From: Solitalea canadensis DSM 3403
GTDB lineage: Bacteria; Bacteroidota; Bacteroidia; Sphingobacteriales; Sphingobacteriaceae
Length of the DNA: 64,000 bases
Assembly: GCF_000242635.2 (NCBI RefSeq)
Contig: NC_017770.1
Coordinates: 3,298,669 to 3,362,668 of the forward strand
Direction: 5' to 3'
Part shown: piece after piece, positions 1 to 64,000 of the stretch
How positions within the stretch are numbered: the stretch's first letter is position 1
Layout: every line of letters begins with the position of its first letter
Translations under genes and position numbers: made by a program
Notes under the pieces: model-generated
Told to the model about the DNA's origin: nothing
Databases searched by the model: none
What the model saw: the letters and a program-made list of their open reading frames with translations, nothing else

Positions 1-2
1 GA

Positions 3-2036
3 ACAGATTTAAATGCAATCCCCTCCTCTTCTATTGAACGAATCGAAATTTTAAGAGATGGCGCAAGTGCTCAATATGGCTCTGACGCTATTGCAGGCGT
101 AATCAATATTGTGCTGAAACAAACTGTTGAACAACTTGACCTGAATTTTACAGCGGGTGCTAATAGTACCGGTTATGGTGGTTCATTAGAATCTACTTCA
201 GGCAAATTACTGGCTACGGAGTGGGATGGACAACAATACAGCGGAAATGCTAATTATGGCATTAAAATTGGCACGCAAGGAGGATTCTTTAATATTACAG
301 GAGATGTGGACCATAAAGAAAAAACTAGCCGACCAAATTACACTTCGCTTTATCCTGATAATTACCGTGCTCAATTTGGTGATGCTTCTTACACTAATTA
401 TGCTTTAATGCTTAATAGTCGTGTTCCATTGAAAAAAAGCAGTGAGTTTTATTTTTTCGGTGGATTTAATAAAAGAAATGGCGATGCATTTGCCTGGACG
501 CGTGAACCAGAAAGTGAGCGAAATGTTATATCAATTTACCCAAATGGCTTTGATCCTCATATTCAATCAAGTATCAGTGATTATTCTGCATCGGCAGGAC
601 TACGTACTATAGTTGGTAAATGGAACGCTGATTTTAATGCCACCTATGGACGCAATCGTTTTGAATACGATGTAGACAGAACCATAAATGCATCATTGGA
701 GACGGCCTCCCCTACCAATTTTGAGGCCGGCGGATTTGCCTTGGGTCAATTGAATTTGAGTGCCAACTTTACACGGTCGTTTGACAATAGCCTTAATGGT
801 CTTAACCTGGCCTGGGGGGTGGAGTACCGGAACGAGCAATATAAAATCTTTGCAGGTAATGAAGATTCATGGAAACAGTATGGTCCTGTAATATTTAGCA
901 TAGATACTACTTATGATGATGCAGGTGAAATTGCTTCCATAGATACAACCTTTCGTCCTGGAGGATCACAAGGTTTCCCTGGCTTTCAACCTAAAGACGA
1001 AACCAATCAAACCAGAAATAATATAGGAGGATATATTGATGCAGAGTTCGACATTACTAAAAATATGCTGGTAGCGGCAGCTGTTCGACTTGAAAATTAT
1101 AGTGATTTTGGTTTTACGGCCAATTTCAAGCTCGCCACTCGCATAAAAGTATCCGACAAAATAAACATCAGGGGATCATTAAGTAGTGGATTCAGAGCTC
1201 CATCATTACCCCAGATCTATTTTAGTTCAACATTTACCAATGTGGCTGCCGGAAAAATTGTAGACCAGGTGATTGCACCTAATAATAGTCAGCTTGCGAA
1301 AGAAGTGGGTATTCCCGAATTAAAAGAAGAAAAATCGTACAATGCGAGTTTAGGTTTCACCTTACGACCTATTAATGAACTCTCATTTACCGTGGATGGC
1401 TATTGGGTGAAAGTACAAGATCGGATTGTATTAACCGGCTTATTCGGAAACGATGATGATGTTATTGGCCCTACATTGGAACAAATGAATGTTGGAGCGG
1501 CACAATTCTTTACCAATGCCGTTGATACCCGAACAATAGGGCTTGATGTAATTGCGGCATATACTACTCCTATTGGTACTGGTAATCTAAATACAACACT
1601 AGCGGCAAACTTTAATGATATGCAGCTAGACAAGGTTCAAACAACTGCTAAACTAGTTGGTAAGGAAGATATCTATTTCGGACCGCGTGAAAAGTCTTTT
1701 CTTCTGGCTTCTGCCCCTCCTTACAAAATCAATTTAAGTTTTGATTATAGTATTAAGAGGTTTAATGCCTTTTTACGTTTTAACCAGTTTTCGGGCATAG
1801 ACCTTACCAACTGGAATGACGAAGTTGACCGTTATTCAGCCAAACTTACAACAGACCTTTCCATCGGATATAAATTCAACAAGTATGTTAATATGACTGT
1901 TGGTGGAAACAATATTTTTGATGTTTATCCATCTCATCATGATCCAGGATTAACTGAAAGCGGTGGCATGTGGGATGCTGTCCAGATGGGTTTCAGCGGA
2001 GCCTATTTCTTTGGCCGACTCGGTTTTACGTTCTAA
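3..2036 (+). CDS. TonB-dependent receptor, 5' part missing
   Basis: Outer-membrane active transporter powered by TonB/ExbBD. The frame is open from base 3, so the gene starts upstream of the window; 677 residues are visible. The first visible residues form the end of the plug domain (IERIEILRDGASAQYGSDAI, then AGVINIVLK), the classic end of the TonB plug. The rest is beta-strand-rich barrel, ending in an aromatic residue (RLGFTF), as expected for BAM-dependent insertion. No SusD partner follows: the next gene is a peroxiredoxin on the other strand. The substrate cannot be told. An internal ATG at 111 lies inside the domain and is not the start. Two hairpins follow the stop. Confidence 0.93.
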   Translation, partial: TDLNAIPSSSIERIEILRDGASAQYGSDAIAGVINIVLKQTVEQLDLNFTAGANSTGYGGSLESTSGKLLATEWDGQQYSGNANYGIKIGTQGGFFNITGDVDHKEKTSRPNYTSLYPDNYRAQFGDASYTNYALMLNSRVPLKKSSEFYFFGGFNKRNGDAFAWTREPESERNVISIYPNGFDPHIQSSISDYSASAGLRTIVGKWNADFNATYGRNRFEYDVDRTINASLETASPTNFEAGGFALGQLNLSANFTRSFDNSLNGLNLAWGVEYRNEQYKIFAGNEDSWKQYGPVIFSIDTTYDDAGEIASIDTTFRPGGSQGFPGFQPKDETNQTRNNIGGYIDAEFDITKNMLVAAAVRLENYSDFGFTANFKLATRIKVSDKINIRGSLSSGFRAPSLPQIYFSSTFTNVAAGKIVDQVIAPNNSQLAKEVGIPELKEEKSYNASLGFTLRPINELSFTVDGYWVKVQDRIVLTGLFGNDDDVIGPTLEQMNVGAAQFFTNAVDTRTIGLDVIAAYTTPIGTGNLNTTLAANFNDMQLDKVQTTAKLVGKEDIYFGPREKSFLLASAPPYKINLSFDYSIKRFNAFLRFNQFSGIDLTNWNDEVDRYSAKLTTDLSIGYKFNKYVNMTVGGNNIFDVYPSHHDPGLTESGGMWDAVQMGFSGAYFFGRLGFTF

Positions 2037-2041
2037 AGCCT

Positions 2042-2088
2042 AAAAACAAAAAGAAGAAACGATAAGCTCGTTTCTTCTTTTTGTTTTT
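2042..2088. terminator. Bidirectional intrinsic terminator
   Basis: A perfect 21-bp inverted repeat (arms 2042-2062 and 2068-2088, loop TAAGC) with A-rich left and T-rich right ends. It lies between the stops of the convergent TonB receptor and peroxiredoxin genes and can serve both. Confidence 0.85.
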
Positions 2089-2091
2089 AGA

Positions 2092-2113
2092 GACTTTCTT
2101 AATTTAGAAAGTC
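2092..2113. terminator. Second hairpin between convergent genes
   Basis: GACTTTCT and AGAAAGTC (2092-2099, 2106-2113) form an 8-bp stem with a 6-nt loop, directly before the peroxiredoxin stop codon. It probably supports termination; there is no strong T tract. Confidence 0.45.
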
Positions 2114-2119
2114 CTACAC

Positions 2120-2755
2120 TTATTTATTTGGTTGAGGAGTATAACGCAAATATGGTTTTACAATGCGGTGTCCCTTTGGAAATTTAGCAGGAACATCTTC
2201 CGTTGGAATAGAGTTGACGATAATACAATCATCACCGTCTTTCCAATCTACCGGTGTTGCTACACTGTGATTAGCAGTTAACTGAAGCGAATCAATCACC
2301 CGCAAAATTTCATAGAAATTTCTACCTGTTGATGCAGGATAAGTTAACGTAAGCTTAATTTTCTTATCAGGTCCGATTACAAATACAGAACGTACAGTTA
2401 ACGTATCCGATGCTTTAGGATGAATCATTCCGTACAGATTAGCGACATCTTTGTTGGGGTCAGCAATAATTGGAAAATTGACTTCAGTATTCTGTGTTTC
2501 GTTAATATCATTAATCCAACCAATATGTGACTCAAGCGGATCAACACTAATAGCAATTACTTTGACGTTACGTTTGTCGAATTCCGATTTCAATTGAGCA
2601 GTTCTGCCAAGTTCGGTTGTACAAACAGGCGTATAATCAGCCGGATGCGAATAGAAAACACCCCAACTATCACCTAAATAATCATGAAAATCAATCTCTC
2701 CTTCTGTTGTCTGAGCCTTGAAATTAGGAGCAATATCACCAAGTTTTAATTCCAT
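2120..2755 (-). CDS. 1-Cys peroxiredoxin (Prx6/AhpC-TSA family)
   Basis: Cytoplasmic thiol peroxidase reducing H2O2 and organic peroxides. The 211-residue protein begins MELKLGDIAPNF and has the peroxidatic motif PVCTTELGR with Cys45, preceded by HPADYTPV. The length and the C-terminal extension with TPVDWKDGDD and an end near PYLRYTP fit the 1-Cys (Prx6-like) subgroup rather than typical 2-Cys AhpC. The frame stays open upstream to 2833, but those 26 residues are AT-rich, unlike the family, so the ATG at 2755 is preferred. It stands alone, convergent with the TonB receptor and divergent from the transporter gene. Confidence 0.93.
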   Translation of the reverse strand: MELKLGDIAPNFKAQTTEGEIDFHDYLGDSWGVFYSHPADYTPVCTTELGRTAQLKSEFDKRNVKVIAISVDPLESHIGWINDINETQNTEVNFPIIADPNKDVANLYGMIHPKASDTLTVRSVFVIGPDKKIKLTLTYPASTGRNFYEILRVIDSLQLTANHSVATPVDWKDGDDCIIVNSIPTEDVPAKFPKGHRIVKPYLRYTPQPNK

Positions 2756-3075
2756 AGTATTTATATGTTTTTGAATTTCAATATAAGCAAATTTAAAAAA
2801 ATAAACTATAAAAATAGTTAATCTATAAACCAACTATTTTATAGACATCTTTCTTATAGTGTACAAAATACACTATTAAATTTCGTTACAAAATTTTATT
2901 TGGCTGCCTCCTTCCACGAAAGTGCAAACAAAAACAATTAATAATCAATATATTAACGTATTTTAATAGTATAATAAACGGCTAATTTTTTCCCGTTTTT
3001 GTAACCCTGACGAATATCATTTATTAATATTTATAATAGAATCATCTTTGATACCACAGAATAACTATTAGAAAT

Positions 3076-4746
3076 ATGAATTGGTTTGAGTCGTTATTGT
3101 TTAAAGATTCAGTTGCTCATGCAGCATTAATATATTGCTTAACAATAGCGTTCGGAGTGCTACTTGGTAGGGTAAAAATATTAGGCATTTCACTAGGTGT
3201 AACCTGGGTATTATTTGCCGGAATATTTTTCTCTCACTTCGGACTTATTATTAATAAAGATGTTGAGCATTTTGTAAAAGAGTTTGGACTTATTTTATTT
3301 GTTTATACCGTAGGGTTACAAGTAGGTCCAGGTTTTTTCTCTTCACTAAAAAAACAAGGATTAACTTTTAATTTATTAGCAGCCAGTATAGTAGGGCTTG
3401 GTGCCTTAGTTACTCTCGCCCTACATTTTTTAACCGGACAACCATTGCATATTCTTGCCGGTGTAATGTCGGGAGCGGTAACTAATACGCCGGGATTAGG
3501 AGCGGCACAAGAAGCATTGAGAGATGTTCACGGACCAGCTGCAGCTGCCATGATAAATGAGCTCAACCTGGGTTATGCAGTAGCCTATCCGTTTGGTGTT
3601 ATTGGTATAATTCTGGTGCTCATTATTATTCAGAAAATTTCAGGCATAAATCTTAAGAAGGAGCTTGAGAACTATAATCAGAAACTCACAGAACATTCGG
3701 ATTCACTGGCCATATTAAATGTAAAACTTGAAAATCCCAACCTATTCAATCAGCCACTGAGCATACTTTTCAAGACACTAAATCTGCATTTTGTTGTATC
3801 AAGAATCCGAAAAGGAAATGAAGTGATAACGCCTAATAAAGAAACGCTGATGCAACAGGATGATGTTCTCATGATTGTAGCATCCAAATCAGATTTTTCG
3901 AAACTGAAATTGCTTATCGGCCAGCAAACAGGCGAAGACCTTACTCAAAAACAAGGCAATACAATTGTACAACATATTGTTGTAACGCATGATGAAGTAA
4001 CTCACAAACCGATCAAAGAATTGGTGTTGAAAGAGAGAGGATATTACAACATCACCAGGATTAATCGTGCCGGGATAGAATTCATTGCCACCGGAAGTTC
4101 AACCTTACAAATTGGTGATGTACTTACTGTGGTTGGCGAAACGGAAGCTGTAGGAAGGTTTGCTAATTTATTAGGTAATTCTTTAAAAAGACTGGATCAT
4201 CCACAATTAGCACCTATATTCTTTGGTATACTCATCGGTATATTATTCGGCAGTATTCCAATTGCCATATCGGGTATGCCAGCTCCGGTAAAGATAGGAC
4301 TTGCAGGAGGCCCACTAATCGTTGCATTAATCATCAGCCGTTTTGGTTCCCGTTTCCATTTGGCAACCTACGTTACACACAGTGCAAATCTTATGCTTAG
4401 AGAAATTGGGATTGTTTTATTCCTCGCAAGTGTAGGTCTTTCATCGGGTGAACATTTTGTCGAAATCCTTTCTAATGGTGATGGACTTACCTGGATGGGT
4501 TACGGAGCCATCATTACTGCTGTTCCATTACTGGTCGTAGGATTTGTTTCCAAGTATGTATTCAAGAAAAGTTACTTTGAAATTTGCGGATTGCTATCCG
4601 GAGCATCAACAGATCCTCCTGCACTGGCTTTTGCTACTCATGCATCCGGCTGCGACGCTCCTGCTGTAACGTATGCAACAGTATACCCGCTTACAATGAT
4701 ACTCAGAATATTGATTGCTCAATTTATCATTCTTCTTTTCGGGTAA
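3076..4746 (+). CDS. Putative transporter of the aspartate:alanine exchanger (AAE) family
   Basis: Inner-membrane transporter of 556 residues. Two blocks of hydrophobic helices (about residues 10-185 and 375-556) flank a soluble central part with two RCK_C/TrkA-C-like domains (about 210-290 and 295-370; GDVLTVVGETEAV closes the second). This matches the YidE/YbjL/AspT layout. Duplicated helical motifs are visible (GVMSGAVTNTPGLGAAQEAL in the first half, GLLSGASTDPPALAFA in the second). Substrate unknown; the family exchanges aspartate for alanine or other dicarboxylates. The gene lies 56 bp before PEPCK on the same strand, so a link to C4-acid metabolism is plausible but inferred. Confidence 0.88.
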   Translation: MNWFESLLFKDSVAHAALIYCLTIAFGVLLGRVKILGISLGVTWVLFAGIFFSHFGLIINKDVEHFVKEFGLILFVYTVGLQVGPGFFSSLKKQGLTFNLLAASIVGLGALVTLALHFLTGQPLHILAGVMSGAVTNTPGLGAAQEALRDVHGPAAAAMINELNLGYAVAYPFGVIGIILVLIIIQKISGINLKKELENYNQKLTEHSDSLAILNVKLENPNLFNQPLSILFKTLNLHFVVSRIRKGNEVITPNKETLMQQDDVLMIVASKSDFSKLKLLIGQQTGEDLTQKQGNTIVQHIVVTHDEVTHKPIKELVLKERGYYNITRINRAGIEFIATGSSTLQIGDVLTVVGETEAVGRFANLLGNSLKRLDHPQLAPIFFGILIGILFGSIPIAISGMPAPVKIGLAGGPLIVALIISRFGSRFHLATYVTHSANLMLREIGIVLFLASVGLSSGEHFVEILSNGDGLTWMGYGAIITAVPLLVVGFVSKYVFKKSYFEICGLLSGASTDPPALAFATHASGCDAPAVTYATVYPLTMILRILIAQFIILLFG

Positions 4747-4802
4747 ACAATATAATAACCATTAATTGTCCTAATTATAAACACATATAAAACTATTATA
4801 AA

Positions 4803-6644
4803 ATGAACACCAGAGTATCTTATCTCAAACATGAGAAGCTAAAAAATTGGATCAAGGAGGTCATTGATCATGTACAGCCAGATGATATTTATTTATGTGA
4901 CGGATCGAAGGCCGAATATGACCTAATGTGTGATAAACTTGTTAAAAAAGGAACCTTTATAAAACTAGATGAAAAAAAATGGCCTAACAGCTATGCTTGT
5001 TTTTCAGACCCGAGCGACGTTGCCCGTGTAGAAGACAAAACGTTCATCTGTAGCAGAACAAAGGAAAATGCTGGTCCAACTAACAACTGGATGGAGCCTA
5101 AAGAAATGAAAAAAATCTTAAGTGGCTTACTAAAAGGTTGTATGAAAGGACGTACGCTTTACATTATTCCATTCTGCATGGGTCCTCTTGGCTCTCCTAT
5201 TGCTAAAATTGGGGTACAATTAACCGACTCTGAATATGTAGTTACAAACATGCATATTATGACTAGAGTGGGTGAAAAAGTACTTGAGCAATTAGGTACA
5301 GAAGGAGACTTTGTTAAATGTTTACACACCGTTGGCGCTCCTTTGACAAGTGGACAGGAAGACGTTAAATGGCCTTGTAATCCTACTACTAAGTACATCG
5401 TACACTATCCGGAAGAAAGGTCAATTGTATCTTATGGATCTGGTTACGGAGGTAATGCCTTACTAGGTAAAAAATGTCTTGCCTTGCGCATAGCTTCTGT
5501 AATGGGTAAAGAAGAGGGTTGGTTAGCTGAACACATGCTGATCTTAGGCTTAGAAGACCCTAATGGAAGGAAAACTTACGTAGCAGCTGCATTCCCAAGT
5601 GCTTGTGGTAAAACAAACTTTGCAATGCTTATCCCTCCTGCTGAATTTGAAGGATGGAAAGTAACTACCGTTGGCGATGACATAGCATGGATAAAACCTG
5701 GAGCAGATGGAAAACTATATGCAATTAATCCTGAATATGGTTATTTCGGTGTAGCACCAGGCACTAATACCAAAACTAACCCTAATGCGATGAAAGCATT
5801 ATCTAAAAACTCCATCTTTACCAACGTGGGAGTAACTCCTGATGGCGATATTTGGTGGGAAGGTTTAACAGATAAAGCGCCTGATAATTTAACTAACTGG
5901 CAAGGACAAAAACATGATCCTGCAAGTGGCAAACCTGTAGCTCACCCTAACGCAAGGTTTACTGCACCAGCATCTCAATGTCCTTCTATTGACCCAGATT
6001 GGGAAAATCCTAATGGAGTGCCGATTGCTGCGTTTGTATTTGGTGGCCGTCGCGCAACTACAGTGCCGTTGGTTTATCAAGCGTTTAACTGGAATTTTGG
6101 AGTGTACCTTGCTTCAACAATTGGTTCTGAAATGACAGCTGCAGCATTTGGTGAAATCGGTAAAGTTCGCCGCGACCCATTTGCCATGCTTCCATTCTGT
6201 GGTTATCATATGGCCGACTATTTTAACCACTGGTTACAATTTGGTCGCAACCTGCCTAACGCACCGCGTATCTTCTGTGTTAACTGGTTTAGAAAAGACA
6301 ATGACGGCAAATTCTTATGGCCAGGATTCGGCGATAACATGCGTCCGTTAAAATGGATTGTAGACCGTGTAAATGGTGATGCAAGTGCTGTGGAAAGCCC
6401 GATCGGATGGATGCCTCGCTACGAAGACATGGATTGGAAAGGTCTTGACTTCTGCAGAAATGATTTTGAAAAGATTATGGAAGTAGACAGAGAGGCTTGG
6501 AAAAAAGAAGTAGCTAACCATGAAGATTTGTTCTTACAGATGTATGACAAATTACCTAAAGAGTTCTTCTTTATGCGTGAGTTGTTACTATCATCATTAT
6601 GGCGTTCTCCTGAGCACTGGGGATTACAACCAGAAGAAGCTTAA
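4803..6644 (+). CDS. pckG: Phosphoenolpyruvate carboxykinase (GTP)
   Basis: Converts oxaloacetate and GTP to phosphoenolpyruvate, CO2 and GDP, the entry step of gluconeogenesis. At 613 residues it has the length of GTP-type PEPCK and the diagnostic nucleotide loop PSACGKTN with the reactive Cys268. Other family blocks visible are [18 protein letters not shown] and [13 protein letters not shown] terminator follows at 6684-6712. The preceding AAE-type transporter gene is co-oriented with a short gap, so the two may be co-transcribed. Confidence 0.97.
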
Positions 6645-6683
6645 AAATTTTTCATACAATAATAGATTTAGATTTTAATACAG

Positions 6684-6712
6684 AAAGACTGTTTCGCCCG
6701 AAACGGTCTTTT
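6684..6712 (+). terminator. Intrinsic terminator after pckG
   Basis: AAAGACTGTTTCG and CGAAACGGTCTTT pair with one G-T wobble around a CC loop and run into a T tract, 40 bp after the PEPCK stop. Confidence 0.88.
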
Positions 6713-6787
6713 TGCTATTAAGGATTCTAAACAGGAAAGCATGCACGAAATTTCGTATTTTTCGTTTCTAAAATTATCGAATATCTT

Positions 6788-7498
6788 TTGGAAAAATATT
6801 TACAGCTAAACCCCTATGAGTTACGACTGGCACTGGCTTTTTTATTAGGTGCTGTTATCGGAACCGAACGTCAACTTAGGCATAAGATGGCTGGTATGCG
6901 GACTAATGCACTGGTAGCAATCGGTGCCGCTATGTTCGTTATTCTTGGAGAGAAAATTATGGGCGACCAATCAAGTGCTGCTCGCGTGGCCGCACAGATA
7001 GCTTCAGGTATCGGTTTTTTAGGTGCCGGAGTGATCATGAAAGATAGCTTTAACATCAGCGGTTTAAATACCGCAGCTACAATTTGGTGCTCAGGAGCTG
7101 TTGGAGCATTATGTGGTATGGGTTACAGCTATGAAGCTGTTTTGGGGAGTTTTTTTGTTTTAGTCTCGCACTTACTATTACGACCCTTAGGCAAAAAAGT
7201 GGTCAACAGATATTCTTCCTATGAAGAAGGTGAACACCGATACACCTTGAAAGTTAACTGCAGTAATCAGGCAGAAAAGAGAATCCGGGAAGAGATATTG
7301 ATCTACATCAAAAAGTACAATATGCGGGTTATTAATATGAATCTTGAATATGATAAGGTAAAAAATGAGTCCATTATTTCTTTTGCTGTATTAAGTGATA
7401 AGGCCGGAGGTAAAGAAGTTATGGAGATGATGCAAACAATTAATGACGATGACGAAGTTTCATCCGCCTTTTGGGAAGTGGAGGTTGAGAATCCGTAA
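6788..7498 (+). CDS. MgtC/SapB family membrane protein
   Basis: Inner-membrane protein of 236 residues with about four or five hydrophobic helices in the first 135 residues, containing the MgtC hallmark FLLGAVIGTERQLRHKMAGM and AAQIASGIGFLGAGVIM. The C-terminal 95 residues are soluble and ACT-like in appearance. MgtC proteins relate to Mg2+ limitation and, in pathogens, to inhibition of the F-type ATPase; the role here is unknown. The start is a TTG codon: no in-frame ATG lies between it and the upstream stop, and the TTG fits the family N-terminus. The gene runs towards the IS and obgE. Confidence 0.88.
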   Translation: MEKYLQLNPYELRLALAFLLGAVIGTERQLRHKMAGMRTNALVAIGAAMFVILGEKIMGDQSSAARVAAQIASGIGFLGAGVIMKDSFNISGLNTAATIWCSGAVGALCGMGYSYEAVLGSFFVLVSHLLLRPLGKKVVNRYSSYEEGEHRYTLKVNCSNQAEKRIREEILIYIKKYNMRVINMNLEYDKVKNESIISFAVLSDKAGGKEVMEMMQTINDDDEVSSAFWEVEVENP

Positions 7499-7522
7499 GA
7501 CTAAAGGCTCGCAAAGTCGCAA

Positions 7523-7602
7523 AAAAGTATTATAAAAAAAAAAGGTCCTTGTATGCAGATATGCAAGGACCTTTTTATGTAATTAAAACTTTGCGTCTTA
7601 GC
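7523..7602. repeat. Left copy of the 79-80 bp direct repeat flanking the IS
   Basis: Identical to 8990-9068 except for ten instead of nine A residues in an internal A tract. It begins AAAAGTATTAT and ends GTCTTAGC, exactly where the IS left end begins. It contains a full terminator hairpin. Confidence 0.93.
7540..7576. terminator. Bidirectional terminator, left copy
   Basis: GGTCCTTG and CAAGGACC (7544-7551, 7564-7571) form a stem with an A tract on one side and a T tract on the other. It would end the MgtC-like transcript. The same hairpin occurs again beyond the IS. Confidence 0.85.
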
Positions 7603-7615
7603 GAGGGTGGAAAAT

Positions 7616-7664
7616 AAACTGTGTCAAATGTTAGAAAGAATTAAGACCTTTAACACAGTTTTTT
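7616..7664 (+). terminator. Hairpin with T tract directly before the transposase start
   Basis: AAACTGTGT (7616-7624) pairs with ACACAGTTT (7654-7662), followed by a run of T ending one base before the ATG at 7665. The left arm is part of the terminal repeat. The layout suggests that read-through transcripts from outside are stopped or that their start codon is masked. Confidence 0.6.
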
Positions 7665-8885
7665 ATGGAAACACCAGAATTTGATTTAGAGTTTATTAAG
7701 AAGAAAGCCTTGGAGCAGTTTCGCTCAGGTAAGTCTCTGTACGGCAAAGAAGGGGCATTCGCACCATTGCTGAAACATTTTTTAGAAGCCGCCTTGCAAG
7801 CAGAGTTAGAGGGCCATTTGGATGAGGAGGAACGCAACTCGGGCAATCGGAAGAATGGCAAAGGCCAAAAGCAACTCAAAACGTCCGATGGAACGCTGAC
7901 CATCGAGACTCCCCGCGACCGAACCGGCACCTTTGAACCCGAACTGATCCGAAAACGGGAAACCATCCTGGCCGAAAGCCTAGAGTCCAAGATACTGGGG
8001 ATGTACGGCCTGGGGATGAGCTTCCGGGACATCTCCAAACACATCAAGGATATGTATGACACGGACATCTCCCACGCCACCCTGAGCGCCATTACCGACA
8101 AGATCCTCCCGCAGATAAAAGAATGGCAAAGCCGTCCTTTGGAAGAACTGTACACTATCGTTTGGCTGGATGCCATGCATTATAAGGTGAAAGAAGATAA
8201 CCGGGTGGTATCGCGGGCTGTTTACAACATTCTGGGCATCAATCGTTATGGTAAAAAAGAGCTATTGGGCATGTACGTCTCGCAAAGTGAAGGCGCCAAT
8301 TTCTGGCTGGGCGTACTGACCGATTTAAAGAACCGTGGAGTCAGCGACATCCTGATCGCCTGCATTGATAACTTAAAAGGCTTTGCAGAAGCCATTAACG
8401 CTGTTTTTACCGAAACAGAAGTACAAACCTGCATCGTTCATCAAATCCGCAACAGTCTGAAATACGTGGCCTCTAAAGATCAAAAAGAGTTCATGAAAGA
8501 CCTGAAGCCTGTTTACCAGGCTGTAAACAAAGATCTGGCCGAATTACGGCTGGAGGAACTGGAGGAGAAATGGGGCAGGAAGTATCCGGTGGTCTTGCAG
8601 TCCTGGCGCCATAACTGGGAAAAGCTTAGTACGTATTTCAAATACGATGTGGCTATCCGACGTTTGATCTATACGACCAATACCATTGAAGGCTTTCATC
8701 GGCAGGTACGCAAAGTGACCAAAACCAAAGGCGCCTTCACCTCGGACACGGCCCTGATCAAATTGATTTATCTGGCCCATGGCAACATCAGCCAGAAATG
8801 GACCATGCCGCTGACCAACTGGGCCCAAACCGCCTCTCACCTGGCCATTTGGTTTGATGGAAGAATGAAGTTAGATTTGAACTAA
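7665..8885 (+). CDS. IS256-family (Mutator-type) transposase
   Basis: DDE transposase of 406 residues that mobilises the surrounding IS. The probable catalytic triad is Asp169 (IVWLDAMHYKVK), Asp235 (LIACIDNLKGF) and Glu342 (NTIEGFHRQVRK). The C-(2)-H region that follows Asp235 in the Mutator superfamily is present as CIVHQIRNS. The N-terminal part (EGHLDEEERNSGNRKNGKG) is the usual IS256 DNA-binding segment. No frameshift or stop interrupts it. Codons are richer in G and C than in neighbouring genes, fitting horizontal arrival. Confidence 0.97.
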   Translation: METPEFDLEFIKKKALEQFRSGKSLYGKEGAFAPLLKHFLEAALQAELEGHLDEEERNSGNRKNGKGQKQLKTSDGTLTIETPRDRTGTFEPELIRKRETILAESLESKILGMYGLGMSFRDISKHIKDMYDTDISHATLSAITDKILPQIKEWQSRPLEELYTIVWLDAMHYKVKEDNRVVSRAVYNILGINRYGKKELLGMYVSQSEGANFWLGVLTDLKNRGVSDILIACIDNLKGFAEAINAVFTETEVQTCIVHQIRNSLKYVASKDQKEFMKDLKPVYQAVNKDLAELRLEELEEKWGRKYPVVLQSWRHNWEKLSTYFKYDVAIRRLIYTTNTIEGFHRQVRKVTKTKGAFTSDTALIKLIYLAHGNISQKWTMPLTNWAQTASHLAIWFDGRMKLDLN

Positions 8886-8989
8886 CAAACAAAGGTGTTG
8901 AAATATGGAAAACTCGAAAAGAGTTTACCACATTCCAACTCCTCAACAATAACAATAATAATGGTTGACACAGTTTATTTTCCACCCTC

Positions 8990-9068
8990 AAAAGTATTAT
9001 AAAAAAAAAGGTCCTTGTATGCAGATATGCAAGGACCTTTTTATGTAATTAAAACTTTGCGTCTTAGC
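8990..9068. repeat. Right copy of the 79-80 bp direct repeat flanking the IS
   Basis: Begins immediately after the IS right end and repeats 7523-7602, with one A fewer in the A tract. After its last base the sequence continues GGCTTTGCG, which must be the original right flank. Confidence 0.93.
9006..9042. terminator. Bidirectional terminator, right copy
   Basis: The same GGTCCTTG/CAAGGACC hairpin as in the left repeat. It lies 45 bp beyond the obgE stop on the minus strand and would end that transcript. With its twin it isolates the IS transcriptionally. Confidence 0.85.
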
Positions 9069-9086
9069 GGCTTTGCGTACTGCTTT

Positions 9087-10082
9087 TTAGTCGTTAATAG
9101 CTTTCCACAGCAAATCCTTTAACTCAACAATACCTTTTTGTGCTACGGATGAAATAAACTGATGTGGAATGCCTTTTGGCAGTTCTTTTTCCATTTCAGC
9201 AATGAGTTCCTCATCCAACATATCAGCTTTAGTAATTGCCAATACACGTGGTTTATCTAATAATTCCGGATTGAACTGCTTGATCTCATTTAATAAAATC
9301 TCATATTCTTTTTTAATGTCTTTACTATCTGCTGGAACCATAAATAGTAAAACCGAATTACGTTCAATATGACGAAGGAAACGAATTCCTAAGCCTTTAC
9401 CTTCCGCTGCTCCTTCAATAATTCCAGGGATGTCAGCCATTACAAATGAACGATTGCCGCGATAAGCTACAACCCCTAAGTTTGGAACCATCGTAGTGAA
9501 AGGATAATCCGCTATTTCAGGTTTTGCTGCTGAAACCACCGACAATAGCGTTGATTTTCCGGCATTTGGAAAACCCACTAAGCCTACATCCGCCAATAGT
9601 TTTAACTCAAGCACTTTCCATTCTTCTTTACCAACTTCACCAGATTGTGCAAAGCGTGGCGTTTGATTAGTTGGAGATTTAAAATGCCAGTTTCCCTGCC
9701 CACCACGACCACCAGGAGTGATAATTTTTGTTTCACCATCCTGTGTAATCTCTAATAATACCTCATCTGTTTCAGCATCTTTTATAACTGTTCCCAAAGG
9801 AACTTCTAATATCTCATCTTTTCCCTGAGCACCGGTTTTCAATGCACTTCCCCCACTCTCACCATTTTCTGCAATAACATGCTTACGATATTTTAGGTGT
9901 AGAAGCGTCCATAGTTGGCTGTTACCTTTTACAATAACATGTCCACCACGACCGCCATCACCACCATCAGGACCACCTTTTGCCGTCTTTTTATCACGGT
10001 GTAAATGAGCAGAACCTGCTCCTCCAGCTCCAGAACGGCAGCATATACGAACATAATCAACGAAATTGGAACCCTGACTCAT
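9087..10082 (-). CDS. obgE: GTPase ObgE/CgtA
   Basis: Conserved GTPase acting in late 50S ribosome assembly and stress responses. Of its 331 residues the first 155 form the glycine-rich Obg fold ([29 protein letters not shown]). The G domain follows with G1 [10 protein letters not shown]3 DIPGI and G4 TKAD. The C-terminal OCT domain of Firmicutes Obg is absent, which is common. It lies downstream of adk on the same strand with a 110-bp spacer that holds a small palindrome. Confidence 0.97.
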
Positions 10083-10125
10083 AAGATTTCAGATTGTTTG
10101 GAAATTAAATTACTTATAAAAGAAC

Positions 10126-10175
10126 AAAGAGTCAAAAGCCAAGATGAATTGCTCATTCCTGACTCTTGACTCTTT
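10126..10175. repeat. Word-built palindrome between adk and obgE
   Basis: AAAGAGTCA (10126-10134) pairs with TGACTCTTT (10167-10175); the right side repeats the word GACTCTTGACTC. Same architecture as the elements at 16961, 39883, 46150, 47812 and 59283. Confidence 0.6.
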
Positions 10176-10193
10176 AATTTATATTTTAAAAAA

Positions 10194-10763
10194 TTAGTAT
10201 TTATCTACTACAGCACAAAGATCATTGAAGATCACATCAATCTCACCAATACCGTTTACTTTACTTAACTTGTCTTGAGTTTCATAGTAAGGTAAAACGT
10301 GGATGGTTTTCTGAAAATACTCATCAATTCTCTTTTTAAGTTTTTCAGCATCATCATCAGCTCTGTTAGAAATTTTCTTACGTTCTGCGATACGATTGGT
10401 TAATTCCTCTTCAGTAACATCTAACGCAATAACACCTGTTATTTTGCTTCCTTTACTTTCTAAATAGGTGTCTAACGCCTCTGCCTGAGCTACTGTACGT
10501 GGAAACCCATCAAAAATAAATCCTTTAGCATTCGGATTTTTACCCACCTCTTCTTCCAACATGTCAATAGTAATTGAATCAGGAACCAATTGTCCATCTG
10601 CAATTAACTGACTAACTTTTTTACCTAGAGTTGTTTCATTTTTGATGTGAGCTCTAAATAAATCACCCGTCGAAATATGCACCAACTGGTATTTGTCAAT
10701 TAACTTTTGAGATTGAGTTCCTTTGCCAGCTCCCGGAGGGCCGAATAAAACTAAGTTCAGCAT
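10194..10763 (-). CDS. adk: Adenylate kinase
   Basis: Catalyses ATP + AMP = 2 ADP and keeps the adenylate pool balanced in the cytoplasm. At 189 residues it is the short form with a compact LID. The P-loop GPPGAGKGT is at residues 8-16, followed by the AMP-binding stretch HISTGDLFR, GFIFDGFPRT and the LID arginines (AERKKISNRADDD). The ATG at 10763 gives the expected N-terminus MLNLVLFGPPG. It sits between obgE and the tRNA-Arg gene, all on the minus strand. Confidence 0.97.
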   Translation of the reverse strand: MLNLVLFGPPGAGKGTQSQKLIDKYQLVHISTGDLFRAHIKNETTLGKKVSQLIADGQLVPDSITIDMLEEEVGKNPNAKGFIFDGFPRTVAQAEALDTYLESKGSKITGVIALDVTEEELTNRIAERKKISNRADDDAEKLKKRIDEYFQKTIHVLPYYETQDKLSKVNGIGEIDVIFNDLCAVVDKY

Positions 10764-10785
10764 GTCTACGTTGGTTAAAAACTAA

Positions 10786-10816
10786 AATAGCCTGCCAATT
10801 TTGCTGACAGGCTATT
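10786..10816 (-). terminator. Terminator after tRNA-Arg
   Basis: AATAGCCTG and CAGGCTATT form a 9-bp stem, followed on the minus strand by TTTAGTTTTT. It lies 14 bp after the tRNA 3' end and before adk. Confidence 0.8.
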
Positions 10817-10829
10817 GATTGAATTTTTG

Positions 10830-10903
10830 TGGACCCAAAGGGAGTCGAACCCCTAACCTTCTGATCCGTAGTCAGATGCTCTATCCAATTAAGCTATGGG
10901 TCC
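10830..10903 (-). tRNA. tRNA-Arg (anticodon ACG)
   Basis: The minus strand reads from 10903 as GGACCCA, matched by TGGGTCC at the 3' end (7-bp acceptor), with discriminator A. The anticodon arm is TCTGA-CTACGGA-TCAGA, giving anticodon ACG. The T arm contains GGTTCGACTCC. CCA is not encoded. The total is 74 nt, including one discriminator base. Confidence 0.96.
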
Positions 10904-10942
10904 TTCTTTTTAGTGAAGGCCGCTATCGTTGTAACGGGAGTG

Positions 10943-10975
10943 CAAATATAAGGACGTTTTTAAGTTTGTCAAAAG
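10943..10975 (-). promoter_or_regulatory. Bacteroidota-type promoter of tRNA-Arg
   Basis: On the minus strand TTTTGAC (complement of 10969-10975) lies 18 bp before TATATTTG (complement of 10943-10950). This matches the known -33 TTTG / -7 TAnnTTTG pattern. It lies 40 bp before the tRNA. Confidence 0.8.
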
Positions 10976-11288
10976 TTTTTTCAAAAAAAATAAGGAGCCT
11001 TCACTATCTATATTCATTATCAGCCAAATAAATTTAAAATATTTTTCAAAGCATATGAAAAAACCTGCTAAAATCGGTCTTTAGGACTACTCCTAAAGCA
11101 ACTCTTCTACTATTTTTTATTCAAAAACAGTGAAAATTTAGCAATACACTCCATTCCTTGCTTGAAAAACACATCATCTTTGACTTTCTGTTTTATTAGT
11201 CATCATGTATTTTAAATTAAACGATTATTGTTTAACTTAATATTTATTGAAGAAAACAATCATTTCTTAACACCTTACGAAACACATT
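10976..11288. other. AT-rich gap without a recognisable gene
   Basis: Some 310 bp between the tRNA promoter and the barrel-protein gene. No ORF with family resemblance and no convincing RNA fold seen. A short inverted pair, TCTTTAGGA-CTAC-TCCTAAAG near 11073-11094, is the only structure and has no T tract. Confidence 0.5.
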
Positions 11289-11936
11289 ATGAAGAAGCTC
11301 TCTCTAATTTTCCTTTTTTCCCTGTGCCTTACCATAAGTGCAATGGCTCAGAATGTCCGGCTAAATGGTTATGCAGCTTATGTATTTGACGATGCCGTGG
11401 ACTCCTATTATAGTGAAACTGATTATTTTAGTGGAACAATAAAAGGCGGATTTCAATGGGGGGCTGGAATTGAATACCTGCTACCCTCTCAATTCGGAAT
11501 TGAACTTACTTACCTTCGACAAGACACAAACGCTCCAACTGATTATATATCTAATCCTGTACAAGGTTTGCAATTTGCCAATTTCGATCTGGGAATAAAT
11601 TATATAATGCTTGGAGGAAATAAATACGTTAAGGTAAAACCACAAATAGAGCCTTATGGCGGACTTCAGGCTGGTGTTGCAATATTTGACCTTTCCAACC
11701 CGGTAAATAACAATAAATCGAATTCTACGAAGTTTGCATGGGGGCTCAAAGGTGGTGTAAACTTTTACGCTTCTCCTAAAGTTGCTATTAAAATACAGGC
11801 AAGTCTATTATCATCCGTTCAGGCCGTGGGAGGCACCTTTTATTTTGGCACTGGAGGAACAGGAGCTGGAGTAGGGAGCTATTCATCAATGCTCCAATTT
11901 GTAATAGGTGGCGGCTTAACCGTTAACTTGAATTAA
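11289..11936 (+). CDS. Outer-membrane beta-barrel protein, small
   Basis: Probable outer-membrane or periplasmic barrel of 215 residues. It starts with a signal peptide (MKKLSLIFLFSLCLTISAMA, cleavage before QN). The rest alternates polar and hydrophobic residues with many Gly and Tyr, and ends in a barrel-like strand (MLQFVIGGGLTVNLN). It resembles the OmpW/outer_membrane_beta-brl class in overall look, but no specific motif fixes a family. It stands alone, convergent with manA. Function unknown. Confidence 0.75.
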   Translation: MKKLSLIFLFSLCLTISAMAQNVRLNGYAAYVFDDAVDSYYSETDYFSGTIKGGFQWGAGIEYLLPSQFGIELTYLRQDTNAPTDYISNPVQGLQFANFDLGINYIMLGGNKYVKVKPQIEPYGGLQAGVAIFDLSNPVNNNKSNSTKFAWGLKGGVNFYASPKVAIKIQASLLSSVQAVGGTFYFGTGGTGAGVGSYSSMLQFVIGGGLTVNLN

Positions 11937-11943
11937 TATAATT

Positions 11944-11985
11944 ACATGTTACGAGCCGTAAGAATTTATATAACTCGTAACATGT
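11944..11985. terminator. Palindrome between convergent genes
   Basis: A perfect 12-bp stem, ACATGTTACGAG (11944-11955) with CTCGTAACATGT (11974-11985), and an 18-nt loop. It sits 8 bp after each stop, so it can terminate both genes although T tracts are weak. Its word CTCGTAAC recurs at about 34998. Confidence 0.6.
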
Positions 11986-11993
11986 TAATAAGC

Positions 11994-12974
11994 TTAATGA
12001 ATATAACTTTCTAAAATTTTAAATGCTGCATTCGTTTTTAATTCAACAATTTGAGTTGATGCAGGTATTAAAATACAATCCCCTTTTGCTACAGCCAATA
12101 CTTGATCATCAAATTGTAATACGTATGAACCTTCTAAACATACATGAATAACAAAGCTATCTAAGTTACTGTAATCTCTTACTACATTTTTATTGTAGGC
12201 CAATACATTAGTAGTAAAGTAAGGGCAATCTACTAACTCCACTACTTTGTTATCTGCTGCAACGTACTGAGTTTTATAATTATCATAGTAATTATAATCA
12301 ATAGCTGCTAATGCTTCCTGCACATGCAGTTCACGTTTATTACCTTTATCGTCAACTCTGTCGAAATCGTAAATACGATAAGTGATATCCGAAGTTTGCT
12401 GAATTTCTGCGATCAATAAACCCTTACCAATAGTATGAACTCTACCAGCCGGTAAAAAGAAAACATCATCAGCTGTAACTGCTTCTTTATTGAGAATATC
12501 GTTCAATTTTCCTTCATTAAATTTTTGAACATATATTTCCTCATTTACAGGTTGATTAAACCCTGATATTAGGGAAGCCCCTTCATCGGCTTGGATCACA
12601 TACCACATTTCCGTTTTACCGAAAGAATTATGACGTTTTCTTGCTAATTCATCATTGGGGTGAACCTGAATAGAAAGGTCGTCATTAGCATCAATAAATT
12701 TCACTAATAAAGGAAACTCATTCCCAAATCGTTCATAAACCGACCTCCCTACTAATGCTGCTTTTTTTTCTTCCAATAATGCTGATAAAGAATTTCCCGC
12801 CAAAGGACCATTTTCGACAATCGAAACATCACTTTTAACTCCGGAAATCTCCCATGTTTCACCACAGTTAGAAAGCGGAGAAAAATCTTTTCCTAATACT
12901 GTTTTTATCTTGCTGCCACCCCAGATCTTATCTTTAAAGATGGTTTTAAATTTTAAGGGATATAATTTGTTCAT
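11994..12974 (-). CDS. manA: Mannose-6-phosphate isomerase, class I (ManA-like)
   Basis: Interconverts fructose 6-phosphate and mannose 6-phosphate, feeding GDP-mannose synthesis or mannose catabolism. The 326-residue protein is the short bacterial form. Zinc ligands are visible: Gln103 and His105 in QVHPND, Glu122 in KTEMWYV and His180 in PAGRVHTI. The active-site block TYRIYDFDRVD follows. It is monocistronic, convergent with the barrel gene. Mannose released by the GH92 enzymes encoded 12 kb away would, after phosphorylation, pass through this enzyme; that link is inferred. Confidence 0.95.
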   Translation of the reverse strand: MNKLYPLKFKTIFKDKIWGGSKIKTVLGKDFSPLSNCGETWEISGVKSDVSIVENGPLAGNSLSALLEEKKAALVGRSVYERFGNEFPLLVKFIDANDDLSIQVHPNDELARKRHNSFGKTEMWYVIQADEGASLISGFNQPVNEEIYVQKFNEGKLNDILNKEAVTADDVFFLPAGRVHTIGKGLLIAEIQQTSDITYRIYDFDRVDDKGNKRELHVQEALAAIDYNYYDNYKTQYVAADNKVVELVDCPYFTTNVLAYNKNVVRDYSNLDSFVIHVCLEGSYVLQFDDQVLAVAKGDCILIPASTQIVELKTNAAFKILESYIH

Positions 12975-13061
12975 GGTTCAAAATTAATAAAATAAGCAAA
13001 AACGATTTAGCATAAATATATTAATTAATATCTGTTTCGTTTTATAATAGTACAATAAAAA

Positions 13062-13103
13062 AGCAGTTTATCATTGCATGAATGCATACAATAATAAACT
13101 GCT
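13062..13103 (-). terminator. Terminator after floA
   Basis: AGCAGTTTAT and ATAAACTGCT form a 10-bp stem, with an inner TTGCAT/ATGCAT pairing. On the minus strand it is followed by TTTTTTATTG. It lies 31 bp beyond the floA stop. Confidence 0.85.
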
Positions 13104-13134
13104 CTAAAAATACTTATTTATTGAGATTTAAAAG

Positions 13135-14106
13135 CTATTTCTTATCACCTTTAGGTTTTGAAATCGACTCGCGCATTTCAGTGTCCGCTTTCATATTTTG
13201 CATGCGGTAGTAATCCATAATTCCCATATTACCAGATTTAAATGCATCTGCCATGGCTTTAGGAATCTCTGCTTCTGCTTCAATAACTTTTGCACGAGCA
13301 TCTTGTGCTTTAGCACGCATCTCTTGCTCTAACGCAACAGCCATCGCTCTGCGCTCTTCTGCACGTGCATTAGCTACCTTTAAATCTGCTTCTGCCTGAT
13401 CTGCTTGAAGTTTTGCACCAATATTTTCTCCGATATCAATATCAGCAATATCAATAGAAAGGATTTCAAAAGCAGTTCCAGAGTCCAGACCTTTTCCTAA
13501 AACTACTTTAGAGATACGATCAGGATTTTCCAATACTTCTTTATGATTAACAGCAGAACCAATTGTTGTTACGATACCTTCTCCTACACGAGCCAAAATT
13601 GTTTCTTCACCGGCCCCTCCTACCAATTGATTAATATTGGCACGAACAGTAACACGCGCTTTGGCCACCAATTGAATACCATCTTTAGCCACGGCTGCTA
13701 CCGGAGGAGTATTAATTACACGAGGGTTTACTGATAATTGAACCGCATCAAATACATCACGACCAGCTAAGTCAATGGCTGTAGCCAATTTAAAATCTAA
13801 CGGGATGTTTGCTTTATCGGCTGATATTAATGCTTTAATTACATTATTTACATGTCCGCCAGCCAGAAAGTGAGTTTCAATATCATTACTGGTAATTTTT
13901 AATCCGGCTTTAGTTGATGTAATCATCGCATTAACCACCAACGCAGGCGGTACTTTACGCAATCGCATCAATACTAAATTGATCAAACTTACAGGAGCTC
14001 CAGATAACCAGGCTGTAAACCATAAGTTAACTGGGAATAAATAAAGGAATACAAAAAGTGCAATTACTGCACCAACTACAAACAATACAATGGTAATTGG
14101 TTCCAT
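13135..14106 (-). CDS. floA: Flotillin-like protein FloA
   Basis: Membrane scaffold of the SPFH type (the former UPF0365 group) that organises membrane microdomains. Of its 323 residues 4-30 form a hydrophobic hairpin. The SPFH/band-7 domain follows ([55 protein letters not shown]). The C-terminal third is an Ala/Glu-rich coiled coil ([20 protein letters not shown]). Length and sequence match FloA closely. It usually travels with a NfeD-type partner; none is seen next to it here. Confidence 0.95.
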
Positions 14107-14183
14107 AGATGAATAATTAATTGTAAAAAGAAGTCTGGATACTGAAATCTAAACTTTAATAAAATAACCCGAAAGTAATAAAA

Positions 14184-15089
14184 TTAATTATGGTTCAATT
14201 GATTATTTACAATCTTCAGGCCTTCCTCAAAAGAATGGGGATTATATCCTAATTCCTTAACAGATTTATCTAAAATAAACTCTGTTTTAACAGGTCTTTT
14301 TGCAGATTGATTTAAGGTTTCAGCAGAAATTGGAGTGATTAATGATTTGTCGAGGTTCCAAAAATCAGCGACGCGCTCAACAATTTCAAGAATACTCATA
14401 AAATCCTTTCCGGATGCATTATAAATACCTTGTGCACGCTTTTCCATTGCTAACACGCATATATCGGCTAAATCTTCGGCTAACGTTGGATTTCTATATT
14501 GATCATTCACTACATTAATCTTTTGTCCTTTTTCCAAAGCACCTTTAGCCCATAGAATTATATTACTACGGCTCATATCTTTTACCACACCGTAGACTAT
14601 AATTGTACGCAGAATTGCATAAGCAATATCGCTATTAATTAAGAGCAGTTCTGATTCCAATTTTGTTTGTCCGTAATAGCTCAATGGATTAGCCACTGCG
14701 TTTTCATCATATGGACCATCAGCTCCATCAAAAATGAAATCGGTAGATAAATGAATAAAATGTGCTCCAGTTTGCTTGCACGCCTCAATAAAATATTGAA
14801 CAGCATCAACATTTAGTTTTTTGCAAAGTTCTTTATCCGATTCACAAGCATCAACATTTGTCATTGCTGCGGTATGAATAACATGATCGGGTTTATGCTT
14901 TTGCATAATTGCAATTACTTCCGCATGATTAGTCACATCTAAACTCTCATAGCTATAACCTTCTTCAAGATATCGATCAACGCCCTTTGCAGTTGCAATA
15001 ACTGTATAAGTTGAATTGTTGCGTAATTTATCTAATAGCTTTTGACCTAATAAACCGTTGCTGCCGGTAATTAATACTTTTTTTGTCAC
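14184..15089 (-). CDS. RmlD-like SDR family sugar-nucleotide reductase/epimerase
   Basis: NAD(P)-dependent extended SDR of about 301 residues. The nucleotide-binding motif ITGSNGLLGQKL is at the N-terminus, then HTAAMTNVDACE, STDFIFDG and the catalytic YxxxK as YYGQTKLESE. This closely follows dTDP-4-dehydrorhamnose reductase (RmlD), but no rmlA/B/C genes are near, so the substrate is open. Start choice: the frame is open from an ATG at 15167, yet the 26 extra residues are unlike the family. The GTG at 15089 gives VTKKVLITG, the usual N-terminus. Confidence 0.85.
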   Translation of the reverse strand: MTKKVLITGSNGLLGQKLLDKLRNNSTYTVIATAKGVDRYLEEGYSYESLDVTNHAEVIAIMQKHKPDHVIHTAAMTNVDACESDKELCKKLNVDAVQYFIEACKQTGAHFIHLSTDFIFDGADGPYDENAVANPLSYYGQTKLESELLLINSDIAYAILRTIIVYGVVKDMSRSNIILWAKGALEKGQKINVVNDQYRNPTLAEDLADICVLAMEKRAQGIYNASGKDFMSILEIVERVADFWNLDKSLITPISAETLNQSAKRPVKTEFILDKSVKELGYNPHSFEEGLKIVNNQLNHN

Positions 15090-15364
15090 TGTGCTTATAT
15101 ATTCTAAAAATGAAACCTGTGTTGCCTGATTATCTTTTTTATTGGTAAGGTGATAGGTGAATCCCATTGCAGAAATATTTACTATACTTTTTGATCCGTC
15201 TTTATAAAAAAATTAAGGTAAACTGCCTCAAAGATACACTTTAATCTATTTTACTAAAGTGTATTAACTGTTTGACTTAGTAGTTTTAACTAATTCGCTA
15301 TTCTACAATATTTCAACTGAAAAAGAGGTGCAAAAAGAATGTTAAAAAATGATGTAAAAATGGG

Positions 15365-15394
15365 TTTGATTTTCTTTTAAATAAATTATCTTTG
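15365..15394 (+). promoter_or_regulatory. Bacteroidota-type promoter of atpDC
   Basis: TTTG (15365-15368), an 18-bp spacer and TATCTTTG (15387-15394) fit the -33/-7 consensus exactly. The distance to the atpD start at 15451 leaves a leader of about 50 nt. Confidence 0.85.
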
Positions 15395-15429
15395 CGACAC
15401 TTATAATTCAGCCTTAAAACGCTTAATAA

Positions 15430-16956
<1,527 letters not shown>

Positions 16957-16960
16957 TTTT

Positions 16961-17033
16961 GATTTGAGATATGGGATATGAGATTTGAGACCACTGTCTT
17001 CAATTTCATATTTCACGTCTCACATCTCAAATC
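16961..17033. repeat. Word-built palindrome between atpD and atpC
   Basis: GATTTGAGATATG (16961-16973) pairs with CACATCTCAAATC (17021-17033) with one mismatch. The left half repeats the words TTTGAGA and GATATG twice each; the right half repeats variants of their complements. It lies inside the atpDC operon. Confidence 0.75.
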
Positions 17034-17041
17034 TTAATACT

Positions 17042-17293
17042 ATGATTTTAGATATTTTAACACCTGATAAAACAGTTTTTTCCGGTGAAATTCTTTCAGT
17101 AACCGTTCCAGGCAAAGGTGGTTCTTTCCAGATTTGGGAAAATCACGCTGCTATTATTTCTACATTAGAAAACGGTTTGGTAGAAATCCGCTTGAAAGAT
17201 AAAACTCAGGAGCTATTCAACATTAAAGGTGGTGTTGTAGAAGTACTTAAAAATAAAGTGGTTTTACTAGCTGATGGTGTTGTAGAAAAATAA
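17042..17293 (+). CDS. atpC: F1 ATP synthase subunit epsilon
   Basis: Central-stalk subunit linking rotation to catalysis. At 83 residues it carries only the N-terminal beta-sandwich domain (MILDILTPDKTVFSGEI, GSFQIWENHAAIISTLENG) and lacks the C-terminal helical hairpin that inhibits hydrolysis in E. coli. The truncated form is normal in Bacteroidota. The frame is open upstream to 16985, but those residues translate the palindrome, so the ATG at 17042 is chosen. A terminator follows. Confidence 0.95.
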   Translation: MILDILTPDKTVFSGEILSVTVPGKGGSFQIWENHAAIISTLENGLVEIRLKDKTQELFNIKGGVVEVLKNKVVLLADGVVEK

Positions 17294-17321
17294 CAGAGAA
17301 CATTTCTTGTTAATTATAATA

Positions 17322-17359
17322 AAAAAGTCCCGTCTCGGTTTAACCGGAACGGGATTTTT
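17322..17359 (+). terminator. Terminator of the atpDC operon
   Basis: GTCCCGT pairs with ACGGGAT, with an inner CGGTT/AACCG pairing, A tract before and T tract after. It also faces the end of the convergent oxidoreductase gene. Confidence 0.88.
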
Positions 17360-17371
17360 TTATCTGATGAA

Positions 17372-18382
17372 TTAATGCTGCTTCAATTCAAAAACTTCTG
17401 CTAGCAGCTCATAAGACCGTAAACGATCTTTAAAATCGAGCGTGATATTAGCCAGTATCAGTTCATTCACTTTATAATCTTTTGCCAACTGCTCCAATCG
17501 TATTTTTAACTGATCGGGTGTGCCGCATATTAATCGCTGACGATTAAACTGAATTCGCTCCTGTTCAAAAGGTGTATAAACTGCATTTTTTACATCATCA
17601 TAAGATACCGGATCAAATTTGCCCTTAGTTTCCAGCTGGATAAAACGGTAATCCATGACTTCAATTTGTTGGCGTACTTTTTCTTCATCCTCAGAACAGA
17701 ATGCAAAAAAAGCTGCATTAGCTTCTGGTTTAGCATTATTTCCATTGGCACTAAAACGTTGTTTATATAATTCAACTGCTTGCGGCCCCCCTATCGGATT
17801 AATAAAGTGAGCAAATGAAAATCCTAATCCAAAATGAGCAGCAAAAACAGCACTTTGTCCACTCGAACTTAATATCCATTGCTCGGGTGAAGACTGCGAG
17901 TTGGGTGTAACATGAATATTTGCCAAATACGTTCCTGCTTCAGCAGTATCATGCAAATAATGCTGCAGATCTGAAAGTTGCTCTATAAAGTCTTGTTCGC
18001 TAAAGTTATTTGAAGGATTTAAAATAGATGCAGTAATACGATCGGTTCCGGGAGCTCTCCCCATTCCCAAGTCAATCCTGCCAGGGAAAATTGTTTCCAA
18101 CATCCTGAAGTTTTCTGCTACTTTCAGTGCACTATGATTAGGAAGCATAATTCCACCTGAGCCCACTCTTATATGTTGTGTTTGTCCGGCCAGATGGGCT
18201 ATCAATACTTCTGGTGTTGACCCTGCCAGACTTCTGGTGTTATGATGTTCTGATACCCAAAAACGGGTATATCCTAACTTGTCAGTTAGTTTAGCTAATT
18301 CTACGGTTTCACTTATGGCTTGTTCGGCTGTTCCACCCTTTTGTATCGGAGATTGATCTAAAACACTTAAACGTAAAGTCAT
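17372..18382 (-). CDS. LLM class flavin-dependent oxidoreductase
   Basis: Luciferase-like monooxygenase of 336 residues, probably using reduced FMN or F420-like flavin on an unknown substrate. Visible family blocks: LSVLDQSPIQKGGTAEQAI, YTRFWVSEHHNTRSLAGSTP, IRVGSGGIMLPNHSALKVAE and GRIDLGMGRAPGTD. These are the marks of the MsnO8-type subgroup. Stand-alone gene between the atpDC terminator and the VF530 gene, divergent from the latter. Substrate cannot be predicted. Confidence 0.93.
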   Translation of the reverse strand: MTLRLSVLDQSPIQKGGTAEQAISETVELAKLTDKLGYTRFWVSEHHNTRSLAGSTPEVLIAHLAGQTQHIRVGSGGIMLPNHSALKVAENFRMLETIFPGRIDLGMGRAPGTDRITASILNPSNNFSEQDFIEQLSDLQHYLHDTAEAGTYLANIHVTPNSQSSPEQWILSSSGQSAVFAAHFGLGFSFAHFINPIGGPQAVELYKQRFSANGNNAKPEANAAFFAFCSEDEEKVRQQIEVMDYRFIQLETKGKFDPVSYDDVKNAVYTPFEQERIQFNRQRLICGTPDQLKIRLEQLAKDYKVNELILANITLDFKDRLRSYELLAEVFELKQH

Positions 18383-18505
18383 TCTATTTAAATTAAAATA
18401 ACATATAGCTTATCTACTATATATCCATTAATGACAACCAAATTGACTATTTTGTTTTAAGCATTCTATAAAGCCTTCTATCCTTTAATTACTTTTGCAA
18501 TAATT

Positions 18506-18727
18506 ATGAGTAGCATACAGCCCAATAATCCCTTACATGGAAAAACACTTGAAATGATCCTGACAGAACTTGTTAATAGGTTCGGATGGGAAGAATTAGG
18601 ATACCAGATCAGGATAAACTGTTTTATCAGCAATCCGAGTATTAAATCAAGTTTGACATTTTTAAGAAAAACACCTTGGGCCCGACAAAAGGTAGAAGAA
18701 TTATATATTAAGAAAATCAAAGCTTAA
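18506..18727 (+). CDS. VF530 (DUF2132) family small DNA-binding protein
   Basis: A 73-residue protein with the family pattern [20 protein letters not shown], then [20 protein letters not shown] and the end [16 protein letters not shown]. The Vibrio fischeri VF530 structure was described as nucleic-acid binding; the cellular role is unknown. The gene ends 8 bp before the convergent ABC ATPase gene's stop. A minus-strand frame over the same bases has no family resemblance. Confidence 0.9.
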
Positions 18728-18735
18728 TAACTTCC

Positions 18736-19737
18736 CTATTCGTTCACCTCAGCATAAGACATTATGCTGACAAATACCTGATCTTCTTTTTTGAAGCGTC
18801 CGATATGTGGATAACTAACCTGTAATTTCCTGTTCAATCCCTCAATTTCAACTATTAATAACTCAAAACCACCATTGTATTCTGCTTTTAACACTTTTGC
18901 AGGTGTTCCGGAAACGGATGATAGGGTAATTTCATGAGGATGAATCAACACTTTATCTGAGGTATTTACTTCTCTGTTAAATGTGGTAGCAAATGACGAA
19001 GCATCAACAATATTTACAGCTCCAAATAAACGAGCTACGTAGGTAGATTGTGGCTGATTATAAATTTGTTTCGGTGAGCCTTCCTGAACAATACTACCGT
19101 TTTGCATTACTACAATACGATGAGATAAAGATAAGGCATCAGTTGAATCATGAGTAACCATCAAAATTGAAATACCAGTTTTCTCTACTAATGCTTCCAA
19201 ATCACGCTTCAAATGGTTCTTAAGAATTACATCCAGATTACTAAAGGGTTCATCCAAAAGCAGTAAATCTGGTCCAGAAGCCAAGGCTCTGGCAATAGCT
19301 ACGCGCTGTTGCTGTCCTCCGCTCAAGTTAATAGCCTGCTTATCTTTTAGATCAAGGATATTAAGTAGCTCTAAGACTTCATGGATACGTTTCTTTTTAT
19401 AATCCAGATCAGTATTAGGAAGTACGGGAGCAATATTATCATAAACCTTCGCATAAGGATTAAGATTATAATCCTGCTGCACAAAGTGCATTCCTTTTGT
19501 ACCAGGCAGTAAGTTTACAGAAGGACCATAGATTGGTTTTTCGTTAAAGGTAATTGTTCCTTCATCTGCATCCAAAATACCATAAATGAGTTTAAGTAAA
19601 GTACTTTTTCCACTACCACTTGCACCGACTAAACTAACTATTTCACCCTTATTGATTTGAAGGTTTATATTGCTTAAAAAAAACTGCTCGTTACCGGGAT
19701 ATTTCTTAGAAATGCTATTGATTATTAACATAGGCAT
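18736..19737 (-). CDS. ABC transporter ATP-binding protein, PotA/FbpC-like
   Basis: ATPase subunit of an importer-type ABC transporter, 333 residues. Walker A GASGSGKST is at residues 38-46, the signature is LSGGQQQR, Walker B is LLLLDEP and the H-loop is VTHD. About 95 residues after the ATPase core look like a TOBE domain, as in iron, sulfate or polyamine ATPases. No permease or binding protein is adjacent, so the partner and substrate are unknown. A second ATG two codons downstream (19731) is an equally good start. Confidence 0.9.
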   Translation of the reverse strand: MPMLIINSISKKYPGNEQFFLSNINLQINKGEIVSLVGASGSGKSTLLKLIYGILDADEGTITFNEKPIYGPSVNLLPGTKGMHFVQQDYNLNPYAKVYDNIAPVLPNTDLDYKKKRIHEVLELLNILDLKDKQAINLSGGQQQRVAIARALASGPDLLLLDEPFSNLDVILKNHLKRDLEALVEKTGISILMVTHDSTDALSLSHRIVVMQNGSIVQEGSPKQIYNQPQSTYVARLFGAVNIVDASSFATTFNREVNTSDKVLIHPHEITLSSVSGTPAKVLKAEYNGGFELLIVEIEGLNRKLQVSYPHIGRFKKEDQVFVSIMSYAEVNE

Positions 19738-19797
19738 TAAAAATAAGCATGCAATTTGATTTTAGCCAATGCTAATTGAAAGTATTATAAAAAAAGA

Positions 19798-19821
19798 GAA
19801 GCCCATCTCACGACGGGCTTC
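19798..19821 (-). terminator. Terminator of the sigma-factor operon
   Basis: GAAGCCC and GGGCTTC form a 7-bp stem with a 10-nt loop; the minus strand continues TCTTTTTTTATAA. It lies about 105 bp after the lipoprotein stop at 19927. Confidence 0.85.
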
Positions 19822-19926
19822 AACTTTTTCGAAACCGGATCCAAAATATATTATTGTCAGATATCGTTAATTCACCGGTTTCTTTCGATTAAACCAAACC
19901 ATTGTTACAAAAAATCTTTATAGTGC

Positions 19927-20562
19927 TCAGTTCTGTGCATATAACTGGGGTTCACTTATATATTTTCCTTTCGATAATTTTCTGGCGACTCTTCGCGCCA
20001 TCGTATTGTTTAATGTTTCATAACCAGCATACAACATTCCGCTCACAACTGATTTTGCCATCCACACTGTTTTGTTTGATTTAACATCATACAAGTAGCT
20101 TAAAAACGCTGCGTTAGGATCTTCCGAGACTGATGGTTGACCAAAAATATCAGTCTTTACACTTTTCGAATACCAGTAGTTCTTCATATTAATAATGAGA
20201 ATGGCATCTACCTCTGCGTTCTGTATTTTAGTCTTAAATTCACCATAGGGTATGTCTTCATTAACTTTGAATATCTCAGTCGACTTAACAATTCGTGTTT
20301 GATTGCCGTTAAGGTTTCTACGAAGTGTTTTTTCCAGTTGTTTACGGTAGTCATAATCGCTTAGGTTATTAATTTTTCTTCTAAAATTTTGTTCATATGT
20401 AACTGAATCCAGTTGATAAAAATCAAACTCAGCATCAGTATATAAGGTTAAAATCTGGTTATACGGACTGATCGCTTTATCATTTGAAACAGTGCTGATA
20501 GAAGACGTTGCACACCCCGATAATAAAAAGCATATTCCTAATGCTCCAATAATTGTTTTCAT
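19927..20562 (-). CDS. Putative lipoprotein of unknown function
   Basis: A 211-residue protein with a lipoprotein signal: hydrophobic stretch then LLSGC with Cys17 as the lipidated residue. The body is mixed alpha/beta, with VDAILIINMKNYWYSKSV and a C-terminal basic stretch (MARRVARKLSKGKY). I do not recognise a domain. It lies downstream of the barrel gene in the minus-strand series sigma factor, anti-sigma, barrel, lipoprotein, with a 62-bp gap, and is likely part of the same transcript, ended by the hairpin at 19798. Confidence 0.78.
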   Translation of the reverse strand: MKTIIGALGICFLLSGCATSSISTVSNDKAISPYNQILTLYTDAEFDFYQLDSVTYEQNFRRKINNLSDYDYRKQLEKTLRRNLNGNQTRIVKSTEIFKVNEDIPYGEFKTKIQNAEVDAILIINMKNYWYSKSVKTDIFGQPSVSEDPNAAFLSYLYDVKSNKTVWMAKSVVSGMLYAGYETLNNTMARRVARKLSKGKYISEPQLYAQN

Positions 20563-20624
20563 GTTTTAGATAGGTAGATGTTATTTATGACCCTTAATAG
20601 TTTATAGAGAGCGAAATGCTAATC

Positions 20625-21437
20625 TTAATAGAAACCTGTTAATGAGATACCGAATGAAATATTATTCAACTCAGGCCCCTGATTGGGAGCAAAAACATCA
20701 TTGAAATAATACTTACAATAGATCGATGCATAGTCATATCCAATACGACCAATAACACCATATCTGAAAGGTTTGAAGTTAAAATCGTCACTTACCTTTA
20801 CTTTTCCATTTTCATCACTAATCTGTTTGGTACGTGCCCCTAGCAGGTAACCGAAATCCATCCCTCCCTCAACAAAGAATCCTTTATTTCTATTTGCCGA
20901 TTTAGGTTGAAAATGCAATACCACAGGCATAACCAGGTACTTAGACATTAATTTATTCTTACTTAATGCCACTTCAGAAGGTACATAGGTAAACTGAGGT
21001 TGGTTGGCTACAGGAGTAATGTCAGATTTAAAACGATAATTCTGCCAATCGATTCCTAAAGCCGCGTTAAGTTTGAATTTTTTCTTATAGATATTTAAAC
21101 TTCCTGATACCAGGTTTAATGTAAAGTTGGACGACTTTCCTGTACTTAGTTCAAGATTAGGATCAGAAGTAGTAAAACTTCCATTATCTAACCAATTGGT
21201 AAATCCAAAATCAATTCCTCCGAAGAAGGTAAAACGAAAAGGGTTTTTCTTCTCAACATACTGTTCTTCATCGCCAGAACGAATAATAACTGTAATATTA
21301 TCCTTCGGCCCCATCTTAATAATTGTAGAATCGGCCTTACGCTTTATCGTATCCCGGGCTGTTTCCTGAGCAGCAACAGTATCCATTGCGGCACTCAGAA
21401 AAGCAATCATTGCAATTGCAGTAATTATAGGTTTCAT
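20625..21437 (-). CDS. Outer-membrane beta-barrel protein (PorT-like)
   Basis: A 270-residue protein with a signal peptide (MKPIITAIAMIAFLSAA, cleaved near TVAAQ). After a short charged linker come barrel strands: FRFTFFGGIDFGFTNWLDNG, KKFKLNAALGIDWQNYRF, GFFVEGGMDFGYLLGART. It ends NNISFGISLTGFY with a terminal aromatic residue. This is the pattern of PorT/outer_membrane_beta-brl_2 proteins. The ATG at 21437 is preferred over 21464 because the nine extra residues would precede the signal peptide. Function unknown; envelope context through the sigma/anti-sigma pair upstream. Confidence 0.85.
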   Translation of the reverse strand: MKPIITAIAMIAFLSAAMDTVAAQETARDTIKRKADSTIIKMGPKDNITVIIRSGDEEQYVEKKNPFRFTFFGGIDFGFTNWLDNGSFTTSDPNLELSTGKSSNFTLNLVSGSLNIYKKKFKLNAALGIDWQNYRFKSDITPVANQPQFTYVPSEVALSKNKLMSKYLVMPVVLHFQPKSANRNKGFFVEGGMDFGYLLGARTKQISDENGKVKVSDDFNFKPFRYGVIGRIGYDYASIYCKYYFNDVFAPNQGPELNNISFGISLTGFY

Positions 21438-21527
21438 CTGTTTATATATGTTTAGTAATAGCACAAGACATCCTTCTCCTTGTTAAAGAACAAGGACATC
21501 TCCATTCATTTCAGTTCTGTTTAAAGC

Positions 21528-22289
21528 TTATTTGCTGGTCTGTTCTTCCTCCGAATCAGTTGGACGTTTACGCTCTAATTTTAATAGCCCCAGGTTAAGA
21601 GAGAATGTACGGGCATTTTTATCAACCGCCACAAACTTTTTATCTCTTTTATCCACTTTATCAGCGATATAATTTATCGCATCACCAATTGTTGGTATTC
21701 CTTTGCTATTAGCCGGATCGTTTGTATTAACCAATGCCTGATGTAACAGCTTAGGTTGTACTTCCGGAGAGCATTGATCATAGGCAAGAACTTTTGCTCT
21801 TGATTTTGATTCCAACGTTGCAGGTTCAGCTACCATTGCAAGACGTGTGTCTTCTGACTCCTCCAACGTTACTGTTGGTTTCACTTCTTTAACCGATTTT
21901 TTCTTCACCGGAACTTTTTTCGATTCTTTAGGCTGTTCTACTGTTTGCACAGATTCATTACTTACTTGTGCTTTAGGCGACTGAATCACTACTGCCCTAC
22001 TTCTGGTTTCCTTGTCTTTTTCCATGCCGTGATCGTTATCAACAGCTACGGCAATTTGCTCACCTGCAAGTTTTTGCTGACGACCCAAATACAAAGCAAC
22101 AGAAGCCATGCATAATACAACAGAAGCAGCAACCGACCATTTAGCCAGTTTGAGTTTTCTACCGGCAATGCGCTGACGTTCCAGATCATTTTCAACAGCA
22201 AACCAAACCTTTGCTGATGGTTCAACAGTGAAATCTTCGAAAGCGTCACTGAAGAGTTTATCCAAATCTTTATCTGATAGTTGCGACAT
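21528..22289 (-). CDS. Probable anti-sigma factor, single-pass membrane protein
   Basis: A 253-residue protein overlapping the end of the ECF sigma gene by 20 bp, which strongly suggests coupled expression. Residues 1-45 are cytoplasmic (LSDKDLDKLFSDAFEDF, then VWFAVENDLERQRIAG). Residues 50-68 form one membrane helix (VAASVVLCMASVALYLG). The remainder is a Lys/Glu/Val-rich periplasmic region. There is no recognisable zinc-binding anti-sigma motif. The role as sigma antagonist is inferred from position and topology. Confidence 0.75.
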   Translation of the reverse strand: MSQLSDKDLDKLFSDAFEDFTVEPSAKVWFAVENDLERQRIAGRKLKLAKWSVAASVVLCMASVALYLGRQQKLAGEQIAVAVDNDHGMEKDKETRSRAVVIQSPKAQVSNESVQTVEQPKESKKVPVKKKSVKEVKPTVTLEESEDTRLAMVAEPATLESKSRAKVLAYDQCSPEVQPKLLHQALVNTNDPANSKGIPTIGDAINYIADKVDKRDKKFVAVDKNARTFSLNLGLLKLERKRPTDSEEEQTSK

Positions 22290-22848
22290 TATTGCCTCCC
22301 TCCATATTTAATAACCATTCTTTTAATTGAGTACGGGCTCTTGCCAACTGTGATTTTGATGTGCCTTCACTGATTCCCATCTGTTCAGCAATCTCTTTAT
22401 GACTAAAGCCTTCTATAGCATACATGTTAAACACCATTCTATATCCGGGTGGAAGTTGTTGTACCAACTTCAAAATATCTTTTGCATTTAGTGTTGAAAG
22501 CGGCAGATCATAGCTGGATTCATTTACTGCTTCCTCAATATCTACCACAGGGTACATTCTTGAGTTACGACGATAGAACTCTATTGCCGTATTTACCATA
22601 ATCCTTCTCACCCAACCTTCAAACGATCCATCACCTTTAAACAAATGCAATTTTTCAAACATTCGGACAAAGCCCACCTGCAACACATCTTCCGCCTCAT
22701 CTCTGTCCTTAGTATATCTCATGCAAACCCCTAACATCTTTGATGCAAAATGATCATATAGGCCTTGCTGTGCCTTTCGGTTCCCCGATCGACAGCCTGC
22801 GATAAGTTCATCAAGCCCTATTTTATGCATCAGTTTCATTTGGTTCAT
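22270..22848 (-). CDS. ECF-type RNA polymerase sigma factor
   Basis: Alternative sigma factor of 192 residues with region 2 (YTKDRDEAEDVLQVGFVRMF, FEGWVRRIMVNTAIEFYRR) and region 4 (LPPGYRMVFNMYAIEGFSHK, then EIAEQMGISEGTSKSQLARA helix-turn-helix). It belongs to the large sigma-70 ECF group of Bacteroidota. The gene heads a minus-strand unit with the membrane protein, PorT-like barrel and lipoprotein, so it probably controls this operon or a regulon of envelope genes. A second ATG (three codons in) is also possible as start. Confidence 0.93.
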   Translation of the reverse strand: MNQMKLMHKIGLDELIAGCRSGNRKAQQGLYDHFASKMLGVCMRYTKDRDEAEDVLQVGFVRMFEKLHLFKGDGSFEGWVRRIMVNTAIEFYRRNSRMYPVVDIEEAVNESSYDLPLSTLNAKDILKLVQQLPPGYRMVFNMYAIEGFSHKEIAEQMGISEGTSKSQLARARTQLKEWLLNMEGGNNVATIR

Positions 22849-23062
22849 TTATAAGATGATCATGAGCGCTCCATGGTTGCATCTTATTCAAAATTTTGTG
22901 TACTTTTTTTCTCATTACTTTCATTTTCCTCTCACAATTAACATAACTACCTAATTATCAACAAACAAAAAAGAAGGATACTAAAATACTTTTTATAATA
23001 TTTTTCATAATTCTTATTTTTCACCCTACCCATCTTATCTTTAGGGCAGTTAGCCATTATTT

Positions 23063-24085
23063 ATGAAGAAATTATCACTTAAAGATATTGCCAGACTAGC
23101 CGGCGCATCACCTTCAACCGTATCCTTTGTTTTAAACGGCAAAGCTAAGGAAATGCGTATCAGCGAAGAATTAACAGCAAAAATAATTGCAGTTAGTCAG
23201 GAAGCCGGATACCAGCCTAACCAGATTGCAGTATCCTTAAGAACCGGCCGGTCAAAAATGATTGGAGTGCTTGTAGAAACGATTACCGGCGCATTTTTCA
23301 GCACTTTAGCTAAGCTAATCGAAGATGAAATGAATGGCACCGGCTATAAAGTTGTGCATAGTAGTACAGATAATGATGGAAAAAAAGGCTGTGACATCAT
23401 CAACATGCTTTCTCAGCGACAAGTAGATGGATATTTAATCACTCCTGCTTTGGGTATGGAAAATTCAATACAAGATCTTATTAACCGTAAAAAGCCTGTT
23501 GTTTTTATGGATAGTAATTTGCCCGGCTTCGATGTACCTTACGTTTCTGTTGATAATTATTCGGGAGTAAAAGAAGGTATTGAATTATTGATTAGCAAAG
23601 GACATAAACATATTGGGTTTGTAACTGTCGACATTGAACTGGATCAAATGGAGCAACGTACCCAATCCTACAAGGATACTTTACAAAACAACAAACTTTC
23701 CGGAGATGCGAAATTACTCTTGAAACTCCCATATGGATTTGAAAGAGATGAAGCAGTCGATAAGATAACAAGCTGGATTAAACGTACACCGGAGCTTGAT
23801 GCCATCTTTTTTGCCACCAACTATTTGGGCATAATGGGACTGGAAAGTTTAATGACACTGAAGAAAAAAATCCCTGAAGATATTGCGGTTATCTGTTTTG
23901 ACGATCATGATTTGTTCAGACTGTATCCACCGGGCATTACCTGTATTCAGCAACCTATGAAAGATATTGCTAAAACGGCTACCAAATTATTGATGGATCA
24001 GATCAATCAAACATCCACTTCTACCGCATCAAAAAGCCCCGTAGTTCAGTTGCCAGTAAAACTGGTTAAGAGAGGCTCAGTATAA
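23063..24085 (+). CDS. LacI family transcriptional regulator
   Basis: DNA-binding sugar-responsive regulator of 340 residues. The N-terminal helix-turn-helix reads LKDIARLAGASPSTVSFVLN, with the hinge helix PNQIAVSLRTGRS. The periplasmic-binding-protein-like effector domain follows (MIGVLVETITGAFFSTLAKL, GYLITPAL, HKHIGFVT, AVICFDDHDLF). It lies directly upstream of and co-oriented with a GH92-GH13-GH92 gene set, which it likely controls; the palindromes at 24097 and 24175 are possible binding sites. Effector unknown, perhaps a mannose- or glucose-containing sugar. Confidence 0.93.
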   Translation: MKKLSLKDIARLAGASPSTVSFVLNGKAKEMRISEELTAKIIAVSQEAGYQPNQIAVSLRTGRSKMIGVLVETITGAFFSTLAKLIEDEMNGTGYKVVHSSTDNDGKKGCDIINMLSQRQVDGYLITPALGMENSIQDLINRKKPVVFMDSNLPGFDVPYVSVDNYSGVKEGIELLISKGHKHIGFVTVDIELDQMEQRTQSYKDTLQNNKLSGDAKLLLKLPYGFERDEAVDKITSWIKRTPELDAIFFATNYLGIMGLESLMTLKKKIPEDIAVICFDDHDLFRLYPPGITCIQQPMKDIAKTATKLLMDQINQTSTSTASKSPVVQLPVKLVKRGSV

Positions 24086-24096
24086 AAATGAAAAAT

Positions 24097-24114
24097 TTAA
24101 CTCAATCGAGTTAA
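24097..24114. promoter_or_regulatory. Candidate operator for the LacI-type regulator
   Basis: TTAACTC-AATC-GAGTTAA, an 18-bp dyad with 7-bp arms, located between the regulator gene and the first GH92 gene. No T tract follows, so it is not a good terminator. The size and symmetry suit a LacI-family dimer; the assignment is inference. Confidence 0.45.
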
Positions 24115-24174
24115 TTAGTATTGCAAAATCGGTTTAGCTTTACTATTATTGATTTTCTAAGTATTGCTCTTAAA

Positions 24175-24204
24175 ATCCGGAATATTAATAATTAACTTCC
24201 GGAT
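24175..24204. promoter_or_regulatory. Second dyad upstream of the first GH92 gene
   Basis: ATCCGGAA (24175-24182) and TTCCGGAT (24197-24204) are perfect inverted 8-mers 14 bp apart. They may be a binding site or an mRNA hairpin. Confidence 0.4.
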
Positions 24205-24225
24205 AGCATTAATCCATAACATGCC

Positions 24226-24242
24226 CGAAAGAGGTTCTTTCG
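24226..24242. promoter_or_regulatory. Hairpin in the leader of the first GH92 gene
   Basis: CGAAAGA-GGT-TCTTTCG, a 7-bp stem with a 3-nt loop, 32 bp before the ATG at 24274. It is probably in the leader RNA; no function assigned. Confidence 0.35.
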
Positions 24243-24273
24243 AGCCATTTTTAGTGTTAATACTAAACAGAAA

Positions 24274-26568
24274 ATGAGAAAAGCAGCTTTATTGATTACA
24301 TCAGTTTTGTTTTGTTCAACTTCGTTTGCGCAAACTCTACCCTCTCCGTCAACAGATCCTGTTGAGTGGATAAACCCGTTAATGGGTACGGACTCGAAAG
24401 TAAGTTTATCTAATGGAAACACTTATCCGGCTATTGCGGTTCCATGGGGTATGAATTTTTGGATGCCGCAAACCAACGTTATGGGTGATGGTTGGGCTTA
24501 TCAATATACTGCTGATAAGATCAGAGGGTTTAAGCAGACACACCAGCCGTCTCCGTGGATGAATGATTACGGACAATTTGCCATCATGCCGGTAACAAAG
24601 CGTCTGAAATTTGATCAAAATGCAAGGGCTAGCTGGTTTTCTCATAAAGCAGAAGTTTCAAAACCTTACTACTACAGCGTTTATTTGGCTGATGCTGATG
24701 TAACAACGGAAATTACTCCTACAACACGAGCAGCACAATTCCGTTTTACATTCCCTCAAACGGATAGTTCATTTATCGTAATAGACGCGTTTGATAAAGG
24801 TTCTTCCATTAAAATTCTACCAAAGGAAAGAAAGATAATCGGATACACTACGCGTAACAGCGGAGGCGTACCCACTAACTTCAGGAATTATTTTGTCATT
24901 TATATAGATAAGCCATTTAGTATAGCTTCAACCTGGCATAATAAACAATTAGCCAAAGACACACTTGAATATACAGCCGATCATGTTGGCGCTGTTATTG
25001 GCTTCAAAACCCAAAAAGGCGAAAAGGTTAATCTTCGAGTAGCTTCTTCTTTTATTAGCTATGAACAAGCAGCATTAAATCTTAACCGTGAAATTGGTGC
25101 CGACAGCTTTGAACAAACCAAACAAAAAGCCAAGGCTTCCTGGAATAAAGAATTAAGCCGTATTACTGTTGAAGGTGGTACTGTTGATCAGTTACGTACT
25201 TTCTATTCGTGCATGTATCGGACGTTACAGTTCCCGCAAAAACACTATGAACTGGATGCTGATAACAAAACGGTTCACTATAGTCCATACAACGGAAAAG
25301 TTTTACCGGGGTACATGTTTGCAGGAACCGGTTTTTGGGATACATTCAGGGCCTTATATCCTTTCTTAAACCTTATGTATCCTTCTATTAATAAGGAAAT
25401 GCAGGAAGGTTTGGTAAATGCCTATAAAGAAGGAGGCTTTTTACCGGAATGGTCGAGCCCAGGATTCAGAAATGTAATGGTGGGTAACAATTCGGCCTCG
25501 GTGGTTGCTGATGCTTATTTAAAAGGCTTACGTGGTTATGATATTAATACCCTGTATGAAGCCTTACAACATGGAGCCAATAATGAAGGACCAATGTCGG
25601 CAGTTGGGCGCGCCGGAGTTGAATATTATAACAAACTTGGCTATGTTCCTTATGATGTTAAGATCAACGAAAATGCGGCCCGTACGCTTGAATACGCTTA
25701 TGATGATTTTACCATTTATAAATTAGCAAAAGCATTAAATCGTCCAAAAGCAGAACAGGATTTGTATTCCAAACGTTCACAAAACTACCGTAACCTGTTT
25801 GACAGTGAGACAAAGTTAATGCGTGGTAAAAATCAGGATGGAACATTCCAATCGCCATTTAATCCTTTTAAATGGGGCGATGCTTTTACTGAGGGTAACA
25901 GTTGGCATTATTCATGGAGCGTTTTCCATGACATTAACGGCTTAGCAACTTTAATGGGAGGAAGAGCTCAGTTTGCCAAAATGCTTGATTCTGTATTTGC
26001 CATGCCTCCTGTATTTGATGAAAGTTACTATGGAAGTGTAATCCACGAGATCAGAGAGATGCAGATCATGAACATGGGACAGTATGCTCATGGTAATCAA
26101 CCGATTCAGCACATGATTTACTTGTATAATTATGCTGCTCAGCCTTGGAAAACACAATATTGGACTCGCAGAGTGTTGAATGATTTTTATAAAGCAACTC
26201 CTGATGGTTACTGCGGCGATGAAGATAATGGCCAGACTTCTGCCTGGTATGTTTTTTCAGCAATGGGCTTCTACCCTGTTTGTCCGGGTACAGATCAATA
26301 TGTATTAGGTGCTCCGTTATTCAAAAAAATTACGCTGAAATTGGAGAATGGGAAATCCTTTGTTATTGAAGCGCCTAAAAACAGTGATAAAAATATCTAC
26401 GTAAAAGCTGCGCTATTAAACGGGAAACCGTATGCTAAGAATTGGTTAAACCATTTTGAAATGCTTAAGGGTGGATCTTTTACAATAGATATGAGTGAAA
26501 CTCCGAATTTAACTAAAGGTATTCGTCCTGAAGACGAGCCTTATTCATTTAGTAAGGACGAAAAATAA
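24274..26568 (+). CDS. GH92 family alpha-mannosidase (first copy)
   Basis: Secreted or periplasmic Ca2+-dependent exo-alpha-mannosidase of 764 residues with a signal peptide (MRKAALLITSVLFCSTSFAQ). It has the N-terminal sandwich domain (WINPLMGTDS) and the (alpha/alpha)6 domain. Glu540 (TEGNSWHYSW) and Asp649/Asp651 (GDEDNGQTSAW) are spaced 109 and 111 residues, the same as the catalytic Glu533 and Asp642/Asp644 I recall for Bacteroides BT3990. A conserved HGNEP motif reads HGNQP here (Gln609), unlike the second copy, so the linkage preference may differ. It probably forms an operon with the GH13 and second GH92 genes. Confidence 0.93.
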   Translation: MRKAALLITSVLFCSTSFAQTLPSPSTDPVEWINPLMGTDSKVSLSNGNTYPAIAVPWGMNFWMPQTNVMGDGWAYQYTADKIRGFKQTHQPSPWMNDYGQFAIMPVTKRLKFDQNARASWFSHKAEVSKPYYYSVYLADADVTTEITPTTRAAQFRFTFPQTDSSFIVIDAFDKGSSIKILPKERKIIGYTTRNSGGVPTNFRNYFVIYIDKPFSIASTWHNKQLAKDTLEYTADHVGAVIGFKTQKGEKVNLRVASSFISYEQAALNLNREIGADSFEQTKQKAKASWNKELSRITVEGGTVDQLRTFYSCMYRTLQFPQKHYELDADNKTVHYSPYNGKVLPGYMFAGTGFWDTFRALYPFLNLMYPSINKEMQEGLVNAYKEGGFLPEWSSPGFRNVMVGNNSASVVADAYLKGLRGYDINTLYEALQHGANNEGPMSAVGRAGVEYYNKLGYVPYDVKINENAARTLEYAYDDFTIYKLAKALNRPKAEQDLYSKRSQNYRNLFDSETKLMRGKNQDGTFQSPFNPFKWGDAFTEGNSWHYSWSVFHDINGLATLMGGRAQFAKMLDSVFAMPPVFDESYYGSVIHEIREMQIMNMGQYAHGNQPIQHMIYLYNYAAQPWKTQYWTRRVLNDFYKATPDGYCGDEDNGQTSAWYVFSAMGFYPVCPGTDQYVLGAPLFKKITLKLENGKSFVIEAPKNSDKNIYVKAALLNGKPYAKNWLNHFEMLKGGSFTIDMSETPNLTKGIRPEDEPYSFSKDEK

Positions 26569-26577
26569 ATTAAACTT

Positions 26578-26611
26578 AAAGCCGCTAAGGAACTACAACT
26601 TTAGCGGCTTT
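26578..26611 (+). terminator. Hairpin between first GH92 and GH13 genes
   Basis: AAAGCCGCTAA and TTAGCGGCTTT form a perfect 11-bp stem followed by a short T-rich stretch (ATTCTTTC). It may attenuate or end transcription after the first GH92 gene, or stabilise a processed mRNA end. Confidence 0.6.
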
Positions 26612-26632
26612 ATTCTTTCAACTACTCATGTT

Positions 26633-28300
26633 ATGAAACCACTTAGATTCATATTATTTATACTGTTAACAGTATCCACTATACCTTCAAAAGCCCAATG
26701 GAAAACCCCTGTATGGCTAAAGGAGGCTATTTTCTATCAGTTATACCCGCAAAGTTTTAAAGACACAAATGGTGATGGTGTTGGAGACCTAAAGGGCGTG
26801 GAACAAAGGTTAGATTATTTGCAAAATTTGGGTATTACAGCTATCTGGATGAATCCAATTTTTGAATCTCCATTCAGAGATGCTGGTTACGACGTTAGCA
26901 ACTTTTATAAGATTGCACCACGGTATGGAACCGATGAAGATTTAAAAGAACTTTTAGCAGCTGCACATAAAAAAGGGATTAAGATCTGCCTGGATTTAGT
27001 TGCCGGACATACATCTGATCAGCACCCTTGGTTTAAGGCTTCAGCACTTGCCGATTCAAATGAATATACACACCGATACATTTGGACTCCATCAAAAGAG
27101 ATAGTTCCGGGTAGTTTTTTCATCAAGAATAACTACCCTCGCAATGGAAGCTACCTGAAAAATTTCTTTGATTATCAACCGGCACTTAATTATGGTTATG
27201 CTAAACCGAATAGAGATAAACCATGGCAAGAACCTGTTGATGCACCAGGTCCCAAAGCAACACGTGAAGAACTTAAAAAAATCATTGCTTACTGGATGGA
27301 TAAAGGTGTTGATGGTTTCAGGGTTGACATGGCATTTTCATTGATTAAAGACGATGAAAACTTAGTAGAAACTAAAAAGCTTTGGACTGAAGTAAGAAGC
27401 TGGTTCGAAAAAACTTATCCTGAAGGAGTCTTAATTGCTGAATGGAGCAAGCCGGAGTACTCTATTAGTGCAGGCTTTCATATTGATTTTATGATGCATT
27501 TTGGAGTTTCGGGCTATCCATCCCTATTTTTTAATGAAAACGGCACTTTTAAAGGAACAGATGCCTTCTTCGACAAAAATGGGAAAGGAGATTTTCAGCT
27601 GTTCTGGCAAAACTATAACCAGCAGTTAACTGCTATCGAAGGCAAAGGTTATATTGTTATCCCTTCAGCTAACCATGATTTTCAACGTCCTAACTGCGGA
27701 AACAGAAATTCTACAGAAGAATTAAAAACCGTTATGGCATTTTTGTTTACCTGGCCGGGGATTCCATTTATTTATTATGGTGACGAAATCGGAATGCGAT
27801 TTATTGAGGATTTACCAGATGTAGAAGGCAGCGTGTTACCCGATGGAAACAATCGTGCCGGCACCCGCACCCCTATGCAATGGAATTCAACTGCACATGC
27901 AGGCTTTTCTTCGTCCTCAAGACTTTATTTACCAATCGATCCCGATCCTAACAGACCTACTGTTGAAAAGGAACTTGCCGATAAAGCTTCATTATTGAAT
28001 TTCGTAAAAAACATCATTGCTCTGCGAAAGGCAAATCCGGCACTTGGTAATGATGGCAAAGTGCAGGCGCTATATATTCATGAGAAAACCTACCCTGTAG
28101 TTTACTTACGTACTTCAGGCCATCAACGCTTTGTCATTGCTATTAATCCGTCAGCTACAAAAGTTAAAGCAAAATTCGATCTTCGAAATGTTCGGAAATT
28201 ACATCCAGTATTTTCTTCAAAATGTTCCTTTAAGAAACAAAATGATGGTTTCGAAATAGAAATGGATGGAGTAGGTTATGGCATTTTTAAAGTTTTATAA
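26633..28300 (+). CDS. GH13 family alpha-glucosidase/alpha-amylase-like hydrolase
   Basis: Exported enzyme of 555 residues acting on alpha-glucosidic bonds. Signal peptide at residues 1-21 (ends SKAQ). TIM-barrel motifs: FYQLYPQSFKDTNGDGVGDL, CLDLVAGHTSD, nucleophile Asp232 (GFRVDMAFS), acid/base Glu270 (LIAEWSKPE) and transition-state Asp349 (SANHDFQRP). Closest in look to oligo-1,6-glucosidase/trehalose-synthase subfamilies (QSFKDTNGDGVGD is their calcium and specificity loop). It is sandwiched between two GH92 genes, suggesting that one glycan or mixture with both glucose and mannose is the target. Confidence 0.92.
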   Translation: MKPLRFILFILLTVSTIPSKAQWKTPVWLKEAIFYQLYPQSFKDTNGDGVGDLKGVEQRLDYLQNLGITAIWMNPIFESPFRDAGYDVSNFYKIAPRYGTDEDLKELLAAAHKKGIKICLDLVAGHTSDQHPWFKASALADSNEYTHRYIWTPSKEIVPGSFFIKNNYPRNGSYLKNFFDYQPALNYGYAKPNRDKPWQEPVDAPGPKATREELKKIIAYWMDKGVDGFRVDMAFSLIKDDENLVETKKLWTEVRSWFEKTYPEGVLIAEWSKPEYSISAGFHIDFMMHFGVSGYPSLFFNENGTFKGTDAFFDKNGKGDFQLFWQNYNQQLTAIEGKGYIVIPSANHDFQRPNCGNRNSTEELKTVMAFLFTWPGIPFIYYGDEIGMRFIEDLPDVEGSVLPDGNNRAGTRTPMQWNSTAHAGFSSSSRLYLPIDPDPNRPTVEKELADKASLLNFVKNIIALRKANPALGNDGKVQALYIHEKTYPVVYLRTSGHQRFVIAINPSATKVKAKFDLRNVRKLHPVFSSKCSFKKQNDGFEIEMDGVGYGIFKVL

Positions 28301-28380
28301 TTCAGGTTTGTTATTACTTTAGCAGGCTAATGATATTAAGCACATAAGAGCTATAAAAACTGTTCAACCAACGAAAATCC

Positions 28381-30660
28381 ATGAGAAGATTACTACTTGC
28401 TATTCTATTATTACCTGTTTTTGCTTTTTCACAGCAAAAGGATCTGATTAAGTATGTAAACCCATTAATTGGTACTCAACGAATGGGGCATACCTATCCG
28501 GGAGCAACAGTTCCATTTGGTATGGTACAGTTAAGTCCTGAGACTGACACAATCAGCTATGAAAAAAACGGCAAGTACAATGGTGATGTGTATAAGTATT
28601 GTGCAGGTTATCAATATGACGATAAAACTATTACAGGTTTTAGTCATACTCATTTTAGTGGAACCGGACATGCTGATTTAGGTGATTTTCTTATCATGCC
28701 GACTACTGGACCTCTTCAATTAAATCCCGGTACTGCAGACCATCCTGAAAGCGGCTACCGTTCTACCTTTTCTCATCAAAATGAATTCGCACAGCCTGCC
28801 TACTACAAAGTAAAGCTTGATGAGTATAACATATTGGCAGAACTTACAGCGAGCAACAGAGTTGGATTTCATCAATATACATTCCCTAAGTCTGATCAAG
28901 CGCATATTATTTTAGATCTGATGGCTGGAATCTATAATTATGACAATAAAAACGTTTGGACTTTTGTACGGGTTGAGAATGATACATTGATAACCGGATT
29001 CAGGCAAACAAACGGCTGGGCCCGTACCCGTACTGTTTATTTTGCGATGAGTTTCTCGAAGCCATTTGTCCAATACGGTCAGCAGAATTTCTCTAACAAT
29101 GTTTACAAAGGTTTTTGGAGGAAATTTGATCAAACTAAGAACTTTCCAGAGATGGCCGGAAAACAACTTCGAGCCTATTTTGATTTTAAAACGGAAGAAG
29201 GTGAAAAGATAAAAATAAAATTTGCCTTGTCTCCGGTTAGTACGGAGGGAGCCCTTCATAACCTGAGAACAGAAATCCCCCATTGGGATTTTGATAAAGT
29301 TAAAGAAGATGGTCAGGTATTGTGGAATAAGGAATTGAATAAAATTGATGTTGAAAGTCTCTCTATGGACGAACAAATCAATTTCTATACAGCAATGTAC
29401 CATGCATTCTTAAGTCCGACTACGTACATGGATGCCGATAGAAAGTATAAAGGTTTAGACCAGAATGTTCACTTGGCTGAAAACTTTACCAATTATACCA
29501 CATTCTCGTTGTGGGATACTTATCGAGCACTCCATCCGTTTTTTAACATCATCCAACCAAAGCGTAATAGTGATATGATTAACTCTATGTTGGCTCATTA
29601 CGATCAAAGCGTTCATAAAATGCTGCCAGTGTGGTCGCATTATGCAAATGAGAATTGGTGTATGATCGGCTATCATAGCGTTTCTGTTATTGCAGATGCT
29701 GTTATGAAAGGGAATGCTGATTTTGATGTTAATAAAGCGCTGGACGCTTGCATTACAACAGCAAGAAACAGGTATTATGATGGCCTGGAATATTACATGC
29801 AGTTAGGCTATATCCCGGAGGATAAAAATTCATCTTCTGTTTCCAAAACCCTGGAATATGCCTATGATGATTGGTGCATTGCCCAAATGGCCCAAAAGCT
29901 GAACAGAAAGGATATTTATGATGAATTTATTAAACGATCAGAAAATTACCTGAATGTGTACGATGCGTCAACAGGCTTTATGCGTTCGAAACTAAGTGAC
30001 GGCACCTGGAAACCCGGTTTCGATGCCTTAAGTACACACGGACAGGGATATATTGAGGGAAATGCCTGGAACTATAGTCTTTATGTTCCACACAATCCTT
30101 CAAAAATGATTGAATTAATGGGAGGCAAAACACGCTTTGTAAAGCATCTTGATTCGTTGTTTTCTATGCATTTGCCCGATGAATTCTTTGCTGAAACTGA
30201 AGATATTACCAGGGATGGGATTATTGGTAACTATGTACATGGTAATGAGCCGGCTCATCATGTAGCTTATTTATACAATTGGACCAATGAGCCCTGGAAA
30301 ACACAGGATAAAATCAGGATGATTTTGAAGAAACAGTATCGTCCGACACCTGATGGATTGGGAGGCAACGATGACTGCGGACAAATGAGTGCATGGTATA
30401 TTTTTAGCTCATTAGGCTTCTACCCTGTCGCTCCAGGATCTACGGAATACTCCATTGGAAGCCCGGCAGTAAAATCAGCTGTTTTACACTTAGAGAATGG
30501 AAAAACGTTCAAAGTGGAGACCAAAAATCAAACTGACAAGAATGTGTATATTCAGAAAATTGAGTTGAACGGAACTCTGCTAAACCGCAGATTTATCACT
30601 CATAAGGATATAATGGATGGAGGAAAGATCACATTTTATATGTCGGCGAAGCATCCATAA
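28381..30660 (+). CDS. GH92 family alpha-mannosidase (second copy)
   Basis: Exported Ca2+-dependent alpha-mannosidase of 759 residues with signal peptide MRRLLLAILLLPVFAFSQQ. Family blocks: VNPLIGTQRMGHTYPGATVP, FSHTHFSGTGHADLGD, Glu559 in YIEGNAWNYS, HGNEPAHH (Glu623) and GNDDCGQMSAWYIFSSLGF (Asp664/Asp665). It is clearly diverged from the first copy, so it is not a recent duplication. The HGNEP motif with Glu is the common form in characterised alpha-1,2 enzymes as far as I recall. Last gene of the locus; a 104-bp MITE-like element follows. Confidence 0.93.
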   Translation: MRRLLLAILLLPVFAFSQQKDLIKYVNPLIGTQRMGHTYPGATVPFGMVQLSPETDTISYEKNGKYNGDVYKYCAGYQYDDKTITGFSHTHFSGTGHADLGDFLIMPTTGPLQLNPGTADHPESGYRSTFSHQNEFAQPAYYKVKLDEYNILAELTASNRVGFHQYTFPKSDQAHIILDLMAGIYNYDNKNVWTFVRVENDTLITGFRQTNGWARTRTVYFAMSFSKPFVQYGQQNFSNNVYKGFWRKFDQTKNFPEMAGKQLRAYFDFKTEEGEKIKIKFALSPVSTEGALHNLRTEIPHWDFDKVKEDGQVLWNKELNKIDVESLSMDEQINFYTAMYHAFLSPTTYMDADRKYKGLDQNVHLAENFTNYTTFSLWDTYRALHPFFNIIQPKRNSDMINSMLAHYDQSVHKMLPVWSHYANENWCMIGYHSVSVIADAVMKGNADFDVNKALDACITTARNRYYDGLEYYMQLGYIPEDKNSSSVSKTLEYAYDDWCIAQMAQKLNRKDIYDEFIKRSENYLNVYDASTGFMRSKLSDGTWKPGFDALSTHGQGYIEGNAWNYSLYVPHNPSKMIELMGGKTRFVKHLDSLFSMHLPDEFFAETEDITRDGIIGNYVHGNEPAHHVAYLYNWTNEPWKTQDKIRMILKKQYRPTPDGLGGNDDCGQMSAWYIFSSLGFYPVAPGSTEYSIGSPAVKSAVLHLENGKTFKVETKNQTDKNVYIQKIELNGTLLNRRFITHKDIMDGGKITFYMSAKHP

Positions 30661-30712
30661 TGTTTCTGTTACTGCTGTGCTTAACACTGTAATGGATTAA
30701 TTTCTGCAATAA

Positions 30713-30816
30713 AACACACCCCTAACCCCTCTCCAGAGGGGAACTTCCCTGCATAATGCATTAATATCAGCGTTGCTGATACGAATTCCCTTCTAGAGAG
30801 GGGTTAGGGGTGTGTT
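30713..30816. repeat. MITE-like element with perfect 21-bp terminal inverted repeats
   Basis: Arms 30713-30733 and 30796-30816 are exact inverted repeats starting AACACACCCCTAACCCCT. The inside holds AGAGGGGAA/TTCCCTTCT and ATCAGC-GTT-GCTGAT. The element lies between convergent genes and ends one base before the stop of the next gene. C-run words of this kind recur in many Bacteroidota genomes. Confidence 0.8.
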
Positions 30817-31953
30817 CTATTCTTCAAAAACCTTTATTTTCTTTTTCAACCTAAAGTTACCTCTATAACTGATATACAGCGTTTGAGAATAATCTAATTT
30901 CTTTGAGTTGTTCAAATCTATATAAGGCTCAATGCGGGCAGTTAGGTATAGGCTTCCAGCTAATTTGTAATCACCCATAATCCTGAAAAATAACAGATTC
31001 CTGTTTTCCTCCGTAAAGCCTTTATCAAGTGTACTCCTGGAAACCGAACTATATAATGGCGCTCCCTCTACATTAATGAATTTATTTCCATTGAAATAAC
31101 TGGTCATAAACTTGAAATACTTAAAGTCTGCGCCAATATTAAGGTATACAGCAGAGCCAGTTTGGAAAGGCAATAAGTCCCCCGACATTTCCCTTGATAT
31201 GACAAAATAGTTCTCTGCATATAACCGTTTCAGGAAACTGTCGAATTTATACGATGTCTTAACCCCTATGGCAGCATTATTTATCGTTTGAACGGGTGTG
31301 TTTAACGTATCTAACTGCCCTCCGGTATGAAATAATATCAACTGAGCAGGTACACTTAAATTAAACCGTTTTTTAGGATTCAATAGTTGAAACTCCGAAG
31401 ATATTCCGCCGGTAATTTTTTCGGATGACTCATCTCCCGGGTAAATGAATTTCTCCCAATTAACCCAAGTATCCAAAAATACACGCTTGCTATTGATATG
31501 AAATTGGGCACCGTATTCCAGGGATGGATAAATCAAACGTTCGTAATCATACAAGGGTTCAATATACCGGTGATTGATGTTTCCTTCAATTGCACCGAAA
31601 ACAAAATCAATCATATTCTTCTGATACTTTAATGAAAACACAGGGGCTACCTGACGGTATTTCCCTGATCCAAAATCTCCCTGAACTAAAATACCCGCCC
31701 TTAGTGACAGATTTTCATTCGGATAGTAAATCAGCGTTGGTGTAAAACGGGTGCCGAATAAGGTTTGTCCATCAGCAAACTTGTCAAAGTATTCATAATT
31801 ACGGAAGTAATTGAAACTATTAATATTAAGGAATAAACTTTGAGCTTTTGAGCTGTCGTGCTTAATGCGTTCTTCAAAATTGGAATGGTCTATTTGTGCA
31901 AAGGAAGAAATAGATGCCATGAATAAGGCACAAAAAAAGGCGATTTTTTTCAT
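30817..31953 (-). CDS. Putative outer-membrane protein of unknown function
   Basis: A 378-residue protein with a signal peptide (MKKIAFFCALFMASISSFAQ). The rest is rich in alternating aromatic strands (NLSLRAGILVQGDFGSGKYR, LYLTARIEPYIDLNNS, QTLYISYRGNFRLKKK), as in barrel-forming porins. No domain recognised. The start codon sits inside a hairpin (31939-31957), and the first 13 codons are nearly the same as in the upstream gene. It lies 30 bp after the DUF885 gene, so the two may be co-transcribed unless the hairpin stops polymerase. Confidence 0.75.
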   Translation of the reverse strand: MKKIAFFCALFMASISSFAQIDHSNFEERIKHDSSKAQSLFLNINSFNYFRNYEYFDKFADGQTLFGTRFTPTLIYYPNENLSLRAGILVQGDFGSGKYRQVAPVFSLKYQKNMIDFVFGAIEGNINHRYIEPLYDYERLIYPSLEYGAQFHINSKRVFLDTWVNWEKFIYPGDESSEKITGGISSEFQLLNPKKRFNLSVPAQLILFHTGGQLDTLNTPVQTINNAAIGVKTSYKFDSFLKRLYAENYFVISREMSGDLLPFQTGSAVYLNIGADFKYFKFMTSYFNGNKFINVEGAPLYSSVSRSTLDKGFTEENRNLLFFRIMGDYKLAGSLYLTARIEPYIDLNNSKKLDYSQTLYISYRGNFRLKKKIKVFEE

Positions 31954-31957
31954 CGCC
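31932..31957 (-). terminator. Terminator-like hairpin covering the start codon (first instance)
   Basis: On the minus strand GGCGAT-GAAAAAA-ATCGCC is followed by seven T. The ATG of the outer-membrane protein gene is made of the stem's last AT and the loop's first G. It fits both a terminator of the DUF885 gene upstream and a start-codon-masking element. Confidence 0.6.
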
Positions 31958-31983
31958 TCTAAAATACAATTCTGTTGAATGAT

Positions 31984-33282
31984 CTATTCAGATAAGTTCA
32001 AAAGACTTTCCAATAGTGAAAATGGAAGAGATCCGTTGTTGAGTATCTTATCATGAAAATTGCGAATATCAAAGTTGACTCCTTCTTTTCTTTGCAACAG
32101 TTGTTTCCATTGCAATATTTCCCCTGCGCCATATTTATAAGTAACCACCTGTGCAGGCCACCTTTTTATCCGGTTAATTTCCCGCATGGCAATTGCATCC
32201 TGGTTTTTAATATACTTTTTCCAGAATGCCAGCGCTTGCTCATCAGACCAACCATAATAATTAATTCCAACATCTAATGGCACCCGAACCGAACGCACAA
32301 TATCCCACTCCCATTTTCCCAATTCATCATAAATAGTTTTATACACACCTAACTCTTTACCTAGCTCCTCGGTGTAGGCTGCCCAACCTTCACTGTAACC
32401 AGGATACCAGAAAAGCTGCTGTATCGCAGATTCTTTTAAAGCTCCTTCAATAGAAATTTGATAATGATGTCCAGGTATACCTTCATGAATAAAAAGCCAG
32501 TCAATTTGTCGTTTACAGTAAGGTTTATCATAAAAATTGAAGTAGAATGTATTTTCATCATAATAACCGGGAGCCTGAACCAACGCATTATTCTTCCCTC
32601 GTTCAATCTTTAGATCGGGTATTGATTGCTGGTTAAAAATAGTACTTAAATTGCCTTGAATTGTTGTTTTTGCATGGTCAAACAATTTGGCGATAGTAGC
32701 CTCATCATTTACAAAAAACGAAGAGTCATTAAGGTAATTATAAAACTGTTCGTCTGAATATCCTGTTTTCAAGCGTATTACCTCAATTTGATTATTTACA
32801 CGATCAATTTCCGCAAGTCCCAACTTGTAGATCTGTTCAGGTGTAATAGCTGATGCAACCCATTTCTTTAGAAAATAGGCATACCATTCTTTACCGTTCT
32901 TAAGTTGATTAAGTCCGTTCTTCGTAATACTATCAGGTTTATTAGCCACCCACTTTTTCTCCAAAGCCAAACGCTCCAAATTCAAATTGGTCTCATATTG
33001 CATTAATTTATAATCAATGAGCTCCTTTTTCCCCAATTCTTCAATTTTTACATGTGAAAGTTGTTTACTTACATTTTTGAAAAAAGAAGTCTGTCTTTCA
33101 ATAGCCGATTGGTTTGATATTGCTTTCAAATTTTCAGTGTAAGCTAACTGGAGTGGCGGTAATTCAAATGCTTTTACACTATCAACAAACTGCTGTCCAA
33201 TCTGTTGAAATGTTAGCCTTTGCTGAGCTGAAATAGTTTTTACCCAAAAAAATAAGGCACAAAAAAGGGCGATTTTTTTCAT
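31984..33282 (-). CDS. DUF885 family peptidase-like protein
   Basis: Exported protein of 432 residues with signal peptide MKKIALFCALFFWVKTISAQ. The mark of the family is the metallopeptidase-like motif HEGIPGHH at residues 266-272, followed by GYSEGWAAYTEELG, with the likely third ligand Glu in that block. DUF885 proteins usually have some 550-600 residues, so this one is short, mostly at the N-terminus. Substrate unknown; probably a periplasmic zinc-dependent hydrolase. It follows hemJ with a 32-bp gap, and its start codon lies inside a terminator-like hairpin. Confidence 0.85.
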   Translation of the reverse strand: MKKIALFCALFFWVKTISAQQRLTFQQIGQQFVDSVKAFELPPLQLAYTENLKAISNQSAIERQTSFFKNVSKQLSHVKIEELGKKELIDYKLMQYETNLNLERLALEKKWVANKPDSITKNGLNQLKNGKEWYAYFLKKWVASAITPEQIYKLGLAEIDRVNNQIEVIRLKTGYSDEQFYNYLNDSSFFVNDEATIAKLFDHAKTTIQGNLSTIFNQQSIPDLKIERGKNNALVQAPGYYDENTFYFNFYDKPYCKRQIDWLFIHEGIPGHHYQISIEGALKESAIQQLFWYPGYSEGWAAYTEELGKELGVYKTIYDELGKWEWDIVRSVRVPLDVGINYYGWSDEQALAFWKKYIKNQDAIAMREINRIKRWPAQVVTYKYGAGEILQWKQLLQRKEGVNFDIRNFHDKILNNGSLPFSLLESLLNLSE

Positions 33283-33287
33283 CGCCC
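33261..33287 (-). terminator. Terminator-like hairpin covering the start codon (second instance)
   Basis: On the minus strand GGGCGAT-GAAAAAA-ATCGCCC is followed by six T, and the DUF885 gene's ATG is inside it. It lies 28 bp after the hemJ stop and could also be the hemJ terminator. Confidence 0.6.
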
Positions 33288-33314
33288 TAATATAAATAAA
33301 GTGTAATACGTATG

Positions 33315-33845
33315 CTATTGCTTCGATCTGTATCGTTTATAAATCTTCACAGCCATCATAATAATCATACTGAACAAAATGAGTCCCACGAAGCCCCATA
33401 TCCACGACACCGCGCTCTTAAGTATGACGATAAAGACAATGGCAAAAAGAAAAATGGTGGCCACTTCATTCCATATACGCAATTTGGTTGAGCTCCATTT
33501 ATAAACCCCATGTCTAAGCTGTTTCATGATCACCTGGCACTCGAAGTGATACCATAATAAACCCAAAACGAACATAAGCTTGACGATCATCCAAGGCTGA
33601 TGAAACCATTTATATTCGATCATCATCCATAAGCCGGAGATAACAGTGAGGATCATTGCCGGCGTTGTGATAATATTCCATAATTTGGATTCCATTACCT
33701 CAAACTGTTTTTGCAATATTTTCCGTTCCGATTCTTCACGCTCATTTGCTTCCGTATGATAAATGAATAACCTCACCATGTAAAATAAGCCGGCGAACCA
33801 GCTTACTACGAAAATGATATGAATAGCTTTGATGTATAAGTACAT
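33315..33845 (-). CDS. hemJ: Protoporphyrinogen IX oxidase, HemJ type
   Basis: Inner-membrane enzyme oxidising protoporphyrinogen IX to protoporphyrin IX, the step before iron insertion. The 176-residue protein has four or five membrane helices. HemJ marks: IKAIHIIFVVSWFAGLFYMV with the essential His in helix 1, MESKLWNIITTPAM and WMIVKLMFVLGLLWYH. Its place directly after hemE supports this over other CopD-like membrane proteins. The next gene downstream is the DUF885 protein. A repeat element separates it from hemE. Confidence 0.9.
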   Translation of the reverse strand: MYLYIKAIHIIFVVSWFAGLFYMVRLFIYHTEANEREESERKILQKQFEVMESKLWNIITTPAMILTVISGLWMMIEYKWFHQPWMIVKLMFVLGLLWYHFECQVIMKQLRHGVYKWSSTKLRIWNEVATIFLFAIVFIVILKSAVSWIWGFVGLILFSMIIMMAVKIYKRYRSKQ

Positions 33846-33846
33846 T

Positions 33847-33911
33847 CCTACTGCCCCCTAAAGGGGGAATTTAAATTTAGCAATTTCCCTTAGCCTCTTT
33901 TAGAGGTTGGG
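33847..33911. repeat. C/G-run repeat element between hemE and hemJ
   Basis: Two small hairpins, CCCCC-TAAA-GGGGG and CCTCT-TTT-AGAGG, joined by AATTTAAATTTAGCAATT. It resembles the element at 30713 in its C-run words but without long terminal repeats. Confidence 0.6.
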
Positions 33912-33912
33912 G

Positions 33913-34944
33913 TTAATACCTGAACTCTTTAATTACTTCAACAGCGTACTTCACATTATCAAACGGAAGATCAGGCATAATTCCATGACCAAGATTGAAA
34001 ATGAATCCGTTTTCACCACGCATGCGCTCAAACAATCGTAAGATACGTTCTTTAATTACCTTCTTATCAGCATAAAGGATATGTGGATCGAAGTTACCCT
34101 GAACAGCAATGTTCGAAGGAAGTCTTTTCTTTATATCTAATAGATCAATATTCCAATCGATTGAGATCACATCCGGATTTGCTTCAGCCATTAAAGGAGC
34201 AAACACCGAACTTCCTTTACAGAATGAAATAACCGGGATATCCTTACGATTAAGCTTAGAAATAATTTCAGCAATATAGAAATGCGAAAACTCTTTGTAA
34301 TCATCCCATGCCAATGCCTGCGCCCAGCTATCAAAAATCTGAATAGCATCAACACCGGCTTCAATCTGCATGTTTAAATAGTCAGCTGTTATAGTAGCTA
34401 ACTTCGATAACAATGCTTTAGCGGTTTCTGGATCATTATGCAACATTAATTTGGTTAGCTTAAAATCCTTTGAAGATTTTCCCTCTACCAAATAACTCAT
34501 TACCGTAAAAGGAGCAGCGGCAAAACCAATCAACGGAGTTTTATGAGGTGCCAAACGCTCTTTAATGATTTTAATAGCGTCAGCAACATATTTTAATGAT
34601 TCCTTAGCAGGTGGCACTTCAAGCGCTTCTACATCTTTCATCGTACGAACAGGGTTGGCAAATTGAGGACCAACACCTTGCTCAAATGAAAGCTCTCCTC
34701 CCATTGCTTCTGCAGTAACCAAAATATCTGAAAAGAGAATTGCTGCATCGATTCCTAAAAGATCAACCGGTAACATGGTTACATCAGCTGCAATTTCAGG
34801 AGTTTTGCACATCTCAAGGAATGTATATTTATTCTTGATTTCCCAGTATTCTTTCATAAATCGTCCAGCCTGGCGCATCATCCATACCGGCGGACGTTCT
34901 GTTGGCCGCGAAAACGCAGCATTTATAAATAGAGAATTTTGCAT
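33913..34944 (-). CDS. hemE: Uroporphyrinogen decarboxylase
   Basis: Cytoplasmic enzyme that removes four carboxyl groups from uroporphyrinogen III to give coproporphyrinogen III. The 343-residue protein has the signature PPVWMMRQAGRFMKEY, the second signature region GFAAAPFTVMSYLVEG and the catalytic-pocket stretch ILFSDILV. It lies between the response regulator gene and hemJ on the minus strand, in the heme cluster. Confidence 0.97.
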   Translation of the reverse strand: MQNSLFINAAFSRPTERPPVWMMRQAGRFMKEYWEIKNKYTFLEMCKTPEIAADVTMLPVDLLGIDAAILFSDILVTAEAMGGELSFEQGVGPQFANPVRTMKDVEALEVPPAKESLKYVADAIKIIKERLAPHKTPLIGFAAAPFTVMSYLVEGKSSKDFKLTKLMLHNDPETAKALLSKLATITADYLNMQIEAGVDAIQIFDSWAQALAWDDYKEFSHFYIAEIISKLNRKDIPVISFCKGSSVFAPLMAEANPDVISIDWNIDLLDIKKRLPSNIAVQGNFDPHILYADKKVIKERILRLFERMRGENGFIFNLGHGIMPDLPFDNVKYAVEVIKEFRY

Positions 34945-34994
34945 ACAAATTGATTGCTGATTGCGTTAATTAATTTCAATAACAACTTTTCTGA

Positions 34995-35030
34995 AAACTC
35001 GTAACACGCAACCCGAAACACGTAATCAAT
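34995..35030. repeat. Short word repeat upstream of hemE
   Basis: CTCGTAACACGCAACCCG followed by AAACACGTAATC: the word CGTAA(C/T) and CACG repeat within 30 bp. Not a palindrome itself, but its words match the inverted repeat at 39883 (CAACCCGTAA) and that at 11944 (CTCGTAAC). Confidence 0.4.
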
Positions 35031-35035
35031 AAAAG

Positions 35036-35734
35036 TTAGTCAGTGAACTTATATCCTACTCCCCTCACAGAATGAAAGTAACGAGGTTCTTTAGGGTTTG
35101 GTTCGAAATATTTACGGAAAGAGAGAATAAAATTGTCGATAGTTCTCGTTGAAGGAAAAACATCATAGTTCCACACGGTTTCAAGAATCTGTTCCCGCGA
35201 AACAACTTCTCCTTTTCTTTCAATCAATAACTTTAATAACATCGCTTCCTTTTTAGTCAGCATGGTAGTAGTGCCATCATCCGAGGTTAGTTCGAAACTG
35301 GTAAAATTAATCTCTTTATCCCCAATTTTATAGGTATTCAGCATTTTACCTTCCTCGGTATTTCTTAGGCTACGTTTCACCAGTATACCTACACGAAGAA
35401 TTAATTCTTCAAGGTTAAATGGTTTGGTAAGGTAGTCATCAGCACCTTTTTTCAATCCCATTACCCGGTCTTCGCTGGTATTCTTTGCAGTTAAAAACAA
35501 AATAGGAACATCAAAATTTTGTAGCCTTATTGTTTCAGCCACTTGAAAACCATCAATCTCAGGGAGCATTACATCCAGTAAAACCAGGTTAAAGCGCTCT
35601 TCTTTGATTAATTTCAATGCTTTTTTACCATCCATTGCTGTGGTTACATGATAACCTTCCAGCTCAAGATTAAGTTTAATGGCTTCAAGCAAATGCTCTT
35701 CATCTTCAACCAATAAAATGCGTGATTGACTCAT
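35036..35734 (-). CDS. OmpR/PhoB-family response regulator
   Basis: Two-component response regulator of 232 residues. The receiver domain (1-120) has the acidic pocket (VEDEE), phospho-acceptor Asp54 (LVLLDVMLPEIDG), Thr/Ser position in LFLTAKN and Lys in DYLTKPF. The C-terminal winged-helix domain ends RTIDNFILSFRKYFEP and RGVGYKF. Its cognate kinase is probably the one encoded at 36545-37411, from which it is separated by a Uma2 gene. The setting between hemL and hemE suggests control by, or of, heme metabolism; this is inference. Confidence 0.95.
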   Translation of the reverse strand: MSQSRILLVEDEEHLLEAIKLNLELEGYHVTTAMDGKKALKLIKEERFNLVLLDVMLPEIDGFQVAETIRLQNFDVPILFLTAKNTSEDRVMGLKKGADDYLTKPFNLEELILRVGILVKRSLRNTEEGKMLNTYKIGDKEINFTSFELTSDDGTTTMLTKKEAMLLKLLIERKGEVVSREQILETVWNYDVFPSTRTIDNFILSFRKYFEPNPKEPRYFHSVRGVGYKFTD

Positions 35735-35855
35735 TTGACGGATGTTTTAAAGTTGTGCAAGTTTATGAATTTTATTGACGCTTTTCTGTAACGCCAATGT
35801 CATATCTGGTAATTCCTTAACCTTTAATTTAAGAAAAATAAGGATGATGTGCTAT

Positions 35856-36452
35856 TTATTCAACTTCATCAAACAATTCGGTAAGATCGAGCTGAAAACC
35901 TGGTAAAATAGGAGTTTCGATAACATCTCCGGTAATCATGAGTTTTGAGGCCTGATAATTACCATCAACTAACGTATACCTGAAAAAGGTTTTATTTTGA
36001 GGAGAAATAATCCAGTACTCCTTAACTCCGGATTCTTCATATACTTCATACTTATTACGAAGTTCCTTATCGTTATTTCCGGGAGACAGAATTTCAATAA
36101 CTATATCAGGAGCACCGATGCAACCCCTGTCATCTAACTTCTTCGGGTCACAAATCACACAAACGTCGGGCTGAACAACTGTAATTACATCTTTATCATT
36201 CTTGGATTTCCGTGGCAGGCGGACATCAAATGGGGCTGAAAACACCTGACAAGACTGATGTCGGAGAAAGTTCCATAATTGTCCGCTGATATTCATTGAT
36301 AGTTTTTGATGAGCGCGGCTCGGAGCCGGACTCATTTTAAAAACTTTGCCTTTTATAAGCTCAAATCGTGCTTCTATCGTCCATTGAAGGTAATCTGCAT
36401 AGGAGTAAATACCTCCATAACTCATGTCCGGTTCTTTTACTTCGTTTTCCAT
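35856..36452 (-). CDS. Uma2 family (DUF820) putative endonuclease
   Basis: A 198-residue protein of the PD-(D/E)XK superfamily. Visible marks: EARFELIKGKVFKMSP, HQKLSMNISGQLWNFL, the catalytic PDVCVICDP, then GAPDIVIEILSPGNNDKELR and KYEVYEESGVKEYWIISP. This family is very common in cyanobacteria and scattered in Bacteroidota, often as mobile orphan genes. Here it interrupts a histidine kinase/response regulator pair in the heme cluster. The role is unknown; acquisition by insertion between the two genes is the simplest reading. Confidence 0.9.
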   Translation of the reverse strand: MENEVKEPDMSYGGIYSYADYLQWTIEARFELIKGKVFKMSPAPSRAHQKLSMNISGQLWNFLRHQSCQVFSAPFDVRLPRKSKNDKDVITVVQPDVCVICDPKKLDDRGCIGAPDIVIEILSPGNNDKELRNKYEVYEESGVKEYWIISPQNKTFFRYTLVDGNYQASKLMITGDVIETPILPGFQLDLTELFDEVE

Positions 36453-36480
36453 GTTATCTGAAACTGTTGGATAATATAAT

Positions 36481-36510
36481 CAATTCTTAGTTTTTAGAGA
36501 ATAAGAATTG
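36481..36510. other. Hairpin between kinase and Uma2 genes
   Basis: CAATTCTTA (36481-36489) and TAAGAATTG (36502-36510) form a perfect 9-bp stem with a 12-nt loop. It has a weak T tract on the minus strand; it could be the original terminator of the kinase gene or a scar of the Uma2 insertion. Confidence 0.4.
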
Positions 36511-36544
36511 ACTGACAGTTACCTATTATTAAACGATGTAATAA

Positions 36545-37411
36545 TTAAAAAGTCACTTCGAATTCACTGCCAACCGGCTGGTTGTTTCTTACTTTAATGG
36601 TAGCACCGTGATTATCCAGAACTTGCTTAACAATAAACAATCCTAAACCGGTTCCCTTGGTTTTACGGGTATCTTCTTGTCCGATACGATAAAACTTGTC
36701 GAATATTTTAGGTTTTTCTTCATCAGGTATTCCTACTCCCTGATCATTAACCTTTAGAATGACTCTATTATTCTTCTTAAATAGCTCAATATTGATCTCA
36801 GTACCTTCTGCAGAATACTTTACAGCGTTTTCTAACAAATTAGAAACAACCAGTAATAGGGTAAATCTATCTCCCCTTATCAATATATCTGGGGTGATAT
36901 CCGATTTTACAATCCGTTTTTGCAAAATATTCTGATGGCGTTCAACTACTTGCTGAACAGCTTCCGACAGATCAAAGTTTTCTTTAGGATAACTATATGA
37001 ATTATTCTCAATCTTGGTGGCCATCAACATGTTCTCCACCAGATCATCCAAGCGTTCAATGTCTAATAGTGAATTCCGGATAAATCCTTGTTGTTTTTCT
37101 TTATCCAAATCGCGTTTTAAGATGGTTTGAAGGTAGAGTTTGATGGAAGCCAGTGGCGACTTCAACTCATGCGTAACGCTTAACAGAAAATTTTTCTGAC
37201 GTCGATTTAAGGCAATCTCTTCCTGAATCAGTCTTTTTAAAGAAAAGGCCCCCCAAAAGAGTATGATTACAAAAACAGAAAATTCGCCTATAACCATGGA
37301 TGTTTTATTAGGCTGCGCCTGAATAAGTAGTTGTCCCCACCACATTAGCTGAAACAACACATACGCAATCAATACATAAAACAGGGTTAACGGGCGAACT
37401 TTGCGTTTCAT
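36545..37411 (-). CDS. Sensor histidine kinase
   Basis: Membrane-bound kinase of 288 residues. Two membrane helices (about residues 10-30 and 38-56) have almost no periplasmic loop, so it probably senses a signal within the membrane or cytoplasm. The HisKA domain has His81 in LLSVTHELKSPLASIKLYLQ. The HATPase domain has NLLENAVKYS, KVNDQGVGIPDE and GTGLGLFIVKQ. It lies 44 bp after hemL; the probable partner is the regulator at 35036. There are no PAS or HAMP domains. Confidence 0.93.
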   Translation of the reverse strand: MKRKVRPLTLFYVLIAYVLFQLMWWGQLLIQAQPNKTSMVIGEFSVFVIILFWGAFSLKRLIQEEIALNRRQKNFLLSVTHELKSPLASIKLYLQTILKRDLDKEKQQGFIRNSLLDIERLDDLVENMLMATKIENNSYSYPKENFDLSEAVQQVVERHQNILQKRIVKSDITPDILIRGDRFTLLLVVSNLLENAVKYSAEGTEINIELFKKNNRVILKVNDQGVGIPDEEKPKIFDKFYRIGQEDTRKTKGTGLGLFIVKQVLDNHGATIKVRNNQPVGSEFEVTF

Positions 37412-37425
37412 TATATTTTAGATTG

Positions 37426-37447
37426 AATCCCGATAATTATCGGGATT
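37426..37447. promoter_or_regulatory. Perfect 22-bp palindrome between hemL and the kinase gene
   Basis: AATCCCGATAA followed directly by TTATCGGGATT, with no loop, in a 44-bp gap. It is either a binding site for a dimeric regulator or a hairpin with a strained loop; no T tract on the minus strand. Confidence 0.45.
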
Positions 37448-37455
37448 AACTTTAT

Positions 37456-38817
37456 CTATTTCTTAAAAGCCAGATCCAAAGCTTCAAAAATAGCACGCTT
37501 AGCCACTTCAAGATCTATTTTGGTATGAGCCGATGAAATAAAGCCTACTTCATAACCCGATGGACCAAAATAAATACCTCTGTTCAAGCATTCGCGATGG
37601 AATATTTTGAATTTTTCCATACTTGTAGGATCGATCTGTTCGGCTGATTGGATTTTTTCAAGATCTGTAAATGCAATCCAGAAAATCGAACCAATCTGTT
37701 GCACACGTATCTTATAATTACGAGCAGAAGCAAAACGTTGGATAGACTCAGCAAATTCATGCGTTTTGTTATTGAGCTCTTTATAAAATCCTGAACGGCT
37801 TAACTCAGTTAACTGAGCAATACCTGCCGCCATAGCAATCGGATTACCAGACAATGTTCCAGCCTGATAAACAGGACCCTCAGGAGATACATTAGACATG
37901 ATTTCAACGCTTGAACCATAAGCCCCAACAGGCATACCACCACCAATAATCTTACCGTAGGTAATGATATCCGGTTGAATTTGATAGTAGCCTGCAGCTC
38001 CTTCAAAGCCAATGCGGAAACCAGAAATTACCTCATCAAAAATTAATAAGGCTTTTTCTTTTGTTGTGATATCTCTTAATGCTTGTAAGAACTCTGGCTC
38101 TTGTAATAATAAACCATTATTAGCAGGTACCGGTTCAATAATTATTGCAGCTATCTGATCTTTATGTTCTGCAAAAGCTTGTTTAACAGCATCAATATTG
38201 TTTAACGGAACTACGATAGTTTCTTTTGCGAACGACTCAGGAACACCGGCAGACGTTGTTTCTCCGAAAGTAACTAAACCTGAACCCGCTTTTACCAATA
38301 AACTATCAATATGCCCGTGATAGCAACCTTCAAATTTTAAGATTTTATCGCGTTTGGTATAACCTCTGGCTAAACGGATAGCACTCATTACAGCCTCCGT
38401 TCCCGAACTTACAAAACGTAATTTCTGGATATATTTGTTGTTCTTAAGAATGAGTTCTGCCAATTCATTTTCAATCGCAGTAGGAGCTCCGAAAGTCATC
38501 CCTTTTAAAGCTGTTTCGGCAACTTTTTCACGAATTTTAGCATTATTATGGCCTAAGATCAACGGACCCCATGAAGCACAGAAATCAACAAATTTATTTC
38601 CATCAACATCCCATAAATAGGGTCCATCTCCTTTTTCAATAAATAAGGGAGTACCATAAACTGACTTAAAGGCACGAACAGGTGAGTTTACGCCACCAGG
38701 GAAATACGTTTTAGATTTTTCGTATAACTCTGCCGATTTTTCTCTTGAAATATCAGGTTTACCCACTGTTGCAACTGCCTGATCACCCTCTGAACTTTTC
38801 TTAAACAATCCAAACAT
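37456..38817 (-). CDS. hemL: Glutamate-1-semialdehyde 2,1-aminomutase
   Basis: PLP enzyme turning glutamate-1-semialdehyde into 5-aminolevulinate, the second step of the C5 heme route. The protein has 453 residues. Marks: GGVNSPVRAFKSV, FVSSGTEAVMSAIRLARG and the PLP lysine Lys289 in ITYGKIIGGGMPVGAYG. It carries about 20 extra N-terminal residues (MFGLFKKSSEGDQ) compared with the usual 428-432-residue length, though the ATG at 38817 is the first available. It precedes the sensor kinase gene by 44 bp. Confidence 0.96.
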   Translation of the reverse strand: MFGLFKKSSEGDQAVATVGKPDISREKSAELYEKSKTYFPGGVNSPVRAFKSVYGTPLFIEKGDGPYLWDVDGNKFVDFCASWGPLILGHNNAKIREKVAETALKGMTFGAPTAIENELAELILKNNKYIQKLRFVSSGTEAVMSAIRLARGYTKRDKILKFEGCYHGHIDSLLVKAGSGLVTFGETTSAGVPESFAKETIVVPLNNIDAVKQAFAEHKDQIAAIIIEPVPANNGLLLQEPEFLQALRDITTKEKALLIFDEVISGFRIGFEGAAGYYQIQPDIITYGKIIGGGMPVGAYGSSVEIMSNVSPEGPVYQAGTLSGNPIAMAAGIAQLTELSRSGFYKELNNKTHEFAESIQRFASARNYKIRVQQIGSIFWIAFTDLEKIQSAEQIDPTSMEKFKIFHRECLNRGIYFGPSGYEVGFISSAHTKIDLEVAKRAIFEALDLAFKK

Positions 38818-38899
38818 AACTGAAACGTAAAATTATTAGATAACTATCCTTTTGAAAGCCCTCGAGCGCTCAAATCTTATACCAAATGACTACAAAAAT

Positions 38900-39868
38900 T
38901 TATATCCACTTATTACTTAACATATCCTTAATATGATAAGTAATAATAATGTTGGCCCCTGCGCGAGCAAAAGCATACATATTTTCCATTACCACTTTTT
39001 GTTCATCGATCCAACCTTTTGCCGCAGCCGCCTTGATCATTGAGTATTCTCCTGATACATTATAACAAGCTACCGGTAAGTTGGTATTGTCGCGTAAATC
39101 ACGGATTACATCCAGGTATGCCAAAGCTGGTTTTACCATCAGGATATCTGCACCTTCAGCCTCATCTAGTTCTGCTTCATGCATCATTTCACGGCGGTTG
39201 CGGAAATCCATCTGGTAAGCTTTTCTATCTCCTTTATTTGGAGCAGAATCAGCAGCTTCCCGAAACGGACCATAATACGCTGAGGCAAATTTAATAGAAT
39301 AAGACATTATTGCCGTATTTACGAAACCATTCTCGTCCAATAGCTGGCGAATTGCACCAATACGTCCATCCATCATATCTGAAGGAGCGACCATATCTGC
39401 ACCTGCCTGTGCATGGCTCAAGGCCATTTTGGCTAAGACAGCTACCGTTTCATCGTTCTGCACATAATCATCTTTCATGATACCGCAGTGCCCGTGAGTA
39501 GTGTACGCACACGTACATACATCTGTAGCAACGTAAATATCATCTTTAAATTTTTCTTTTAAAGCTTTTACTGCTGCAAATACTACTGAATCATGTGAAT
39601 GAGCAGAATGTGCATCCTCACATTTCTCCTCTCCCACACCAAATAATAATACTTTATTAATACCCAGTTTCAAACCCTCTTCTACATCTTTCAATAAGGT
39701 ATCTACTGAAAAATGACTGATTCCAGGCATTGCATCAATTGGGTGAACAATGTTTTTTCCCGGAACAACGAAATAAGGATACATAAACATATCAGCCGAA
39801 ATACGAGTTTCAGCGATCATTTCTCTTACAACCGGATTTTTTCTTAATCTGCGAGGACGGTGTAGCAT
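38900..39868 (-). CDS. hemB: Delta-aminolevulinic acid dehydratase (porphobilinogen synthase)
   Basis: Condenses two 5-aminolevulinate molecules to porphobilinogen. The 322-residue protein has the cysteine-rich zinc site DVCTCAYTTHGHCG (Cys118, Cys120, Cys128), so it is of the zinc-dependent type. The Schiff-base lysine region is MVKPALAYLDV, with a second lysine in YSIKFASAYYGPFREA. It is spaced 82 bp from hemL and 86 bp from the hemCD fusion, the latter gap holding a palindrome. Confidence 0.97.
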   Translation of the reverse strand: MLHRPRRLRKNPVVREMIAETRISADMFMYPYFVVPGKNIVHPIDAMPGISHFSVDTLLKDVEEGLKLGINKVLLFGVGEEKCEDAHSAHSHDSVVFAAVKALKEKFKDDIYVATDVCTCAYTTHGHCGIMKDDYVQNDETVAVLAKMALSHAQAGADMVAPSDMMDGRIGAIRQLLDENGFVNTAIMSYSIKFASAYYGPFREAADSAPNKGDRKAYQMDFRNRREMMHEAELDEAEGADILMVKPALAYLDVIRDLRDNTNLPVACYNVSGEYSMIKAAAAKGWIDEQKVVMENMYAFARAGANIIITYHIKDMLSNKWI

Positions 39869-39882
39869 CTTTCTAATTACAA

Positions 39883-39950
39883 TTACGAGTTACGGGTTGT
39901 GAATTATGCATTAGTTAAGCTTAACGCATAATCCGCAACCCGTAATACTC
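39883..39950. repeat. Word-built palindrome between hemCD and hemB
   Basis: A 20-bp left arm (39890-39909, starting TTACGGGTTGTG) pairs with 39926-39945 (GCATAATCCGCAACCCGTAA) with two mismatches. The words TTACG(A/G)G and GTAAT recur within and outside the arms. Confidence 0.75.
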
Positions 39951-39954
39951 AATA

Positions 39955-41538
39955 TTACAATAACCCGTAAACTGCCTCCGAGAGGCCAATTTCATCGGGT
40001 GAATAAGGAATTACATAATTGGTGTAGCCAAATTCTTCCAGCTTATTACCAGTTGATGTTCCAATAGCTACTACTTTTTGGTTTAAATAAATGACATTGT
40101 CGTTGGAAAGGTAAGCCTCTACATTTGACGGACTGGTAAATACCAAAATATCAGCTGATGATTGCCCGATTTCCTCTTCCTTAATGGTTTCATAAACTGG
40201 CAAATCGATACTATTGATCTTTTCCCCTAATTGAACCTGAATAGTACGTAGCGAATCTTTGGCCTGTGGAAATAATACAGTTTGATCTATAACTAACGGT
40301 AATAAATCCTCAGCAACTTCACGAATATCGCCTGATTCTCCAACAAAATCAGCAACACGGTTGAAGTGACGTAGTTCATTTTCTGATCCGCGTCCCATTA
40401 CACCAATTTTCACTCGCTTAGGAATAACAGGTTCTAAACGGAAAAAGTTCTCTACTCCGTTCTTACTGTTGAAGAAAATCCAGTCTACTTTTTTAAGTAT
40501 ATAAGAATCGAAAGTATTGATGATCGGGAATGTTTTGATCAATGAGCGATCTTCAATATCTAAATCGAATTTTTCTAATGAACGACGGAAATAGCTATCT
40601 TCATTTAACTCACGCGAAATAAAGATGGATTTAGTTCCGGATTTCTCTTTTTTGAAATGTTCAAAGATTTTTTCGGCCAAGCCTTCAGCAGATCCAGAAC
40701 GAACAAATAAGCGTTCAGGAAAATCGTCTTCATCCTCCGCTTTTGAAGTCCAAACCTCAAATTTACCGTCTTCTTTCTTACAGAAAACACCTAAAGGCAT
40801 ATGACAGCCGCCATCAAATAAATTAAGCACTTTACGCTCAATTGCAATGGCTTCCGCAACCTCTTTACTGTTTAATTTCTGCAATGCTTCAATCAAGGCA
40901 GTATCGTTCGAGCGGGTCTGTAAAGCCAAAACTCCTTGAGCAGGAGCCGGAACCATTTCTACAGGATCGATTTCTTCCACATGAAACTCACTTAAATCAA
41001 GTTTCAAACGCTCAACACCTGCTTTCGCAAGGATAATCGCATGAAAATTTCCATCTCGTAATTTTTGAATACGTGAAGGAACATTTCCACGCAATTCTTC
41101 AAACTCCACATCCGGACGCAAGCTTTTGAACTGTGCTTTACGACGGTTAGATGAAGTTCCAACAATACCATTATAGCGAACCGAAAACTGCAAACTCAGG
41201 TCAACACAATCTTTCAAAATGATCAATAATTCCTTAGGGTCTTCACGTTCAGAAACAGCAGCAATAGTTAAGCCTTCCGGAGATTCGGTTGGAAGATCCT
41301 TATGGGAGTGTACTGCCATATCGATCTGGCCCTGTAACAATTCTTCCTCCAATTCTTTCGTAAAAAAGCCTTTCCCTTCAAGTTTGCTGAAAGAAAAATT
41401 AAAGAAATTATCACCTTGATTTTTAATGATTTTGATCTCTGATGACACACCTATAGCTTCAAGCTGAGCCTTAACATGGTTGGCCTGCCACAAAGCAAGG
41501 TCACTGCCTCTTGAGCCTATAATGATTGTTTTATTCAT
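39955..41538 (-). CDS. Fused hydroxymethylbilane synthase - uroporphyrinogen III synthase
   Basis: Bifunctional protein of 527 residues. Residues 1 to about 300 are HemC: IIIGSRGSDLALWQA, catalytic Asp81 in HSHKDLPT, PAPAQGVLALQTR and the dipyrromethane-cofactor cysteine Cys245 in FDGGCHMPLG. Residues from about 305 are HemD-like: KSIFISRELNEDSYF, WIFFNSKNGVENFF, DILVFTSPSNVEAYL and VVAIGTSTGNKLEEFG. The fusion would pass the unstable hydroxymethylbilane directly to ring closure. No stop or frameshift lies at the junction. It lies between hemA and hemB. Confidence 0.94.
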   Translation of the reverse strand: MNKTIIIGSRGSDLALWQANHVKAQLEAIGVSSEIKIIKNQGDNFFNFSFSKLEGKGFFTKELEEELLQGQIDMAVHSHKDLPTESPEGLTIAAVSEREDPKELLIILKDCVDLSLQFSVRYNGIVGTSSNRRKAQFKSLRPDVEFEELRGNVPSRIQKLRDGNFHAIILAKAGVERLKLDLSEFHVEEIDPVEMVPAPAQGVLALQTRSNDTALIEALQKLNSKEVAEAIAIERKVLNLFDGGCHMPLGVFCKKEDGKFEVWTSKAEDEDDFPERLFVRSGSAEGLAEKIFEHFKKEKSGTKSIFISRELNEDSYFRRSLEKFDLDIEDRSLIKTFPIINTFDSYILKKVDWIFFNSKNGVENFFRLEPVIPKRVKIGVMGRGSENELRHFNRVADFVGESGDIREVAEDLLPLVIDQTVLFPQAKDSLRTIQVQLGEKINSIDLPVYETIKEEEIGQSSADILVFTSPSNVEAYLSNDNVIYLNQKVVAIGTSTGNKLEEFGYTNYVIPYSPDEIGLSEAVYGLL

Positions 41539-41578
41539 GCTATATGATTAGAGATGTTAGAGCGAAAATCCCACTTTT

Positions 41579-42802
41579 TTACTGTTGCATCAATATTTCT
41601 TTGGCCATTACCATCGGAACACTGATATATTTTTTTTCAACGTAATTTAGCACTTTTTCAAGTACTTCTCGTGAATTTTCGTCTAATGAATTGATCTCAT
41701 TAGCAAAAACCGATTCAACAGCTTTTACTTTGATTTCTTTTATTTTTTCCGGAACCTCTCTCATTGCCAATTCTACCCTACGTTGTTTTAGAATTGGAAT
41801 GAACTCAAGGATATTTTCTTCAATAATTCGTTCGGCATGCACTAACTCTCCTCTTCTCTCTTCAAGATTGCGGCTAGCTATTTCTTGTATCTGTTGAACT
41901 GAGATAAATACAGGATTAAACTGTTCTATAACTTCAGGAGCAGTGTCATTAGGAAGTGCCAGGTCTAAAATAATCTTTTTGTCAGTTGAACCATTTACCA
42001 ATCCTTCAAATATTTCCGGTGTAATAATCGGTTCAGTTGCACCTGTACATGTCAAAATAACATCAAAACCTCCCTTGTAATTTTTCAATTCATCCAAAGG
42101 AAGGGCCTTGGCTTTTAGCTCATCAGCCAAAATTTGTGCTTTTGAAAGTGTACGATTAAAAATCACACAATTTTTAAGGTTGTGTTTTTGAAGATATTTA
42201 GTAATCAGCTGAATGGTTTCGCCTGCTCCGATGATCAGGAATTTTGCATCCATGTTTACCTGGTGCATGCGTAAACTACGGCATGCTAATGAGGCTACAG
42301 AAACAGGTTTTTCAGCAATTTTGGTGTTGGTATATACTTCCTTTGAGGCCTTAACAACTCGGTTCATGATCAGTCGGAAAGAATCTCCGGTCAATCCCCA
42401 ATCACGACATTCTTCATACATTTCACGAATTTGAGCCAGGATCTCTTTCTCCCCTACCACCAACGACTCTAATGAACACGAAATACGCATTAAGTGTTCC
42501 AATGCAGCCATGTTAGCGTACATTGCGGCATTTATAGAATAGTAATCGTGCTGTTCAGCTGTGAAATCAGGAAATAATGATTTGATTATTTTTTTGGCGA
42601 AAGACGAATCAAGTTCTTTTTCAGAAGAAAAAATAAATTCAACCCGGTTACAGGTGGCAATGTAAAAAAGCTCACCGAAGTTAAATTTTTCCTTTAATGC
42701 TTTTAGCCGCGTCGGACGTTCGCTCTTATCGATAACTAAACTTCCAACCTCGTCTAACGTACAATTTCTAAATGTATAAGCAATAACTTTAAGATCTTTC
42801 AA
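41579..42802 (-). CDS. hemA: Glutamyl-tRNA reductase
   Basis: NADPH-dependent reduction of glutamyl-tRNA to glutamate-1-semialdehyde, the first committed heme step. About 407 residues; marks are the nucleophile ATCNRVE, SLESLVVGEKEILAQIREMY and the Rossmann motif IIGAGETIQLITKYL. No ATG suits the start: the open frame begins with TTG codons at 42835 and 42826, GTG at 42811 and TTG at 42802. The last gives the family N-terminus (KDLKVIAYTFRN) and is chosen. A possible -7 element (CATATTTG, complement of 42824-42831) would put the transcript start just upstream. It opens the cluster with hemCD, hemB and hemL. Confidence 0.92.
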   Translation of the reverse strand: MKDLKVIAYTFRNCTLDEVGSLVIDKSERPTRLKALKEKFNFGELFYIATCNRVEFIFSSEKELDSSFAKKIIKSLFPDFTAEQHDYYSINAAMYANMAALEHLMRISCSLESLVVGEKEILAQIREMYEECRDWGLTGDSFRLIMNRVVKASKEVYTNTKIAEKPVSVASLACRSLRMHQVNMDAKFLIIGAGETIQLITKYLQKHNLKNCVIFNRTLSKAQILADELKAKALPLDELKNYKGGFDVILTCTGATEPIITPEIFEGLVNGSTDKKIILDLALPNDTAPEVIEQFNPVFISVQQIQEIASRNLEERRGELVHAERIIEENILEFIPILKQRRVELAMREVPEKIKEIKVKAVESVFANEINSLDENSREVLEKVLNYVEKKYISVPMVMAKEILMQQ

Positions 42803-42926
42803 AACAAACACTTTTTTACACTGCAAATATGCCAATAACTGCGTTTTTTATTTGTCACTAGATTGTAAATCGATTTATTTAGAAAGAATTTAAATAACAA
42901 CAAAAAAACACTTATTTTATTGATAA

Positions 42927-44939
42927 TCAATTACGGGCAACCGGATCAACCCAGTCGCCGTTTTCTTTGATCAGATTGATCAACTCGTCTACTGCGTGTT
43001 CGGCCGCTACATTTCGCTTAACCACTTCTTTTTCTTTGTAAAGTGTAATCACTCCTGGGCCTGTTCCTACATAGCCATAATCTGCATCAGCCATCTCACC
43101 AGGACCGTTTACAATACAGCCCATGATCCCGATTTTAATTCCTTTTAAATGATCGGTACGGCTACGGATAAGCTGGGTTGTCTCTTGAAGGTCAAACAAT
43201 GTTCTTCCACATGAAGGACAAGAAATATACTCGGTTTTCGAAATTCGTGTTCGCGTTGCCTGTAGAATCCCAAATGCAGTTGAATTGATTACTTTCGAAC
43301 TTACAGAATCACACTGAATCCAAAGTCCGTCGCCCAATCCATCTGTCAATAATGCTCCTACATCCGTAGAAGCCTCCAACTGAAAATCTTCTTCTGAAAC
43401 ATCTGCATAGATACGCTTGATAATTACCGGAATATCCAACTGCTGAATCATCAGGTCAAAGATAAACTGACGTTGCTCAGCCATTCCGTGGATACTGTTG
43501 GTCTCCAGTATCAGAACAAGTGTTTTATCAGCTGAAAGTGCTTTAATAAACGCATTGTAAATCTGTTCCGTCGACTCAAACAGCACGCTTATAGCTGCTT
43601 TAATAAAATTTAACTGGGTGTCTCGTTCTTCGGCATTGATATATTCTTCAACTGAAAAAACCGGATGAGCATTTTGCTGATCCTTCAGTGATTTCCAGGT
43701 TGAATAGTTATACAGTTGCTTAAGGTTACCCGGGAATGAAAATGAAGGTAAGGAATCACCCAGATACGCAAAATCGGCGGTTTGTTCAGTCAGATTGTAT
43801 TTATCCAATACTGCTGAATAATTATAACCAATAGATGAAAGCACAAACGGATCTTTAAGATTTTGCTGAGAAAGATCAACAATTACACGCGGCACATTAT
43901 GTCCGCCTATATTTTGTACTTCATGCGTTTTTCTCCGCTGATAAGAATATGGGTCGAAATTAGATGGGAACTGAACATCTGGTATAAATTCACTTGCTGA
44001 TTGATCAATCAGGTGAGTTCGTTTTGCATAACGATCAGCCAATGCTTTTGCAACCGGAGCTTCATATTCAGGTTCTTCTGTTAAAGAAACGCGAATAGTG
44101 TCGCCTAGTCCATCTTCAAGCAAGGTTCCAATCCCTACAGCCGACTTAATTCGCCCATCTTCACCGTCTCCTGCCTCGGTAACACCAAGGTGCAATGGAT
44201 AATTCATTCCTTCTGCAACCATTTTTTCCACCAGCATACGATAGGCTTGCACCATCACTTTAGGGTTGCTGGCTTTCATCGATATTACCAGGTTATGATA
44301 ATCCAGATCTGAGCAAATGCGGATAAACTCCATTGCCGACTCTACCATACCGATTGGAGTATCGCCATAGCGACTCATGATACGATCGGATAACGAACCG
44401 TGGTTAGTCCCGATTCTCATTGCTGTACCGTATTCCTTACAAATAGAAACTAATGGCGAAAAACGTTTACGTATCCGCTCTACTTCCTGTTCGTATTCAA
44501 GATCGGTGTAATCTATTTGTTGGAATTTCTTTTTATCTATATAATTTCCAGGATTCACACGCACTTTTTCCACAATACGGGCGGCCAGTTCTGCAGCATT
44601 AGGAGTGAAATGAATATCTGCAATCAAGGGAACATTGTACCCTCTGTGACGTAACTCTTTCTTTATCTCTGCCAGGTTTTGCGCCTCTTTCATGCTTGGC
44701 GCTGTAATACGAACATATTCACAACCTGCATCTACCATTCTAATGGTTTGCTCAACAGTTGCAAGCGTATCCATTGTATCGGTTGTGGTCATGGATTGGA
44801 TACGAATGGGATGATGGGCCCCCATTGCAATATCACCGATCGTAACTTCACGCGTTATAAAGCGCGAATAAGTTGTTAACGAATTACAATATTTCCCTTT
44901 TAAAGCTTTGATCTGATTAATATCAACTGCAGAATTCAT
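42927..44939 (-). CDS. ispG: 4-hydroxy-3-methylbut-2-enyl-diphosphate synthase, large form
   Basis: Iron-sulfur enzyme of the MEP isoprenoid pathway, converting MEcPP to HMBPP. At 670 residues it is the three-domain form of Bacteroidota, plants and Chlamydiae, with an insert of about 260 residues between the TIM barrel and the C-terminal domain. N-terminal marks: VTIGDIAMGAHHPIRIQSMT and ADIHFTPNAAELAARIVEKV. The C-terminal [4Fe-4S] cysteines lie in CPSCGRTLFDL and GIMGCIVNGPGE. Stand-alone gene on the minus strand ahead of hemA. Confidence 0.96.
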   Translation of the reverse strand: MNSAVDINQIKALKGKYCNSLTTYSRFITREVTIGDIAMGAHHPIRIQSMTTTDTMDTLATVEQTIRMVDAGCEYVRITAPSMKEAQNLAEIKKELRHRGYNVPLIADIHFTPNAAELAARIVEKVRVNPGNYIDKKKFQQIDYTDLEYEQEVERIRKRFSPLVSICKEYGTAMRIGTNHGSLSDRIMSRYGDTPIGMVESAMEFIRICSDLDYHNLVISMKASNPKVMVQAYRMLVEKMVAEGMNYPLHLGVTEAGDGEDGRIKSAVGIGTLLEDGLGDTIRVSLTEEPEYEAPVAKALADRYAKRTHLIDQSASEFIPDVQFPSNFDPYSYQRRKTHEVQNIGGHNVPRVIVDLSQQNLKDPFVLSSIGYNYSAVLDKYNLTEQTADFAYLGDSLPSFSFPGNLKQLYNYSTWKSLKDQQNAHPVFSVEEYINAEERDTQLNFIKAAISVLFESTEQIYNAFIKALSADKTLVLILETNSIHGMAEQRQFIFDLMIQQLDIPVIIKRIYADVSEEDFQLEASTDVGALLTDGLGDGLWIQCDSVSSKVINSTAFGILQATRTRISKTEYISCPSCGRTLFDLQETTQLIRSRTDHLKGIKIGIMGCIVNGPGEMADADYGYVGTGPGVITLYKEKEVVKRNVAAEHAVDELINLIKENGDWVDPVARN

Positions 44940-45006
44940 GCTGCAAAGTTAATATTTACCAGAGATAATATGATGTTTACTATAAATGGTATTTTATCGC
45001 AACAAA

Positions 45007-45037
45007 AAGCGCTTCAGTCGTAATGATTGAAGCGCTT
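45007..45037 (-). terminator. Terminator after the PspC gene
   Basis: AAGCGCTTCA and TGAAGCGCTT form a perfect 10-bp stem; the minus strand continues TTTTTGTTG. It lies 117 bp beyond the PspC stop, between it and ispG. Confidence 0.8.
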
Positions 45038-45153
45038 AAAAAAATAAGTTTCTGATAGTTAATCAACTCAAGTGCTAGTTCAATAGGATGTCCCCTTTGC
45101 GCTATCGATCTTTTACTCCGATGAAATATTCACTTTATAATTAACTACGGGAA

Positions 45154-45351
45154 TTATTCGATCATTTTAGGTTTCTCAGGCATTACCACCCATAAAATAA
45201 TATAGATTAAAACACCGGTACCTAATCCAAAGAATAAAATCAGAAATATAATTCTTACGATAGTTGGATCAAGATTAAAGTATTCACCCAATCCCGAACA
45301 AACACCGCTTATCACTTTATTGTCTGTATTTCTGTAAAGTCGTTTTTCCAT
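45154..45351 (-). CDS. PspC domain protein, small
   Basis: A 65-residue membrane protein made almost only of a PspC domain: MEKRLYRNTDNKVISGVCSG, LGEYFNLDPTIVRIIFLILF, then one or two membrane helices. PspC proteins take part in envelope-stress sensing in enterobacteria; single-domain versions are frequent in Bacteroidota and their role is open. It lies 36 bp downstream of the SDR gene, probably on the same transcript. Confidence 0.9.
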   Translation of the reverse strand: MEKRLYRNTDNKVISGVCSGLGEYFNLDPTIVRIIFLILFFGLGTGVLIYIILWVVMPEKPKMIE

Positions 45352-45387
45352 GATGATTTTTGATTTTTTATTTAGGGTTATTTGTTA

Positions 45388-46089
45388 TTAAACTTCACCA
45401 AGCATTGGTCTGATTAAAATTTCATCTACTACAGCCCCTTCGCTCATTTTACAGGCATTTATAATGGCATTTGCGACATCTTCAGGCTGTACAAATCTTG
45501 ATTTAGGCATACTTGTTCCCGACCATGAAGCTGTAAGTGTTGAGCCCGGTAATACCGCTGTTACTTTAATTCCCTGATGCATTAATTCTTCTCGCAATAC
45601 CTTAGTTAAGCCCATTAGTGCAAACTTTGAAATACTGTAAGACCCTGCAGCTACAACCGGTTTTACAGATGCTGTTGAACAGATATTAAAGATATGACCT
45701 TTACGTTCTTCTATCATTGCTCCTGCGAAATATTTTGACAAATAATAAGCTGAATACAAATTAGTATTGATCATCTTTTCCAGGTTGCCATCTTCTTCAT
45801 CCATTATTGAGCCTGGGACATAAAGACCTACATTATTAACCAACACGTCAATCGTTTCGAACTGCTCAGTAACCTCATCTACAAAATCAAGCAAACTTTC
45901 TCTATCAGCACAATCAAATGCACTGTAGAAAATGCTGATATTCGGGTAAATAGCTAATAATTGTTCGGATAATTCCGATAAGTCTTGTTCATTTCGAGCA
46001 CAAATGGCAAGGTCAAACCCCTCTGCTGCAAAAGCTTCAGCTACGGCTTTTCCAATTCCTTTTGATGCCCCTGTTATTATAGCCAACAT
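45388..46089 (-). CDS. SDR family oxidoreductase (3-ketoacyl-ACP reductase-like)
   Basis: Classical short-chain dehydrogenase of 233 residues. NAD(P)-binding motif ITGASKGIGKAVAEAFA, structural NNVGLY, catalytic Ser in ICSTAS and YSISK (Tyr-x-x-x-Lys). The NADP preference is suggested by CARNEQDL. Substrate unknown; FabG-like or sepiapterin-reductase-like enzymes are both compatible. It heads a two-gene unit with the PspC gene and diverges from mlaE. Confidence 0.92.
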   Translation of the reverse strand: MLAIITGASKGIGKAVAEAFAAEGFDLAICARNEQDLSELSEQLLAIYPNISIFYSAFDCADRESLLDFVDEVTEQFETIDVLVNNVGLYVPGSIMDEEDGNLEKMINTNLYSAYYLSKYFAGAMIEERKGHIFNICSTASVKPVVAAGSYSISKFALMGLTKVLREELMHQGIKVTAVLPGSTLTASWSGTSMPKSRFVQPEDVANAIINACKMSEGAVVDEILIRPMLGEV

Positions 46090-46149
46090 AACGTAAAAGT
46101 AAGTTTTATAGTTAATAGTTTAAATATACAATGGATTTTAATTTTAGCC

Positions 46150-46259
46150 ATTAGCTATTAGGTTTTTAGCTATTAGCGTCCTTAACTAAGGATAGCTAAC
46201 GGCTAAAATGCCAAGAGCTAAGTAGCTAATGGCTAACGGCTAAAAACCTAATAGCTAAT
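46150..46259. repeat. Word-built palindrome upstream of mlaE
   Basis: Perfect 21-bp arms, 46150-46170 (ATTAGCTATTAGG...) and 46239-46259. The 68 bp between them are almost wholly variants of the words TAGCTA, GGCTAA and TTAGC. It lies between the divergent SDR and mlaE genes and therefore overlaps their upstream regions. Confidence 0.85.
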
Positions 46260-46331
46260 ATGTAATATTATATTTAGATTAGCTAAACGACGGCTATCCA
46301 AACTTTTCGTTATTTTCGCAAAAATTATTTT

Positions 46332-47066
46332 ATGCTGTTCTACCATTTAGGAAAGTACGTATTATTGATGAAGGCGGCGCTGAAGCGTCCGGAAAAATGG
46401 AGTTTTTACTGGAAAGAGATTGCACGTGAGATGGTTTCCATCGGTGTAGGATCTCTTGGAATTATCAGTATCATCTCTGTATTTATGGGGGCAGTAACCT
46501 CGGTTCAAACTGCATTTCAGTTAGTTAGTAATCTGATCGCTCCTTCTGTAATTGGACAGATCACCCGTGACAACTCTATACTGGAATTAAGTCCGACAAT
46601 CGGGGCTCTGGTATTGGCGGGTAAAACTGGTTCAAACATTGCATCACAAATAGGAACAATGCGGGTAACCGAGCAAATTGATGCCTTAGAAGTAATGGGG
46701 GTTAATTCTCCGGGATATCTGATCATGCCTAAAATTCTTGCTGGGGTAACTATGATACCGCTGTTGGTTATCATTTCGATTACACTAAGTATCGTTGGTG
46801 GTATGGTGGCTGGTTCATTATCAGGTGCTCTTACAGCTTCTGAATATATTAATGGTGTTCAGTCTGAATTTAACAATACAATGCTGGTTGCTGGTATGGT
46901 TAAATCTGTGGTTTATGCATTCATTATTACTTCTGTTTCGGCCTACCAAGGTTTTTATACAGCGGGTGGTGCATTGGAGGTTGGTGAGTCCAGTACCAAA
47001 GCAGTAGTTGTTAGCTGTATTTTGATTTTATGTGCTGATTACATTGTTGCCCAACTTTTATTATGA
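46332..47066 (+). CDS. mlaE: MlaE family ABC transporter permease
   Basis: Inner-membrane permease of a phospholipid/MCE-type transporter, 244 residues with about five or six helices. Marks: ALKRPEKWSFYWKEIAREM at the N-terminus, IGALVLAGKTGSNIASQIGT and EQIDALEVMGVNSPGYLIMP, which is the conserved MlaE coupling region. Its stop overlaps the ATPase gene's start by 4 bp (ATGA), so the two are translationally coupled. An MCE (MlaD) gene is not adjacent. Confidence 0.94.
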   Translation: MLFYHLGKYVLLMKAALKRPEKWSFYWKEIAREMVSIGVGSLGIISIISVFMGAVTSVQTAFQLVSNLIAPSVIGQITRDNSILELSPTIGALVLAGKTGSNIASQIGTMRVTEQIDALEVMGVNSPGYLIMPKILAGVTMIPLLVIISITLSIVGGMVAGSLSGALTASEYINGVQSEFNNTMLVAGMVKSVVYAFIITSVSAYQGFYTAGGALEVGESSTKAVVVSCILILCADYIVAQLLL

Positions 47067-47809
47067 TCGAGATCAAGAACATTAGAAAATCATTTGATGA
47101 TAAAGAAGTGTTGAAAGGCATTTCTGCCACATTCAAAGCAGGGGCATGTAATATGATTATCGGCGGAAGTGGTTCAGGAAAAACAACGCTTATTAAATGC
47201 ATGGTTGGGCTTCACGAAGTAAATTCAGGTGAAGTGCTGTATAACGACCGTGATTTTACGAAATTAAGCTTTGAAGATCGTATTCCTATCCGTAAAGAAA
47301 TCGGAATGCTATTTCAGGGATCGGCGTTATTTGACTCTTTAACTGTTGAAGATAATGTAATGTTTGCCCTGAATATGTTTACTGATATGGGATATAAAGA
47401 AAAACTCGAGCGTGTAAACTTTTGTTTAAACAGGGTTAACCTGGAAAATGTAAACCAAAAATTCCCTGCTGAATTATCGGGAGGTATGAAAAAGCGCGTC
47501 GGTATTGCACGAGCGATCGCCATGAAGCCTAAATATCTTTATTGTGATGAACCTAACTCTGGTCTCGACCCTAAAACGTCAATCGTAATCGATAATCTGA
47601 TTCAGGAAATTACAGACGAGTTTGGTATCACCACTATCGTAAACACCCACGATATGAATTCGGTTATGGAAATTGGAGATAATATCCTGTTTCTTCATAA
47701 AGGTGAAAAATGGTGGGAAGGTAGTAATAAAGAAATCAAGCATACCGATAACCCTGAATTGAACGATTTTGTATTTGCATCAAAACACTTCAAAGAGATG
47801 CAAAAATAA
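47063..47809 (+). CDS. mlaF: MlaF family ABC transporter ATP-binding protein
   Basis: ATPase partner of MlaE, driving lipid transfer between the membranes. The 248-residue protein has Walker A GGSGSGKTT, the signature LSGGMKKRVGIARA with Lys/Arg typical of the MlaF group, Walker B YLYCDEPNSGLDP and H-loop NTHDMNS. It overlaps mlaE by 4 bp. A word-built palindrome follows the stop. With no MlaD nearby, the substrate-binding MCE protein must be encoded elsewhere. Confidence 0.95.
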   Translation: MIEIKNIRKSFDDKEVLKGISATFKAGACNMIIGGSGSGKTTLIKCMVGLHEVNSGEVLYNDRDFTKLSFEDRIPIRKEIGMLFQGSALFDSLTVEDNVMFALNMFTDMGYKEKLERVNFCLNRVNLENVNQKFPAELSGGMKKRVGIARAIAMKPKYLYCDEPNSGLDPKTSIVIDNLIQEITDEFGITTIVNTHDMNSVMEIGDNILFLHKGEKWWEGSNKEIKHTDNPELNDFVFASKHFKEMQK

Positions 47810-47811
47810 AC

Positions 47812-47873
47812 AGCTAATAGATTATAGTTAATAGTTCATAGAATAAGTAGCTATGATCTATCAACTATTAACC
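47812..47873. repeat. Word-built palindrome between mlaF and the methyltransferase gene
   Basis: GTTAATAGTT (47827-47836) pairs with AACTATTAAC (47863-47872), with inner CATAG/CTATG pairing. The words TTAATAG, TTCATAG and CTAATAG repeat. The chosen ATG of the next gene directly follows the right arm. Confidence 0.7.
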
Positions 47874-48767
47874 ATGAACAAGATAAAAATGATAGACCTC
47901 CTTACTCCTACGCACTGGAAAGATTATGAGTTGATTGACTGCGGTAATTTTGAAAAACTGGAGCGTTTTGGAAAATACATACTGATCAGACCTGAGCCTC
48001 AGGCTGTTTGGGACAAACAACTTAGCGAAGGCGAATGGCAAAAGCTTCACCATATAAAGTTTAAAGGTCGTTCCGCTACAAGTGGAGACTGGGTGAAAAA
48101 AGGTAATGCACCCGACAGATGGCACATTGAATATAAAACGAAGGACCTGGATTTAAAGTTCCGTCTCGGACTTACTTCATTTAAACATGTTGGGATATTT
48201 CCGGAGCAGGCTGCAAACTGGGATTATATTGCGGAGTCTATCAATATGATGAAAACACCGCAACCTAAGTTTCTCAATATTTTCGCCTATACCGGAGGAG
48301 CTTCTATTGCTGCAAAAAATGCGGGAGCTGATACTACTCACGTCGACTCGATTAAACAGGTAGTTACCTGGGCCAATGAAAATATGGAGCTTTCAGGATT
48401 GAAAGACATCCGTTGGGTTGTTGAAGATGCCCTAAAGTATGTAAAACGTGAAGTTAAACGCGGTAAAAAATATAACGGCATCATTCTCGATCCACCGGCC
48501 TATGGAAACGGTCCAAATGGTGAAAAATGGAAACTCGAAGATCAGATTAATGAAATGATGAAAGATATTGTTCAACTACTTGATGAACAAGAACATTTCT
48601 TAATTTTAAATACTTACTCCTTAGGTTTTTCATCATTAATTGTAGAAAACCTGGTGAATACTGCATTTCCAAAGGTTAAAAATCTGAGTATTGGAGAATT
48701 GTATCTTCAGGCCACGACCGGATGCAAGCTTCCGCTCGGTGTCTGGGGGAAATTCAGATCGTTTTAA
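47874..48767 (+). CDS. Class I SAM-dependent methyltransferase, RlmI/RlmK-like
   Basis: Probable RNA methyltransferase of 297 residues. N-terminal part LERFGKYILIRPEPQAVW and substrate-contact KFRLGLTSFKHVGIFPEQAA. SAM-binding motifs: FLNIFAYTGGASIAAKNAGA and THVDSIKQVVTWANEN. Catalytic block: GIILDPPAYGNGPNGEKW. It belongs to the COG1092-like group that methylates 23S rRNA cytosine C5, but without the PUA domain. The frame opens at 47853, but those codons lie in the palindrome; 47874 or 47889 are likelier starts. Confidence 0.9.
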   Translation: MNKIKMIDLLTPTHWKDYELIDCGNFEKLERFGKYILIRPEPQAVWDKQLSEGEWQKLHHIKFKGRSATSGDWVKKGNAPDRWHIEYKTKDLDLKFRLGLTSFKHVGIFPEQAANWDYIAESINMMKTPQPKFLNIFAYTGGASIAAKNAGADTTHVDSIKQVVTWANENMELSGLKDIRWVVEDALKYVKREVKRGKKYNGIILDPPAYGNGPNGEKWKLEDQINEMMKDIVQLLDEQEHFLILNTYSLGFSSLIVENLVNTAFPKVKNLSIGELYLQATTGCKLPLGVWGKFRSF

Positions 48768-48783
48768 TCATTGAATACCATTA

Positions 48784-48810
48784 GGGTTGACCAAAAGTCA
48801 ACCCTTTTTT
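48784..48810 (+). terminator. Terminator after the methyltransferase gene
   Basis: GGGTTGAC-CAAAA-GTCAACCC followed by six T, 17 bp after the stop. Confidence 0.92.
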
Positions 48811-49141
48811 ATTACACTCAAAATCAATATATTCTACATAACTTCTTAACTATAAAGCTACTTACCATCTAACCTAAACCTCTTGATATTCAACATCAAT
48901 AGACCTGAAAATCAATCTCAATTCATAGAATAAGAGTATTACTCTGACTAACCTTGGAAGATATTTTTTTATTTCATGAAATCGATGTAACAATATACTC
49001 TTCATTTCGTAAAAGTCTATAAACCATTCCAAAAGCCAGACTTTTCATCAGTTTATCAGCGCTTCTCCTGAAGATGCATGAAACAGTTACAGGTTTGCGA
49101 TAATAGTTTAAACCTCGAAACATGTAGTTAACAAAAAAAAC
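48811..49141. other. Gap without gene, before the lipoprotein gene
   Basis: About 330 AT-rich bases. No ORF, RNA fold or clear -33/-7 pair was recognised. The promoter of the lipoprotein gene must lie here. Confidence 0.5.
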
Positions 49142-50197
49142 ATGCAGTTAAAAAAAATTACTCTCCTTACTTTATTAGTTGCTTCCGCAACTTCACTAGT
49201 TTTCTTCTCAAGTTGTGATCGCTCAGGAAAAGTTTCAGCAGCATCAGCATCAGTAAATGGAAAAGCATCAGCAAATGCCGATGCAGAAAATCTTCAGGGT
49301 TCATCGGAAGACGAACCGGTTAAAAAAATCGATCCGGAAGCCAACATTCCTTACGAACCAATTAAAATTGATACTAGTGGCAAATGGATTGTTAAAGGTC
49401 CAAAACCATTAGAAGGTGCAATTTTACCAGATAAACGTATTATTGCTTTTTACGGCAATTTGTATTCAAAGAAAATGGGTGTTTTGGGTGAATATCCTAC
49501 ACAGGAAATGTTAACCCGTTTAGACACTGAAGTAAAAAAATGGGAAGCAGCAGACCCTAAAACTCCTGTTCAACCCGCATTACACTTAATTATCGTTACT
49601 GCCCAGGGTCAACCTGGAAAACAGAATCGTTATAGCTTAAGGATGCCGTACAAGATGATTGATAGCACATTATCAATTGCAAAGAAACGTAACGCTATTG
49701 TTTTCCTGGATATTCAGGTAGGTCATAGCACACTGAAAGATGAAATTCCATTATTGGAGCCTTACTTAAAATTACCTAATGTTCACTTAGGTATTGATGC
49801 TGAGTTTTCGATGAAAGATGGTTCTGTACCAGGCAAGAAAATTGGAACTTTTGATGCAGCTGATATCAACTATGCAACTGAGTACTTACAAGGATTGGTT
49901 AAAGCTAACAATATTCCTCCAAAATTATTGATCGTACATCGTTTTACTCAACGAATGATCACGAACTCAAAAGATATTAAATTAAGACGCGAAGTTCAGG
50001 TGGTAATGCACATGGATGGTTGGGGACCTTCTTCGTTGAAAAGAGATACCTACAGAAGATATATTTACAAAGAGCCTGTACAGTATACTGGTTTCAAGTT
50101 GTTCTTCAAAAATGATATTAAATGTGGTAAACCAATAATGACACCATCACAAGTGTTAACTATTTATCCACAGCCGCTTTATATTCAATATCAATAA
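49142..50197 (+). CDS. Lipoprotein of unknown function
   Basis: A 351-residue protein with a lipoprotein signal (lipobox VFFSSC, Cys25). A low-complexity Ser/Ala linker (SAASASVNGKASANADAEN) leads to a folded domain from about residue 85. It contains RIIAFYGNLYSKKMGVLGEY, HLIIVTAQGQPGKQNRYSLR, IVFLDIQVGHSTLKDEIPLL and HLGIDAEFSM, with alternating strands and helices suggesting a TIM-barrel-like fold. Acidic residues in FLDIQVG and GIDAEF would fit a catalytic site. I do not recognise a family. Stand-alone gene. Confidence 0.8.
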   Translation: MQLKKITLLTLLVASATSLVFFSSCDRSGKVSAASASVNGKASANADAENLQGSSEDEPVKKIDPEANIPYEPIKIDTSGKWIVKGPKPLEGAILPDKRIIAFYGNLYSKKMGVLGEYPTQEMLTRLDTEVKKWEAADPKTPVQPALHLIIVTAQGQPGKQNRYSLRMPYKMIDSTLSIAKKRNAIVFLDIQVGHSTLKDEIPLLEPYLKLPNVHLGIDAEFSMKDGSVPGKKIGTFDAADINYATEYLQGLVKANNIPPKLLIVHRFTQRMITNSKDIKLRREVQVVMHMDGWGPSSLKRDTYRRYIYKEPVQYTGFKLFFKNDIKCGKPIMTPSQVLTIYPQPLYIQYQ

Positions 50198-50258
50198 TAG
50201 TCCAAATCTGAATGAGAGCTATAACTGCTAAAACTCTTTTCAGTTAGATATGAACTTT

Positions 50259-50400
50259 TGCCGCTTTCAGCGGGACTTACTTTTTTCTTTAGTAAAAAAG
50301 TAAGCAAAAAATCTATCGCTTCGTACAGTTCTACAGCAGTTGGTGAGTTAACTTAATTGACGCGCCCGAACTGTACAAGGCGATTTTTCGCATTGATGTT
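50259..50400. repeat. Composite hairpin element between lipoprotein and D-aminoacylase genes
   Basis: Three nested structures: CCGCT-TTC-AGCGG (50261-50273), CTTACTTTTTT/AAAAAAGTAAG (50276-50304), and GTACAGTTC/GAACTGTAC (50323-50331, 50368-50376), the last flanked by CGCTTC and AAGGCG. It lies in a 300-bp gap with no gene. Such GC-poor hairpin strings look like a dispersed non-coding repeat. Confidence 0.6.
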
Positions 50401-50500
50401 ATTTCTAAACATGCAATCGTGCCCTATTGAATTCAATCGAATAATCTTTGTAAGTAAACATTCAAAACGTTTTTCTTAAATTTCAGCAAATTTAAAGCTG

Positions 50501-52087
50501 ATGAGCAAAAAACTATACTTACTTTTTTTTCTCCCTCTCTTCTCTTTTTCTTCCTTTTCTCAGTCTAAAATCAAATTTGACCTTGTTTTAAAGAACGGCC
50601 GCATTGTTGATGGGAGCGGCAATACGTGGTTTAGAGGTGATGTGGGTATAAACAAAGGAAAAATAGTTGAGGTTGGTAATCTAAAGTCTGTTAACTATCA
50701 TAAAACGATTGATGTTCAGGATTTGATTATTGCTCCCGGCTTTATCGATATCCACACTCATATTGAAGACGACGAAAAAAAAACACCTACTGCCGACAAT
50801 TTCATATATGATGGGGTTACATCTGTTATCACAGGTAACTGTGGCAGCTCCAACATTGATATAAAAGCTTACTTGTCATTTATTACAACATTAAGAACCT
50901 CCATAAACATCGGAACCTTTATTGCGCAAGGAAGTGTTCGTTCAGCAATCATGGATGATTCGAACCAAGCTCCTACTGTTGAACAACAAAAAGCAATGGA
51001 AAAGTTGGTGGAACGTGGAATGAAAGATGGTGCCATGGGACTATCAACCGGACTTATCTATGTACCTGGCACTTACTCAACCACCGAAGAAATTATTGGA
51101 TTGGCTAAAGTTGCACAGCGTTATGGAGGTATTTATGTTACCCACATGCGTAGTGAAACTGCGAAGATATTTGAAGCGATTGATGAAGCGATAAATATTG
51201 GTAAGTCTGCCAATATTCCTGTAGAGATATCACACCTTAAAATTGGCCGTCCAAATCTTAATCGTTCAGCCGAAGCACTACAACTAATCGCCAAGGCCCG
51301 TAGTGAAGGTTATGATGTTACTTGTGATCAATATCCATACACAGCAAGTAGTACTTCTTTGCGTGCATTGATTCCTACTTGGGCACTAACAACCAAAGAT
51401 AGCACCTATCATGAGAGGCTAACAGATACGGTCTGCCGAAGAAAGATCGTAAATGAGATGCTAGCTGATGCTGCCAAACGAGGCAATAAAGATTTTTCTT
51501 ATGCTGTAGTCGCTTTTTTTAATGCCGACACATCTTTAAATGGCAAAAGCATTACTCAGATTAATAAACAATACGGCAGGCCCCAAACACTCGAAGCTGA
51601 AATAAATACGATGCTGGATATGGTTGATCGTAGTTGGGTACAAATGGTTTTTCATGGTATGAACGAATCTGATATTGAGATTATCATGAAGTATCCGTTT
51701 ACCATGTTTGCAAGTGATGGAAGTATCCGTGAGTTCGGCAAAGGAATGCCTCATCCAAGAAGCTATGGAACCAATGCCAGAGTATTGGGAAGATATGTTC
51801 GGGAGAACCAATACATTACATTGGAAGATGCGATAAGAAGAATGACATCCGCGCCAGCACAACGGTTTGGCCTTAAAAACAAGGGCTCAATTAGAGTTGG
51901 CATGGATGCAGATATTGTAGTTTTTGATGATAAAACGGTAATCGACCAGTCTACTTACGATCAACCACATGCTTATTCAACTGGTTTTTCGTATGTGATC
52001 GTAAATGGCGCTTTAACGCTTTCAAGTGGAAAACATACTGGAGTAAGAAATGGAAAAGTTCTTTACGGGCCAGGATTAGGACGATAA
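50501..52087 (+). CDS. N-acyl-D-amino-acid deacylase family amidohydrolase
   Basis: Metal-dependent hydrolase of 528 residues, exported (signal peptide about 1-21, ending FSSFSQ). Amidohydrolase marks: PGFIDIHTHIEDD with His85 and His87, GNCGSS with the metal-bridging Cys of D-aminoacylases, GAMGLSTGLIYVPGTYSTTE, THMRSE, EISHLKIG and MFASDGS. It likely releases D-amino acids from N-acyl-D-amino acids or peptidoglycan-derived peptides in the periplasm. Stand-alone, followed by a strong bidirectional terminator. Confidence 0.92.
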   Translation: MSKKLYLLFFLPLFSFSSFSQSKIKFDLVLKNGRIVDGSGNTWFRGDVGINKGKIVEVGNLKSVNYHKTIDVQDLIIAPGFIDIHTHIEDDEKKTPTADNFIYDGVTSVITGNCGSSNIDIKAYLSFITTLRTSINIGTFIAQGSVRSAIMDDSNQAPTVEQQKAMEKLVERGMKDGAMGLSTGLIYVPGTYSTTEEIIGLAKVAQRYGGIYVTHMRSETAKIFEAIDEAINIGKSANIPVEISHLKIGRPNLNRSAEALQLIAKARSEGYDVTCDQYPYTASSTSLRALIPTWALTTKDSTYHERLTDTVCRRKIVNEMLADAAKRGNKDFSYAVVAFFNADTSLNGKSITQINKQYGRPQTLEAEINTMLDMVDRSWVQMVFHGMNESDIEIIMKYPFTMFASDGSIREFGKGMPHPRSYGTNARVLGRYVRENQYITLEDAIRRMTSAPAQRFGLKNKGSIRVGMDADIVVFDDKTVIDQSTYDQPHAYSTGFSYVIVNGALTLSSGKHTGVRNGKVLYGPGLGR

Positions 52088-52103
52088 CCTATAGATTCAC
52101 TAT

Positions 52104-52143
52104 AAAAAATAAGGGTTAAGAAAAATCTTAACCCTTATTTTTT
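52104..52143. terminator. Bidirectional terminator
   Basis: A perfect 18-bp inverted repeat (52104-52121, 52126-52143) around AAAA, with A tract left and T tract right. It serves the D-aminoacylase gene and the convergent small membrane protein gene, whose stop lies in its right arm. Confidence 0.9.
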
Positions 52144-52333
52144 AGTTCTTTTTGGTGGTTTCAGATGCTACTTTTATCACTGAATAAGCAAACAATAGGA
52201 TTAATCCCATGAGTAAAACTGTGCTTATCAGGATCAGCATATTTGCCCCTGGCAATCCTAAATATTTCAAAAACGACCCGGTTATTAGAGAGAGCAAACA
52301 AGCTAATGCTGGAAAAAGTAAAGCATGTTTCAT
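52142..52333 (-). CDS. Small two-helix membrane protein
   Basis: A 63-residue protein of two hydrophobic helices (KHALLFPALACLLSLITGSF and MLILISTVLLMGLILLFAYS) joined by LKYLGLPGAN, with a charged tail (ASETTKKN). The LGLPGAN turn is frequent in small Bacteroidota membrane proteins related to GldL. The frame opens at 52381, but the ATG at 52333 gives the expected start. Function unknown. The next upstream gene encodes a similar-sized membrane protein. Confidence 0.65.
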   Translation of the reverse strand: MKHALLFPALACLLSLITGSFLKYLGLPGANMLILISTVLLMGLILLFAYSVIKVASETTKKN

Positions 52334-52435
52334 GTTTTTGGTTTTAACTGGTTTAAGATTCCAATTAAGAAATAAAAACAATCAAAAGCAATAGTCAGCA
52401 AAACTTTTTTTCAGTTTTTTAACCCTGAATAAAAT

Positions 52436-52681
52436 TTATCTCTTAGCCTTTGAGCTTACTGCAGCAGGTTTTCGGGCTGATTTTTTAGCAGCTTTTTTCT
52501 TTACTCGGGTAAATAATCTTAATACCACGAAGATTACACCAAATACAAATAGAAATACCAGGCAAATTCCCCACAATCCGAAGATCAAATTACCGGGGAA
52601 TCCCATAAAAAGTAACAACAAACTCAACAGCACCATTCCGGCAACTGTTAAAATTGCTGTTTTCTGAATACTCATTGTCAT
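52436..52681 (-). CDS. Small membrane protein with basic tail
   Basis: An 81-residue protein with two hydrophobic helices (AILTVAGMVLLSLLLLFMGF and FGLWGICLVFLFVFGVIFVV) and a Lys/Ala-rich cytoplasmic tail (KKKAAKKSARKPAAVSSKAK). It lies 8 bp downstream of the DUF4197 gene, so probably in one transcript. No family recognised. The basic tail may bind nucleic acid or lipid headgroups. Confidence 0.7.
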   Translation of the reverse strand: MTMSIQKTAILTVAGMVLLSLLLLFMGFPGNLIFGLWGICLVFLFVFGVIFVVLRLFTRVKKKAAKKSARKPAAVSSKAKR

Positions 52682-52689
52682 TCTCCAGA

Positions 52690-53421
52690 TTATTTACCGT
52701 CTTGTTTCGAAAACACCTTTTTCAACAAATCTGTTGTTCGGTTAATTGGGTCTTTGCGAATTGCCAACTCTTCCTGCTCTACTTTATAAAACAGTCCGTC
52801 CATGGCTTTATTAGTTACATAATCTGTAAGGTCTGGATTAACTTTGGTTACCATTGGAACCTGATTATACCGTGTAATAATCTGACTCCAAACTTTTGCA
52901 GCGCCTACCTGGTCAAGTGAGTTCTTGATAATAGGATTAAACTCGCTATATAATTGCTGTGATGTGGTTCTTTTCAGGTATTGAGTAGCCGCATTTTTAT
53001 CACCCATTAAAATACCCATGGCATCTTGAAAGGTCATTTGTTTGATGGCATTTACAAAAATGGTTTTACCTTTTCCTGCGGCATCTTCAGCTGCACGGTT
53101 CATTAATTTTAAACCCTCATCAGCCAGTTTACCCATTCCCAAATTACGAAGGGTTTTATCCACCTTTTGTAATTCAGCAGGTAATAAGATTTTAATAGCC
53201 TGATCTTTAAGAAAACCATCCGGTTTCGCAACCTGTGCTACAGCAGTATCAATACCTTTATTTAATGCTTGTTTTAAGCCATTTGCAATATCAGTATTAG
53301 TTAACTGTCCGTTTGCTGTTGTTTGATTGTAGATATCGGTTACTTGTTTCAGTAAGTTTTGCGATTCACATGATGTGAGTGTTACAGCTAACACAATTGT
53401 TAAAGCTACTTTTTTTATCAT
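52690..53421 (-). CDS. DUF4197 domain lipoprotein
   Basis: A 243-residue lipoprotein (lipobox TLTSC, Cys18). The rest is helical and matches the DUF4197 pattern: DIANGLKQALNKGIDTAVAQ, PDGFLKDQAIKILLPAELQK, MNRAAEDAAGKGKTIFVNAI and MTFQDAMGILMGDKNAATQY. Such proteins are widespread in Bacteroidota and Proteobacteria, with no known function. It heads a minus-strand pair with the basic-tailed membrane protein. Confidence 0.92.
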   Translation of the reverse strand: MIKKVALTIVLAVTLTSCESQNLLKQVTDIYNQTTANGQLTNTDIANGLKQALNKGIDTAVAQVAKPDGFLKDQAIKILLPAELQKVDKTLRNLGMGKLADEGLKLMNRAAEDAAGKGKTIFVNAIKQMTFQDAMGILMGDKNAATQYLKRTTSQQLYSEFNPIIKNSLDQVGAAKVWSQIITRYNQVPMVTKVNPDLTDYVTNKAMDGLFYKVEQEELAIRKDPINRTTDLLKKVFSKQDGK

Positions 53422-53491
53422 TTTGGGTTTTGGTTTTGCTTTCTTTAAACTATCTAAACAAGTAATTGGTTATATCAACTTTAAATTATTT

Positions 53492-56170
53492 TTAAAATAA
53501 TCCCAATTGAGTATCATCTTCAAGATCGGTGTCTTCCGGATTAGTTATCTCAAAGTCAATCTTCTTGGCAGTCCCATTCTCATTAGTCGGTTTTTCATTG
53601 CTTTCGGTTGCATCGTCATTATCATTTTCTTCTTCATCCACCTCCTCTTCCTCGGTAACCAACGGTGCTAATAATTCAACTTTCACAATTTCAAACTGAC
53701 TTAACCTGTTTCCGTTTGCTTTTAAACCTTTGACATCGATAAACTCCGAAAGGTTTATTTCAGACTGTTCTTTATCTTTCGCTTTACCTTTTAAAATAGT
53801 CAGCGAGATCATCGGCTGGTCATCTATACTGATCAGCACTAACTTAGAACCAGCTTCATCGCTTATAAAACTAACCTTTTTACCTACAGCTACATTGTCG
53901 GGTACAAAGCGTTTTACAAAGAAGTTTTTTGCTTTTCCTTCATAATGAACAGCTGACAGTACCATCTCCGGATCAAACTTATCAATTACCAATAATCCTT
54001 CATCAAAGTGATTACTTAAATCGAAATTAGTGAGTTCGTATTCTCCGGATTTGTAAACCGCTATGATTTTATCTTCGCCACTGAAAGAGCCTAAATACTT
54101 ACCTCTTCCATCAGCATTTAGTCGTTGCAATACTTCATCGAACCAAATTTTACGTCCGGCCAGCGTTGAAACTCCCGCCGATTTAAGCAAGATTTTTTTG
54201 ACCGGATACTTGGTTACCACATTTCCTTGTGATCCACGACCTTTAATGGCCAGTTCAGCAAAATTTATATCGAATTGTAGTTTGCGTAATTTAGAATGAG
54301 GTTTTAACTGAATGTTAATAGTTTCTGCTTCACCATTTGGATTGGCAGTAAACCATAAAACAGCTGACCCTTTAGCCCCTTTACTAAGGTCATATTCCTT
54401 ATCTCTGGTAATACCTCCAACAGGGAATCGTTTCATATAGGATGCACCGCTTGCTCCATCGCGATAGATCATGTTATAGATCGTACGGTCATCATTTTTC
54501 TTGAACACACCTACATGTACAATTCCTTTACCCATGAAGGCCTTTTCGCTCACTTTAGAAACCAGGAATTTACCATCAGCCCTGAAAGCAATAATATCAT
54601 CTATATCCGAACAATCGCAGACATACTCATCTTTTTTGAGCGATGTTCCAACGAAACCTTCTTCCTTATTAACATACAATTTAACGTTTGCTAAAGCAAC
54701 CTGAGCCGCCTGTACGGTATCAAACGTACGCAATTCAGTTTTACGCTCACGACCTTTACCATACTTAGCTCTTAGCTTTTCATAGTAATCAATAGCGTAA
54801 TCCGTTAAGTGTACTAAATGATGTTCAACCTCGTCAATCTCATCTTGTTGAGCTTTCATTTGCTCATCGGCTTTCTTAACATCGAAGCGAGTGATTGAGC
54901 TCATCGGTTTGTCAATAAGCCTTTTATAATCTTCCGGCAGAATTTCACGATAAAACTGAGGGAAGTATGGCTCAAATAGTCGGTTTAAGACTTCAACAAC
55001 AACATCAAAATTCCCTGAGTTTTCATAGTCAGGGTGTTTATACATCCCCTCTTGAATGAAGATCTTTAATAATGAACTGAAGAAAATCTTTTCTTTTAAC
55101 TCATTAAGCCTGATCTCTAATTCTTGTTTAAGAAGGTCTTTCGTATGGAAAGTACATTCTTCAAGAATATCATTCACACTCATAAAATGTGGCTTGTCAT
55201 TTTTAATCACGCAGGTATTAGGTGATAACGACATTTCACAATTGGTGAATGCATATAATGCATCAATGGTAATATCCGGTGAGATACCCGGTGCCAGATG
55301 AATGACAATTTCTACATCTTTAGCCGTGTTATCTTCGATCTTTTTAATCTTGATCTTACCTTTATCATTTGCCGTTATAATGCTATCGATCAGTCCGGTA
55401 GTTGTGGTACCGAATGGAATTTCATTAATAACAAGCGTTTTTTTGTCTTTTTCAGTAATTTTAGCGCGTACACGTACTCTACCGCCCCGCTGACCATCAT
55501 TATATTTTGTTGCATCTGCATAACCGCCTGTCGGAAAATCAGGAAGTAAATCTGGACGTTGCCCGCGCAGTACTCCTATGGATGCATCAATTAATTCGAT
55601 AAAGTTATGCGGAAGAATTTTAGTAGCTAAACCCACGGCAATACCTTCGGTTCCTTGTGAAAGAACCAATGGAAATTTTACAGGAAGTGTAATTGGTTCC
55701 TGGTTACGACCGTCATATGATAACTGCCATTCTGTTGTTTGCGGATTAAAAACAACTTCGTTGGCAAACTTACTTAAACGTCCTTCTATGTAACGTGCAG
55801 CTGCTGCTGAGTCTCCTGTTACTGGATCTCCCCAGTTACCTTGGGTATCAATCAGCAACATTTTCTGCCCCATACCAACCATGGCATCGCCAATTGAAGC
55901 ATCACCGTGCGGGTGATATTTCATTGTATTACCAATAACGTTCGCTGCTTTATTAAAGCGACCATCGTCCATTTCTTTCAATGAATGCAGAATACGACGT
56001 TGTACGGGTTTTAATCCGTCATACATATTTGGTACCGCACGATCCAGAATTACATATGATGCATAGTCGAGGAACCAGTTTTCATACAGTCCATCAACCT
56101 TTATAACATCGTCTAAGTGACCTTGTCCCTGGTTTTCTTCGTTTGGTAAATCGTTATTATTAATTGTCAT
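53492..56170 (-). CDS. parC: Topoisomerase IV / gyrase-type subunit A
   Basis: DNA-cleaving subunit of a type IIA topoisomerase, 892 residues. Marks: LKPVQRRILHSLKEM, PHGDASIGDAM and catalytic Tyr127 in DSAAAARYIEGRL. A coiled-coil/tower region is followed by a C-terminal part with blades (VGVFKKNDDRTIYNMIYRDG) but without the gyrase box QRRGGKG, so it is ParC-like. The last 60 residues are an acidic linker ending in TQLGLF, which resembles a beta-clamp-binding motif. parE lies upstream on the same strand, 434 bp away, beyond a repeat array. Confidence 0.92.
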   Translation of the reverse strand: MTINNNDLPNEENQGQGHLDDVIKVDGLYENWFLDYASYVILDRAVPNMYDGLKPVQRRILHSLKEMDDGRFNKAANVIGNTMKYHPHGDASIGDAMVGMGQKMLLIDTQGNWGDPVTGDSAAAARYIEGRLSKFANEVVFNPQTTEWQLSYDGRNQEPITLPVKFPLVLSQGTEGIAVGLATKILPHNFIELIDASIGVLRGQRPDLLPDFPTGGYADATKYNDGQRGGRVRVRAKITEKDKKTLVINEIPFGTTTTGLIDSIITANDKGKIKIKKIEDNTAKDVEIVIHLAPGISPDITIDALYAFTNCEMSLSPNTCVIKNDKPHFMSVNDILEECTFHTKDLLKQELEIRLNELKEKIFFSSLLKIFIQEGMYKHPDYENSGNFDVVVEVLNRLFEPYFPQFYREILPEDYKRLIDKPMSSITRFDVKKADEQMKAQQDEIDEVEHHLVHLTDYAIDYYEKLRAKYGKGRERKTELRTFDTVQAAQVALANVKLYVNKEEGFVGTSLKKDEYVCDCSDIDDIIAFRADGKFLVSKVSEKAFMGKGIVHVGVFKKNDDRTIYNMIYRDGASGASYMKRFPVGGITRDKEYDLSKGAKGSAVLWFTANPNGEAETINIQLKPHSKLRKLQFDINFAELAIKGRGSQGNVVTKYPVKKILLKSAGVSTLAGRKIWFDEVLQRLNADGRGKYLGSFSGEDKIIAVYKSGEYELTNFDLSNHFDEGLLVIDKFDPEMVLSAVHYEGKAKNFFVKRFVPDNVAVGKKVSFISDEAGSKLVLISIDDQPMISLTILKGKAKDKEQSEINLSEFIDVKGLKANGNRLSQFEIVKVELLAPLVTEEEEVDEEENDNDDATESNEKPTNENGTAKKIDFEITNPEDTDLEDDTQLGLF

Positions 56171-56193
56171 TTAACCTCCTAAAGTGGGCTTCT

Positions 56194-56580
56194 ATTTTAT
56201 TAAACCATATGAGACATATAAGAAATATATAAGCTTTATATGACTTGCATGGTGGCTATTTTTATTAAACCATATAAGACATATAAGAAAAATATAAGCT
56301 TTTACGATTATATATTAGTCTTATATGATGGCTATTTTTTATTTAAACCATATAAGGCATATAAGAAACATATAAGCTTTATATGACTTGCATGGTGGTT
56401 ATTTTTATTAAACCATATAAGACATATAAGATCATATAATTTTTTTCGATTATACCTTAAATGTCCTTATATGTCTTATATGGTTATATATTTTTTATTA
56501 AACCATATAAGACCTAAGATCATACAAGCTTTTCGATTATACCTTAAATGTCCTTATATGTCTTATATGGTTTAAATTTT
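56194..56580. repeat. Five-unit tandem array of hairpin repeats between parE and parC
   Basis: Five degenerate units of some 65-90 bp, each starting near ATTAAACCATATAAGACAT; several contain a downstream counterpart (TTATATGTCTTATATGGTT) and so can fold into long AT hairpins. Units 1 and 3 share GCTTTATATGACTTGCATGG; units 4 and 5 share CGATTATACCTTAAATGTCC. The units are alternating relatives rather than a simple ladder. Not a CRISPR: no constant repeat with unique spacers. Confidence 0.88.
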
Positions 56581-56604
56581 TTATGGTTATAATTTCTTAA
56601 TGGT

Positions 56605-58476
56605 TTATGCTTCAACCAGTTCTTCTTCCAGGTCTTTCTCGACTCTCAGATTATCGATGATAAATTCCTGACGCTCCATGGTATTCTTGCCCATATAATA
56701 TTCAAGGATGTTTTTTATATGAGAATCTTTCAGGATAACCGGATCAAGACGCATATCTTCACCAATGAACAACGCGAACTCATCAGGAGAAATCTCTCCC
56801 AAACCTTTAAATCGTGTTATCTCAGGTTTATTACCCAGCTTGGCAATTGCAGCTTTTCGTTCCTCGTCACTGTAGCAATAAATAGTTTCTTTCTTATTAC
56901 GAACACGGAATAAAGGCGTTTGCAAAATATACAAGTGCCCGTTTTTAACCACATCCGGAAAGAATTGAAGGAAGAACGTCATTAACAACATACGAATGTG
57001 CATACCGTCCACATCGGCATCGGTTGCAATTACAATATTGTTATAACGTAAACCATCCAAACCATCTTCAATATTTAAGGCGTGTTGAAGAAGATTGAAT
57101 TCTTCATTTTCGTATACGATCTTTTTTGTTAAGCCAAAGCAGTTTAGCGGCTTACCTTTTAAACTGAATACCGCTTGAGTAGCAACATCCCGGGACTTGG
57201 TAATAGAACCCGATGCCGAATCACCCTCGGTAATGAAAAGCGTGGTCGAAAAGCGTCTTTCATCTGCCGATTTAGCATCATCATCGAAGTGAACCTTGCA
57301 ATCGCGGAGTTTTCTGTTGTGTAAAGAGGCCTTTTTTGCCCGTTCATTCGCTAATTTCTTAATTCCTGCGATGTCTTTACGCTCACGTTCAGATTGCATA
57401 ATACGCTTTAACAATCCATCAGCGGCATCGGCATGTTTATGTAAGTAATCATCAAGTTCCTTTTTAAGGAAGTCATTGATAAATGTACGAACGGTTGGCC
57501 CATCTGGGCCAATATTTAGTGAACCTAGTTTAGTTTTCGTCTGCGATTCAAAAACAGGTTCCTGAACTTTAATACTAATGGCAGCCACAACTGAAGCACG
57601 AATGTCAGTTGCATCAAACTCTTTTTTAAAGAACTCACGAACAGTCTTTACCAAAGCTTCGCGGAACGCAGCCTGGTGAGTACCTCCCTGGGTTGTATTT
57701 TGTCCGTTTACGAACGAGTAATACTCTTCTCCGTAATGATTGTCGTGTGTTAGTGCAACCTCAATATCCTGACCTTTCAGGTGAATGATTGGATAACGAA
57801 TAGTTTCTGCATCTGTATTCTTCTCTAATAAATCGTATAAACCTCTTTCTGAAAAATACTTCTTCCCATTAAAATTGATGGTTAAACCCGAATTTAGGTA
57901 CACATAATTCCAGATCATGTTTTCCACAAACTCCGGAATAAACTTGAAGTTGCGGAAAATATACTCATCAGGAATGAAGTTAATTGCGGTACCGTTTCGT
58001 TGAGAGGTTTCCTTTTCCTTCTCTTCCTTAACGATAACACCTTTACTAAACTCGGCAAATTTGGTACGGCCCTCACGATAAGATTGTACGGTAAAATTGG
58101 CAGATAAAGCATTAACCGCTTTGGTACCCACACCATTTAATCCTACAGATTTTTGAAAGGCCTTTGAATCGTATTTACCACCCGTGTTTATTTTTGACAC
58201 ACAGTCGATTACCTTACCTAAAGGTATACCACGACCATAATCCCTGATAGAAACCTTGTGATCCGAAATAGTAACATCAATTGTTTTACCCGCTCCCATC
58301 ACAAATTCGTCGATCGAGTTATCAATAATCTCTTTCAACAAGATATAAATACCATCGTCGTAAGCCGAACCATCTCCCAGCTTCCCAATGTACATCCCCG
58401 GACGTAACCGGATGTGTTCCTTCCAGTCAAGGGACTTAATATCGTCTTCGCTATAACCAATTTTTTCTTCAGCCAT
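56605..58476 (-). CDS. parE: Topoisomerase IV / gyrase-type subunit B
   Basis: ATPase subunit of the type IIA topoisomerase, 623 residues. GHKL ATPase marks: [26 protein letters not shown] and [14 protein letters not shown]. The TOPRIM domain has EGDSASGSI and [12 protein letters not shown]. The C-terminal part has [11 protein letters not shown]. The pairing with the subunit A gene identifies it as ParE-like, helped by its short length (gyrase B of this phylum is commonly longer). The subunit A gene lies downstream beyond the repeats. Confidence 0.93.
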
Positions 58477-58575
58477 TGTTGAATGTAATTATTATGTTGA
58501 ATGATAAATTATCAAATGCACGGCATTCGGGCATCAAGTTAGATTTATAATTCACAATTTCATAGTATGAACTTA

Positions 58576-58602
58576 CAAATCTACTCTTTCTGAGTTGTGC
58601 AA
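58576..58602 (-). promoter_or_regulatory. Candidate promoter of parE
   Basis: On the minus strand TTG (complement of 58600-58602), a 16-bp spacer and TAGATTTG (complement of 58576-58583) fit the Bacteroidota -33/-7 pattern. It leaves a leader of about 95 nt. The rest of the 313-bp gap between parE and the lipocalin-like gene shows no other structure to me. Confidence 0.6.
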
Positions 58603-58789
58603 GAATGCTAAAAATTTCAACATTTTCACAACTTTCTGATCATCTGATTACTATAATTTTGAGATAATAAAATGAGTTCAGCATAAACAAGTTAAATTTG
58701 TTGCAATCTTAAAACGGTATTTTTTATCCGCATCAAGATTGGTATATTTAATAGTATCATCATTTCACCTTAAAAAAAATTAAACGCTT

Positions 58790-59278
58790 ATGAAACGAAT
58801 ATTATTCATCGTAGCAGTTTTATCATGTATTTTATTTTCTTTCCAGACCAGCTCTGCCCAGGAAATAAAACGCAAAACAATAATGGGCACCTGGCGACTT
58901 GACAGCATCCTGTATGATAACATCAAGGCTTATTCAACCATCAAAGTTTTTGGCGACGTTGACGCTGGCTGCATGATCAATAGTATATGGACCTTTTATG
59001 GTAACTGGGATGGAAAAATTCTTTCTCCGATGGCTGAAGGATGCCCAACAACACCGCAAACCTTAGTTTGGTCGACCGTTAAAGATGGTGATGGCAATGT
59101 TTTCGGAATTAAACCTTTACTTGCCGGACAAAAAGGAAAACAAATTACACAAGGGTTCAAAATACCAATTCAATCCATTGACGGAAAAAACATGGTTTGG
59201 CATGAAACCGTGAACTTAAACTATAAAACTTCACACGTTACTTATTTCTTTACCAAAACAAGTAATAAGGCGAAATAA
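58790..59278 (+). CDS. Exported lipocalin-like protein
   Basis: A 162-residue protein with a signal peptide (MKRILFIVAVLSCILFSFQ, cleavage near SSAQ). The body starts MGTWRLDSILYD, the usual opening of lipocalin-like (GxW) folds in Bacteroidota, and has alternating beta strands (SIWTFYGNWDGKILSPMAEG, MVWHETVNLNYKTSHVTYFF). Ligand unknown. Two Cys residues (in DAGCMI and EGCPTT) may form a disulfide. Stand-alone, convergent with the SGNH hydrolase gene. Confidence 0.72.
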   Translation: MKRILFIVAVLSCILFSFQTSSAQEIKRKTIMGTWRLDSILYDNIKAYSTIKVFGDVDAGCMINSIWTFYGNWDGKILSPMAEGCPTTPQTLVWSTVKDGDGNVFGIKPLLAGQKGKQITQGFKIPIQSIDGKNMVWHETVNLNYKTSHVTYFFTKTSNKAK

Positions 59279-59282
59279 GCTT

Positions 59283-59343
59283 ATGGTTCATAGATCATAG
59301 TTCATGGCTCAAATTCTACTATGAACTATGATCTATGAACCAT
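59283..59343. repeat. Word-built palindrome between convergent genes
   Basis: Perfect 23-bp arms, 59283-59305 and 59321-59343, separated by 15 bp. Each arm repeats variants of one word: TTCATAG, ATCATAG, TTCATGG on one side and their complements on the other. It lies between the stops of the lipocalin-like and SGNH hydrolase genes, so it could also act as a terminator, though T tracts are absent. Confidence 0.88.
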
Positions 59344-59349
59344 GATCTC

Positions 59350-60021
59350 CTATTTAACTAAAAACTTATACAGCGTTGCGGCTGCCAACTCGTTGCCTTT
59401 GGCTGTAAGATGCACCTTATCTGTGGTTAATACTTTTGATTCTTTATTCTCCGTATTGTTAATGAGGTTATATTCCAGGAATGTTTTACGAAAATCACAT
59501 ACCGGAATATTGTTGGCCGCTGCTAAATTTCGGATGATTTGCGAATACTTATTTAAGTCACCATCGAACTGATTGGTATAATCTGTTTTTTCTCCGATAA
59601 CAGCAGGTGTGCAAACAATTATTTTGATATTTCTCTCTTGCAGTTTCTTGATGATGGCTTTATAAAAGGTTTCAAATTTGTCGGCATCGGTCCCGGTTCC
59701 CCATATTTTATGCCATACATCATTAACCCCAACCCAAATAACAACTACATCCGGATTTTTAGCCAGAATGTCATTATCCATCCTTAAATATAAATCGTAA
59801 ACTTTATTGCCGCCAATTCCGGCACCTATTAATTCATAATTATCTTTTAGGCCATTGCTTTCCAACATTTTTCCTAATCGATTGATATACCCACCTGAAT
59901 CAACCCCCAATTGTGTAATTGAATCACCAAAGAAGACCACTTTTTTCTTTGGTTGTAAAACTGCAGAACTCATTATAATTAAGATAGACAACAACAAAAT
60001 GATAGTAACGTGCTTTTTCAT
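59350..60021 (-). CDS. SGNH/GDSL-type hydrolase
   Basis: Exported esterase-like enzyme of 223 residues with signal peptide or N-terminal anchor (MKKHVTIILLLSILIIMSS). SGNH blocks: I, FFGDSITQ (Ser34); II, AGIGGNKVYDLYLRM; III, WVGVNDVWH; V, TDKVHLTAKGNE with the Asp-x-x-His pair. Substrate unknown; many relatives deacetylate polysaccharides. It lies 5 bp downstream of the ClC channel gene, likely one transcript. Confidence 0.92.
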   Translation of the reverse strand: MKKHVTIILLLSILIIMSSAVLQPKKKVVFFGDSITQLGVDSGGYINRLGKMLESNGLKDNYELIGAGIGGNKVYDLYLRMDNDILAKNPDVVVIWVGVNDVWHKIWGTGTDADKFETFYKAIIKKLQERNIKIIVCTPAVIGEKTDYTNQFDGDLNKYSQIIRNLAAANNIPVCDFRKTFLEYNLINNTENKESKVLTTDKVHLTAKGNELAAATLYKFLVK

Positions 60022-60025
60022 ATAT

Positions 60026-61810
60026 TTATTTACCTGAGTGAATGATCAGTTGTTTCCTGTAACTATTTAAAATCGCCGATTTTGAGACCAATCCTTTATA
60101 TTTTCCATTATCGACCACTGGCAGATGCCAGGTTTTAGTTTCATCAAACTTATGCATAATACTCTCCATAGATTCATAAATATTGATGACTGCTGCCGGC
60201 TTTTTCATGTACTCTTTAAGCAGTAAAGTGTCTTGATTATCATGGCTAAAAATCTCATCCCTTATATCATCAAAACTTATCATCCCCTCCAATTCCCCTT
60301 TTTCATTTACAATTGCAAACCGCTCCTGACGGTTAGTTCTGAACAAGCGAACAAGTTCAGCCAAATTATTGTCAGGGGTTAATGTTTTTTGGCTATTATC
60401 CAGAAACTCGGCCATTTTAATAGAAGTAAGCAAGTTACGATCCCTATCGAATGTGAAAATTTCTCCCTTTTCTGCCAGCTTGCGTGTATCCATTGAATAA
60501 TGATGCGTAGATCTGGCAATGAGATAGGCTGAAACCGAAACAATCATTAAAGGAATCATCAGATCATATCCTCCGGTTGCTTCGGCAATAAGAAAGATTC
60601 CGGTTAAGGGTGCATACATTACACCGCTTAAAATACCAGCCATACCAACCAACGTAAAATTGGAGACCGGGAGCTGCCTGTCGAAGCCTAAAAGGTTGAA
60701 AAAAGAAGAAAAGAAATAACCCACATACGCTCCCATAAACAATGAGGGAGCAAAGTTGCCGCCGTTACCACCACTACTAATAGTTACTGAAGTGGCAAAA
60801 ACTTTTACCAAACCTACAATACCTACAAACAAGGTAACTATCCAAACCGTTGAAGGTAACTTAGTTCCCATCCAACTGGTTGCAAATACATCAATTGCTT
60901 CCTGATTGGCAAGTTTTTTAACACTTTCGTACCCTTCTCCCATTAGTGGTGGGAAAACAAAATACAAAGCGATTAATATTAAGCCACCGGCAATTGCTTT
61001 TAAATAAGGTTTACTATTAGTTTTTTCAAATGCATGCTCAATCTTTCCGGACATGAAAGCATAGTAAATGGATAATAATCCGCAAAAAACACCTAACAAT
61101 ACATAAAAAGGTACATTCCAGTAATTAAATTCCTGAAGTTCTTTAAACTGAAAAAGGATATTCTCGTTAAAAATGATTTTTGTACATAATGCTCCGCAAA
61201 CTGAAGCAATAATTAACGGTATAAACTCAGTGATTCCAATTCCAGCCAATAAAACTTCTACAGCAAACATAATTCCTGTAACCGGAGCATTAAATGCGCC
61301 CGCAATACCAGCAGCTGCCCCTGATGCCAATAATAATGTTCTATCTTTATAATTAAGTCCGTAAACTTTGCCAAAATTTGAACCGATCGCTGATCCGGTA
61401 ACCGCTATAGGACTTTCTAACCCTGCCGAACCGCCTAACCCAATGGTTAATGAACTTGTGATTATTTGTGAGTACATTTTTGTTCGGTCGACAAGGCTTG
61501 AGCGCGTGGCTATATCGTTCAGGATGTTTACAATACCACGGCCATCACGTCCTTTAAAAAAATAAATAGTGATGAAAACACAAGACAGAATACCTAAAAG
61601 AGGAAGAAAATAAACCAGGTATCTGTCAGAATTATAAGGAAGGTCAATAGTGAAAAAACGATGCAGGTAATGAACCAGGGTTTTAAGAATAACCGATGCC
61701 ATTCCGGCAGTTAATCCAACCGCAATACCAGCGAAGATTAAGAATTGATTTCGTGTTAGTTTTTGTTTTAACCAAAGGATTGGCCTGTGGAGCCATTTAA
61801 TACTAAACAT
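60026..61810 (-). CDS. ClC-type chloride channel/antiporter with CBS pair
   Basis: Inner-membrane chloride transporter of 594 residues. The ClC core (about 20-450) has GLGGSAGLESP (gating Glu132), GAFNAPVTGIMFAVE and GGNGGNFAPSLFMGAYVG, the anion-selectivity helices. The C-terminus (about 465-590) holds two CBS domains (NNLAELVRLFRTNRQERFAI, WHLPVVDNGKYKGLVSKSAI) that often bind adenine nucleotides. Gating Glu suggests a Cl-/H+ exchanger rather than a channel. It lies upstream of the SGNH gene. Confidence 0.94.
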   Translation of the reverse strand: MFSIKWLHRPILWLKQKLTRNQFLIFAGIAVGLTAGMASVILKTLVHYLHRFFTIDLPYNSDRYLVYFLPLLGILSCVFITIYFFKGRDGRGIVNILNDIATRSSLVDRTKMYSQIITSSLTIGLGGSAGLESPIAVTGSAIGSNFGKVYGLNYKDRTLLLASGAAAGIAGAFNAPVTGIMFAVEVLLAGIGITEFIPLIIASVCGALCTKIIFNENILFQFKELQEFNYWNVPFYVLLGVFCGLLSIYYAFMSGKIEHAFEKTNSKPYLKAIAGGLILIALYFVFPPLMGEGYESVKKLANQEAIDVFATSWMGTKLPSTVWIVTLFVGIVGLVKVFATSVTISSGGNGGNFAPSLFMGAYVGYFFSSFFNLLGFDRQLPVSNFTLVGMAGILSGVMYAPLTGIFLIAEATGGYDLMIPLMIVSVSAYLIARSTHHYSMDTRKLAEKGEIFTFDRDRNLLTSIKMAEFLDNSQKTLTPDNNLAELVRLFRTNRQERFAIVNEKGELEGMISFDDIRDEIFSHDNQDTLLLKEYMKKPAAVINIYESMESIMHKFDETKTWHLPVVDNGKYKGLVSKSAILNSYRKQLIIHSGK

Positions 61811-62228
61811 GCTTTAAATTATGAACTTTTGATTTAAAATCTTAAAACAAAATGTCTAAACAGAGAACACTTAAGTCGACAAGAAACTTTAGAAACGATA
61901 TCATTATAGCAAACCAGGATATCGGACATCAAGGATTAATCACTATTAATCAACCACTTGAAAACATAATCTAGAGAAGAGTTTTTATTCTGAACGGTAT
62001 TTTGGGCATTGCTGCATAAAATACAGCGCAATTTACTTGTATCAGGATATTTTATGAAATAACTTTGTTAATATTTTTTTGTCGACTTAAACTATATTTT
62101 AACTATAAAATAACCAAATAATACAATTAATCATCCTCAAACTGTTTGCAACCATCTTATTTTCAACAGAAAATAAATAACACTTAATTTTAAACAAGGT
62201 TTGCCTGATAATTGTATGAATATATAAG
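61811..62228. other. Gap with a distant 12-bp inverted pair
   Basis: About 420 bp between the divergent ClC and cysE genes. TTAAGTCGACAA (61871-61882) has a perfect inverted partner TTGTCGACTTAA (62079-62090), 196 bp apart. No ORF inside. It may be the ends of a small non-coding mobile element, or paired operator sites for the two divergent promoters. Confidence 0.5.
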
Positions 62229-63041
62229 ATGGATAAGCAATTTCTTGAAATATTATTAGAAAACCACCGCAACACCGGCACCTACCCTTCCAATACGGAG
62301 ATTTGCCGATTGGCTAAACAATTATTGCGGTTGATGTTTCCGGAGAAAACAAACAAGCATTATATCAGCACAAACGATCTGGCTTCAAAATTCCAAAAAC
62401 TTGAATTACAATGGATTGAATTGCTAGGTCAGATGCAACATGTACTGCCCGATACTGCCGAAACATTAGTAAAAAAATTTATGTCGCGCCTACCGCTCGT
62501 TCATTCGGTTTTATTAACCGACATGAATGCGATCTATATCGGCGACCCGGCTTCTAAGAGTGAATTTGAGGTAATACGAACTTACCCCGGCTTTTTAGCC
62601 ATTTCGTACTATCGGATTGCACATGAATTGCACAGGCTGCAAATTCCGCTTGTACCCAGAGTTCTTACCGAACATGCGCACTCTAAAACGGGTATTGACA
62701 TTCACCCCGCAGCAAAAATTGATACACACTTTTTCATTGACCATGGAACAGGAATTACCATAGGCGAAACCTGCGAAATTGGAAAACATGTGAAATTATA
62801 CCAGGGAATTACATTGGGAGCCCTAAGCGTGAGCAAAGACCTCGCCTCGGTAAAACGTCACCCAACAATTGAAAACAATGTGGTTATCTATTCAGGAGCC
62901 ACCATTCTGGGTGGTGACACAATTATTGGCCATGATTCTATAATAGGTGGTAATGTGTGGCTAACCTCCAGCATTGCTCCATATTCAAAGGTTTATCATC
63001 AAAGCCAGAACAAATACATCGAATTGGGTATGGATGAATAA
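62229..63041 (+). CDS. cysE: Serine O-acetyltransferase
   Basis: Makes O-acetyl-L-serine from serine and acetyl-CoA, the first step of cysteine synthesis. The 270-residue protein has an N-terminal helical domain (to about 150). The left-handed beta-helix follows: IDIHPAAKIDTHFFIDHGTG, ITIGETCEIGKHVKLYQGIT, then KRHPTIENNVVIYSGATILG. It has the active-site His pair (IDIHP, IDHGTG). The C-terminus lacks the terminal Ile of E. coli CysE that binds the sulfhydrylase, as in EpsC-type enzymes. The cysM gene follows 79 bp later. Confidence 0.95.
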   Translation: MDKQFLEILLENHRNTGTYPSNTEICRLAKQLLRLMFPEKTNKHYISTNDLASKFQKLELQWIELLGQMQHVLPDTAETLVKKFMSRLPLVHSVLLTDMNAIYIGDPASKSEFEVIRTYPGFLAISYYRIAHELHRLQIPLVPRVLTEHAHSKTGIDIHPAAKIDTHFFIDHGTGITIGETCEIGKHVKLYQGITLGALSVSKDLASVKRHPTIENNVVIYSGATILGGDTIIGHDSIIGGNVWLTSSIAPYSKVYHQSQNKYIELGMDE

Positions 63042-63120
63042 CCATTCGATTGATGAGTATATTTAGATTATAAATGAAAAAAGCTATCGTATTATGTCAA
63101 CTCATATTAAATCAGAATAC

Positions 63121-64000
63121 ATGGAGTCTTCAGCTTTTGGAAGTATTAAAGGTGCCTATACTTTAATAGATCAAATTGGGAATACTCCTCTCGTTGAACT
63201 TACCCGTTTAAATCCTAATCCTGATGTAAGGATATTTGCCAAATTAGAAGGTGACAATCCAGGAGGAAGTGTTAAAGATCGTGCTGCATACGGTATGATA
63301 AAAGGCGCATTAGACCGTGGAGAGTTAAAACCTGGCATGAAACTTATTGAAGCGACAAGTGGAAATACCGGAATTGCCTTAGCCATGATGGCTCGTTTAT
63401 TTGATATAGAAATCGAGTTGGTAATGCCTGAAAACTCTACCCGTGAACGGGTATTAACGATGGAAGCTTTTGGCGCCAAAGTTACCCTTACTCCTGCTGA
63501 GGGTTCGATGGAAGCGGCAATCGACTATGCGCATGCTCAAGTGGCAAAAGGTGGTTTTTTAATGCTGAATCAGTTTGCTAATCCTGATAATTACGGAATG
63601 CATTATAAAACTACCGGACCAGAAATCTGGAAAGATACACATGGTGCCATTACGCATTTTGTTTCGTCGATGGGTACAACAGGAACTATTATGGGCGTAT
63701 CACGCTATTTGAAAGAGCAAAACCCAAGTATTGAGATCATTGGTTGTCAGCCAACAGATAATTCAAGAATCCCGGGTATCCGTAGGTGGCCTACAGAATA
63801 TTTACCCAAAATATTTGAACCAGAGCGTGTGGACCGTATCATGGATATTTCGCAAGAAGAAGCGACTGATATCACCCGAAAATTAGCTCGTGTGGAAGGT
63901 ATATTTGCCGGAATGAGTTCAGGAGGTGCGGTTTCTGCTGCATTACGATTAGCCGAGGAACTTGACAACGGAGTAATCGTATGTATTATTTGTGACCGCG
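63121..64000 (+). CDS. cysM: Cysteine synthase B (O-acetylserine sulfhydrylase), 3' end missing
   Basis: PLP enzyme joining O-acetylserine and sulfide (or thiosulfate) to give cysteine, cut by the window edge after about 293 residues. PLP lysine in GGSVKDRAAYGM, substrate loop EATSGNTGIALAMM, and CysM-specific blocks MPENSTRERVLTMEAFGA and QPTDNSRIPGIRRWP, which favour CysM over CysK. The ATG at 63121 is the first clearly in frame; an earlier start would add a few residues. It forms a cysteine operon with cysE, 79 bp upstream. Confidence 0.95.
   Translation, partial: MESSAFGSIKGAYTLIDQIGNTPLVELTRLNPNPDVRIFAKLEGDNPGGSVKDRAAYGMIKGALDRGELKPGMKLIEATSGNTGIALAMMARLFDIEIELVMPENSTRERVLTMEAFGAKVTLTPAEGSMEAAIDYAHAQVAKGGFLMLNQFANPDNYGMHYKTTGPEIWKDTHGAITHFVSSMGTTGTIMGVSRYLKEQNPSIEIIGCQPTDNSRIPGIRRWPTEYLPKIFEPERVDRIMDISQEEATDITRKLARVEGIFAGMSSGGAVSAALRLAEELDNGVIVCIICDR

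Follow-up and report, generated by a model that had tools for sequence, protein, structure and literature searches.

A terminator-like hairpin overlapping the start codons of two adjacent genes in Solitalea canadensis, probably copied along with a gene insertion

RNA elements that sequester a start codon include translational riboswitches and RNA thermometers. In hairpins of the phage T4 gene e type, the start is hidden in read-through mRNA, whereas mRNA from an internal promoter leaves it free. Another kind of hairpin, the rho-independent terminator, follows the stop codon of a gene; in E. coli its efficiency is near-maximal above about 27-30 nt past the stop codon and varies with sequence at 17-18 nt (PMC4824070). 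In Flavobacterium, mRNAs that are structured close to the start are translated less (PMC6847099). Leaderless mRNAs with a TAnnTTTG box near the ATG are described in Bacteroidota (PMC9723704, PMC6847099). They make up 5.5% of the mRNAs with mapped transcription start sites (TSSs) in F. psychrophilum (PMC9723704), and in F. johnsoniae the box lies 4-5 nt from the TSS (PMC6847099).

The locus of Solitalea canadensis DSM 3403 described here has traits of each of these systems. With rho-independent terminators after a stop codon it shares the GC-containing stem, the A-rich loop, the tract of 6-7 T and a spacing of 23-26 nt, but its stem holds the start codon of the next gene, its T tract is signal-peptide sequence and its hairpins are weaker than most in the genome. 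As in start-codon-sequestering RNAs, an AUG is paired in a stable local hairpin, although there is no aptamer and no sign of a switch. The logic of the T4 gene e hairpin may be shared if the genes' own transcripts begin inside the 5' arm, but the candidate promoter is only a five-of-six match. A box-like sequence at the same spacing recalls the leaderless Bacteroidota mRNAs, except that one nearly invariant position is mismatched and a hairpin lies across the start.

All coordinates are positions in the window, which is the whole stretch of 64,000 nt that was analysed. Genome statistics come from 40 stretches of 20 kb together with the window, an 864-kb sample of the 5.2-Mb genome, in which genes were called by a simple ORF-based procedure with ATG starts only and the weakest energy accepted for a terminator-like hairpin was -8 kcal/mol. 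The start folding of 627 genes was ranked by the energy from -20 to +30. The genes, the two copies of the start block and their hairpins are:

33315..33845, minus strand: hemJ-like gene (UPF0093; Pfam PF03653, E 5e-42), the upstream neighbour, with its stop 26 nt before hairpin 1
33251..33297, minus strand: start block, first copy, 47 nt (local alignment)
33266..33288, minus strand: terminator-like hairpin 1, AGGGCGAT-GAAAAAA-ATCGCCCT, -13.0 kcal/mol, T tract to 33261
31984..33282, minus strand: DUF885 gene, 432 aa, signal peptide MKKIALFCALFFWVKTISAQ (Pfam PF05960, E 8e-74; synteny)
31922..31970, minus strand: start block, second copy, 49 nt (local alignment)
31936..31960, minus strand: terminator-like hairpin 2, stem GGCGAT/ATCGCC with weaker outer pairs, -11.7 kcal/mol, T tract to 31932
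30817..31953, minus strand: outer-membrane protein (OMP) gene, 378 aa, LpxZ-family-like, signal peptide MKKIAFFCALFMASISSFAQ (NCBIfam NF052651; homologues in relatives)

The 19-nt palindrome GGCGATGAAAAAAATCGCC occurs exactly on the minus strand at 31939-31957 and at 33268-33286, against 0.03 occurrences expected in shuffles with 3 mismatches allowed. It is followed by 7 T in the OMP copy and by 6 T in the DUF885 copy, and the ATG of each gene (31953 for OMP, 33282 for DUF885) falls inside it. RNA folding of 41-nt pieces gave -12.1 kcal/mol for 31939-31957 and -13.5 kcal/mol for 33268-33286 (z -3.6 and -3.9), which confirms that a terminator-like hairpin overlaps both starts. The original prediction had the ATG as part of the stem; in both copies this holds for the A and the U, which are paired in the 5' arm, while the G lies in the loop. 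Both starts are among the most structured of the 627 genes, at ranks 2 and 5; the translational switch suggested in the original prediction is a possibility. The stem persists in folding predictions at all temperatures tested between 20 and 45 C, which speaks against an RNA thermometer. Rfam returned no family match at gathering level. A sub-threshold match to the glutamine riboswitch at 31788-31839 (plus strand, antisense in the OMP gene; 19.1 bits against a gathering level of 35) is most likely due to chance.

The block around the palindrome consists of an upstream TTAG, the hairpin with the ATG, the T tract and the first half of the signal peptide. The two copies, ATTGTATTTTAGAGGCG... (49 nt) and ATTTATATTAGGGCG... 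(47 nt), align with 2 mismatches and two 1-nt gaps, and their local score of 74, compared to at most 33 in 500 shuffles, bears out the proposal that the start region has been copied. The near-identity of the coding starts also stands, but over 11 codons (MKKIA(F/L)FCALF, with one amino-acid difference) and not 13, and the copied DNA extends upstream of the ATG as well. The spacers upstream of the block are not significantly similar (9% of shuffles align equally well). The outer stem pair differs between the copies, either as A-T versus G-C or as a 1-nt deletion plus a T to C change. We rejected covariation between the two copies, as the alignment with a 1-nt deletion explains this difference at least as well, and a difference at the outer stem pair is too thin a basis for the argument.

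In the 864-kb sample we detected 292 terminator-like hairpins, of which 226 are intergenic. For the intergenic hairpins, the median distance from the upstream stop to the stem is 24 nt and the commonest distances are 20-30 nt, and this peak is therefore a clear signal of intrinsic terminators in the genome. Both hairpins described here have a stable stem directly before the T tract at this typical distance, 26 nt (DUF885 copy) and 23 nt (OMP copy) past the preceding stop codon. At -13.0 and -11.7 kcal/mol they are less stable than the genome terminator median of -16.9 kcal/mol, and of 147 near-stop terminators 82% and 88% are stronger, so that leaky termination is to be expected. Of 77 codirectional gene pairs 20-60 nt apart, just one more carries a terminator-like hairpin whose end falls within -70..+10 of the start, so true terminators in gaps as short as these would themselves be out of the ordinary.

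Called starts are covered by four of the 292 hairpins, and only in the OMP and DUF885 genes is the covered start believable. One of the other two (L084) was rejected as a probable start mis-call beside an apparent tmRNA or tRNA 3' end, with the real start probably downstream; the other (L088) was rejected as probably mis-called too, since its true signal peptide lies downstream. With two believable cases in 292, we rejected the idea that hairpins of this genome are generally tied to an ATG. Searches of the 5.2-Mb genome that tolerated 2 mismatches for the core and 3 for the downstream half of the block found no copy beyond these two. GATGAAAAAAATC also occurs at two further sites, both without the GC stem, and the 17-nt core was found in none of 300 other genomes of the family.

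The OMP gene matches NCBIfam NF052651 (LpxZ) with E 1e-62, yet below the curated cut-off; LpxZ is a lipid A deacylase of Porphyromonas (PMC11784228). The gene adjoins haem-synthesis genes in much of the family and is absent from the other three genomes of the genus. The gene order in family relatives is hemE-hemJ-OMP without DUF885. In 33 of the 45 OMP homologue loci a codirectional hemJ precedes the OMP gene, in several of them by only 16-51 nt, and no relative of DUF885 was found in the flanks of those hemJ-OMP loci. Compared with this gene order, DUF885 is an insertion between hemJ and OMP, and the block copies are direct repeats that flank exactly this insert.

DUF885 belongs to a subfamily of roughly 430 aa that is scattered through the class (8 of 395 genomes at E 1e-60) and is distinct from the DUF885 proteins of roughly 600 aa. 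Its best relative is found in Aquimarina (44%), and others reach 32-42%. No compositional sign of a recent transfer of the gene was detected (GC 36.0% and GC3 31.9%, gene means 38.2% and 32.6%). The signal peptides of its homologues are unlike MKKIALFCALF and many OMP homologues begin with MKK, which indicates that the OMP start was probably the donor of the duplicated block. The simplest account, and the most likely one, is an entry of DUF885 into the hemJ-OMP junction with a copied OMP start at its head, which needs one local duplication. The overlap of hairpin and start is real, locally unique and was duplicated once together with the gene insertion.

Our leading reading, to which we assign an even chance, joins this history to a function: the OMP start block was duplicated with the entry of DUF885, and the block is a weak terminator and a cover of the AUG that lowers expression of the next gene. 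The start block of the LpxZ-like OMP gene would have been copied once, locally, as DUF885 came between hemJ and OMP. In RNA running in from the upstream gene, the block would fold as a weak intrinsic terminator 23-26 nt past the stop, and the fold would cover the AUG, so that the next gene would be both less transcribed and less translated. The gene would still be expressed, either by enough transcription leaking through or by transcription that begins at a nearby promoter. Partial termination and poor translation of read-through RNA are expected from the position, form and strength of the hairpin together with the E. coli and Flavobacterium reports. On function alone, the block is most likely a leaky terminator or attenuator of upstream transcription, doubling as a start region; actual termination, hiding of the start and the normal expression route of each gene are what we infer.

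We see the locus as an isolated curiosity that offers a clean case for testing how stop and start signals overlap. If the hairpins are functional, a single short sequence acts at once as terminator, start region and start of a signal peptide, and one local duplication sufficed to supply a newly arrived gene with all three. The locus would then be a compact natural test of the interplay of termination, start accessibility and leaderless translation in Bacteroidota, which to our knowledge are without Shine-Dalgarno signals. Should the hairpins prove inactive, the case would show that codons of a signal peptide are able to imitate terminators, which is a trap for terminator prediction. Furthermore, recombination between the direct repeats would excise DUF885 cleanly.

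The main rival to the terminator or attenuator reading, and a serious one, is an accident followed by copying, in which a GC stem arose by chance at the OMP start and was duplicated with the DUF885 insertion, with little regulatory effect. We regard this as unlikely but well worth weighing. A chance GC stem is possible because signal peptides of the MKK-I-A-F-F type spell A-rich and then T-rich DNA, with ATG-AAA-AAA-ATC and TTT-TTT being the usual codons for this motif. One independent origin suffices, since the second hairpin copy came from the duplication and needs no second accident. The lack of conservation, with a terminator-like hairpin over the start in none of the 45 OMP homologues, speaks for an accident too, as does the normal absence of terminators from short codirectional gaps. 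Against it, a recoding simulation with the codon usage of the genome and random upstream sequence gave a hairpin of -11.6 kcal/mol or stronger at a rate of 7e-5 per signal-peptide start, or about 0.04 per genome before any distance to an upstream stop is required, and among the 46 MKK starts in the sample the next most stable after these two reaches only -5.0 kcal/mol. A single chance origin is thus unlikely, yet it stays within reach because the finding was selected as striking.

Two putative promoter elements upstream of the start codons bear on a further alternative:

33287..33294, minus strand: -7-promoter-like box TATATTAG, 4 nt before the DUF885 ATG, five of six consensus positions, mismatch at -6
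31959..31966, minus strand: -7-promoter-like box TATTTTAG, 5 nt before the OMP ATG, five of six positions

Each gene may have an insulated leaderless start, at which its own -7 box yields an mRNA that begins at the AUG, is without the 5' arm and is translated freely, so that only read-through RNA folds and is stopped or hidden. We consider this improbable. The arrangements TATTTTAG-N5-ATG and TATATTAG-N4-ATG fit the F. johnsoniae spacing, and the leaderless mRNAs of F. psychrophilum provide a precedent. In addition, perfect TAnnTTTG boxes in our genome peak at 3, 4 and 5 nt before the ATG (5, 9 and 3 of 624 genes, and none at 9-15 nt), as in a leaderless-like class. In the predicted fold, a leader of at most 2 nt weakens the structure to -8.3 kcal/mol (OMP) and -3.8 kcal/mol (DUF885) and frees the AUG, but with a leader of at least 3 nt the hairpin forms again. 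Both starts carry TAnnTTAG, one mismatch from TAnnTTTG, so that of the six box positions of a leaderless promoter five are present at the right spacing and the nearly invariant T at -6 is missing. At control positions, about 1.4-2.6% of genes have a match of at least five of six at two adjacent spacings by chance, and both boxes together count as a single independent event. Moreover, no perfect box at the 4-5 nt spacing was found among 134 closely packed genes, and a TTG at -33 is absent at both starts. The -7-like boxes allow near-leaderless transcripts that escape the hairpin; with a mismatch at a nearly invariant position and about 2% chance matches, a leaderless promoter is only a lead.

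About 3% of the sampled genes have a perfect TAnnTTTG 3-7 nt before the ATG, apart from the usual peak at 16-21 nt; examples in the window are the genes at 42927-44939 and 11994-12974, both on the minus strand. Such genes likely have leaderless mRNAs. No link between leaderless-type starts and nearby terminators was seen (1 of 22).

A bolder combination, a self-insulating start, is more doubtful still. Here 21-25 bases would halt transcription arriving from upstream and conceal the AUG of read-through RNA, whereas transcripts begun at the adjacent box would start at the AUG and escape, and the unit could be duplicated whole, equipping an incoming gene with a signal-peptide start, a promoter and insulation. 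Least probable by far is the mobile start cassette suggested in the original prediction, or a repeat family inserting at gene starts: its two copies do stand at two unrelated genes, but they are adjacent and the only ones genome-wide (2-3 mismatches), and neither the 300 family genomes nor the 45 homologues have the core or the hairpin, respectively.

One of the OMP homologues (G026, L042:1261-1310) has an unrelated terminator-like hairpin, AAGGATCGTATACACGATCCTTTTTTG, in codons 8-15 of its signal peptide.
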